A DNA stretch of 36,131 bases, taken from Vicinamibacterales bacterium (GTDB lineage Bacteria > Acidobacteriota > Vicinamibacteria > Vicinamibacterales > UBA2999). Positions 1 to 36,131 of the stretch are shown piece after piece. The position numbers and the translations under genes were made by a program. A model generated the notes under the pieces. That model was given only the letters and a program-made list of their open reading frames with translations. It was not told the DNA's origin and did no database searches. The DNA lies in NCBI GenBank assembly GCA_030680175.1, contig JAUXWO010000043.1, positions 1-36,131 on the forward strand, in the 5' to 3' direction. Position 1 is the stretch's first letter; each line of letters starts with the position of its first letter.

Positions 1-72
1 CCACCAACCCACGACCCAAGACCCACTACCCACGACCCACGACCCACTACCCACTACCCACTTCCCACTACC
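1..72. repeat. Heptamer tandem array (CCACKAC units)
   Basis: From about position 9 to 71 there are nine consecutive 7-bp units of the type CCACGAC or CCACTAC, with one degenerate unit before them. The array stops 2 bp short of the stop codon of the minus-strand sulfur-carrier enzyme gene and is cut by the window edge. It belongs to the same period-7 class as the arrays at 19364, 19777, 22367, 24862 and 32911, although the unit sequence differs. Confidence 0.9.
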
Positions 73-73
73 G

Positions 74-1501
74 TCAATACTTCACCTGCGTGGGGTCGAT
101 CTGGTCAACCCAGGCCAGGATGCCGCCGGTGAGGTTGACGACACGCTCGAAGCCGGCGCCGCGGAGGAACGCCGCGGCCTGGGCGCTGCGGCCGCCCATC
201 TTGCACTGGCAGACGATCAGGGCGTCCCGGTCCAGCTCCTGGTGGCGGCGGGGCAGCTCCCCGAGGGGCATGAGGATGGATCCCTCGATCCGGTTGATCT
301 GGTACTCGACCGTCTCCCGGACATCGAGAATCACGAGGGGTTCGCCCGCATCCATCCGTTCCTTGAGTTCTCTGACCGTCATCTCCGTTGCCACGCCTGC
401 CTGCCCTTCCCTGTGCCCTGCCGGCCCCACGCCGCAGAACTGGTCGTAGTCGATGAGCGCGGTGACCGTCGGGGCGTCCCCGCACACCGGGCACTCCGGG
501 TCGCGCCGCAACTTGAGCTCGCGAAAGCGCATCCGGAGCGCGTCATAGATGAGGAACCGCCCGATGAGCGGCTCCCCCGCGCCGAGGATCAGCTTGATCG
601 CCTCGGTGGCCTGGATCACCCCGATGATCCCGGGCAGCACGCCGAGCACCCCCCCTTCCGCGCAGCTTGGCACGAGGCCCGGCGGCGGCGGCTCCGGATA
701 CAGGCAGCGGTAGCAGGGGCCGTCCTTGGCCGCGAACACCGACGCCTGTCCCTCGAACCGGAAGATGCTGCCATAGGCGTTCGGCTTGCCGAGCAGCACG
801 CACGCATCGTTGACGAGATAGCGCGTCGGGAAGTTGTCGGTCCCGTCGACGATCACGTCGTAGGGAGCGAACAGCGCGAGCGCGTTCGCCGAGCTGAGCG
901 CCGTCTCGTGCAGCTCCACGCGCACGTGCGGGTTGAGCGCGGCAATGGTGTCGCGCGCCGACGCCAGCTTCGATCGGCCCACATCGGCGGTGCCATGGAG
1001 GATCTGGCGCTGCAGATTGCTGAGATCGACGACGTCGAAGTCCACGAGGCCGATCGTCCCGACCCCGGCCGCGGCCAGGTACATCGCGACCGGCGACCCG
1101 AGGCCGCCCGCACCGATGCACAGCACCTTCGCGCCCTTGAGCCGTTCCTGCCCCTCGAGGCCCACCTCGGGGAGGATCAGGTGCCGGCTGTAGCGCTGCA
1201 TCTCGTCGGCCGCGAGCGTCTCGCGCCCGTCGCCCCCGGCCACCGACGGGATGAGCGTGAGCGTGTCGCCGGCCTTCACCGGCGTGGCGTCCTTCTGCAG
1301 GTACCGCACGTCCTCGTCGTTCAGGTAGATGTTCACGTAGCTGCGCACGCGGCCGTCCGTCGTGAAGAGCTGCGGACGCAGCGCGGCGTGCGCGGCCGTG
1401 AGCGCCTCGAGCAGTTCGCCCACGGTGGCCCCGGCGACCTCGACGCGGTCGAGCGACCCGGTGAACGGGCGCAGCGGTGCAGGGATGTGGACGGTGACCA
1501 T
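74..1501 (-). CDS. Ubiquitin-like (MoaD/ThiS) - E1-like adenylyltransferase (MoeB/ThiF) - rhodanese fusion
   Basis: A 475-residue, three-domain protein. Residues 1-90 look like a MoaD/ThiS beta-grasp carrier ending in VAGG (Gly89-Gly90). Residues about 98-350 are an E1-like adenylyltransferase with the ATP-binding GAGGLGSP (130-137), LQRQ, DGTDNF and two zinc CxxC pairs (CYRC 263-266, CPVC 337-340). Residues about 370-475 are a rhodanese domain with the active loop CKMGGRS (Cys433). MoeZ-type E1-rhodanese proteins adenylate a carrier C-terminal GG and load it with sulfur for molybdopterin, thiamin or cysteine synthesis. Here the carrier is fused upstream, so its GG is internal. The ATG at 1501 is chosen because the reading frame upstream of it is translated MITE sequence. 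No ribosome-binding site is visible, and a MITE-like element begins 8 bp upstream. The exact pathway cannot be told from the window. Confidence 0.88.
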   Translation of the reverse strand: MVTVHIPAPLRPFTGSLDRVEVAGATVGELLEALTAAHAALRPQLFTTDGRVRSYVNIYLNDEDVRYLQKDATPVKAGDTLTLIPSVAGGDGRETLAADEMQRYSRHLILPEVGLEGQERLKGAKVLCIGAGGLGSPVAMYLAAAGVGTIGLVDFDVVDLSNLQRQILHGTADVGRSKLASARDTIAALNPHVRVELHETALSSANALALFAPYDVIVDGTDNFPTRYLVNDACVLLGKPNAYGSIFRFEGQASVFAAKDGPCYRCLYPEPPPPGLVPSCAEGGVLGVLPGIIGVIQATEAIKLILGAGEPLIGRFLIYDALRMRFRELKLRRDPECPVCGDAPTVTALIDYDQFCGVGPAGHREGQAGVATEMTVRELKERMDAGEPLVILDVRETVEYQINRIEGSILMPLGELPRRHQELDRDALIVCQCKMGGRSAQAAAFLRGAGFERVVNLTGGILAWVDQIDPTQVKY

Positions 1502-1509
1502 GGTGTCGT

Positions 1510-1620
1510 CTAGTGGAGTGTCGTTGACAAAGAACCACCGGGCCGCCCGTTGGGCGGCCCGCACAATCGCGGTTGAGCAGAGGCGCTGGTAGTACCTCTT
1601 CAGTCGATACACTCCACTAG
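1510..1620. mobile_element. MITE-like 111-bp element, copy A1
   Basis: The element starts with CTAGTGGAGTGTCG and ends with CGATACACTCCACTAG, which are inverted repeats of each other over 12 bp. In the centre is a perfect hairpin, GGGCCGCCC (1540-1548) against GGGCGGCCC (1552-1560), with a 3-nt loop. It encodes nothing recognisable. It shares its last four bases with copy A2, so the junction ACACTCCACTAGTGGAGTGT is a perfect 20-bp palindrome. It lies 8 bp upstream of the start codon of the fused sulfur-carrier gene. Confidence 0.85.
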
Positions 1621-1727
1621 TGGAGTGTCGTTGACGATTCACTACCGGGCCGCCCGTGGGGCGGCCCGCAGAGTCGCGGTTGAGCGGAGATGCAGGTAGT
1701 ACCTCTTCAGTCGATACACGCCACTAG
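1617..1727. mobile_element. MITE-like 111-bp element, copy A2 (tandem with A1)
   Basis: Same orientation and the same 111-bp length as A1, with the same ends (right end CGATACACGCCACTAG, one substitution in the inverted repeat). The central GGGCCGCCC/GGGCGGCCC hairpin is retained and the tail AGTACCTCTTCAGTCGATAC is identical. Sequence between hairpin and left end has diverged, so A2 is an independent or old copy rather than a fresh duplication. Confidence 0.85.
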
Positions 1728-1912
1728 GAGACGCGGCGAGGCGGGACGCGCCCGGTGTCTGAGTGTATCAGCCCGCGCCGCCGTCCGGCCAACCGCGCCC
1801 CCGTGTCGGCCGCCCGGCAACACCTCTGCCGAGCCCCCCGAAAAACCGGTGCGATCGGGGTCCGCCGCGGTCGGCACCGGGCTTGCCTCTGCCTCCCGGC
1901 GAGCAGGCCTCC
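1728..1912. other. Leader region of the glycosyltransferase gene, no gene seen
   Basis: Together with A1 and A2 this completes the 411-bp stretch without a gene between the two divergent genes. The sequence is very GC-rich. Reading is open in frame with the following gene from 1763, but the encoded residues are Pro/Arg/Gly-rich low complexity and resemble no domain. I see no convincing promoter or terminator. Confidence 0.5.
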
Positions 1913-4012
1913 ATGACCATACGAACCGTTGGCGTCTTCTGCGATCACACCTCCGGCGTGGGCGGCGGGGAGCACTACGCGTTCTCGCTCCTCCGCGCGC
2001 TCCTCGCGCGCTACCCGGTGGACCTGATCGTCCGCGACGAGGCATTCGCCCCCGACCCGGTGCTGTTCCAGCAGCGCTTCGGCATCGACCTCCGCCATCC
2101 CCGCCTGCGCGTGCGCGTGCTCGAGAGCCCGCACGAGATCCGGCGCTACGACCTCTTCATCAACCTGTCGCACTTCACGATCCTGCCTCCGTGGGCGCGT
2201 CGCAACCTGCTCGTCGTCTTCTTCCCGGAAGCCCGCAGCGAGTGGGTGGCTCAGTACGACGCCGTCCTGACGATCTCCCGGTTCTCCGCCTCCTTCATCG
2301 AGCGCTACTGGGGCGCCACGCATCACGTGATCGCCGCGCCGCCGGTCGAGGCCGCCCGGTTCGCGCCGGCGCCGAAGGAACACCTGATCGTGAGCGTCGG
2401 CCGGTACTTCGACGTGCCGGACGGCAACAACAAGAACCACCTGCTGATGATCCAGGCGCTCGCCGAACTCCACGCGCGCGGCCACGAGGGCTGGCGCCTG
2501 GTGCTCGCGGGCAGTACCTCGGAGGCCCATGCGGGGTACCTCGCGCGGGTGCGCGAGGCGGCGGCGGGCCTGCCGGTGGACGTGTGGACGGACGTCTCGT
2601 TCGACGCGCTCCGCGACCTCTACGCGCGCGCGTCGATCTACTGGCACGCGGCCGGCTTCCATCGCGACGGCCTCACCCTGGTGCCCGCCGCCGCCGAACA
2701 CTTCGGCATCACCATCGTCGAGGCCATGGCCGCGGGGGCCGTGCCGGTGATCGCGGATGCCGGCGGCGCCGCCGAGATCGTGGAGGAGCCGGCGGGCGGG
2801 CTGAAGGCCGCGACGCTCGACCAGTTCGTCGAGAAGACGGCGTGGCTTATCGGCCATCCGGACGACCGCGCGCGCATGTCGGTGCAGGCGGTGGCGCGGG
2901 CGGGGGGCTTCAGCCACGCGCGCTTCACCCGGCGCGTGCACGACGTGATCGACATGGTGTGCGAGGCGGACCCGGCGTCGCAGGCGCGGTTCTTCCTCGC
3001 CGACGGCAACCTCGCGCGCGCCGAGGCGCGGCTGCTCGAGGCCATCGACCGGCATCCCGTGTCGGGCGACGCGCATTTCGACCTGGCCGACTGCTGGTTC
3101 CGCCTGGGACGGCGCGAGCCGGCACTGGCGATGTGGCGCCGCGCGGTGGAACTGGACCCCGGCCACCCGCGCGCGGCACGGGCGCTGGCCCTGGCCACGC
3201 GCATCGACGCGCAGCGGCAGGCGGTGGCGCGCGTCCGCTCGGGCGCCCTGTTCGGGGAGGACTACTTCGAGCACGGCCGCGAGACCGGCCTCAACGACTA
3301 CGCGGACTACACCGACAGCTTCGCCGGCGTGCAGGCCGGCATCGTCGCCGCCACGTTCCAGCCGGGATCCTGCCTGGAGATTGGCTGCGCCCGGGGGGAG
3401 TTCGTGCGCGAGCTGCGGCAGCGCGGGGTGCGCGCGTTCGGCACGGACATCTCCGTGTACTCGGTCGCCTCGGCGGAGGCGCACACCCGCGGCCACCTGA
3501 CGGCGTCGGCCATCGCCGCCCTGCCGTACGCGGACAACGCCTTCGACCTCGTGACGGCGGTCGAGGTCTTCGAGCACGTCCCACCGGAGCAGGTGGACAC
3601 GGCGATCCGCGAGCTGTGGCGCGTCGCCCGCACGTTCGTCTGGGTGACGGTGCAGAACACCGACGCGGCGACGCCCGAGCACTTCTTCACGGATCTCACG
3701 CACGTCACGATGAAGCCGCTCGCGTGGTGGCAGGACCGCTTCCGCGCGAACGGCTTCGAGGTGCTGCCGTTCGAGCTGCCGTTCGGACAGTTCCGCCAGC
3801 ACCAGATCCTCGCGCAGCCGCTCGGCAAGCACGCGCACGTGAGCGCCGCCGCGCTCGCGGCGCACGCCCGCGCGCTCGAGGCGCGCGGCGACACGGCGGG
3901 GCTGGCCAACTTCGTCGACCTGCTGGCGCAGGAGGGACGGACGGTCGATCTGGCGATGTCAGGCGCCGTGGCCCGTGGCGACGTTGATCGCGCGGGCCAG
4001 GCCGTCCGGTGA
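1913..4012 (+). CDS. Glycosyltransferase (GT4-like) - TPR - SAM methyltransferase fusion
   Basis: A 699-residue protein with three parts. Residues 1 to about 345 are a GT-B glycosyltransferase: an N-terminal GVGGGEHY segment, then a C-terminal half with VLAGSTSE, HAAGFHRDG and the nucleotide-sugar signature EHFGITIVEAMAAGAVPVIA (263-282). Residues about 355-435 form two TPR-like repeats (LADGNLARAEARLLEAI, then DLADCWFRLGRREPALAMW). Residues about 445-640 are a class I methyltransferase with motif I LEIGCARGEF (488-497), an acidic TDIS at 511 and LPYADNAFDLVTAVEVFEHV. The likely role is glycan or surface polysaccharide synthesis, with methylation of the glycan or a capping sugar; substrates are unknown. 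The ATG at 1913 begins the conserved MTIRTVGVF strand. The 3' end overlaps the convergent kinase gene by 54 bp, so the last 18 residues are read against it. Confidence 0.85.
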   Translation: MTIRTVGVFCDHTSGVGGGEHYAFSLLRALLARYPVDLIVRDEAFAPDPVLFQQRFGIDLRHPRLRVRVLESPHEIRRYDLFINLSHFTILPPWARRNLLVVFFPEARSEWVAQYDAVLTISRFSASFIERYWGATHHVIAAPPVEAARFAPAPKEHLIVSVGRYFDVPDGNNKNHLLMIQALAELHARGHEGWRLVLAGSTSEAHAGYLARVREAAAGLPVDVWTDVSFDALRDLYARASIYWHAAGFHRDGLTLVPAAAEHFGITIVEAMAAGAVPVIADAGGAAEIVEEPAGGLKAATLDQFVEKTAWLIGHPDDRARMSVQAVARAGGFSHARFTRRVHDVIDMVCEADPASQARFFLADGNLARAEARLLEAIDRHPVSGDAHFDLADCWFRLGRREPALAMWRRAVELDPGHPRAARALALATRIDAQRQAVARVRSGALFGEDYFEHGRETGLNDYADYTDSFAGVQAGIVAATFQPGSCLEIGCARGEFVRELRQRGVRAFGTDISVYSVASAEAHTRGHLTASAIAALPYADNAFDLVTAVEVFEHVPPEQVDTAIRELWRVARTFVWVTVQNTDAATPEHFFTDLTHVTMKPLAWWQDRFRANGFEVLPFELPFGQFRQHQILAQPLGKHAHVSAAALAAHARALEARGDTAGLANFVDLLAQEGRTVDLAMSGAVARGDVDRAGQAVR

Positions 4013-5857
4013 CACCGGCTTGTCCACCGTGAGCGTCACACCGAGGGTGCGGGCGCGCGCCGCCTGCGCCTCCGTCATGAACCCGGACATCATGATGATG
4101 GGGATCTCGGTGTTGCCGCCCCGGATCACCTCCGCCACATCGAGCCCCGACAGCAACGGCATGTTGAGGTCCGTGAGCACGACGTCGATGCCGGCCGAGG
4201 CGGTCCGCCATATCTCGAGCGCCGCGCCCGGCGTGGTGCACCCGATCACGTCGAACCCGCGCTGGCGCAGCAGCGCGCCGACCATCGTCACGAGCGAGTG
4301 CTCGTCGTCCACGTACAGGACCCGCTGGCCGTGACCGCGCGCGGCCTCCGGCGCGGGCGCAGGCTCACTGGCGGAGGTCGCGACGGCAGGCAGGTGCACG
4401 CGGAACGTCGTGCCCACGCCCGGCGTGGACTCGACCTCCACCCGTCCCTCGTGCGCGCGGACCACCCGGTCGACGATCGCCAGGCCGAGGCCCGTGCCCG
4501 ATCCGGCGGGCTTGCTCGTCACGAACGGATCGAAGATTCGCGGCAGGAGCGCCGAATCGATACCGGCGCCGGTATCGATTACCGAGAGGCACAGCGTCCG
4601 GCCTTCCACGGGGGCGCCCTCCGCGCCCGCCGCCGCCGGCGCCTCGGTCAGCGTCACCGTAATCGTCCCGCGCCCGTCCGGCAGTGCGTGCCAGGCATTC
4701 GTGCAGAGATTGAGCAGCACCTGCTGGATCTGCGAGGGATCCACGGCCGCAGGCGGCAGCGGGTCGTCGAGGCGGCTCCGCAGGTCGACACCGGCGGGCA
4801 GCGTGGCCCGCAGGAGTCGCAACGCCTCTCGAACGACGGACCCGAGGTCCAGGACCTGACGCGAGGCGTCCTGCCGGCGCGCGAACGACAGGATCTGGCG
4901 CACCAGGCCACTCGCCCGGTCGGCCGCGGCGAGCAGCGCCTGGAGATCGCGCGCCGCCGGGTGGCTCCCACCGATGCGATGGCGCGCCATCTCGGCGTAC
5001 CCCGTGATCGCGAACAGCAGGTTGTTGAAGTCGTGGGCAATGCCGCCCGCCAGCGTCCCCATCGCCTCCATCTTCTGCGACTGTTGGAGCTGCTCCTCGA
5101 GCCGGGCGCGCTCCCCGCGGGCGGCGACCCGCTCCCGGATGTCACGGATCAGCCCGAGCGCGAGCCGCTCGCCATCGAGTTCCACCGGCTGCGCCGCCAC
5201 CTCGATCGGAATGATCTCTCCTTCAAGCGACCGCAGTTCCGCCTCGAACACACCTCCACGCCCCCTCAGCGTACGCTCGAGCGCGGCGGGGACGTCCACT
5301 TCCGCCTGCAGCACGGTCGCGAGCGATCCGCCGACGAGTTCCTGGAGCGGACGGCCCGTCAGGCTGGCGAACCACGGGTTGGCGAGGACGATGGCGCCGT
5401 CCCGGCGCACGAGGACCACGCCCTCCCGGGACTGCTCCACGAGCGCGCGCAACAGCGCATCCGATCGCTCCTGCTGCCTCCGGTATCCCCACTCCCGGAG
5501 CACGCGGGCGACCACCATGGGCAGCCGGCCGAATGCGTCGGACGACTTCACGACGTAGTCGGCGGCGCCGGCCTTCAACACGTCAACGGCGGCGTGCTCG
5601 TTGCCGAACGCCGTCATCACGATCACCGGAGCGCGGTTCGCACACACGCGCCACCAGTCGGGCGCGGCCCCCGGCAGCCGGTAGTCGCTGAGGACCAGCG
5701 CGGGGCGCCGCTCGTCGAAGGCCCGCAGCGCCTCGTCCGCCGTCCTGGCCACGTGCAGCTGCACGGGTGGATCGGACCGGTCGAAGGCCCGCCGGACCAG
5801 TTCCACATGCGCCGCGTCGTCTTCGACGAGCAGCACGAGGGTCGGCGGGGGGCTCAT
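3959..5857 (-). CDS. Hybrid histidine kinase: REC-PAS-HisKA-HATPase-REC
   Basis: 632 residues, cytosolic, with no membrane segment. Order: receiver 1 (about 5-120, phospho-acceptor Asp58 in LSDYR), PAS (about 132-245), HisKA with GIAHDFNNLL (His275), HATPase (N box near Asn387, DTGAG at 428, GSGTGLGLA at 453) and receiver 2 (about 512-628, Asp563 in LTDLN, Lys613). In receiver 1 the usual lysine sits in YVVKSSDAF. The kinase is of the HDFNNLL type, often a node in phosphorelays. The ATG at 5857 overlaps the stop of the upstream response regulator by the 4-bp ATGA, so the two are translationally coupled. A receiver at both ends suggests it receives phosphate from the upstream pair and relays it onward. 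Its signal and output are unknown. Confidence 0.9.
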   Translation of the reverse strand: MSPPPTLVLLVEDDAAHVELVRRAFDRSDPPVQLHVARTADEALRAFDERRPALVLSDYRLPGAAPDWWRVCANRAPVIVMTAFGNEHAAVDVLKAGAADYVVKSSDAFGRLPMVVARVLREWGYRRQQERSDALLRALVEQSREGVVLVRRDGAIVLANPWFASLTGRPLQELVGGSLATVLQAEVDVPAALERTLRGRGGVFEAELRSLEGEIIPIEVAAQPVELDGERLALGLIRDIRERVAARGERARLEEQLQQSQKMEAMGTLAGGIAHDFNNLLFAITGYAEMARHRIGGSHPAARDLQALLAAADRASGLVRQILSFARRQDASRQVLDLGSVVREALRLLRATLPAGVDLRSRLDDPLPPAAVDPSQIQQVLLNLCTNAWHALPDGRGTITVTLTEAPAAAGAEGAPVEGRTLCLSVIDTGAGIDSALLPRIFDPFVTSKPAGSGTGLGLAIVDRVVRAHEGRVEVESTPGVGTTFRVHLPAVATSASEPAPAPEAARGHGQRVLYVDDEHSLVTMVGALLRQRGFDVIGCTTPGAALEIWRTASAGIDVVLTDLNMPLLSGLDVAEVIRGGNTEIPIIMMSGFMTEAQAARARTLGVTLTVDKPVSPDGLARAINVATGHGA

Positions 5858-6294
5858 GCGCGAGGGACCCGGTTCCACCCAAGCCAGTAGTCCCGCACGT
5901 CGGCCAGCAGGCGGTCGAGCGCGTCGTAGTTCGCCGGCTTGACGAGGTACGAGTTGACGTGGGCCGCGTAGGCCGCGGTCAGGTCGGGGTCGGCACTCGA
6001 GGTCGTCAGCACGACCACGGGGATGTCCCGCAGGCGCTCGCTCCCCTTGATCTCGCGCAGCACATCGAGGCCGGCCACGCGCGGGAGCCGCAGGTCGAGC
6101 AGCACCAGGTGCGGGCGGGGGAACGCGCCGCGATCGGAGAAGCGGTGGCGCCCGTGCACGTAGTCGAGCGCCTCGGCGCCGTCCTCGACGTGCACGAGCC
6201 GCCCGGCGCCGGCCCGCAGCGCGAGGGCACGCCGCACGAGCTCTGCGTGTTCGGGGTTGTCTTCGACCAGCAGGATCGTCGGCCACCGGGTCAC
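5854..6294 (-). CDS. Single-domain response regulator (Rcp1-like)
   Basis: 146 residues consisting only of a receiver domain: acidic EDN (11-13), phospho-acceptor Asp67 in LLDLRLP, Thr97 in VLTTS and Lys119 in SYLVKP. The long alpha-beta insertion around DYVHGRHRFSDRG and the C-terminal YWLGWNRVP are typical of the Rcp1-type regulators that partner PAS or phytochrome kinases. The start is the GTG at 6294, one base after the TGA of the upstream kinase, and the gene ends in an ATGA overlap with the downstream hybrid kinase. It probably shuttles phosphate between those two kinases. No output domain is present. Confidence 0.9.
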   Translation of the reverse strand: MTRWPTILLVEDNPEHAELVRRALALRAGAGRLVHVEDGAEALDYVHGRHRFSDRGAFPRPHLVLLDLRLPRVAGLDVLREIKGSERLRDIPVVVLTTSSADPDLTAAYAAHVNSYLVKPANYDALDRLLADVRDYWLGWNRVPRA

Positions 6295-6295
6295 A

Positions 6296-7807
6296 TCACG
6301 CCTCCCCCTCGCCGCCGGCCGCCGGAAGGGTGAAGCAGAACGCGGCCCCCTCCCCTTCACCTGCGGATTCCACCCACAACCGTCCGCCGTGTACCTCGAC
6401 GATCCGCCGCGCGAGTGCGAGGCCCACGCCGCTGCCCTCGGATTTGGCATTGAGCTTGTTGAACAGCCCGAACACGGTCTCGTGGTACCGCGGGTCGATG
6501 CCGGACCCGTTGTCCCGCACGAATCCGGTGACCACCGCGTCGTGCCTCGTCGCGCCGATCTCGACGCGGAGGCCGCGCCCCGGCTGCCGGTACTTTCCCG
6601 CGTTCTCGACAAGGTTCTGCAGCAACTCCACGACGCGCATCCGATCGGCCTGGACGCGCGGCAGCCCGGGGGCGATCCGCACGTCGGCGTGGCCGAGCGC
6701 GCCGGCCGCGAGCGACACCGCCTCGCGCGCCGCCTCGTCCAGCGGCACGGCCTCGGGCGTGCCGGCGGCATGCCCGACCCGCGACAGCTCCAGCAGGTCC
6801 GACAGGAGCTCCTCCATGCGTGTGGCCGCGGTCGCGATGCGGCCCAGATCCTCGCGGACGCGGTCGAGGCGCCCCTCCTCGAAGTCCCGCTCGAGCGAGC
6901 CCACGAAGCCGCGGATGGTGATGAGCGGGCTCCGGAGGTCGTGCGACACGGTGTAGGTGAAGCGCTCGAGCTCGGCGTTCCGCTGTTCGAGCTCGGCGAT
7001 CAGGCGCTCGCGCGCGGACTCGGCCGCGACGCGGTCGGTGATGTCCTGCACCGTCCCGATCGAGCGGAGCGGGCGGCCATCCTCCGCGAACACGCTCTCG
7101 CACTGCTCTTCGACGTGCTTGATGCGGCCGTCCGGCATCTGCAGGCGGTGAGCCAGGCGATACGGCTGCCGATCCCGGAGGGAGGCGGTGAAGGCGTCAT
7201 GCACGCGCGCGCGGTCCTCGGGGTGGATCTGCGCCAGGAACGCCTCGTAGGTCGGCGTGAATCCGGCCGGCGCCAGCTCGAAGATCCTGAAGACCTCCTC
7301 GGACCAGCCCAGCGTCCCGGTCCCGACGTCCAGGTCCCAGGATCCAATCCGCGCCAGCCGCTGCGCCTCGGCCAGCCGCGCCTGACTCGTCACCAGCGCC
7401 CGCTCGGCGCGGCGCTGCTCCGTCGTGTCGGCGATCGTCGCCACGAAGAAGTCGACCCCTCCGTCCGGCCCACGGAGGCACTTGACGTCAACCGTCGCGT
7501 ACACCGTCGAGCCATCCCGACGAATGTAGCGCTTGTCTATCTTGTAGCCGTCGATCTCGCCGCGCATGACGCGCTCGAACTCGGCCATGGTGGCGTCGAG
7601 ATCCTCCGGGTGCGTCACCTCCGCCCACGACATCCCGACGAGGGCCTCGCGCGAATACCCGAGGATGTCGCAGAGCGTCTGGTTCACCCGCACCCACCGC
7701 TTCGTCACGGGCGAGGTCACCGCCATGCCGATGAACGGCAGGTCGTAGAACAGGCGCAGGATCTCCTCGCTCGGCGGACGTTCGAAGGGATCAGCGGGCT
7801 CGGTCAT
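6296..7807 (-). CDS. PAS-PAS sensor histidine kinase
   Basis: 503 residues, no transmembrane helix. Two PAS domains (about 13-135 and 145-262), each followed by a PAC-like strand (FFVATIADTTEQRRAE; LRSIGTVQDITDRVAAE), a coiled coil, then HisKA with SHDLRSPL (His289) and a HATPase with DNGSGID and GSGVGLALARRI. This is the bacteriophytochrome-like kinase architecture without a chromophore domain, and it fits with the Rcp1-like regulator directly downstream (1-bp gap). The ATG at 7807 is preferred because upstream residues are low complexity. On the minus strand a -10-like TATATT lies at 7856-7861, about 49 nt upstream, without a good -35. The ligand of the PAS domains is unknown. Confidence 0.9.
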   Translation of the reverse strand: MTEPADPFERPPSEEILRLFYDLPFIGMAVTSPVTKRWVRVNQTLCDILGYSREALVGMSWAEVTHPEDLDATMAEFERVMRGEIDGYKIDKRYIRRDGSTVYATVDVKCLRGPDGGVDFFVATIADTTEQRRAERALVTSQARLAEAQRLARIGSWDLDVGTGTLGWSEEVFRIFELAPAGFTPTYEAFLAQIHPEDRARVHDAFTASLRDRQPYRLAHRLQMPDGRIKHVEEQCESVFAEDGRPLRSIGTVQDITDRVAAESARERLIAELEQRNAELERFTYTVSHDLRSPLITIRGFVGSLERDFEEGRLDRVREDLGRIATAATRMEELLSDLLELSRVGHAAGTPEAVPLDEAAREAVSLAAGALGHADVRIAPGLPRVQADRMRVVELLQNLVENAGKYRQPGRGLRVEIGATRHDAVVTGFVRDNGSGIDPRYHETVFGLFNKLNAKSEGSGVGLALARRIVEVHGGRLWVESAGEGEGAAFCFTLPAAGGEGEA

Positions 7808-7908
7808 GATGTCCACGGCGGCGGCCGCGTCAGCGCGGGCACGCACGGCTCCGACAATATACGGCAGTCGCCGGTCACTCCTGAGGCGCGCCACGTCCAC
7901 CTCGGCGG

Positions 7909-7914
7909 TATCAT
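7909..7914 (+). promoter_or_regulatory. -10-like hexamer TATCAT, possible leaderless start
   Basis: TATCAT lies 5 nt before the GTG at 7920, with no purine-rich ribosome-binding site between. The spacing places a transcription start at or next to the GTG, as expected for a leaderless mRNA. No clear -35 box is visible. Confidence 0.4.
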
Positions 7915-7919
7915 CACGC

Positions 7920-8555
7920 GTGCCGTTGCCTCGCCATCTCGCCGCGCGCCGCCACCTGTCACGCGTCGACCCGACCCTTGGTGCGCTCATCCGCCGTGCC
8001 GGGCCGTGCCGGCTTGGCCACCACCTCCCGCGCGATCCGTTTCAGGCGCTGCTGCAGTCCATCGTGTCGCAGCAGCTGTCGGTCAAGGCCGCCGACACGA
8101 TCCTCGGACGACTCGAAGCCCTCTTCCCCAAGGGCCGCCCGGATCCCGCCCGCCTCCTGGTGTTCAGCGACGAGGAACTGCGGGGCGCCGGGTTGAGCGG
8201 TCAGAAGCTGCGCTACATGCGCGACCTGTCGGCACGCGTGCTCGACGGCCGGCTCCGCCTGTCGCGGCTCCACACGCTCGCGGACGACGAGGTGCGGCAG
8301 GCGCTCGTGGAGGTGAAGGGCATCGGCCGCTGGACGGCCGAGATCTTCCTGATGTTCACGCTCGGACGTCCGGATATCCTGCCCGCCGACGATCTCGGCC
8401 TGCAGAACGCGGCGCACCGCCTCTACGGCCTGCGCCGGCGGCCCACGCCCGATCGCCTGCTCACGCTGGGCGAGGCGTGGCGCCCCCACCGGTCCGTCGC
8501 CAGCTGGTATCTCTGGCGCAGCCTCGAACTCCCGCGGGCCTCATCCCGCGCGTGA
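7920..8555 (+). CDS. DNA-3-methyladenine glycosylase II family (AlkA-like, HhH-GPD)
   Basis: 211 residues from the GTG at 7920. The family removes alkylated purines from DNA to start base-excision repair. The helix-hairpin-helix is LVEVKGIGRWTAEIFL (129-144) and is followed by the Pro/Asp loop ILPADDLGLQ, where Asp158 aligns with catalytic Asp238 of E. coli AlkA. QSIVSQQLSVKAA (47-59) is the family's N-terminal signature. The protein is shorter than AlkA and lacks its N-terminal domain, as many HhH-GPD enzymes do. The GTG is chosen because the conserved region begins just after it and upstream codons are unlike the family. It interrupts the minus-strand kinase block and ends in a 15-bp convergent overlap with the next kinase gene. 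Confidence 0.88.
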   Translation: MPLPRHLAARRHLSRVDPTLGALIRRAGPCRLGHHLPRDPFQALLQSIVSQQLSVKAADTILGRLEALFPKGRPDPARLLVFSDEELRGAGLSGQKLRYMRDLSARVLDGRLRLSRLHTLADDEVRQALVEVKGIGRWTAEIFLMFTLGRPDILPADDLGLQNAAHRLYGLRRRPTPDRLLTLGEAWRPHRSVASWYLWRSLELPRASSRA

Positions 8556-10511
8556 TTGCTCAGTGGCGGGCCGTTCGGCGAGCAGGCTGCCCACGGCGCC
8601 GGCGAGCACCGACAGGGCGACCGGCTTGTGGAGGAAGCGGGCGCCCGGCACCAGGCTGTCTCCCGACACGCCCTCCGGGGCGTAGCCGGTGAGGTACAGC
8701 ACCGCGAGGCCCGGGCGCTGGGCCGTCAGTTCCCGCGCCAGCTCGAGGCCCCCCATCCGCGGCATCACCATGTCGGTGACGAGCAGGTCGATGCGACCGC
8801 GGTACGCGCCGGCCCGGGCGAGGCCGTCCACGCCGTCGGTGGCGCTCATCACGTCGTAGCCGTACTCCCCAAGCGCCGCCGCAAGCAGCATCCGGACATC
8901 GTCATCGTCTTCGACGAGGAGGATCGTGCCGCCCGTGGCCCGCACGGGTGGCGGGTCCGGCACGCGGCTGACGGCGTCCACGCACGCCTCGCAGACGGGC
9001 AGGTAGAGGTCGAAGGTGGTGCCCTGCCCGACTTCGGAGCGCACCTGGATGTGGCCTTCGTACTGGCTGACAAGCCCGTAGACGGTGGAGAGCCCGAGCC
9101 CGGTCCCCTCGCCGAGGTCTTTGGTGGTGAAGAACGGCTCGAAGACATGCGCCAGCGTGTGCGCATCCATGCCGGAGCCGGTGTCGCTCACCGAGAACAG
9201 CACGTACCGTCCGGGCTGGAAGTCCACCGGTTCGGCGTGTCCCGCCTCGTCGAACTGCACGGTCTCGGTGCGCAACACCAGGTGGCCGCCCTCAGGCATG
9301 GCGTCCCGCGCGTTCACCGCCAGATTCAGCACGACCTGCTCGACCTGCGCGGGATCCACATTGACGGGCGGCAACGGCTCCTCGAACACGGTGAGGATGT
9401 GGACGTCCTCCCCGATCAGCCGCGCGAGGATCGCCTCCATGCCGCCGATCACCTCGTTGAGGTTCACGGAGCGGGGCTCGGTCGCCTGCTGGCGGCTGAA
9501 GGCCAGGAGGCGGCGGGTCAGGCTGGCGGCCTTCTCCGCGGCCTTGGCGATCACCTCGAGGGACTCGCGGTCTCCGGAGGTGCGGCTCCAGTGGGTGGCC
9601 AGCTTCTCGCAGCCGCCGGAGATCACCATCAACAGGTTGTTGAAGTCGTGCGCGACGCCGCCGGCGAGCCGCCCGATGGCCTCCATCTTGGCCGCCTGAT
9701 TGAGCTGCGACTCGAGCCGGCGCTGCGCCGTGATGTCGGCCCCGATCGAGACGAAGAACTGGATCGCCCCATCACCGCCGCGCACGGGGCTGATCGTGTG
9801 CCGCTCGATGTAGAGCGTGCCGTCCTTGCGGAGGTTGACGAGTTCGCCCTGCCAGACGCCGCCGGCGCGAATCGTCTGCCACAGGTCGCGGTACAAATCC
9901 GGGCTGTTGCGTCCCGACGACACGAGCTTCGGCGTCCGGCCCAGTGCCTCGTCGCGCGTGTATCCGCTGACGCGCTCGAACGCGGGGTTGACGTAGACGA
10001 TCGTCCCGTCGGGCTCGGTGACCATCACGATCTCGGCGGCCTGCTCGCAGGCCTGGTTCAGGCGGTCCCGCTCGGATTCGACCGCCAGGCGCTCCTCGGC
10101 CAGCCGATTGAATTGGCGCGCCACCTCAGCGAACTCGCGCGGCCCTGATTCGGGCAGCCGATGCTGCCAGTCACCCGCGGCCATCGCGCCAATCCCCGCC
10201 GCCAGCGTCCGGAAGGGCGCCCGGACCGCGCGCAGGAGGCTGACGGCGGCCACGCCGCTGAGGAGCAGGAACCCGGGGAGCAACACCACGAGCTGCGTGC
10301 GGGCATGGGCGAGGAGGCTGTTGAGCCGCGCGTGGGCGAGCCACATGTCGTGATCGCCATGGACGCCGGGGTCACTCGCCGCGGGCATCGAGGCCGCGGC
10401 CAGCGCCGCAGCCTCGCTGATCGCGGCGTACAACACGTAGATGGACGACGCCCCCATCAGCACGATGAGGGTCAGCCCGAGGGCGATGCGAAGCCGGATC
10501 GAGGGAGTCAT
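8541..10511 (-). CDS. Membrane hybrid histidine kinase: 2 TM-HAMP-PAS-HisKA-HATPase-REC
   Basis: 656 residues. Two membrane helices (about 7-29 and 74-95) frame a short periplasmic loop of about 45 residues with several His and Asp (GVHGDHDMW). A HAMP-like linker (about 96-148), PAS (about 152-265), HisKA with GGVAHDFNNLL (His288), HATPase (NARDAMP, SDTGSGM, GEGTGLGLSTVYG) and a C-terminal receiver (Asp580 in VTDMVMP, Lys629) follow. The gene appears monocistronic: a sigma-70-like promoter lies at 10627-10654. The ATG at 10511 is preferred over an in-frame GTG seven codons upstream because it begins the signal-anchor segment directly; the ribosome-binding site is weak. The small sensor loop suggests it senses a small ligand or membrane state. 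Confidence 0.9.
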   Translation of the reverse strand: MTPSIRLRIALGLTLIVLMGASSIYVLYAAISEAAALAAASMPAASDPGVHGDHDMWLAHARLNSLLAHARTQLVVLLPGFLLLSGVAAVSLLRAVRAPFRTLAAGIGAMAAGDWQHRLPESGPREFAEVARQFNRLAEERLAVESERDRLNQACEQAAEIVMVTEPDGTIVYVNPAFERVSGYTRDEALGRTPKLVSSGRNSPDLYRDLWQTIRAGGVWQGELVNLRKDGTLYIERHTISPVRGGDGAIQFFVSIGADITAQRRLESQLNQAAKMEAIGRLAGGVAHDFNNLLMVISGGCEKLATHWSRTSGDRESLEVIAKAAEKAASLTRRLLAFSRQQATEPRSVNLNEVIGGMEAILARLIGEDVHILTVFEEPLPPVNVDPAQVEQVVLNLAVNARDAMPEGGHLVLRTETVQFDEAGHAEPVDFQPGRYVLFSVSDTGSGMDAHTLAHVFEPFFTTKDLGEGTGLGLSTVYGLVSQYEGHIQVRSEVGQGTTFDLYLPVCEACVDAVSRVPDPPPVRATGGTILLVEDDDDVRMLLAAALGEYGYDVMSATDGVDGLARAGAYRGRIDLLVTDMVMPRMGGLELARELTAQRPGLAVLYLTGYAPEGVSGDSLVPGARFLHKPVALSVLAGAVGSLLAERPATEQSRAG

Positions 10512-10626
10512 GGGGGAACCGCCACCTCTCACACCACGCTATCGGCCGCGTCCGCGCACACATAAGCCCCAGTCCGGCGGTTCTCATCACCAGGAGCGGT
10601 GGCCCAACGCGCGAGGGCAGAGAGGC

Positions 10627-10654
10627 ACTCTACTTCCCAAGTGGCGCGTGTCAA
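10627..10654 (-). promoter_or_regulatory. Sigma-70-like promoter of the membrane hybrid kinase
   Basis: Read on the minus strand: -35 TTGACA (10654-10649), a 16-bp spacer and -10 TAGAGT (10632-10627). Transcription would start near 10620 and give a leader of about 110 nt before the ATG at 10511. The -35 is a perfect consensus; the -10 matches at four of six positions. Confidence 0.55.
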
Positions 10655-10686
10655 GACCGCGGGCGCTGATTGCCCGATGCCGGTGA

Positions 10687-10714
10687 GCAAAACCCACCAG
10701 CCCGGGGGCCGTGG
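10687..10714 (-). terminator. Possible weak terminator after the LuxR-type regulator
   Basis: Directly after the TAG at 10715, the minus strand can fold CCAC-GCCC against GGGC-GTGG with a small mismatch, followed by TTTTGC. The loop is tight and the T run short, so it may be partial or rho-assisted. Confidence 0.35.
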
Positions 10715-11464
10715 CTAGGCGGAGGGGCCGGCGTCCTGGGTGAGGAGGTCGATCAGTTCCGCCTGCGAGTGCACGTTCAGCTTGCGGAAGATCGACTTGA
10801 GGTGGGTGCGGACGGTGTGCTGGCTGATGAAGAGCTTGTCGGCGATCTGCGGCACACGGCGATTCGCGAGCAGCTGGCGCAGCACCTCGCGCTCGCGCGA
10901 GGAGAGCTGCCGCATCGCCTGCACGCGCTGGCTCGCCCCTTCCACCGCGCCAGGCGAGACCGGTGCGATGCCGGCTTCCACGAGCATCGTCGTCAGACGT
11001 CCCAGGCGCGCCTCGATCCCGGCGATGGCCTTCGTCATCGCCTCACCAGGCACGGCGTCCGGCGCCTTCTGGATCAGGGCGAACTCGACCGCCGTGAGGA
11101 GCTGGGACTCGGTGAAGGGCTTGACCAGGTACCCCGAGGGGCCGAGGTGGCTGGCGCGGCTGATCGTCTCGCGATCCGCATGCGCCGTCACGAACACGAC
11201 GCGGACGCCGCGGGCGCGCAGATCCGATGCGAGCTCGATGCCGGCCATGCGGCCTTCGGGCAGGGCGATGTCGACCAGGGCCAGGTCGGGCGTCTCCCGG
11301 TCCAGCCAGGCGCGTGCGGCCGCGCAGGTGCCGGCGGCGGCGGTGACGTGGTGTCCCGCCTCGCGCAGCATGCGCTGGATGTCGCGCGAGACAATCGCCT
11401 CGTCCTCGACGACCATGACCCGTTCCGCCCGGCGTCCCGCCATTTGTTCGGCCGCGACCATCAT
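10715..11464 (-). CDS. Response regulator, REC - LuxR-type HTH (NarL/FixJ-like)
   Basis: 249 residues. The receiver (about 15-130) has VEDE, phospho-acceptor Asp65 in LVDIALPEG, Thr93 and Lys115 in GYLVKPF. A linker of about 50 residues leads to a GerE/LuxR HTH (about 185-245) with LSSREREVLRQL and ISQHTVRTHLKSIFRKL. It is the only protein in the signalling block with a DNA-binding output, so it is a natural candidate for the end point of at least the adjacent HisKA_2 kinases. The ATG at 11464 has GGAGG 10 nt upstream. A second ATG follows immediately. Confidence 0.92.
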   Translation of the reverse strand: MMVAAEQMAGRRAERVMVVEDEAIVSRDIQRMLREAGHHVTAAAGTCAAARAWLDRETPDLALVDIALPEGRMAGIELASDLRARGVRVVFVTAHADRETISRASHLGPSGYLVKPFTESQLLTAVEFALIQKAPDAVPGEAMTKAIAGIEARLGRLTTMLVEAGIAPVSPGAVEGASQRVQAMRQLSSREREVLRQLLANRRVPQIADKLFISQHTVRTHLKSIFRKLNVHSQAELIDLLTQDAGPSA

Positions 11465-11574
11465 CCGTTCCGACCCTCCGGACTCCAAATCACGGGCGAT
11501 GATTGCACGGGGCGCCCTTGCCGCACAGGCCGTTGCACGAAACCACCCAAACCAAGGTAGCCGATCATCCAACT

Positions 11575-13035
11575 TCAGCGAATCACGCGATCGGCCGGGA
11601 ACGACATCCGCACGATCGCGCCGGGGGGTGGCAGGACGTCGACACGCCCCTCCAGCTGCCCCACCATGTCCCGCACCAGTTGCAGTCCGAGGCCGCGCCC
11701 CGTGGGCGCCCCGTCTTCGACGAAGCCGATGCCATTGTCGGCGACTTCGAGCGTCACCTCCGGCGACGCGTCGGCCGGCCCGAGGAAGCGGAGACGCACG
11801 TGCACCTGTCCTGGACCCCGGCCGGGGAACGCGTGCTTGAAGGCGTTGCTCACCAGTTCGTTGACAATCAGCCCGAAGCGCATGCCGTTGTCGGTGCACA
11901 GGCGGACGGGATCCGCCTCCACGGACACCGTGATGTGGCCGGCGTCGTAGGACCGGACGAGCACGTCGACGATCCGCGCCAGGTACTGGTCCGCGCGTGC
12001 GGTGGCGAGATCGTCGGACTGATAGAGCAGCGCATGCAGCAGCGCCATCGTCGCGATGCGGTTCTGCGTGTCGCGAATGCGCCCACGCAGGTCCGCCTGC
12101 TCGAGGTCGTGGAACTGGAGGTTGAACAGGCTCGAGATGATCTGGAAGTTGTTCCGCACGCGGTGATGCACCTCGCGCAGCAGGGTCTCCCGGTCGGCCA
12201 GGGCCTGGCGGACGCGGTGGTCGTGTGCGCGGCGGTCCGTGATGTCCGTCAGCATCGAGAGCCGCCCGATGACCCGGCCGCGCCCATCGCGCATGGGCGC
12301 GCCGGTGCCTTCGACCCACACGGCCGCGCCGTCGCGGCGGCGGATGCGGAACTGCGACTTGGCCCGCCAGCCGCGTTTGCGGGCCGCCAGCCGCGTCAGG
12401 GCCGCCTCGCGGTCGTCCTCGAAGAAGAGCACCACGCACGGCTGCCCGGCCAGTTCCTCGACCGTGTAGCCGCTGAGCGCCACCATCGCGGGGTTCAGGT
12501 AGTCGATGCGGTCCTCGCGGTCGAACGTCAGGATCGCCTGCTCGGCGTGCTCGGCGATGCCCTCGTACCGGCGGGCGGCCAGGTCGCGCTCCTCCCCCTG
12601 CCGGCGAAGCGCCTCGCGATCGCGGCGCGACCGCTCCGTGTCCGCACGCTCCTGGGCACGCCGCAGCAGCGCCGCCACGCGAAGCGCGGTGTCGCCGTCG
12701 AGCCGTACGAGGTCATCGGCGATGCAGAGCAGGTCGGCGCCGGCCGGCTCACCCGGGTCTGACGCGAGCGCCACGACCGCCGCGGGCGCGGCCCGCCGCA
12801 GCAGGCCCACCGCCGCCTCACACGCCTCCCCCTCCGCGCAGACCAGCGACACGAGCGGTGTTCCCGCCGCCACCAGCGGGGCCAGGTGCACCGGCAGGGC
12901 GTCCGTTTCGACCGTCATCACCTGCAGGCGAGGCCAGGAGCCGGCGAGCGCCTGGTGCCACGACGCCTGCCACGCGGGGTCGGTTCCGAGCAGCAACACC
13001 GTGCCCTGGGCCATCTGTGCGACGCCGGCGGTCAC
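11575..13035 (-). CDS. HisKA_2 sensor kinase with N-terminal pseudo-receiver and PAS
   Basis: 486 residues, soluble. Residues about 10-125 have the length and strand pattern of a receiver, but I see no acidic phospho-acceptor or conserved lysine. PAS about 155-270 is followed by HisKA_2 with REVHHRVRNNFQ (His290/291) and a HATPase with VNELVSNAFKHAFPG, DNGIGF and GRGLGLQLVRDM. HisKA_2 kinases generally work with atypical partners. The GTG at 13035 overlaps the stop of the upstream kinase as GTGA, so the two are coupled. The LuxR-type regulator gene follows 110 bp downstream on the same strand and is the likely partner. Confidence 0.88.
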   Translation of the reverse strand: MTAGVAQMAQGTVLLLGTDPAWQASWHQALAGSWPRLQVMTVETDALPVHLAPLVAAGTPLVSLVCAEGEACEAAVGLLRRAAPAAVVALASDPGEPAGADLLCIADDLVRLDGDTALRVAALLRRAQERADTERSRRDREALRRQGEERDLAARRYEGIAEHAEQAILTFDREDRIDYLNPAMVALSGYTVEELAGQPCVVLFFEDDREAALTRLAARKRGWRAKSQFRIRRRDGAAVWVEGTGAPMRDGRGRVIGRLSMLTDITDRRAHDHRVRQALADRETLLREVHHRVRNNFQIISSLFNLQFHDLEQADLRGRIRDTQNRIATMALLHALLYQSDDLATARADQYLARIVDVLVRSYDAGHITVSVEADPVRLCTDNGMRFGLIVNELVSNAFKHAFPGRGPGQVHVRLRFLGPADASPEVTLEVADNGIGFVEDGAPTGRGLGLQLVRDMVGQLEGRVDVLPPPGAIVRMSFPADRVIR

Positions 13036-14825
13036 GACGCCGCCCCGAATGCCGGAGGAAACATCACGCGCACCGTCGCGCCGGGACCCGCGGACATCGA
13101 CAGCGTGCCGCCAAGCTGCACGGCGAGGTCGCGCACGAGCTGCAGGCCAAGGCCAGGCGCCGGCTCCGCCGCCGCCGGCAGCCCCACCCCGTCGTCGGTG
13201 ACGCTCAACACGAGCGGCCCGCCGCCGCGCGGCCCCGGTTCGGGCGCGAGGGCGACGCGGACGGTCCCGGTGGTCCCCGACGGAAAGGCATGCTTCAGCG
13301 CGTTGGTCACGAGCTCGTTGACGATCAGCCCGAAGCGCATGCAGTGATCGATCGACAGCCGGAGGGGCTGCACGTCCAGATCGATGGTGATGCGGGACGC
13401 CCGGTCGCCGAACGATCGCCGGAGGGCGCCGAGGACCTCGTCGAGGTAGGCGTCAACCGGCACGGACGAGGCGTCCTCGGACCGGTACAACAGCGAATGC
13501 AGCAGGGCCATGGTCATGATGCGGTTCTGCATGTCGCGCACGCGGTCCTGGAGTGCGGCGCTGTCGACATCGTTGAACTGCAGGTTGAGCAGGCTGACGA
13601 TGATCTGGAAGTTGTTGCGGACCCGGTGGTGGACTTCGCGCAGCAGGGCCTCGCGATCGGACAGGGCCTGCTGCAGCTGCTCCTCGCGCACCACGCGGCC
13701 GGTGATGTCGGTGGCCACGGCGAGATGCGCCCGCACGGACCCGTCGGGCCCGAGCACGGGCCGGCCCGACGACTGCACCCAGATGCGCGTTCCATCGCCG
13801 CGTGTCGCCGGAAACACCACGCGGTCGGTATTGCCGGCACGGCGGCGCGCGAGCTCCAGCTCGAGACGATCGCCGAAGTCGGCGGGCACGAGGTCGCGGA
13901 TCGTCATCCCCCGCAGTTCGTCCCAGGAGCGGCCCAGCATCTCCAGGCCCGCGGGGTTCACGAACTCGACCCGCATGTCCGCGTCGTAGAAGAAGATCGC
14001 CTCGGTCGCCAGCTCCGCAATCAGACGGTTGCGCTCTCGCACCGCGTCGAGTGCCTCGAGCGTCTCGCGAAACTCGGTGACGTCAATCGACACGCCCAGC
14101 ATCCGCAGGGGCTGGCCGCCGGCGCTGCGAAAGACATGGCCCCGCGCCATCATCCACTGCACCTCCCCATCGGGACGGCGCACCCGGTACTCGACGCTGT
14201 ACGGCTCGGTCCCTTCCACGGCACGGCGGATGGCCTCCACGACCACCGGCCGGTCCTCCGGGACCAGCACATCGAAGAACGGCGCCATCGAGCCGCGATA
14301 GGACTCGGCGGCCAGCCCGGCCAGCGCCGCCGTATCCTCGGTCCACGACACCGTGTCGCTGGCGATATCCCAGTCCCACGTGCCGGCCTTCACCGCGCGA
14401 AGCATCAGGCCGAGCCGCTCCTGGGCGTCGATGCTCCGCGCGGACGCGACCCGGCGCGTCCACCGCTTGAGCAGCAGCGGCAATCGCGCCCACTCACGGT
14501 CGCGCAGCCAGAGCAGCTCGTCGACGGCGCTGCCGCGCAGGTCGGGCGCCGGCTGGTCGTCGGGCAGGACCAGGACGAAGATGGGCACCTCCGAGCGGCG
14601 CTCGACGCGGCTGGCCGCCTCACGCCAGGCGCCCGAGGCAAACCGGCAGCAGCAGAGCACCAGCGCCGGCGGATCCTCACCGGCGAGCGCCTGCTGCAGC
14701 TCGTCGAGCGAGCGCACGCGGTCGATCACGGCCGATGGCACGGCGTCCTGGATGGCCGCGGCCGCCAGGGCCTGCATCGGGGCATCGACGAGGGCGAGGA
14801 TGACGCGGGGAACCGGGTTCGTCAC
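13032..14825 (-). CDS. HisKA_2 sensor kinase with pseudo-receiver and two PAS domains
   Basis: 597 residues, soluble. The N-terminal 125 residues again resemble a degenerate receiver. PAS1 is about 140-255 (ending LGVSIDVTEFRE), PAS2 about 265-380 (ending LAVATDITGRVV), then HisKA_2 with REVHHRVRNNFQIIVSL (from about 397) and a HATPase with VNELVTNALKHAFPSG and DDGVGLP. It is a paralogue of the kinase downstream, with which it overlaps by 4 bp. The start is the GTG at 14825; the sequence just upstream (CGATACCC) gives no ribosome-binding site. The two kinases share the HisKA_2/HATPase core but differ in PAS content, so they may sense different signals and converge. Confidence 0.87.
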   Translation of the reverse strand: MTNPVPRVILALVDAPMQALAAAAIQDAVPSAVIDRVRSLDELQQALAGEDPPALVLCCCRFASGAWREAASRVERRSEVPIFVLVLPDDQPAPDLRGSAVDELLWLRDREWARLPLLLKRWTRRVASARSIDAQERLGLMLRAVKAGTWDWDIASDTVSWTEDTAALAGLAAESYRGSMAPFFDVLVPEDRPVVVEAIRRAVEGTEPYSVEYRVRRPDGEVQWMMARGHVFRSAGGQPLRMLGVSIDVTEFRETLEALDAVRERNRLIAELATEAIFFYDADMRVEFVNPAGLEMLGRSWDELRGMTIRDLVPADFGDRLELELARRRAGNTDRVVFPATRGDGTRIWVQSSGRPVLGPDGSVRAHLAVATDITGRVVREEQLQQALSDREALLREVHHRVRNNFQIIVSLLNLQFNDVDSAALQDRVRDMQNRIMTMALLHSLLYRSEDASSVPVDAYLDEVLGALRRSFGDRASRITIDLDVQPLRLSIDHCMRFGLIVNELVTNALKHAFPSGTTGTVRVALAPEPGPRGGGPLVLSVTDDGVGLPAAAEPAPGLGLQLVRDLAVQLGGTLSMSAGPGATVRVMFPPAFGAAS

Positions 14826-14865
14826 GGGTATCGACGCGCACGCGACGTGCGGCGCGGCCCCCAGA

Positions 14866-15318
14866 CTACCGCGCCGGTGCCGGTGGAAGGAAGCGGTCGG
14901 CATCCGGTGCGCACTGTACGTCGGCCAGCATCTCCTCGACGATGTCCAGCAGCGTGATGAGGGAGACCGGTTTGGTGAGGAAGGCCTGGCGTGCACCTGG
15001 CCCGCCCGGGGCGGGCACACCGTCCAGAAGGCAGCCTGAAAAATAGATGATCGGGAGACGGGGATCACCGGCCCGCAGGGCCTCGGCGAGCTCGAGCCCC
15101 CCCATCCCGGGCATGCCCAGATCGGTGATGAGGATGTCGATCGCGGGCGCGCGCCGTGCCGCATCGAGCGCGTCGAGGCCATCGCGTGCGACGATCACCT
15201 GGTAGCCACGACGCCGGAGCGCCGCGCTCACCAGCGCGCGCACTTCGGCGTGATCTTCGGCCAGCAGGACCGTCGGCTCACGGTTGGGGGCGGGCCGTGA
15301 CCCGGCGTCTTCGCACAT
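14866..15318 (-). CDS. Single-domain response regulator
   Basis: 150 residues: a short N-terminal tail, a receiver with AEDHAEV, phospho-acceptor Asp66 in LITDLGMPGMGG, Ser94 in YFSG and Lys116 in FLTKPVSL, and a Pro-rich tail. The sequence most resembles the receiver at the C-terminus of hybrid kinases, so it may act as a separate receiver for the HisKA_2 kinase 40 bp downstream. The ATG at 15318 has AGGGG only 3 nt upstream, a short spacing. No output domain. Confidence 0.85.
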   Translation of the reverse strand: MCEDAGSRPAPNREPTVLLAEDHAEVRALVSAALRRRGYQVIVARDGLDALDAARRAPAIDILITDLGMPGMGGLELAEALRAGDPRLPIIYFSGCLLDGVPAPGGPGARQAFLTKPVSLITLLDIVEEMLADVQCAPDADRFLPPAPAR

Positions 15319-15390
15319 TGTCCCCTGCGATATCGGCGAGTCTCGCCCACCGCTGCAGGGCACGTTGCACAGTGGTTGCCGATCAGCCGT

Positions 15391-16092
15391 TCAGCGAAGC
15401 GTGGCGGTGAGCGTGACGGTCGCGCGGATCTCGATCTCGCCGGCCTCGATCGCCGGCGCCCCGGCGCCCGCCTCCATCGTGCGCGACATCAGCATCGGCT
15501 CCGGCCGCGGCATGCCGCCGGCCCCGGTTTCCTCGATGCGCACGATCCGTCCCAGCGCCTGTCCCGCGCCGGAGGCGGCGGCCTCGGCGCGCGCGCGCGC
15601 GTCGGCGACCGCGCGGGTGAGCGCCTCGCGTTCGAGCTGCTCCCGCGCTTTCAGGTCGAAGTGCACTCCGTGCACCGACGTCGCGCCCGTGGCGATGGCC
15701 GCCTCCAGCAGCGCCCCGACCGCGGTCACATCGTCCACGCGGACTTCGATCCGCGTGCGGGCCACGTAGCCGCGCGGCACCTGGCGTCCGTCGCGGTAGT
15801 CGAACTCGAGCTGCAGATCGTAGCTGAGCGTCCGCACGGCGCCCTTCGGCACGAGCGCGGCCAGGCGCGCCTGGACGGCCGTCATCGCCGCGGCATGATC
15901 GGCCTGCGCCTGCCTGGCATCGCGCGCGCGATGTTCGCCGCCGACGATGACGCGCGCCATATCGGGCGCGGCCGTGACGCGCCCCTCCCCGTGCACGACC
16001 ACCACGGGGTCGCCGGGCGGCTGTGCCAGAACGGCGGACGGCATCAGCGCCAGACCAAGAGCAACGGTTCGCATGACAACCAGAGTTCGCAT
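15391..16092 (-). CDS. SIMPL domain (DUF541) periplasmic protein
   Basis: 233 residues. A signal peptide ends near residue 23 (PSAVLA|QPPG). The rest is one SIMPL domain: VVVVHGEGRVTAAPDMARVIVG at the start, then a long helix (QAQADHAAAMTAVQARL), TLSYDLQLEFDYRDG and EIRATVTLTATL at the end. Family members are periplasmic or outer-membrane associated and of ill-defined function. The ATG at 16092 has AAGGAG 10 nt upstream. A second in-frame ATG with the same following sequence (ATGCGAAC) lies six codons later. The 9-bp repeat array at 16123-16329 occupies the space between this gene and the FGE-like gene upstream. Confidence 0.88.
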   Translation of the reverse strand: MRTLVVMRTVALGLALMPSAVLAQPPGDPVVVVHGEGRVTAAPDMARVIVGGEHRARDARQAQADHAAAMTAVQARLAALVPKGAVRTLSYDLQLEFDYRDGRQVPRGYVARTRIEVRVDDVTAVGALLEAAIATGATSVHGVHFDLKAREQLEREALTRAVADARARAEAAASGAGQALGRIVRIEETGAGGMPRPEPMLMSRTMEAGAGAPAIEAGEIEIRATVTLTATLR

Positions 16093-16122
16093 GACGTTCA
16101 GACTCCTTGAAGTGCGCCTTCA

Positions 16123-16329
16123 GCACCTTGGGCACCTTGAGCACCTTGAGCACCTTGGGCACCTTGAGCACCTTGGGCACCTTGGGCACCTTGAGCACCC
16201 TGGGCACCTTGAGCACCTTGGGCACCTTGGGCACCCTGGGCACCTTGAGCACCCTGGGCACCTTGAGCACCCTGGGCACCTTGAGCACCCTGGGCACTCT
16301 GGGCACCCTGAGCACCCCGAGCACCCCTT
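16123..16329. repeat. 23-unit nonamer array (GCACCTTGG / GCACCTTGA)
   Basis: Twenty-three 9-bp units in perfect phase. Units toward 16123 are mostly GCACCTTGG or GCACCTTGA; those toward 16329 shift to GCACCCTGG and GCACCCCGA. The array ends inside the TAA stop codon (16328-16330) of the minus-strand FGE-like gene and lies 30 bp from the start of the SIMPL gene. On the minus strand every unit contains AAGGTG or a near variant, resembling a Shine-Dalgarno sequence, and the true AAGGAG of the SIMPL gene lies just beyond. No stop codons occur in the unit in any frame. Confidence 0.95.
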
Positions 16330-17116
16330 ACTGTCCTTGATCCGTATAGACGACGCGAAACCCGATGCTGTACGCGTAGGAGTCCTCGGGCACCTGGTGG
16401 CGGTGGGCGCAGCGCAGTTGCGACACGTCATGGGTGACCCAGGCGCCCCCGCGGAGCAGGCGCATCGGCCGGACGGGCGGGCCCTCGACGCCGCTGCTGC
16501 GGTAGGCGTCGGGGCGGTACCAGTCGTCGATCCACTCCCAGACGTTGCCGGCCATGTCGTACAGGTCGAAGCCGTTCGGCGCATAGCAGCCGACCGGCCG
16601 CGTGCTGCGATGCCGCTTCAGTGCGGGGTCGGGCAGGAAGTTGGCACGCGATGGATCGATGTCATCGCCCCACGGGTAGCGGCGGCGATCGAGCCCGCCG
16701 CGCGCGGCGCGCTCCCATTCCACCTCGGAGGGCAGCCGGACGGGCCGGCTGATGCGGTGCGTCAGCCACGCGCAGTAGGCGACGGCATCCGCATAGGTGA
16801 CGAGGGTCACCGGGTGATCGGCGCGGTCGCGCGGGGGCTCGCCGCCGCGCCAGGCATAGGGCGCCGCGATCTCGCGGAACGCGGCCTCATGCGCCGGCAG
16901 GACGAAGAGCGGGAGGTCGCGGACGGTCGGGGCCGGGTGGCCGGTCTGGGCCACGAATTCGGCGTACTGGCGGTTGGTGACGGGGTGCACCGACACGTGG
17001 ACCGTGCCGACGTGGCGCTCGTGGGGCGGGCGCTCGTCTTCCTCGCCGTCCTCGGCCCCCATCGTGAAGTTGCCGGCCGGGATCCGGACGAACCGAGGTA
17101 ACAGTTCCTCACGCAT
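16328..17116 (-). CDS. FGE/SUMF1-fold protein without the catalytic cysteines
   Basis: 262 residues of formylglycine-generating-enzyme fold: [20 protein letters not shown] at the start, [12 protein letters not shown] (44-55), [15 protein letters not shown] (127-141), [20 protein letters not shown] (181-195), LLRGGAW (220-226) and a final IGFRVV. In true FGE the catalytic pair lies just after the GGSW motif. Here that segment reads [14 protein letters not shown], with no cysteine at the first position. The protein therefore probably does not make formylglycine; it may resemble the non-heme iron or structural branches of the fold. No signal peptide is seen. GGAGG lies 5 nt before the ATG at 17116. 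It is divergent from the aminotransferase, sharing a palindromic -10. Confidence 0.85.
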
Positions 17117-17128
17117 GGCGGCCTCCGC

Positions 17129-17138
17129 CAGTATACTG
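17129..17138. promoter_or_regulatory. Palindromic, probably bidirectional -10 element CAGTATACTG
   Basis: A perfect 10-bp palindrome centred between two divergent genes. Each strand reads TATACT. On the plus strand TATACT ends 7 nt before the ATG at 17145 (leaderless spacing). On the minus strand it lies 14 nt before the ATG at 17116, leaving room for the GGAGG. No strong -35 is visible for either direction. Confidence 0.55.
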
Positions 17139-17144
17139 CCGGGC

Positions 17145-18299
17145 ATGCGCGTCGAACAGTTTGCCATGGAGCGGATGCAATCCACCTGGGAGAACCTGGT
17201 GGAGTTCAATCTGTCGGAGAGCGGGGTCCGGCCCCTGACCCCACGGGAGCTGCTGGAGGACCCGGCGGCGCTCGAGGGGCTGCTGGACCAGCGCCTGGTC
17301 TACACCCAGTCGAACGGGACGCCGGCGCTGCGCCGCGCGGTCGCCGCGCAGCACGCCGGCGCCACCGAAGATCACGTTCAGATCACGAACGGCGGATCCG
17401 AGGCCAACTACCTCGTGTTGTGGCGGCTCATCGAGCCGGGCGACGAGGTGGTCATGCTCGTGCCCAACTACATGCAGACGTGGGGGCTCGCCCGCGCCTT
17501 CGGCGGCACCGTGCGCGAATGGCGCCTCGAAGAGGATGCCGCGCAGGGACGCTGGACGATCGACGCCGCGGCGCTCGACGCGCTGGTCGGGCCGCGCACG
17601 AAGCTCATCATCCTGTGCACGCCGAACAACCCGACCGGCGCGCGCCTCACCGCCGGCGATCTTGACGCCGTGGCCCGTGCGGCGGCGCGCCACGGCGCCT
17701 GGGTGCTGTCTGACGAGGTGTACCGCGGCGCGGAGCTCGACGGCGTCGAATCGCCCTCGATGTGGGGCCGCTACGACAAGGTGATCGTCACGGCCGGCCT
17801 GTCGAAGGCCTACGGCCTGCCCGGCCTGCGCATCGGCTGGATCGTCGCGCCACCCGAGTTCGTCCAGTCGACCTGGACCTACCACGACTACACGACCATC
17901 GCGCCAGGCGCGCTGAGCGACCTGCTCGCGCGGGCCGCGCTCGAACCCGCGCGCCGCGCGCGGCTGCTCGAGCGCACGCGCGGCATCCTGCGCGAGAACC
18001 TCCCGCTCCTCGAAGGCTGGCTCCACGACCACGCGCCGGGATTCTCGTGGATGCGCCCCGAGGCCGGCGCCATCGTGTACGTGCGGTATCACTACCAGGT
18101 GAACTCGACCGCGCTCGTCACGACGCTGCGGGACACACGCAGCGTGCTGATCGTCCCCGGGGACCACTTCGGGATGGACGGCTACCTGCGGCTCGGCTTC
18201 GGGGAGCCGGGCGACTACCTGCGCGCGGGCCTCGACCGGCTGCACGATCTGCTCGCGACCTATCCCCTCGACGGCCCGGCGCCCCAGGCCCGCCCGTGA
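17145..18299 (+). CDS. PLP-dependent aminotransferase, class I/II
   Basis: 384 residues, fold-type I. Motifs: TNGGSEANYLVLW (81-93) for phosphate and cofactor binding, CTPNNPTGARL (158-168), LSDEVYRG (188-195, Asp190), and the PLP lysine Lys221 in LSKAYGLPGLRIGW. RLGFGE near the C-terminus holds the substrate-carboxylate arginine. Class I/II enzymes transfer amino groups between amino acids and 2-oxo acids; the substrate cannot be told. The ATG at 17145 has no ribosome-binding site but a -10-like TATACT 7 nt upstream. The stop overlaps the GTG of the homoserine dehydrogenase-like gene (GTGA), so the two are one operon and may act in the same amino-acid pathway. Confidence 0.9.
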   Translation: MRVEQFAMERMQSTWENLVEFNLSESGVRPLTPRELLEDPAALEGLLDQRLVYTQSNGTPALRRAVAAQHAGATEDHVQITNGGSEANYLVLWRLIEPGDEVVMLVPNYMQTWGLARAFGGTVREWRLEEDAAQGRWTIDAAALDALVGPRTKLIILCTPNNPTGARLTAGDLDAVARAAARHGAWVLSDEVYRGAELDGVESPSMWGRYDKVIVTAGLSKAYGLPGLRIGWIVAPPEFVQSTWTYHDYTTIAPGALSDLLARAALEPARRARLLERTRGILRENLPLLEGWLHDHAPGFSWMRPEAGAIVYVRYHYQVNSTALVTTLRDTRSVLIVPGDHFGMDGYLRLGFGEPGDYLRAGLDRLHDLLATYPLDGPAPQARP

Positions 18300-19363
18300 G
18301 ACGGCCGGAGCTCGTGCTGGTGCTCATCGGATACGGGCACGTCGGCCGGCGGGTCGTCACACTGCTCGACCAGGTGGCCGATCGCCTCGACTTCACGTAC
18401 CGCATCGGCGGCATCGCCACCCGGCATCACGGGTCGGCGCTCGCGCCGGGCGGTGTCGACGCGGCACGCGCGACGGCGCTCGTCGGCGAGGGGCTGTCGC
18501 TCGACCGGCTCGAGACCGCGCCGCGCGAACGGGACGGCGCCGCGCTCATCAGGCAGGCGCTCGAGACGTTTGCCCCCGAGGCCGCCGACGGCCGCCTCGT
18601 GATCGTCGAGACCACGCTGCTCGATGTGATCGCCGGAGAACCGGCCACGACCCACGTCCGCCTGGCCCTCGAGGGCCGCGCGCATGTGGTCACCGCCAAC
18701 AAGGGCCCCGTCGCCTTCGCGCACCACGCGCTCGAGCGCCTGGCCGAGTCGGTGGATCGGGTGTTCCTCTTCGAGGGCGCCGTCATGGACGGCATCCCCC
18801 TCTTCAACCTCGTGCGCGAGACCATGCCCGCCGTGCGCGTCGAGTCGTTCCGCGGCGTCGTCAACACGACATGCAACTACGTGATCGGCGCCATGGAGGC
18901 CGGGGGCGAGCGGGCCGAGGCCGTGGCCGAGATGCAGGCGCGCGGCATCGCGGAAGCGGATCCCGCCCTCGATCTCGACGGCTGGGACGCGGCGGCCAAG
19001 GCCGCCGCCCTCGCCAACGTGCTGCTCGACGGGCGGCTCACGCCGCGCCAGGTGGAGCGCCAGGGGATCACAGCGCTGACGGGGCGCGAGGTCCGCGAGC
19101 ACCTGCAGCAGGGACGACGGGTGAAGCTCGTGGCGGGGGGGGCACGGGACCCGCGGGGAGGCGCACGCGCGTGGGTGCGCGTCGAGGCGCTCCCGGCCGG
19201 CGATCCCCTGGCCGGGTTGCAGGGCGTCGAGAACGCCATTTACCTGACCACCGACCTGCTCGGCGAGGTCGGCATCGTGCAGCGCACGGGCACGCTGACG
19301 CAGACGGCCTATGCGATCGTGGGCGACCTGGCGCGCATCAGCCAGCGGCTGCGGGAACTCTGA
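18296..19363 (+). CDS. Homoserine dehydrogenase-like NAD(P)-dependent enzyme
   Basis: 355 residues. N-terminal Rossmann fold with LIGYGHVGRRV (10-20); VVTANKGPVA (131-140) with the conserved Lys136; FEGAVMDGIPLF and GVVNTTCNYVI (188-198); EADPALDLDGWDAAAKA (220-236) with catalytic Lys235. These are homoserine dehydrogenase signatures: aspartate-semialdehyde plus NAD(P)H to homoserine in the threonine/methionine pathway. It is short and has no C-terminal ACT domain, so feedback control by threonine is not expected through it. Pairing with an aminotransferase rather than with thrB or thrC is unusual, and a related 2-oxo or semialdehyde substrate is possible. The GTG start overlaps the upstream stop by 4 bp. 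A heptamer array begins directly after the TGA. Confidence 0.85.
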   Translation: MRRPELVLVLIGYGHVGRRVVTLLDQVADRLDFTYRIGGIATRHHGSALAPGGVDAARATALVGEGLSLDRLETAPRERDGAALIRQALETFAPEAADGRLVIVETTLLDVIAGEPATTHVRLALEGRAHVVTANKGPVAFAHHALERLAESVDRVFLFEGAVMDGIPLFNLVRETMPAVRVESFRGVVNTTCNYVIGAMEAGGERAEAVAEMQARGIAEADPALDLDGWDAAAKAAALANVLLDGRLTPRQVERQGITALTGREVREHLQQGRRVKLVAGGARDPRGGARAWVRVEALPAGDPLAGLQGVENAIYLTTDLLGEVGIVQRTGTLTQTAYAIVGDLARISQRLREL

Positions 19364-19433
19364 TTCGCTGGTCGCGGTTCGCGGTTCGCTATTCGCTATT
19401 CGCTATTCGCTGTTCGCCGTTCGCGGTTCGCTC
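19364..19433. repeat. Heptamer tandem array (TTCGCNN), 10 units
   Basis: Ten consecutive 7-bp units (TTCGCTG, GTCGCGG, TTCGCGG, TTCGCTA three times, TTCGCTG, TTCGCCG, TTCGCGG, TTCGCTC) start on the first base after the TGA of the homoserine dehydrogenase-like gene. It is the reverse complement of the GCGAANN units seen at 19812, 24862 and 32946. The 100 bp between it and the glutaredoxin start hold GC-rich sequence with a GGCC-TGC-GGCC dyad and no gene. Confidence 0.95.
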
Positions 19434-19524
19434 GCTCGAGGGGGGGGCGAGCTTCGGCGGGTCTCGCTGTAGCGGCCTGCGGCCTCGGAGGCGGACGCTG
19501 TTCGCGATTCGGGGCTGGTTGCGG

Positions 19525-19530
19525 TACCGT
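19525..19530 (+). promoter_or_regulatory. Weak -10-like TACCGT before the glutaredoxin
   Basis: TACCGT ends 6 nt before the ATG at 19537 and no ribosome-binding site is present. The spacing matches the leaderless arrangement of other plus-strand genes here, but the hexamer is poor. Confidence 0.25.
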
Positions 19531-19536
19531 GTCCGG

Positions 19537-19776
19537 ATGGCGGCCCCGATCATCGTCTTTGCCGGCTCGCATTGACGGCCCTGCGAGCAAGTGAAGGAGT
19601 TTCTTTCACAGGCCGGCCGTCCATTCACCGTCCTCGTCGTTGACGAGAACCTCGACGCGTACGACCAGTTGATCGCCCTCGGGTTCCGCACCGTACCGGT
19701 GACGGTGGCCGGAGACCGGTCGGTCGCCGGCTTCAACCCGGAAGCGCTCGCGACCCTACTGGCGGAGAGCGAGTAG
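19537..19776 (+). CDS. Glutaredoxin-like protein with in-frame TGA at the catalytic Cys (probable selenoprotein)
   Basis: Reading from the ATG at 19537 gives 79 residues with one in-frame TGA (codon 13, 19573-19575). The frame reads MAAPIIVFAGSH-U-RPCEQVKEFLSQ, aligning with the NrdH/glutaredoxin pattern VYTxxxCPYCxxAKEFL so that the TGA replaces the first, nucleophilic cysteine (UxxC). The rest is a complete glutaredoxin: a beta-alpha-beta, the cis-proline segment FRTVPVTVAGD (45-55) and VAGFNPEAL. Glutaredoxin-like UxxC proteins are known among bacterial selenoproteins. A stem-loop directly after the TGA fits a SECIS. Any gene call starting at the GTG at 19591 would miss the active site. 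The alternative is a TGC to TGA nonsense mutation or read error; one base would explain it, but the location and the hairpin argue for selenocysteine. Confidence 0.75.
19573..19615 (+). promoter_or_regulatory. Putative bacterial SECIS element
   Basis: After the TGA the RNA can pair CGGCC (19576-19580) plus U19582 with AGGCCG (19610-19615), one C bulged. After an 8-nt 5' bulge comes an upper stem GUGAAGG (19591-19597) against CUUUCAC (19603-19609): 7 bp including one G-U. The apical loop is AGUUU (19598-19602). Loop size 5, a G among the first two loop bases and 22 nt between UGA and loop all fall within the published bacterial SECIS model (loop 3-14, distance 16-37). No folding program was run. 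Confidence 0.65.
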
Positions 19777-19899
19777 GTGGACGGTGGACGGTGGACAGCT
19801 CTCGGCTCTCGGCGAACGGCGAACGGCGAACGGCGAACGGCGAACGGCGAATAGCGAACGGCGAATAGCGAACGGCGAACCGCGAACGGCGAACAGCGA
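19777..19899. repeat. Heteromeric heptamer array filling the whole intergenic gap
   Basis: Seventeen 7-bp units in strict phase start on the base after the glutaredoxin TAG: GTGGACG twice, GTGGACA, GCTCTCG twice, then GCGAACG and variants (GCGAATA, GCGAACC, GCGAACA). The eighteenth unit is GCGAATG, whose last three bases are the ATG of the CoA-transferase gene. There is thus no other sequence between stop and start. The same block order recurs at 32911-33043. Confidence 0.95.
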
Positions 19900-21099
19900 A
19901 TGATCCCCCCCACCGGCCCGCTCGCGGGCCTCACCGTCCTCGACCTCACGCGCGTGCTGTCGGGTCCCTACTGCACGATGACGCTCGCGGACCTCGGCGC
20001 GCGCGTCATCAAGGTCGAGCACCCGTCGCGGGGCGACGACACGCGGGGCTGGGGGCCGCCGTTTCTCGGGAGCGAGAGCGCCTACTTCCTGAGCGTCAAC
20101 CGCAACAAGGAAAGCGTCACGCTCGACTTCAAGACCGCGGAGGGCCGCGCGATCCTCGATCAGCTCATCGCGCGCGCCGACGTGCTCGTCGAGAACTTCC
20201 GCCCCGGCACGCTGGCGGATCTGGGGTACGACGCGGCGACGCTGTGCGACCGCCACCCGCGGCTGATCTACTGCGCCATCTCCGGCTTCGGCCAGACGGG
20301 CCCGCGCCGCGAGGAGCCGGGCTACGACGCGGTGATGCAGGCCGAGGGCGGCCTGATGAGCGTGACCGGCGATCAGTCGGGGCCGCCCTTCCGCCTCGGC
20401 GTCGCCATCGCCGACATCGTCTCCGGCCTGTGGGCCGCGCAGGGGGTGATGGCGGCGATCATCGCGCGCGAGCGGACGGGCCGCGGCCAGATCGTGGACG
20501 TCGGGATGCTCGACGCCACGGCGTCGCTCCTCACCTACCAGGCCGCGATCTACTTCGCGACGGGCCAGGCGCCCACGCGCCTCGGCAACCGGCACCCGAC
20601 GATCGTGCCGTACGAAGCCTTCCCCACGGCCGATGGCGATCTGGTCGTCGCGGTGGGGAACGATGCCATCTGGCGGCGCTTCTGCGAGGTGGCGGGGATG
20701 GCGGCCCTGGCCGACGATCCCCGGTTTGCCACCAACCGCGACCGCGTCGCGCACTACGACGCCTTGAAGCCGGTGCTCGACGGGGTGTTCGGCCGGCGGT
20801 CGCGTCAGGCCTGGATCGACGTGCTCACGCCGGCGGGCGTCCCGTGCGGGTCGGTCCGGGACATCGCGGAGGTGTTCGGCGACCCGCAGATCGCGGACCG
20901 CGAGATGGTGGTGGCGCTGCCGCACCCGACGATCGGCGAGGTGCGCGTCACCGGAGTGCCGGTCAAGCTCTCGGCCACGCCCGGCGCGGTGCGGACGGCG
21001 CCGCCCACCCTGGGACAGCACACCGAGGCGGTCCTCGGCGAACTCGGCTACACGACGGAGGCGATCGCGGGACTGCGGGCCACGGGGACCATCCGGTGA
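19900..21099 (+). CDS. Class III CoA-transferase (CaiB/BaiF family)
   Basis: 399 residues, the usual family length. Motifs: GPLAGLTVLDLTRVLSGPYC at the start, LGARVIKVEHPSRGDD (32-47), VNRNKESVTLDFKT (66-79), VENFRPGTLADLG (97-109), ISGFGQTGP (127-135) and GYDAVMQAEGGLMSVTG (141-157). Asp172 in RLGVAIADIVSG aligns with the catalytic Asp169 of formyl-CoA transferase. These enzymes move CoA between carboxylic acids through acyl-aspartyl intermediates; the acids cannot be told. The ATG at 19900 is the last three bases of a heptamer unit, so the array is its 5' untranslated region if one exists; no ribosome-binding site. Confidence 0.92.
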   Translation: MIPPTGPLAGLTVLDLTRVLSGPYCTMTLADLGARVIKVEHPSRGDDTRGWGPPFLGSESAYFLSVNRNKESVTLDFKTAEGRAILDQLIARADVLVENFRPGTLADLGYDAATLCDRHPRLIYCAISGFGQTGPRREEPGYDAVMQAEGGLMSVTGDQSGPPFRLGVAIADIVSGLWAAQGVMAAIIARERTGRGQIVDVGMLDATASLLTYQAAIYFATGQAPTRLGNRHPTIVPYEAFPTADGDLVVAVGNDAIWRRFCEVAGMAALADDPRFATNRDRVAHYDALKPVLDGVFGRRSRQAWIDVLTPAGVPCGSVRDIAEVFGDPQIADREMVVALPHPTIGEVRVTGVPVKLSATPGAVRTAPPTLGQHTEAVLGELGYTTEAIAGLRATGTIR

Positions 21100-21106
21100 C
21101 ATGCCG

Positions 21107-21112
21107 TACAAT
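21107..21112 (+). promoter_or_regulatory. -10-like TACAAT, possible leaderless start
   Basis: TACAAT lies 6 nt before the ATG at 21119, with no ribosome-binding site. It begins 8 nt after the TGA of the CoA-transferase gene, so the small gene downstream may have its own leaderless transcript. An in-frame ATG at 21101 overlaps the hexamer and would add six codons. Confidence 0.45.
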
Positions 21113-21118
21113 GACGGG

Positions 21119-21547
21119 ATGCCTGACGTCGCCCTGCTCCGCCGAGATCTCCTGCGCGCCATCGAGGCGGCCCGCCGCGAGGCGGCCGAACACCGCGCGG
21201 AGCGCGAGGCGGCGCGGCGGGCCTACGACACGTTCCTGACCGAGCAGGCGATCCCCGTCTTCCGCGCCTTCGCGTCGGCGCTGAAGGCCGAAGGCCTGCC
21301 GTTCGAGGTGATGACGCCGCAGGGCGGCGTGCGTCTCGTGCCGGATCGGCATCGCGAGGACGTGCTCGAACTCGCGCTCGATGTCGAGGCCGACCGGCCG
21401 CAGGTCGTCATCCGGACAACCCGCGGCCGCGGCAGCCGCACCCTGCAGACCGAGCAGCCCCTGCGCCCCGGCATCGCCCTCGACGCCCTCACGGAAGACG
21501 ACGTGGTGCAGGCGCTGATGACGGCGCTCGTGCCGTGGCTCGCCTAA
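21119..21547 (+). CDS. Small protein of unknown function with N-terminal coiled coil
   Basis: 142 residues, not recognised. The first 45 residues form an Arg/Glu/Ala-rich amphipathic helix, probably a coiled coil (RRDLLRAIEAARREAAEHRA and on). A compact alpha/beta part follows (LPFEVMTPQGGVRLVPDRHR, ALDVEADRPQVVIRTTRGRG) and a final helix. No signal peptide or membrane helix. The stop TAA is the left end of a MITE-like element, so the original C-terminus may have differed. Confidence 0.7.
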   Translation: MPDVALLRRDLLRAIEAARREAAEHRAEREAARRAYDTFLTEQAIPVFRAFASALKAEGLPFEVMTPQGGVRLVPDRHREDVLELALDVEADRPQVVIRTTRGRGSRTLQTEQPLRPGIALDALTEDDVVQALMTALVPWLA

Positions 21548-21653
21548 TGGAGTGTATGGTCGATATCGAAAGGGGCCGTTCCGTAGGAACGGCCCGGAAT
21601 CCCTGTCCGATCGGCAGTTCGGACTGGGAACAAATGGTCGATACACTCCACTA
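21545..21653. mobile_element. MITE-like element, type B (109 bp)
   Basis: Left end TAATGGAGTGTAT and right end ATACACTCCACTA are inverted repeats (one mismatch). The centre is a different hairpin from type A: GGGCCGTTCC (21573-21582) against GGAACGGCCC (21586-21595), loop GTA. The terminal 12 bases match type A, so both types could be moved by the same transposase. Its first three bases form the TAA of the upstream gene. Confidence 0.75.
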
Positions 21654-21735
21654 ATGGCGTGTATCGACTGAAGAGGTCCTGCCAGCGCCTCGGCTCATCC
21701 GCGAGACTGCGGGCCGCCGAACCGGCAGCCCGCAG
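21651..21735. mobile_element. Truncated type A element, inverted relative to A1
   Basis: Starting with CTAATGGCGTGTATCGACTG, this follows the reverse complement of A1 through the central hairpin (GCGGGCCGCC against GGCAGCCCGC, imperfect). Homology ends there; the last 25-30 bp including the other terminal repeat are missing. It shares its first bases with the right end of element B, as A1 and A2 share theirs. The stop codon of the DinB gene lies 20 bp beyond. Confidence 0.7.
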
Positions 21736-21754
21736 CCTCTGGTCGTAGAACCGC

Positions 21755-22303
21755 TCAGTCGTTGAGGCCGGGGCGCGGCGCCTGCGCGCGCTCGGTCGTC
21801 GGCGGCACCACCCCGCGCAGGCGCATCAGGATGACCTTCTGGCCGTACTCGTTGTTGTTGTGGGCGATGATGTTCGTCAGCAACTGCACGCGCGGCGCCT
21901 GGTTCTGCCCCGCCGCCACCATCTCGGTCAGCGTCTGGTCATTCTGCGCGGCATAGACCGCGCCGCAGTACGCCTGCACGGCCCTGGCCGCCGCGACGAG
22001 GGCCGCCTTCGAGGTCTCCTGCTCCAGGTTGGCGGTGTTCGGATTCGCCTCGCCCTTGGCGCGGGAGCAGTTGTTGTAGGCCGAGTTGATCGTGTGGCCC
22101 ACGAACGCGGCGAACGTCCGCGTCTCCTTCGTCGCCTGGAAGCCGTACTCGGCTTCGGGCATCTTCTCGGCGGACTCGGTGAGGTTGCGGAACGATCCCG
22201 CGGCGGATCGCTCGAGCACTTCGGCAATGGCGCGCGACTGCGCGGACGCGGGCAGGGCCGCCACGAGCAGGAACGCACAGGTCGTCATCAGCACACGGGT
22301 CAT
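21755..22303 (-). CDS. DinB-superfamily protein, secreted
   Basis: 182 residues. The signal peptide spans 1-21 (cleavage after LPASA). The mature part is a four-helix DinB-like bundle: TFAAFVGHTINSAYNNC (63-79) with His70 and LLTNIIAHNNNEYGQKVILM (141-160) with His148 in the characteristic HxxxEY arrangement of putative metal ligands. DinB-like proteins are often metal-dependent thiol-S-transferases or hydrolases; this exported kind has no known substrate. Two to three cysteines remain in the mature protein (Cys79, Cys113). The ATG at 22303 has GGAGG 8 nt upstream, better than an upstream in-frame ATG. Confidence 0.85.
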   Translation of the reverse strand: MTRVLMTTCAFLLVAALPASAQSRAIAEVLERSAAGSFRNLTESAEKMPEAEYGFQATKETRTFAAFVGHTINSAYNNCSRAKGEANPNTANLEQETSKAALVAAARAVQAYCGAVYAAQNDQTLTEMVAAGQNQAPRVQLLTNIIAHNNNEYGQKVILMRLRGVVPPTTERAQAPRPGLND

Positions 22304-22366
22304 AAAGGGGTCCTCCAGAAAAACCATGAAGATGCTAGCACTCTTGCGGCCGGCGGGCGGGCGCGA

Positions 22367-22493
22367 GCTGTCGGCTGTCGGCGATCTGCGGTCAGCGATC
22401 GGCTTTCGGCTTTCGGCCTCTTCGCAATCTGCAATCTGCAATCTGCAATCTGCAATCTGCAATCTGCAATCTGCAATCTGCAATCTGCAATCG
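22367..22493. repeat. Heteromeric heptamer array ending in ten GCAATCT units
   Basis: Seven in-phase units GCTGTCG, GCTGTCG, GCGATCT, GCGGTCA, GCGATCG, GCTTTCG, GCTTTCG (22367-22415) and a degenerate GCCTCTT are followed, after one extra base, by nine GCAATCT units and GCAATCG (22424-22493). Then come three CCTCG pentamers. Two copies of GGCGAGGCG at the stop of the ATPase gene are complementary to the pentamers. The array lies between the DinB start and the ATPase stop; no gene is seen in 22304-22532. Confidence 0.92.
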
Positions 22494-22532
22494 CCTCGCC
22501 TCGCCTCGCCGTCGACCAGGCGAGGCGCTCAA

Positions 22533-24644
22533 CTAGGCGAGGCGTTCGACGAAGCTGGTGTCGATGCCCTCGCGCTTGAGCTGCGCCAGCAGGCCCGTCC
22601 GATCGGCGGCCTTGCGGTAGGCCTCGCGGACATCGACCGCACCGCTCTGGACAAAGGCGACGAGGGCGTCGTTGAGCGGCACCATCCCGTGCTTGCGGCC
22701 GCTGTCGATCGCGCGGGGGAGCTGCGCGATCTGCCCTTCCGCCAGGAGGCCCGCGACGGCCGACGTGCTGAGCAGCAACTCACGCGCGGCCAGCCGGCCG
22801 CCGCCGGTCTTGCGCAGGAGCACCTGCGACACCGCGCCTCGCAGTGTCTCGGCCAGCGCCGCCTGCACCGACCCACGGCGCTCGACCGCCACCATGTCCA
22901 CCAGCCGCTCGATCGCGGCGGTCGTGGCGCTCGCCGTCACCGACACCACGACCAGCAGCCCGGATCCAGCCGCGTCGAGTGCGACCTGCAGGACGTCGGG
23001 GGACCGCAGGTCCTCGATGACCAGCACGTCCGGGTTCTCGCGCAGCGCCGCGCGCGCCGCCGCCACCACCTCGTCGCCGTGCCCGCGGACTTCGCGCTGG
23101 CTGATGAGCGAGTGCCGGTGCTCGTGCACCAGGCGAATCTGGCGCTCGAGCGTGATCACGTAGTCGGCGCGCTGGCGATTGACGAGATCGACCATCGCCG
23201 CCACCAGCGTGGACTTGCCGCTGCCGCGCGGTCCCGACACGAGGACGAGCCCTTCGGGTTCGGTGGCCAGCGCCTGGATCTCGCGTGAGAGCCCCAGCTG
23301 CTCGGCCGACGCCGCGCGCGCCGAGATCATCCGCAGCAGCACCCCCGGCCCGCGATGGTCGCGGAAGGTCGTGCAGCGCAGCCGGCCGATGTCCGCGAGG
23401 TCCACGATCCACTCGGTGATCACCCCGCGCCGCACCCCGTCCGACGATCCCTCCGGCAGGATCTCCAGCACCGCCGCTTCCACATCGTCGCTCGTCAGCA
23501 CCGGCTCGCCCGCCAGCAGAAGGACTTCGCCATCCACGCGGAGCGCCGGCGGGGACTGCGACGTGAGATAGAGCGCGGTGGCGCCGCGCGTGGCCGTCAG
23601 CCGCAGCAGGCGCTCGAGTCCTCCGGGGCGCGACGTGAGCCGCGGTCCGGCGTCCGGCCGCGCCACGGCACGGATCGGCACCACCGTCGGCGGCGCAAAG
23701 TAGTCGCGCGGCGCCTCAGCCACCTCGGGGATCTCGGCCGCCTCGGGCACGTCGAGCGCCGCGGGCACGTCGGCTGCCGCGGGCGCCACGGGCGCCACGG
23801 GCGCCGCGGCAACCTCAGGCACCACGGGCGCCTGGGGCACGTCGAGCACCTCGGCAACCTCGAGCACCTCGGCCACCGCAGCCGTCTCGGGCACCGCAGC
23901 CGTCTCGAGCTCCGCGGCCATCTCCAGCGCGGCAGCCATCTCGAGCGCGGCGGCCATCTCGGCCATCTCGGTCACCTCGGGCACCTCGAGCATCTCGGGC
24001 ACCTCGAGGACCTCGGCCATCTCCGGCACGTTGGCCACCTCGGGCACGTCGAGCAGCGCGGCAACCTCGGGGAGGTCGGCTACCTCGGCCACCTCGGGGA
24101 GGTCGGCCATCTCGGGCAGCTCGGCCACTTCGGGCAGCTCGGGCAGGTCGGCCACCTGGGGCAGGTCGGCCACCTGGGGCACCTCGGCCACTTCGGCCAC
24201 TTCGGCCACCTCGGCCACTTCGGGCAACTCGGGCAGGTCGGCCACCTGCGGCACCTCGGCCGCCTGGGGCACCTCGGCCCCCTCGGACCTGACGGACCTG
24301 ACGGCCCCCTCGGACCTGACGGGCTTCATCCGCCGGTGGCGCCGGATCTCGATCCAGATGTCGTTGCCGCCGCGCGCCGCCACGACCGTGAACCGGTCGC
24401 CGCCCATGGCCGGCACGCCCTCGAGTTCGTGTTCGATCGCCCCGAACTCCTGGAGCGCGCGCTGTGTGTCGGCCGGCAGCAGCTGGCCGATCATGCCCTC
24501 CATGGCGCCGAGATTCAGGGCATGGGTCGACAGCTCCAGCGGCCGGTCGGACGCCACGACGTAGGGCCGTTCGCCGACGTGCATGACGAGCGCGTCGCCG
24601 TCGGCACGGACGATGGCGGTGAGGAGGGAATCAACGAGCGCCAT
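22533..24644 (-). CDS. PilT/GspE-family secretion ATPase with long Ala/Glu/Val/Pro repeat linker
   Basis: 703 residues. Residues 1-105 are an alpha/beta domain that looks like a PilT N-terminal module. Residues 123-311 are low complexity with triplets of the type EVA, EVP and DLP. Residues 340-703 are a second N2 domain and a RecA-like core: Walker A GPRGSGKST (471-479), Asp box YVITLERQIRLVHEHRHSL (495-513), Walker B ENPDVLVIEDL (536-546). In the His box the histidine of PilT (TLHTSSA) is replaced (SVTASAT, about 568-574). PilT drives type IV pilus retraction; this looks like a divergent PilT/PilU-like paralogue, possibly regulatory or weakly active. The linker DNA is a 9-bp repeat. A 10-bp inverted repeat lies just upstream of the ATG at 24644. 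Confidence 0.8.
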   Translation of the reverse strand: MALVDSLLTAIVRADGDALVMHVGERPYVVASDRPLELSTHALNLGAMEGMIGQLLPADTQRALQEFGAIEHELEGVPAMGGDRFTVVAARGGNDIWIEIRRHRRMKPVRSEGAVRSVRSEGAEVPQAAEVPQVADLPELPEVAEVAEVAEVAEVPQVADLPQVADLPELPEVAELPEMADLPEVAEVADLPEVAALLDVPEVANVPEMAEVLEVPEMLEVPEVTEMAEMAAALEMAAALEMAAELETAAVPETAAVAEVLEVAEVLDVPQAPVVPEVAAAPVAPVAPAAADVPAALDVPEAAEIPEVAEAPRDYFAPPTVVPIRAVARPDAGPRLTSRPGGLERLLRLTATRGATALYLTSQSPPALRVDGEVLLLAGEPVLTSDDVEAAVLEILPEGSSDGVRRGVITEWIVDLADIGRLRCTTFRDHRGPGVLLRMISARAASAEQLGLSREIQALATEPEGLVLVSGPRGSGKSTLVAAMVDLVNRQRADYVITLERQIRLVHEHRHSLISQREVRGHGDEVVAAARAALRENPDVLVIEDLRSPDVLQVALDAAGSGLLVVVSVTASATTAAIERLVDMVAVERRGSVQAALAETLRGAVSQVLLRKTGGGRLAARELLLSTSAVAGLLAEGQIAQLPRAIDSGRKHGMVPLNDALVAFVQSGAVDVREAYRKAADRTGLLAQLKREGIDTSFVERLA
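23712..24278 (-). repeat. Coding 9-bp repeat (GCCACCTCG-type) in the ATPase linker
   Basis: On the plus strand the region is built of degenerate nonamers such as GGCCACCTC, GGGCACCTC and GGGCAGGTC, kept in reading frame so each unit gives a triplet of an acidic residue, Val/Leu/Met and Ala/Pro. About 63 units fit. The unit closely resembles the non-coding GCACCTTGG array at 16123-16329. Confidence 0.8.
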
Positions 24645-24670
24645 GATGCTGCTGCACGGTTCTGCACGGA

Positions 24671-24695
24671 GCTGCGCACGCCCGCCGTGCGCAGC
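24671..24695. repeat. Perfect 10-bp inverted repeat before the ATPase gene
   Basis: GCTGCGCACG (24671-24680) and CGTGCGCAGC (24686-24695) are perfect complements around CCCGC. It lies 26 bp upstream of the ATG at 24644 and could be an operator or a leader hairpin. No T run follows on either strand. Confidence 0.55.
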
Positions 24696-24734
24696 CACGC
24701 CCTGCACTCCCTGTTCTCGGCCGAGAGGGAGGGG

Positions 24735-24835
24735 AACAATAGAATCTGGTGATCTTAGATCTGGTGAGCTGACGATCGGGGATGTGACGATCTGAGAATC
24801 TCGCGATCTTGGATCTACTGATCTTCGATCTGGCA
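24735..24835. repeat. Degenerate ATCT-based repeat, period 7-8
   Basis: ATCT recurs about every 7 or 8 bases (as in GATCTTAGATCTGG and GATCTTGGATCTACTGATC). It looks like a decayed heptamer array of the GCAATCT/GATCT kind. No gene is seen in 24645-24922. Confidence 0.55.
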
Positions 24836-24861
24836 GCCTCAGCGAACATCCAGCGCAAGTA

Positions 24862-24931
24862 GCGAACAGCGAACGGCGAACAGCGAACGGCGAACGGCGA
24901 ACGGCGAACGGCGAACAGCGAACTACGAACG
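24862..24931. repeat. Heptamer array (GCGAACG/GCGAACA) running into the menG-like gene
   Basis: Ten 7-bp units from 24862. The last two, GCGAACT and ACGAACG, contain the stop codon (24923-24925) and the last two codons of the methyltransferase gene on the minus strand, so the array reaches into the coding sequence. Confidence 0.9.
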
Positions 24932-25663
24932 GCGCACTGACGTGACTCCGACGTGCAGCGACATCAACCCGCCCAGCAGCGGCGTGATCTCGACCTCGGC
25001 GAAGCCGTTGGCGCGCAGGATCGAGGCGACGTCCTCGGCGCCGGGGTAGCGGCGCAGCGACGCCGGGATGTAGCGATACGTGTCGGGATCGCCATGCAGC
25101 GCCCAGCCGAGCACGCCGCCGGTGACGTCGAGGTAGGCGAGGTAGGCCGCGCGAATCACCCGCGAGTCGGGACGATTGAAGTCCAGCGACAGGAGCCGGC
25201 CGCCTGGACGGAGCACCCGCGCGATCTCGGCGCAGGCCGCGTCCAGCGCCGGCACGTTTCGCAGGCCGTACCCCGTCGTGACCACATCGAAGGCGCCGTC
25301 CTCGAACGGGAGCGCCATCATGTCGCCCGCCAGGAACGCCGGCCGGGCGCCGGACGCCGGCGTGGCCTTCGCCCGCGCCAGCGTGATCATGCGCGGCACG
25401 AGATCGAGTCCGGTCACGCGGGCGCCGTGCGCGGCGGCGAGATACGCGAGGTCGCCCGTGCCCGTTGCCAGGTCGAGCACGCGCGCGCCCTCGAGCGGCG
25501 CGGCGCGATCCACGAGCGTGCGCTTCCAGCGCCGGTCCTGCCCGTACGACAGCAGCCGCGTGATCAGGTCATAGCGATCGGCGATGGTCGTGAAGAGGCG
25601 ACGGACATGACGCCGTTTGGCGTCGGGCGTGTCGAAGGCACGGGCGAGCGGCGCGGGCTCCAC
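24923..25663 (-). CDS. MenG/UbiE-family quinone C-methyltransferase
   Basis: 246 residues. FTTIADRYDLITRLLSYGQD (24-43) is the family's N-terminal signature; VLDLATGTGDLA (62-73) is SAM motif I; GDMMALPFEDGAFDVVTTGY and GLRNVPALDAACAEIARVLR follow in family order, with LLSLDFNRP in place of the usual LEFS.P. The family methylates demethylmenaquinone or the ubiquinone precursor with SAM. No other quinone gene is near, so the quinone is inferred only. The GTG at 25663 lies 9 bp after the feoB membrane-part stop, so it is probably the last gene of the feo operon. Its 3' end is made of heptamer repeat sequence. Confidence 0.85.
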   Translation of the reverse strand: MEPAPLARAFDTPDAKRRHVRRLFTTIADRYDLITRLLSYGQDRRWKRTLVDRAAPLEGARVLDLATGTGDLAYLAAAHGARVTGLDLVPRMITLARAKATPASGARPAFLAGDMMALPFEDGAFDVVTTGYGLRNVPALDAACAEIARVLRPGGRLLSLDFNRPDSRVIRAAYLAYLDVTGGVLGWALHGDPDTYRYIPASLRRYPGAEDVASILRANGFAEVEITPLLGGLMSLHVGVTSVRRS

Positions 25664-25672
25664 CCCGCCAGC

Positions 25673-27067
25673 CTACAGGAACAGCCGCCAGATCGCCGCC
25701 ACGAAAAACGTGACGAGGAACCCGAGTGCCAGGGGCAGCAGGGCGCTGACCGCCGCCCACTTCGCGCTGAGCGTCTCCTTGTAGATCGTCAGGATGGTCG
25801 TGCCGCATGGATTGTGCAGCAGGGCGAAGAGCATCAGGTTCACCGCCGTCAGCATCGTCCACCCGTGCCCGTCCACGAGGAGGCGACGCAGATCCTCGAA
25901 CGAGGTGACGTCGGTCATCTGGCCCGTGCCCATGTACACCATCAGCATCGTCGGCACGACGATCTCGTTGGCGGGGATCGCGATGATGTAGGCGAGCAGG
26001 ATGACGCCGTCGAGTCCGAGGAGGTGGCCGAACGGCTGCAGGAATCCGGCGATGTGCTGGTCGAGCGTCGCGCCCCCGGCCGAGATGTTGCCGAGGATCC
26101 AGATCACGGCGCCGGCGGGCGCCGCCGTCAGGCACGCGCGCCACAGGACGAAGAGCGTCCGGTCGATCAGCGACGTGTAGAGGATGCGGAGGACGCCGGG
26201 ACGACGGTACGGCGGCAGCTCCAGCGTGAACGCCGACGCCTCGCCGCGCAGCACGGTCCGCGACAGGGCCCACGACACGGCGAGCGTGAAGACGACGCCG
26301 AGCGCGACCACCGCCATCACCGCGCCTGCCGCCGCGGCCGACGCGAGCGCGGGCGGGAACTGCGCGGCGACGAAGATCGTGGCCAGCATGATCAGCGTGG
26401 GGTAGCGGCCGTTGCACGGGACGAAGTTGTTCGTGAGGATCGCGATGAGCCGCTCACGGGGTGAGTCGATCACGCGCGTGGCGATCACCCCCGCCGCATT
26501 GCACCCGAACCCCATCGCCATCGTCAGCGCCTGCTTGCCGTGCGCGCCCGCGCGGCGGAACAGGAAGTCGAGGTTGAAGGCGACACGCGGCAGGTAGCCG
26601 AGGTCCTCGAGCATGGTGAACAGCGGGAAGAAGATCGCCATCGGCGGCAGCATCACGCTGATCACCCAGGCCAGGCCCTTGTAGACGCCGTGCCAGACGA
26701 AGCCGGTGGCCCACCAGGGGAGGCCGAGCGCGGTGAAGAGCGCGGCGCCCTGGTCCTCGATCCAGAAGAGGCCCGACGCCAGCCACACCCCGGGCGTGTT
26801 CGACCCGACGATCGTGATCCAGAAGACCACGGCCAGCAGCGCGGCCATCAGCGGCAGCCCGAATACCGGGGATGTGACGATGCGGTCGATCCGCTGATCG
26901 AAGTCGTAGCGGCGGTCGCCGGCCTGGTGCGCGGCGCGGTCCGCGATGCGCGTGGCCTCGGCGTAGATCGAGCGCACCGCTTCGTCGCGGAAGCTCACCG
27001 CGAGGGTGTCGCGCAGCGAAGCGGCGCGGGCGATGGCGGCGTCGGCGGCGGGCGTCGCCACGCTCAT
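25673..27067 (-). CDS. feoB: FeoB membrane (permease) part, encoded separately
   Basis: 464 residues, the transmembrane portion of the ferrous iron transporter FeoB. A cytosolic stretch (1-62) is followed by about nine to eleven hydrophobic helices with the FeoB gate signatures: PPMAIFFPLFTMLEDLGYLPRVAF (split around 141-164), MGFGCNAAGVIATRVI (185-200), NNFVPCNGRYPTLIML (213-228), IPANEIVVPTML and, near the C-terminus, HNPCGTTILTIYKET. The ATG at 27067 overlaps the stop of the GTPase gene as ATGA. Together the two parts total 735 residues, the size of an ordinary FeoB. A run of five C (five G on the coding strand) lies just before the junction, so a one-base error would also give this split. 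Confidence 0.85.
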   Translation of the reverse strand: MSVATPAADAAIARAASLRDTLAVSFRDEAVRSIYAEATRIADRAAHQAGDRRYDFDQRIDRIVTSPVFGLPLMAALLAVVFWITIVGSNTPGVWLASGLFWIEDQGAALFTALGLPWWATGFVWHGVYKGLAWVISVMLPPMAIFFPLFTMLEDLGYLPRVAFNLDFLFRRAGAHGKQALTMAMGFGCNAAGVIATRVIDSPRERLIAILTNNFVPCNGRYPTLIMLATIFVAAQFPPALASAAAAGAVMAVVALGVVFTLAVSWALSRTVLRGEASAFTLELPPYRRPGVLRILYTSLIDRTLFVLWRACLTAAPAGAVIWILGNISAGGATLDQHIAGFLQPFGHLLGLDGVILLAYIIAIPANEIVVPTMLMVYMGTGQMTDVTSFEDLRRLLVDGHGWTMLTAVNLMLFALLHNPCGTTILTIYKETLSAKWAAVSALLPLALGFLVTFFVAAIWRLFL

Positions 27068-27879
27068 TGCGCCCCCGCGAGCGCGATCTTGCGCGAGAAG
27101 CGGCCCGGTCCCTGCGTCTGCGACTCCACCACGTCCGCGAGGCGGCCGGAGCGCAGCGCCTCTTCCACCTGCGCGTCGCCATCGAGGAGGCGGATCGCAA
27201 TCCAGCGCGCGTTCGGCACGCCGGGCACGGCCTCCTCGATGAGCGGCACGAGTTCGCTGACGGCGTGCTGGAACTCCGGGGTGCCCGTCACGCGCAGCGG
27301 CGTGGTCGCGACCGCGCCGGACGTGACGCCGTCGATCGCCTCGAGCAGTCCGTGCAGGCCCTCGCCCGTGCGGGCGACCAGCCCGACCGCCGGCACCCCG
27401 AGGTCGCGGGAGAGGCTGCGCAGGTCCACGTCGATGCCCTTGCGCCGGGCCTCGTCCAGCAGGTTCACGGCGACCACGACGCGGTCGGTGATCTCGAGGA
27501 CCTGGAGCACGAGGTTGAGATTGCGCTCGAGCGCGGTCGCATCGGCCACCACGATCGTCGCGTCGGGCCGGCCGAACAGCAGGAAATCGCGCGCGATCTC
27601 CTCGTCGTGCGACGCCGACAGCAGCGAGTACGTCCCCGGCAGGTCCACGAGCTTGTAGCGCACCGTGTTGAACTCGAAGCCGCCCTCGGCGCGCGTGACG
27701 GTCTTGCCGGGCCAGTTGCCGGTGTGCTGCCGCAGGCCGGTCAGCGCGTTGAACAGCGTCGACTTGCCGGTGTTGGGGTTGCCGGCGAGCGCCACGACAC
27801 GGTCGAAGCGGTCGAGCGAGAGGCCCATCCGCTCGAGTTCGGCATGGACGACGCAGGTGTCGCAATTGTGAGCGGTCAT
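27064..27879 (-). CDS. feoB: FeoB GTPase part (NFeoB), encoded separately
   Basis: 271 residues, soluble. G1 is LAGNPNTGKSTLFNALTG (31-48), the G2 region is TGNWPGKTV, G3 is DLPGTYSL (79-86) and G4 is NLLDE (139-143, NxxD variant). A helical GDI-like segment follows (SELVPLIEEAVPG, RWIAIRLLDGD). The N-terminus carries CDTC (6-9), a common FeoB extension. It gates or regulates the permease encoded next. The ATG at 27879 overlaps the upstream DtxR-FeoA fusion as ATGA, giving three genes coupled in series. Confidence 0.9.
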   Translation of the reverse strand: MTAHNCDTCVVHAELERMGLSLDRFDRVVALAGNPNTGKSTLFNALTGLRQHTGNWPGKTVTRAEGGFEFNTVRYKLVDLPGTYSLLSASHDEEIARDFLLFGRPDATIVVADATALERNLNLVLQVLEITDRVVVAVNLLDEARRKGIDVDLRSLSRDLGVPAVGLVARTGEGLHGLLEAIDGVTSGAVATTPLRVTGTPEFQHAVSELVPLIEEAVPGVPNARWIAIRLLDGDAQVEEALRSGRLADVVESQTQGPGRFSRKIALAGAQ

Positions 27880-28925
27880 CTGGAGGCGGCGCCTTTCGCC
27901 GCGGGTGGGGTGTCGGCCGCCATCGGCCGGACGAGCACCTGCGCCGCCAGGTCACGGCGCAGCGCGATGAGCGTCCCACGCACTTCATACGCGCGCGGGT
28001 CGCTGGCGAAGGTCTCGAGGAACGGCCGCGTCCGCGCGCCCGCCGTGAAGCCCAGATCCATCAGCCGGCGGCGGCTGAAGCCCTGGCAACTCTCGTCGAG
28101 GCCCACGACCTCCGCGCGCTCGCCCGTCGGCAGATCCGAGAGGCGGCGCAGGCCGGCCTCGGCCTCGAGGCCGGTGTCCGGGGCGAGAAAGACGTTGGCG
28201 GCCACCGCCGGGGCGAGCCGGAACTCGTGCTCGCCGTCGCTCAGCACCAGCCGCTCCGGCGTCGACGCGACAATGCGCACGCGCTGCCCGAGGCGCAGGC
28301 CCTCGGCCACGATCTGGGCGAAGGAGATTTCGGGCTCGTCCTCGAGGTGCACGATGCGGCCGAGCGTGTGGGCCGGCCACGCCGTGGCGGGCGTGCCGCT
28401 CGGCGGCGCGAGCACCCCGTCACGCGTGGGAATCGGATCCCCATGCGGGTCGACGACAGGATGACCGAGGGCGGCCGACAGCCGATCGACGTCTTCCGGG
28501 GTGAGCCCGTGTTCGCGGCGCTCGGCCTCGGCATGCACCTGCCCGAGCGGCAGGCGCGCTTCGTCGGCGAAGTAGCGCTCGAGGAGGCGATGCGCGCGCA
28601 CGATCTGCAGCGCGAGCGTCTCGCCCTCCGGCGTCAGCGTGAACTCCTGCCCGTGCGCGACGACGAGGCCCTGCGCCTGCATGCGCCCGGCGAGGGTGAC
28701 GACGGCGTGGCCGCCGAGGCGGAGGACGCCGGCGAGCGAGGACAGGGAGGCACGGCGGCCGCGGTACTCCTGCTCGAACAGGTGCTTGAGCGCGTCCTCG
28801 AGGTCGCGCCGCGAGCGCACGTGCGTCTGTCGCTGGTGCCAGCGGTAGGCTGCCCAGGCGAGCGGGATCGCGGCGACAAGGATGAGGAGGGTCGTGTCCA
28901 CGGGTGGGTTCAATCGGCGTGTCAC
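27876..28925 (-). CDS. Membrane-anchored DtxR-type repressor fused to FeoA
   Basis: 349 residues. One hydrophobic helix (about 11-27, TTLLILVAAIPLAWAAY) is followed by a winged helix (about 40-105), a DtxR dimerisation domain (AHRLLERYF 111-119, VHAEAERREHG 130-140), the HPVVDPHGDPIP signature (155-166), an SH3-like domain (about 196-247) and a second, FeoA-type domain (about 262-333, RLSDLPTGERAEVVGLDES). By alignment with DtxR and MntR the metal residues are Asp44, His112, Glu116, His131, Glu135, Glu138 and His139; Glu135 replaces DtxR Cys102, as in MntR. It heads the feo operon, so it may act as FeoA while sensing metal at the membrane. GTG start at 28925, with a strong promoter and operator just upstream. 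An in-frame GTG eight codons later is a possible alternative. Confidence 0.85.
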   Translation of the reverse strand: MTRRLNPPVDTTLLILVAAIPLAWAAYRWHQRQTHVRSRRDLEDALKHLFEQEYRGRRASLSSLAGVLRLGGHAVVTLAGRMQAQGLVVAHGQEFTLTPEGETLALQIVRAHRLLERYFADEARLPLGQVHAEAERREHGLTPEDVDRLSAALGHPVVDPHGDPIPTRDGVLAPPSGTPATAWPAHTLGRIVHLEDEPEISFAQIVAEGLRLGQRVRIVASTPERLVLSDGEHEFRLAPAVAANVFLAPDTGLEAEAGLRRLSDLPTGERAEVVGLDESCQGFSRRRLMDLGFTAGARTRPFLETFASDPRAYEVRGTLIALRRDLAAQVLVRPMAADTPPAAKGAASR

Positions 28926-28941
28926 TTGCGTGAGACGGTTT

Positions 28942-28959
28942 ATTTTGATGACTCAAAAT
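28942..28959. promoter_or_regulatory. Palindromic operator on the feo promoter
   Basis: ATTTTGATGACTCAAAAT: perfect 7-bp arms with a 4-bp centre, AT-rich in a very GC-rich background. It begins at the last base of the -10 box and covers the expected start site of the feo operon, a classic repressor position. It also lies 69 bp upstream of the divergent dtxR-type gene. The same sequence, differing at one or two central bases depending on strand, precedes the TonB receptor. Confidence 0.75.
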
Positions 28960-28986
28960 TTATAACAAGTCGACTGAAAACGTCAA
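28959..28986 (-). promoter_or_regulatory. Sigma-70 promoter of the feo operon
   Basis: On the minus strand: -35 TTGACG (28986-28981), 16-bp spacer, -10 TATAAA (28964-28959). Both boxes match consensus at five of six positions. The predicted start lies inside the operator, about 25 nt before the GTG at 28925. Confidence 0.75.
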
Positions 28987-29027
28987 GGCCCTCCGGAGAT
29001 AAATTCTGCTAACATCTTCTGTATCCA

Positions 29028-29699
29028 ATGCTTCCCTCGAGCACTGTCGAAAACTACCTGAAGGCGATCTACCTGGGCGAGAGCGTGCTGCCCGAGGGGC
29101 AGCGGCTGCTGCCGATGGGCCAGCTCGCCTCGGCCCTGAGCATCGCGCCCGGCACGGCCACCACGATGGTGAAGGCGTTGGCGGAGTCCGGCCTCGTCGA
29201 GTACGAGCCGTACAACGGCGTGCGGCTGACCGCGTCCGGCGAGAAGCTCGCCGCCCTCGTGCTGCGACGCCACCGCCTGGTCGAGCTCTTCCTGGTGCAG
29301 GTGATGGGGCTGCGCTGGGACGAGGTGCACGACGAAGCCGAGCAGCTCGAGCACGTCGTCTCGGACCGGTTGATCGAGCGCATGGACGAGATGCTGGGCT
29401 ACCCGGAAGTGGACCCGCACGGCGACCCGATCCCGGGGCCTGAGGGCACCATCAAGCATCGCGAGCTCGCGACGCTGCTCACCTGCCCGCTCCACACGCC
29501 GCTGGTCGTGACGCGCGTCACCGATCAGGATGCGGCGTTTCTCCGCTTCATCGAGAGCCATCACCTGAAGCCCGGGGAGCCGATCGAGGTCGAGGCGCGC
29601 GACGAGGTGTCGGACAGCGTGCGGATCAAGGGCCGCGACGATCAGCGCATCACGATCGGGGCGCGCGCGGCCTCGAAGCTGCTCGTCGATCAGCCGTAG
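29028..29699 (+). CDS. DtxR/MntR-family metal-dependent transcriptional regulator
   Basis: 223 residues. The winged helix (1-75: TVENYLKAIYLGE, GQLASALSIAPGTATTMVKAL, GVRLTASGEKLA), dimerisation domain (RHRLVELFLVQVMGLRWDEVHDEAEQLEH split over 81-109), PEVDPHGDPIP and a C-terminal SH3-like domain (about 150-222) are all present. By alignment with DtxR the ligands are His82, Glu86, His101, Glu105, Glu108 and His109; Glu105 replaces Cys102 of DtxR, as in MntR, while Asn9 stands where DtxR has Met10 and MntR has Asp8. It probably represses iron or manganese uptake when loaded with metal, and the palindromes at 28942 and 32160 are its likely targets. The ATG at 29028 has no good ribosome-binding site; TAACAT (29010-29015) could be a -10. 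Confidence 0.9.
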   Translation: MLPSSTVENYLKAIYLGESVLPEGQRLLPMGQLASALSIAPGTATTMVKALAESGLVEYEPYNGVRLTASGEKLAALVLRRHRLVELFLVQVMGLRWDEVHDEAEQLEHVVSDRLIERMDEMLGYPEVDPHGDPIPGPEGTIKHRELATLLTCPLHTPLVVTRVTDQDAAFLRFIESHHLKPGEPIEVEARDEVSDSVRIKGRDDQRITIGARAASKLLVDQP

Positions 29700-29702
29700 C
29701 GC

Positions 29703-29723
29703 GCGGCGGGCCGCGTCCGCCGC
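29703..29723. terminator. Hairpin between convergent genes
   Basis: GCGGCGG (29703-29709) pairs with CCGCCGC (29717-29723) around a 7-nt loop in the 28-bp gap between the convergent regulator and receptor genes. No T run, so if it terminates it is not a standard intrinsic terminator. Confidence 0.4.
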
Positions 29724-29727
29724 TGGC

Positions 29728-32157
29728 CTACCAGTGGTAGCCGGCCTCGACGCTGGCCGTGCGCGGCGCCACGAGACGCGTCCCCACGAACACCGACTGA
29801 AAGTTGAAGAGCGCCGTGCGGTTGGTGACGTTGTTCACCTGCGCGCGGAGGCTCCACACCCGCCGCCCGTCCCGCCGCGCCTCGTAGCCGGCGACGAGGT
29901 CGATCACCGTGCGCGGGCGCACGCGCGGCACCCCGGACGTCAGGTTCACGTACGGCAGCAGGTCGAAGAAGTCCGGGTCCGCCGCGACCTCCCCGGGGTC
30001 GGAGGGGTTCGCCACGAGCCCGCTGTCGTAGCGCACCGAGGCGCCGAGCCACGGCCCGAGCGGCGTCGTGTACGAGACCGTGCCATGCACGCTCAGCGCC
30101 TGGTCGTGGTCGATGCGGAAGGGACCGGCCGACAGCAGATCCACGGCGTCCTGCCCGAGGAACAGCCCCCCCGTGAACGGCGGCGTCGACACGGCGCGCG
30201 AGGCCGTCAGGCTGAGCGTGCCCGACACGCCGCGCATTGCCGGCACGGTGAGCCGCGCCTCGGCGCCCGTCGCCTCGAGCGCCTGCAGCGTGGTCGGGAA
30301 GATGATGCCGGTGTCGAAGAAGTTGTTGTTGTCCTGCTGATCGCGCGCGCGCTTGTGGTACACGGCGATGTCGAGGCTCACGCGGCCGGCGATCGCCTGC
30401 TGCACGCCCGCTTCGAACACGTGCTGCCGCTCGGGCTGAATCGGCGCGTGGCTGTCGCCGAGGGCGCGGCGCACGCTCTCCGGCGCGAGGCGCGCGGCGG
30501 CCGCAGACCCCGACAGGAGCAGGTTTTCGTTGGGCGGCGTCTGGTACGTGCGGTTGTACGAGGCACGCAGCACGGTGCGTCCGTCCGCGACCGTCCACGC
30601 GAGGCCGGCGCGCGGCTGCCACTGGCGGCCCGTCACGAGGAAGCGGTAGTCATCGAACCGCAGGCCGAGGCTCGCGCTCAGCCCGCCCCACCGCACCTGA
30701 TCCTGCACGAACGCGCTGGCCATGGTCCCCGTGCGCGCGTCCTCGAACGCGAAGCGCACCCCGCCGCGCGTCAGGTCATGCGCGGCGAGCGCCGGGTTGA
30801 AGCCCGGCGACGCCGGGTCGTTCAGGTGGGGGCTCGTGAGCCCGAGCGTGAAGCGCTCGCGCACCGGGAAGCGCTGGAGATCGCCGCCGGCGCGGAGCGT
30901 GTGGCGTCCACTGACGCGCGTGTAGCGGGTCGCCAGCGTCACGGTCGTCAGGCGCCGGTCCTGTGACGCCGTCACCGGCGTGTCGCCCGCACTCGGGCTG
31001 AGCGTCGCCGTGGACGTCCGGTACGCCGCCGTCGACTCGAGCGTGGCGCGATCGCCGATCGTGCGCAGGTGCGCGGCCCACGCCGACCAGTCGGCGAGCG
31101 ACTGCCGCTGGTCCTGCCCCGCCGCCTGCTGCGACCGGAGGTTGGCCAGCTCGAATCCGGAGCGGCCGCCCATCACGTACGCGCGCACGAGGTCGCGATC
31201 TCCGAACCGGCCATCCACGCGGCCGAACGCGCGCCAGAAGCCGCCCGCGTTGTGGAGGTTGTCGCGCGAGACCTGGTCGAGGAAGCGATCCGTGCGCATG
31301 CCCGTCAGCGCGCCGAAGTACCCGAGCCGCCCGCGCTCGCCGCCGAGGCGCGTGGCCGTCTGCTGCGTGTCGAACTGCCCGGCGCGCACCGACGTGTCGC
31401 CAACGAAGGCGCGCCGCGTGCCGACGCCGCTGCGCGTCGTCACGAGCGCCACGCCGCTGATCTTGGCGCCGAACTCCGCCGGGATGTTGCCCGTCATGAG
31501 CTCCACCGCTTCCACCATGCTCGTGTCGAGCGCATTGGCGAACGCGCCGGTCAGCTGATCGCTGATCGCCAGGCCATCGACGACGAACGTCATCTGGTTG
31601 TGCGCGCCGCGCGGGTGGATGGCGCCGTTGGCGTTCTGCGCGAATCCGGGAAAGCTCACGACCACGGCTTCCAGCCCGCGGCTCCCCGTCGCACTCGGCA
31701 TGCGATCGATCACGGCCTGGCCGATGGCGGCCCGGCTGCCCGTGGCCGTGGGATCGACGAGCTGCCCCGGCGCCCGTGCGGAGACGACCACGGTGTCGGA
31801 CTGCGAGGCGAGGCCGAGGGTGACGTGCGCTTCGACCGGCACGCTGGTGCGAAGGTCCACGTGCTGCTCGGCCGGGGCGAAGCCGGCCAGCGTGACGCGG
31901 AGCCGGTAGGCCTGGGGCGGGATGTTCGTGAAGCGATACGTCGCATCGGGACCGGTCACGACGAACAGGTCGACGCCGGTGACCGGCTGCGAGAGCGACA
32001 CCGACGCGCCCACGAGCGCGCCCCCCTGCTCGTCGACCACCCGCCCCGTCAGCGTCGCCGTCGACTGCGCCGCCGCCGCGGGTGCACCGAGCAGCGCGAG
32101 CGCCAGCCCGCCCGCCGCCCAACTACGCAGCGTCGCCAGTGAGTTCTCGTGGCACAT
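29728..32157 (-). CDS. TonB-dependent receptor with carboxypeptidase-regulatory-like N-terminal domain
   Basis: 809 residues. Signal peptide to about 31 (LLGAPAAAAQS). Residues 33-118 are a CarboxypepD_reg-like beta-sandwich (ATLTGRVVDEQGGALVGASV, YRFTNIPPQAYRLRVTLAGF). The plug (about 120-245) includes VVVSARAP, HPRGAHNQMTFVVDGLAI and MVEAVELMTGNIPAEFG. The rest is a beta-barrel of alternating aromatic strands ending in AGYHW, an outer-membrane C-terminus. It takes up a bound metal, siderophore, heme or other ligand using TonB energy; the operator shared with feo points to an iron- or manganese-related substrate. The start codon lies 2 bp from the operator. No SusD partner is near. Other frames on this strand and the opposite strand are open but meaningless. 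Confidence 0.9.
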   Translation of the reverse strand: MCHENSLATLRSWAAGGLALALLGAPAAAAQSTATLTGRVVDEQGGALVGASVSLSQPVTGVDLFVVTGPDATYRFTNIPPQAYRLRVTLAGFAPAEQHVDLRTSVPVEAHVTLGLASQSDTVVVSARAPGQLVDPTATGSRAAIGQAVIDRMPSATGSRGLEAVVVSFPGFAQNANGAIHPRGAHNQMTFVVDGLAISDQLTGAFANALDTSMVEAVELMTGNIPAEFGAKISGVALVTTRSGVGTRRAFVGDTSVRAGQFDTQQTATRLGGERGRLGYFGALTGMRTDRFLDQVSRDNLHNAGGFWRAFGRVDGRFGDRDLVRAYVMGGRSGFELANLRSQQAAGQDQRQSLADWSAWAAHLRTIGDRATLESTAAYRTSTATLSPSAGDTPVTASQDRRLTTVTLATRYTRVSGRHTLRAGGDLQRFPVRERFTLGLTSPHLNDPASPGFNPALAAHDLTRGGVRFAFEDARTGTMASAFVQDQVRWGGLSASLGLRFDDYRFLVTGRQWQPRAGLAWTVADGRTVLRASYNRTYQTPPNENLLLSGSAAAARLAPESVRRALGDSHAPIQPERQHVFEAGVQQAIAGRVSLDIAVYHKRARDQQDNNNFFDTGIIFPTTLQALEATGAEARLTVPAMRGVSGTLSLTASRAVSTPPFTGGLFLGQDAVDLLSAGPFRIDHDQALSVHGTVSYTTPLGPWLGASVRYDSGLVANPSDPGEVAADPDFFDLLPYVNLTSGVPRVRPRTVIDLVAGYEARRDGRRVWSLRAQVNNVTNRTALFNFQSVFVGTRLVAPRTASVEAGYHW

Positions 32158-32159
32158 GG

Positions 32160-32187
32160 TTTGTATTTTGATTCATCAAAATACAAA
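32160..32187. promoter_or_regulatory. 28-bp perfect palindrome, operator of the TonB receptor
   Basis: Perfect 13-bp arms TTTGTATTTTGAT and ATCAAAATACAAA with a 2-bp centre. The 18-bp core (32165-32182) is ATTTTGATTCATCAAAAT, matching the feo operator arms exactly. On the minus strand TATATT (32191-32186), a plausible -10, runs directly into the palindrome, the same arrangement as at feo. The ATG at 32157 is only 2 bp away, so the operator would also cover the translation start of any transcript. Confidence 0.8.
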
Positions 32188-32215
32188 TATACAAGCACGA
32201 AAATAACTTATTTGG

Positions 32216-32253
32216 CTGACAGGGGCCTGCCCCCGGGGTCTGACCCCTGTCAG
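32216..32253. terminator. REP-like hairpin at the end of the HAD gene
   Basis: CTGACAGGGG (32216-32225) and CCCCTGTCAG (32244-32253) are perfect complements; the loop contains GCCCCCGGGGTC, itself self-complementary. It overlaps the TGA of the minus-strand phosphatase gene and could end its transcript. The GGGGTCTGACCCCTG core resembles dispersed repeats in other GC-rich genomes. There is a T-poor downstream stretch until 32207. Confidence 0.55.
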
Positions 32254-32906
32254 AGCCCGGACGCGCGGGCGAGGCGATCGACGATGGGGGGGAGATCGGA
32301 GGGGAGGGTGAGGACGAAGGGGGTATCGGGAGGGGTGGTGAAGCGGGCGACGCCGAACCCGTACGACGCCAGGGCGAACGCCGCCGGGGCGGCGGCCGCG
32401 GTGGCGGCATCCACGGGGGAGTCGCCAACGAGCAACACCGGCTGCCCTGCCGCGAGGGCGGCCAGCGCACGAAGGCCCGCCGGATCGGGCTTGCGCGGGA
32501 AGGGTCCATCACCGCCGATCACGTGCGGGAAGTAGCCCGCGAGGCCGAGCCCCTCGAGGATACGACGCGACGGCGCCAGCGGCTTGTTCGTCAGCACCGC
32601 CATCGACGCCATGGGCGCCAGCTCGGCCAGCACGTCCGGGATGCCGTCATACGGACGTGTCCGGTCGAGCAGTCGCCGATCGTAGATCGCGAGGAAGCGC
32701 GCGAGGGCGTCTGGCGCGTCCGGGGCGACCCCCGCCGCCGTGAGCGCCCGGCGCACGAGCAGCGCCGCGCCCTCCCCCACCATCCCGACCACCTCCGCCA
32801 CGTCGAGCGACCGCCCGCCCAGACTCGTCGCAAGCTCACTCGCGGACGCGGCAAGGTCCTCGGCCGAGTCGATCAGGGTGCCGTCGAGGTCAAATACGAG
32901 GAGCAT
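32250..32906 (-). CDS. HAD-superfamily phosphatase, phosphoglycolate phosphatase-like
   Basis: 218 residues. FDLDGTLIDS (5-14) gives the nucleophile Asp6 and acid Asp8. Then come a helical cap, MAVLTNKP (motif II Thr with the motif III lysine region), FPRKPDP and VLLVGDSPVDAATAAAA, the acidic motif IV. This is the Gph/PGPase branch with a type C1 cap; phosphoglycolate hydrolysis is likely but related phosphates are possible. The ATG at 32906 is preceded by heptamer repeat sequence without a ribosome-binding site. Confidence 0.88.
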   Translation of the reverse strand: MLLVFDLDGTLIDSAEDLAASASELATSLGGRSLDVAEVVGMVGEGAALLVRRALTAAGVAPDAPDALARFLAIYDRRLLDRTRPYDGIPDVLAELAPMASMAVLTNKPLAPSRRILEGLGLAGYFPHVIGGDGPFPRKPDPAGLRALAALAAGQPVLLVGDSPVDAATAAAAPAAFALASYGFGVARFTTPPDTPFVLTLPSDLPPIVDRLARASGL

Positions 32907-32910
32907 GTCG

Positions 32911-33043
32911 GTGGACGGTGGACGGTGGACGGTGGAAAGCTCTCAGCGAACGGCGAACGGCTTTCGGCTCTCGGCGAACGGCGAACGGCGAACGGCGAAC
33001 GGCGAACGGCGAACGGCGAACGGCGAATAGCGAATAGCGATAA
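32911..33043. repeat. Heteromeric heptamer array between divergent genes, 19 units
   Basis: In strict phase: GTGGACG three times, GTGGAAA, GCTCTCA, GCGAACG twice, GCTTTCG, GCTCTCG, GCGAACG seven times, GCGAATA twice, GCGATAA. It fills nearly all of the space between the HAD gene start and the QueC-like gene start, and its last unit supplies the -10-like GATAAT of the latter. The order of unit types repeats that at 19777-19899. Confidence 0.95.
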
Positions 33044-33044
33044 T
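33039..33044 (+). promoter_or_regulatory. -10-like GATAAT before the queC-like gene
   Basis: GATAAT, made from the last heptamer unit, ends 7 nt before the GTG at 33052. No ribosome-binding site lies between, so translation from a leaderless mRNA is plausible. It overlaps an in-frame ATG (33043), which would add three codons. Confidence 0.45.
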
Positions 33045-33051
33045 GATACCC

Positions 33052-33795
33052 GTGACCACCGACTCCGCCGTCCTGCTTTCGGGTGGGCTCGACAGCGCCG
33101 TGCTCCTGGCCCACGAGGCGGAGCGTGGCCGCGTGCATCCGGTTTACGTCAGCGTCGGGCTCGCCTGGGAGGCGGCTGAACTCGCGATGCTCACGCGGTT
33201 GCTCGCCTGGCGGCGCTTCGAGGGGCGCGTGGCGCCGCTCGCGCGGCTCGAGTTCAACATGCGGGATGTGTACGCACCCACCCACTGGGCGATCCAGGGG
33301 CGGCCGCCCGCGTACGACACGCCGGACAAGGCGGTGTACCTCGCCGGTCGCAACGTGGTGCTGCTGGCCAAAGCCGGCGTCTTCTGCGCGGAACGCCAGC
33401 TGAGGCGCGTGGCGCTCGGGCCGCTCTCCGGCAACCCCTTCCCCGACGCCACGCCCGCCTTCTTCGAGGCGATGAGCCGCGCGCTCACGCTCGGCCTCGA
33501 CACACCGCTCGAGGTCGTCACGCCGTTTGTCTCGATGCACAAGATGGAGGTGATCCGGCGCGGGACCGCGCTCGGGGTGCCGTTTGCGTTGACGCTGTCG
33601 TGCATGCAGCCGGTCGACGGTGTCGACGCCGGCGCGCCGCGACACTGCGGGCGCTGCAGCAAGTGCCGCGAACGGCGGGACGCGTTTCGGGCCGCCGACA
33701 CCGCCGACCCCACCGACTACGCACACCCGTCGCCACGGCAGGGGCGGGACACCAGTGGCGCGGCCCGGCCATTCCTGACGCGTCCGACTGACTGA
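33052..33795 (+). CDS. queC: QueC-like 7-cyano-7-deazaguanine synthase
   Basis: 247 residues. VLLSGGLDSAVLLA (7-20) is the PP-loop ATP site; LAGRNVVLLAKAG (98-110) and LGPLSGNPFPDA are family segments; the zinc cysteines are Cys184 (TLSCMQP), Cys199, Cys202 and Cys205 (HCGRCSKC). QueC converts 7-carboxy-7-deazaguanine, ammonia and ATP to preQ0 for queuosine or related deazapurines. No queD, queE or queF is adjacent, so it may serve tRNA modification with genes elsewhere. The family normally ends near residue 223; a further 24 residues (HPSPRQGRDTSGAARPFLTR) look disordered. Start GTG chosen from the -10 spacing. Confidence 0.85.
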   Translation: MTTDSAVLLSGGLDSAVLLAHEAERGRVHPVYVSVGLAWEAAELAMLTRLLAWRRFEGRVAPLARLEFNMRDVYAPTHWAIQGRPPAYDTPDKAVYLAGRNVVLLAKAGVFCAERQLRRVALGPLSGNPFPDATPAFFEAMSRALTLGLDTPLEVVTPFVSMHKMEVIRRGTALGVPFALTLSCMQPVDGVDAGAPRHCGRCSKCRERRDAFRAADTADPTDYAHPSPRQGRDTSGAARPFLTRPTD

Positions 33796-33804
33796 TCGGT
33801 CCCG

Positions 33805-33873
33805 ATGTCCGGGCCGCTCGTCTGGAGTGGCCCCTTCACGTTTCAGCCGGACACGCCGCTCGCTCTCGACTAG
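33805..33873 (+). other. 22-codon open frame ended by a MITE stop codon
   Basis: ATG at 33805 reads MSGPLVWSGPFTFQPDTPLA plus two residues and stops at TAG (33871-33873), which belongs to the left end of the 111-bp element. It may be a remnant of a gene interrupted by the insertion or chance. No ribosome-binding site. Confidence 0.2.
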
Positions 33874-33980
33874 TGGAGTGTCTTCGACAATTCACTACCG
33901 GGCCGCCCGTTGGGCGGCCCTCAGTATCGCGTTCGCGCAGAGGGCCTGGTAGTACCACTTCAGTGGATACACGCCACTAG
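33870..33980. mobile_element. MITE-like 111-bp element, copy A3, with 7-bp target duplication
   Basis: Exactly 111 bp from CTAG to CTAG, same orientation as A1 (right end GGATACACGCCACTAG), with the central hairpin GGGCCGCCC/GGGCGGCCC. The 7 bp on each side are identical (CTCTCGA at 33863-33869 and 33981-33987), a likely target-site duplication. The right-end CTAG provides the TAG of the DUF4097 gene on the minus strand. Confidence 0.85.
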
Positions 33981-34870
33981 CTCTCGATCCTGATCGATCC
34001 GTCGCCCGTCCGCACTCTGATGGTGCGGCCGCCCTGGCCGATCGTCACCCGCGCGCTGTTCGACCGCCGCCCGTCCTCGCCGAGACGCACGCCCGGGTGT
34101 GTGCTCCGTACACCGCCATCGCCCGTGCTGGCATCGAGTTCGGCGTCGAGCTCGGCGGGCAGGCGCAGCACGACGCTGCCGTCGCCGGTCTCCACGTCCC
34201 AGTCGGTCTCGACCCGGCTCCCCGCATCCAGCGAGACGCGCACCGAGCCGTCGTCGGTCTTCGCCCGCAGCGCCGTCAGGGTCCCGTCGAGGGTGACGCT
34301 GCCGTCGCCGGTCTCGAGGTCGAGGCGTCCGTTCACCTTCTCGACCCGAATGGACCCATCGGCGGTCCGCATGTGCAGGTCCCCGGACAGCCGCATCCCG
34401 CGGATCGAGCCGTCGTCGGTCTTGAGCGTCACCGCGCCGTCGATGTCCTCGATGGCGAGCGACCCGTCACGGCTGTAGACGTTGAGTGTGGCCCGGCGCG
34501 GCATCGCCACGCGCAGCCGCGCGCGCGGCGAGATGTTGACGCCGACCGTGACGCCGCCCATCGACCGCGAGGGACCCGTCACCGTGAGCGTCACGCGCCC
34601 GCCCTCGTCGGTGGTCACGACCTTCATCTCGTCGACCAGCGACTGATCCATCGCGCGCTTCTCGACTTCCACCTCGATCTCGGGCCGGTCCCAGGAGTGC
34701 ACCTCGATGGCGCCCGCGAAGGTCTCGAGCGAGAGATGCGCGTCCCCGGTGACCGTGAAGCGATGCGTTTCGACCGCCGTCACCCCCTCGGTGTTGAGGT
34801 TGATCGTGCAGGCCGGCCCCATCAGGGCCACCGCAAGCAGGACGACAGGGCGGGTCATGTTTCGGTCCAT
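33977..34870 (-). CDS. DUF4097-type beta-helical protein, probable lipoprotein
   Basis: 297 residues. A short hydrophobic leader ends in ALMGPAC (Cys21), a weak lipobox, so outer-membrane or periplasmic anchoring is likely. The rest is a DUF4097-like beta-helix with repeats of TGDGSV/TDDGSI type (SRDGSLAIEDIDG, TDDGSIRGMRLSG, TADGSIRVEKVNG, TGDGSVTLDG and others). Members are often encoded with anti-sigma or PspC-type proteins; none is next to this one. GAGGA lies 6 nt before the ATG at 34870. The final TAG comes from the MITE right end; the last encoded residues (TGDGSIRIES) still match a repeat, so little if anything is missing. Confidence 0.82.
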   Translation of the reverse strand: MDRNMTRPVVLLAVALMGPACTINLNTEGVTAVETHRFTVTGDAHLSLETFAGAIEVHSWDRPEIEVEVEKRAMDQSLVDEMKVVTTDEGGRVTLTVTGPSRSMGGVTVGVNISPRARLRVAMPRRATLNVYSRDGSLAIEDIDGAVTLKTDDGSIRGMRLSGDLHMRTADGSIRVEKVNGRLDLETGDGSVTLDGTLTALRAKTDDGSVRVSLDAGSRVETDWDVETGDGSVVLRLPAELDAELDASTGDGGVRSTHPGVRLGEDGRRSNSARVTIGQGGRTIRVRTGDGSIRIES

Positions 34871-34935
34871 CGGAAGTCCTCGGGGGCCCACGGCGCCTCG
34901 GGTGCCTATCGGTACCACAGACGACCGCGTGGGCC

Positions 34936-36126
34936 TCAGTGTTCCAGACAGGGATGGCCGGCCACGAAGGTCTGGCGGACCCGGAGGCGGGCGTCGAGCA
35001 CGACGAGATCGGCGATGGACCCGCGCGTGATGCGGCCGTGGCCGGTGAACCCCAGCGCATCCGCCGGGGTCGTGGCGCACATCCTGGCCGCCTCGACCAC
35101 CGACAACCCCACCTGCTGCACCAGCATCCTGAGCGCGCCGTCCATCGTCAGCACACTGCCGGCGAAGGTGCCGTCCTCGAGCTCGGCCGCGCGCTCGGTG
35201 ACCACGATCGTCCGTCCGCCCAGCTGCGCGCGGGCGCCGACGGGCAGGCCGGCGCCCGCGGTGCCGTCGGTGATCGCCATCAGGCCGCCCGACCGCTTCG
35301 CGTCGAGGGCGAGGCGCACCATGGCCGGGTGCACGTGGTGCCCGTCACAGATGATCTCGGCCGTCACGCGCGACGAGGCCAGCACGGCGCCGGCGAGGCC
35401 CGGGGCGCGATGGCCGAGCGGGGGCATGCGGTTGAACAGGTGCGTCGCATGACGCGCGCCGGCCTCGATGGCCGTCATGGCCTGCTCGTAGGTCGCCCCC
35501 GAATGCCCGAGCGAGACGCGGTGGCCCGCCGCACTCAACTCGCGCACGAGTTCGAGTCCGCCCTCGATCTCGGGCGCCAGCGTCACGATGCCGACTTCGG
35601 CACGATGCCCCGCGATCACGCGCAACACGTCACGGCCCGAGTACGTCGAGGCCCCGGAGGCGACGGGGGTGTCGTCGGGCAGGCGCAGACACGACGCGGG
35701 CTGCGCGCCGTGGTACGCGGGGTTGAGGAAGTTGCTCTCGAGATGGGCCGGGAGCACCCGGGCGCTCGACGGCGACGGCTCGGCGCGCGCGGCCGCCACG
35801 CCGCCGAGCACCTTCGCGAGCGCGTCCGGCGCGCACGCGACGGTGGTCGGGCAGAAGCCGGTGACCCCGAAGCGCGGCAGGCGGGCGGCGATGATCGCGA
35901 CGGCCTCCGCGGTATCGAGGACGTCCACGCCTTCGACGCCGTGCACGTGCACGTCGATGAACCCCGGGAGCAGCCGGTGCCCGGGATACGCCAGACGCGT
36001 GGCAAAGGCGGGACGGGGGGCACCGGCGGGCAGCAGGCCCGTGATGACGCCGCCTTCGATGACGAGCGCGGCGCCGTGGACTTCCCGGTCCGGGAGGACG
36101 AGCGTGGCCTCGTCGATCAGGATCAT
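34936..36126 (-). CDS. nagA: N-acetylglucosamine-6-phosphate deacetylase
   Basis: 396 residues, full length. Amidohydrolase motifs: LLPGFIDVHVHGVEGVD (52-68), LPAHLESNFLNPAYHGA (125-141, metal ligand Glu130), VSLGHSGATYEQA (204-216, His208), ATHLFNRMPPLGHRAPG (227-243, His229), DGHHVHP (261-267) and AITDG with catalytic Asp287. It removes acetate from GlcNAc-6-phosphate, feeding amino-sugar catabolism and cell-wall recycling. The ATG at 36126 is 5 bp from the window edge, so promoter and upstream partners are not visible. Its product ends 66 bp before the DUF4097 gene start on the same strand. Confidence 0.93.
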   Translation of the reverse strand: MILIDEATLVLPDREVHGAALVIEGGVITGLLPAGAPRPAFATRLAYPGHRLLPGFIDVHVHGVEGVDVLDTAEAVAIIAARLPRFGVTGFCPTTVACAPDALAKVLGGVAAARAEPSPSSARVLPAHLESNFLNPAYHGAQPASCLRLPDDTPVASGASTYSGRDVLRVIAGHRAEVGIVTLAPEIEGGLELVRELSAAGHRVSLGHSGATYEQAMTAIEAGARHATHLFNRMPPLGHRAPGLAGAVLASSRVTAEIICDGHHVHPAMVRLALDAKRSGGLMAITDGTAGAGLPVGARAQLGGRTIVVTERAAELEDGTFAGSVLTMDGALRMLVQQVGLSVVEAARMCATTPADALGFTGHGRITRGSIADLVVLDARLRVRQTFVAGHPCLEH

Positions 36127-36131
36127 GGCCG

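Follow-up and report, generated by a model that had tools for sequence, protein, structure and literature searches.

A predicted selenocysteine-containing redoxin of the glutaredoxin/NrdH type, with a conserved SECIS-like hairpin, in the Vicinamibacterales

Among the described systems closest to the one considered here is cGrx1 of Clostridium oremlandii, a redoxin whose partner is MsrA. Glutaredoxins with selenocysteine (Sec, U) are an established kind of selenoprotein: Grx (PF00462, UxxC) is listed in the selenoproteome tables contained in excerpts of PMC13188914 and PMC9312934, ten Sargasso Sea Grx selenoprotein sequences are given in the excerpt of PMC1088965, and the excerpt of PMC1794560 holds Grx selenoprotein entries for Geobacter, Alkaliphilus, and Moorella. 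cGrx1 itself, according to the excerpt of PMC7642778, is natively a selenoprotein, with the motif U(or C)PXC, and the solved protein (PDB 7c10, 7c12) has Cys for Sec. As to the Acidobacteria, 4 selenoproteins of 3 families are counted in the excerpt of PMC1794560, and the excerpt of PMC12013277 describes a test on an Acidobacteriota genome in which 3 selenoproteins are known. In the main text of PMC13188914 there is no mention of NrdH, Acidobacteri, or Vicinamibacter, and among the open-licence papers listed by literature searches none was, by title and start of abstract, on an order-wide group of Sec-containing NrdH/glutaredoxin proteins in Vicinamibacter or Acidobacteriota. Within that literature, therefore, the gene described here, found in a window of 36,131 nucleotides from a Vicinamibacterales bacterium (the whole stretch of DNA that was analysed), is a new, undescribed subgroup of the established UxxC selenoprotein glutaredoxins. 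It shares with the Grx of the published lists the Pfam family and the UxxC motif, and with cGrx1 the placement of Sec at the first motif position; in the excerpted lists no order-wide group is named, a distinction that is drawn from descriptions, with sequences compared through the PDB only.

The gene (Table 1) is a frame of 79 codons, closed by a TAG stop, that reads MAAPIIVFAGSH-TGA-RPCEQVKEFLSQAGRPFTVLVVDENLDAYDQLIALGFRTVPVTVAGDRSVAGFNPEALATLLAESE*. The preliminary description, made from the letters of the DNA, had placed one TGA in this frame, exactly on the first Cys of a glutaredoxin CxxC, with flanks that align with the family, and translation bears this out: the single TGA is codon 13, the motif is U13-R-P-C16 (U-x-A/S/T-C in relatives, compared with U(or C)PXC in cGrx1), and, with C written for U, PF00462 Glutaredoxin is the top Pfam family (residues 5-62, E 6.1e-10, 39.6 bits against a cut-off of 22.9). 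In an alignment of 19 rows, positions 13, 16, and P54, the Pro of a TVP motif, are invariant. Promoters and terminators were sought between positions 19300 and 20000, and neither was found.

Table 1. Positions in the window of the redoxin gene, its selenocysteine-related elements, and its neighbours.
Feature	Position	Strand	Evidence or detail
Sec-containing glutaredoxin/NrdH-like redoxin gene (predicted)	19537..19776	+	Translation with TGA as U, PF00462, AlphaFold2 fold, orthologues
TGA, predicted U13, nucleophilic position of UxxC	19573..19575	+	Site kept in 41/41 TGA-bearing order matches
TGC, Cys16, second residue of UxxC	19582..19584	+	Invariant column, alignment of 19 rows
bSECIS-like hairpin	19591..19609	+	7-bp stem, 19591-19597 / 19603-19609
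Hairpin loop	closing pair 19598-19602, apical GTT 19599-19601	+	22-23 nt from TGA to loop
CoA-transferase family III	19900..21099	+	PF02515, E 3.8e-142
Homoserine dehydrogenase frame	17762..19363	+	PF00742, E 5e-42; last codon TGA, an ordinary stop
Class I/II aminotransferase	16974..18299	+	PF00155, E 9.6e-45

The label of glutaredoxin given to the protein at the outset stands as to PF00462 membership, and needs qualification beyond that, as the family scores place the protein nearer the NrdH-type redoxins than glutaredoxin 3. Its best NCBIfam score is to NrdH TIGR02194 (56.9 bits, E 1.8e-15), compared with 24.5 bits for the glutaredoxin 3 model, and group-wide a YruB-type glutaredoxin model (best E 1.3e-18) and NrdH (2.2e-17) each match 19 of 19 members. 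Curated membership in the NrdH family was rejected, the cut-off being 85.75 bits, and in fact none of the 13 NCBIfam models listed for the protein is matched above its cut-off. These include the models of the UXX-star selenoproteins, which are likewise glutaredoxin-like and Sec-containing: NF041212 (26.4 bits, cut-off 66), NF041211 (21.3, cut-off 100), NF047338 (20.6, cut-off 97), and NF041114 (14.1, cut-off 72), so that curated UXX-star membership was rejected as well. The window redoxin keeps its second Cys, whereas the motifs of UXX-star families 1 and 2 are UxxT and GxGU, respectively, in the excerpt of PMC13188914. The AlphaFold2 model, built with Cys at position 13, has a glutaredoxin fold (mean pLDDT 88.2; strands 5-9, 30-34, 55-58, and 61-64, helices 14-26, 39-47, and 68-77), in which the C/U-x-x-C motif starts just ahead of helix 1. 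Foldseek matches it to 62 PDB chains at E <= 0.001; among the best 50 of these 62, the Archaeoglobus glutaredoxin 3ic4 comes first by E-value, followed by the NrdH-redoxins 1h75 and 4fiw (TM-scores 0.82/0.85 and 0.83/0.86), which have Cys where the window redoxin has Sec. The highest TM-score among the matches listed belongs to cGrx1 (7c10_A, 0.89/0.93, rmsd 1.0), whose fold is thus very similar to the predicted one but whose identity to the window protein is 32%.

From the in-frame UGA, the genes for the Sec machinery, the conservation of hairpin and site, and the predicted fold, all established at the level of sequence, we infer a small thiol-selenol redoxin with hairpin-directed Sec insertion and a redox cycle, an explanation that, taken as a whole, we regard as very probable. 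SelB carrying Sec-tRNA(Sec) would bind the hairpin that begins 15 nt after the UGA and insert Sec as residue 13. Its selenolate, immediately ahead of helix 1, would attack an oxidised group of the target, such as a disulfide; the mixed selenenylsulfide would be resolved by Cys16, and the redoxin would then be re-reduced by an electron donor. As to the donor, we lean toward one of the thioredoxin-reductase type rather than glutathione, because NrdH scores best and because glutathione synthetase, judged by the single family PF02955, has no match in the genome of origin, while it is detected in 9 of 14 control genomes, Escherichia coli included. The competing view, which concerns the donor step alone, is that the selenoprotein acts as a classical glutathione-dependent glutaredoxin and is not NrdH-like. 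It draws on PF00462 being the top Pfam family and on the selenoprotein cGrx1 being the best match in fold by TM-score among the matches listed, and it has to contend with the NrdH and glutaredoxin 3 scores of the protein and with the missing PF02955 match; we consider it unlikely, if still a serious candidate. The classical partner of NrdH is the class Ib ribonucleotide reductase. Since PF08343, which represents this enzyme and is detected in E. coli, Bacillus subtilis, and Lactococcus lactis, has no match in the genome of origin, the textbook partner seems to be absent, and a thioredoxin-reductase-dependent redoxin of this kind would have to serve another target.

The distribution of the TGA among relatives speaks to whether the gene is alive. 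A protein search of 99 genomes returns 30 matches in 26 genomes, 20 of them (from 19 of the 99 genomes) with exactly one TGA, each time at the Sec codon; the other ten are one close copy with CGA (L018) and nine weaker ones (E 1.4e-7 to 5.5e-4). Searched with a profile, the order (162 genomes, E <= 1e-12) yields 43 matches in 39 genomes, of which 41, from 38 genomes, have one TGA, and inspection places it at the Sec site in every one of the 41. The two matches without TGA are L018 and a weaker Cys-type paralogue (L036; 57.1 bits, CRFC) on contig C5 of genome G062, which also has a TGA copy. Among the 40 order matches above 85 bits, TGA is found in 39, CGA in one, and Cys in none, and the question posed early on, of whether relatives would have TGA or TGC at this site, is thus settled for the close copies in favour of TGA. 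The view that this is an ordinary Cys glutaredoxin, dead through a nonsense mutation or given a wrong base by a sequencing error, could point to L018, from genome G074, in which CGA at the Sec codon is followed by a later frame break, and to a more distant locus, L050, in which a TAG is present besides the TGA. L018 indeed looks decayed, or else reflects an assembly error; its hairpin is intact, and its genome still has a tRNA-Sec (56.9 bits) and SelB (356 bits). The recurrence of this TGA in 41 of the 43 matches from the order, a frame conserved on both sides of it, and a hairpin maintained with rare codons make such a mutation or error very improbable as an explanation of the gene. As far as such sequence evidence reaches, the gene encodes a selenoprotein, with Sec predicted at position 13, and is not the result of a nonsense mutation.

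Outside the order, 37 of 396 genomes of a phylum sample match at E <= 1e-9, and 24 further loci were read, ten with TGA at the site (L048, L050, L051, L063, L064, and L067, and four copies of a family, f24: L052, L053, L056, and L059) and 14 with Cys. Within f24 the Sec copies have QPGUPPC and the Cys copy (L049) QPGCPPC. When named genomes were scanned with the window protein, seven distant loci were returned, at 35-48% identity. Two loci of the order, L110 and L113 (genomes G472 and G469), represent a more distant Sec-redoxin paralogue, with the motif QPGUMFC (60.6 and 64.9 bits).

The codons downstream of the TGA form a hairpin of 19 nt, beginning 15 nt 3' of it, with the pattern GTGARRG-NGTNN-CTYTCRC. 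The same register is found in 39 of the 41 inspected order copies, the exceptions being L110 and L113, where 3 of 7 positions pair, and the stem is intact, with 7/7 pairs, in all 38 tallied copies and in one more (L094) considered separately, i.e., in 39/39 copies in register. In the 38 copies the 5' arm is GTGAAAG (26), GTGAAGG (10), or GTGAGGG (2), the 3' arm is CTTTCAC (36), CTCTCGC (1), or CTCTCAC (1), and GT occupies loop positions 2-3 throughout. The codons involved are unusual: Leu is CTT in 36/38 and Ser is TCA in 37/38 copies, whereas in three neighbour genes both are rare, CTT accounting for 1 of the 129 Leu codons and TCA for 1 of the 45 Ser codons. When synonymous codons are redrawn at neighbour usage, an equally stable core appears in 0 of 4000 trials and a 7-bp helix in 46 of 20000. 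The 56-nt stretch has an MFE of -23.7 kcal/mol (z -3.5), and the isolated 19-nt core only -6.8 kcal/mol. The bSECIS model, in the excerpt of PMC13188914, calls for a loop of 3-9 nt, a stem of 4-16 bp, an MFE <= -7.5, a G in the first two loop positions, and 16-37 nt from UGA to loop, and the hairpin fits this excerpted model with a loop of 3-5 nt, a stem of 7-8 bp, GU, and 22-23 nt.

Covariation is slight in the first 20 order copies alone, with 24 of 500 shuffles as good, because the hairpin hardly varies. Addition of the six phylum loci with TGA and a hairpin in register (the ten listed above less the f24 copies, which were excluded for having another hairpin) gives 26 aligned sequences. In these, 97.3% of cells pair, compared with 93.9% in shuffles (0/500 as high), three pairs vary on both sides (1/500 shuffles as many), the covariation score is 0.205 versus 0.135 (0/500), and slid registers reach at most 61.5% pairing; 6 cells are changed on both sides versus 0.7 in shuffles (0/500), a count that is flattered, as the six additions had been viewed before being chosen. 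The loop-closing pair (RNAalifold) is A-U in 14 of the 26, C-G in 8, and unpaired in 4; among the 38 order copies it is missing in 7, all with A at this place, and a C there is opposite G in 9/9. As a negative control, the 14 Cys homologues of the phylum pair at 1 to 3 of the 7 positions. In the common register the four f24 Sec copies pair at 4 or 5 of the 7, and they have a different, later hairpin (CCTCTC-GGA-GAGAGG, CCTTTC-GGA-GAAAGG, or CCTCTC-GGC-GAGAGG), an indication that the SECIS has changed its place within a single protein family. In the genome of origin the hairpin motif occurs once at <=2 mismatches (backward control 0), and with no second site at this tolerance it reveals no further selenoproteins.

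The hairpin also bears on whether the TGA is a true stop, with a separate small protein encoded behind it. The list of open reading frames holds, as anticipated in the preliminary description, a frame of 61 amino acids from the GTG at 19591 to 19776, which a gene caller could well report, along with a frame of 234 amino acids (18871-19575) that terminates at the redoxin's TGA. Such a 61-residue product would, however, lack strand 1 and the active site, its GTG is the first codon of the hairpin and so belongs to it, and the part ahead of the TGA shows conservation at the protein level, with V7 and G10 kept in >=90% of the 19 aligned rows. We give a separate protein of this kind very little credence.

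Decoding of UGA as Sec requires a dedicated machinery, whose presence in the genome of origin (4.98 Mb, 143 contigs, computed to be 100% complete) was proposed as a check from the beginning, and all four components are found there above their cut-offs: tRNA-Sec (selC; C65:121580-121670, 64.8 bits, cut-off 47), which ARAGORN reports as tRNA-SeC with the anticodon TCA, SelB (C92:3142-4224, 294.2 bits, cut-off 242.25), SelA (C82:20359-21708, 517.2 bits, cut-off 267.9), and SelD (C94:29449-30366, 272.7 bits, cut-off 125). Another 13 matches of the tRNA-Sec search in this genome are below the cut-off, the next two of them being tRNA-Ser by ARAGORN. Together with the TGA, and not TGC, in relatives and the conserved hairpin, the machinery supports the initial reading of the gene as a selenoprotein. 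That the TGA is read as some other amino acid, by general reassignment or by a suppressor tRNA, is conceivable in that any UGA-decoding tRNA could in principle do so, but with tRNA-Sec, SelA, SelB, and SelD encoded, a SECIS-like hairpin after the TGA, Cys at the site in phylum homologues, and TGA serving as an ordinary stop in the homoserine dehydrogenase frame just upstream, we assign it next to no probability.

The Sec machinery is common in the order. In 20 genomes, drafts drawn from the 99 relatives, SelA is over its cut-off in 17 and SelD in 18, and SelB is below its cut-off in the draft genomes G038, G063, and G096. A control for Sec use in the lineage comes from SelD itself, as one in-frame TGA is present in 17 of these 18 SelD matches, located at CAG-U-ASK in the two sequences read. 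The SelD of the genome of origin is encoded in a frame of 753 residues with no TGA and with a long N-terminal part, which may resemble an NADH dehydrogenase. Across the 99 genomes, presence of the redoxin gene is not significantly associated with tRNA-Sec, neither at 56 bits or more (16/19 vs. 54/80, p = 0.17), a threshold of our own choice, adopted because many matches of 49-53 bits resembled tRNA-Ser, nor at the curated cut-off (17/19 vs. 60/80, p = 0.23).

If the redoxin is indeed a selenoprotein, the subgroup may be held to Sec across the order, with a hairpin so fixed that the protein is shaped by it, a generalization to which we give an even chance. With TGA in 39 of the 40 close copies, a decayed CGA in one, and Cys in none, it seems that a lineage drops the gene instead of exchanging Sec for Cys. 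Residues 21-22 are EF, AW, EL, or AL, and as every C at the loop-closing place has a G opposite it, RNA pairing would link two neighbouring amino acids. A gene caller that treats TGA as a stop would retain at best the inactive 61-residue stub, and with scores under all 13 NCBIfam cut-offs as well, the family, present in 38 of 162 genomes of the order, is probably mis-annotated. At the same time, the 39 copies with one hairpin, the Cys homologues without it, and the Sec homologues with another hairpin make up a natural series well suited to studying the constraints that a SECIS places on a protein and the reasons for the retention of Sec.

The redoxin gene is located between the genes for the aminotransferase and homoserine dehydrogenase, the true start of the latter being probably inside the frame given in Table 1, and the gene for the family III CoA-transferase. 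By tblastn against 32 loci (21 from the order, the window's own included, and 11 from the phylum; loci of up to about 3 kb, some ended by the contig), the CoA-transferase is detected in 14 and homoserine dehydrogenase or the aminotransferase in 20, all of them from the order, so that most copies occupy one conserved place. The redoxin is oriented as in the window in L010, L023, and L035, and oppositely in most of the others that have these neighbours. In L013, L015, L021, L022, and L026 the homoserine dehydrogenase match is limited to the part that overlaps the aminotransferase, and the enzyme is therefore probably absent there. Repeats are also a feature of the window. Arrays of heptamers (CGGCGAA / GCGAACG and the complement) are found at 19364-19432, 19810-19900, 24862-24934, and 32946-33027, the first two of which flank the redoxin gene, one on each side. 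Long repeats of 9, 18, 27, and 90 bases extend over 23710-24286, within a reading frame that has a match to the Pfam collagen repeat, and an 18-base repeat is present in about 12 copies at 16117-16326.
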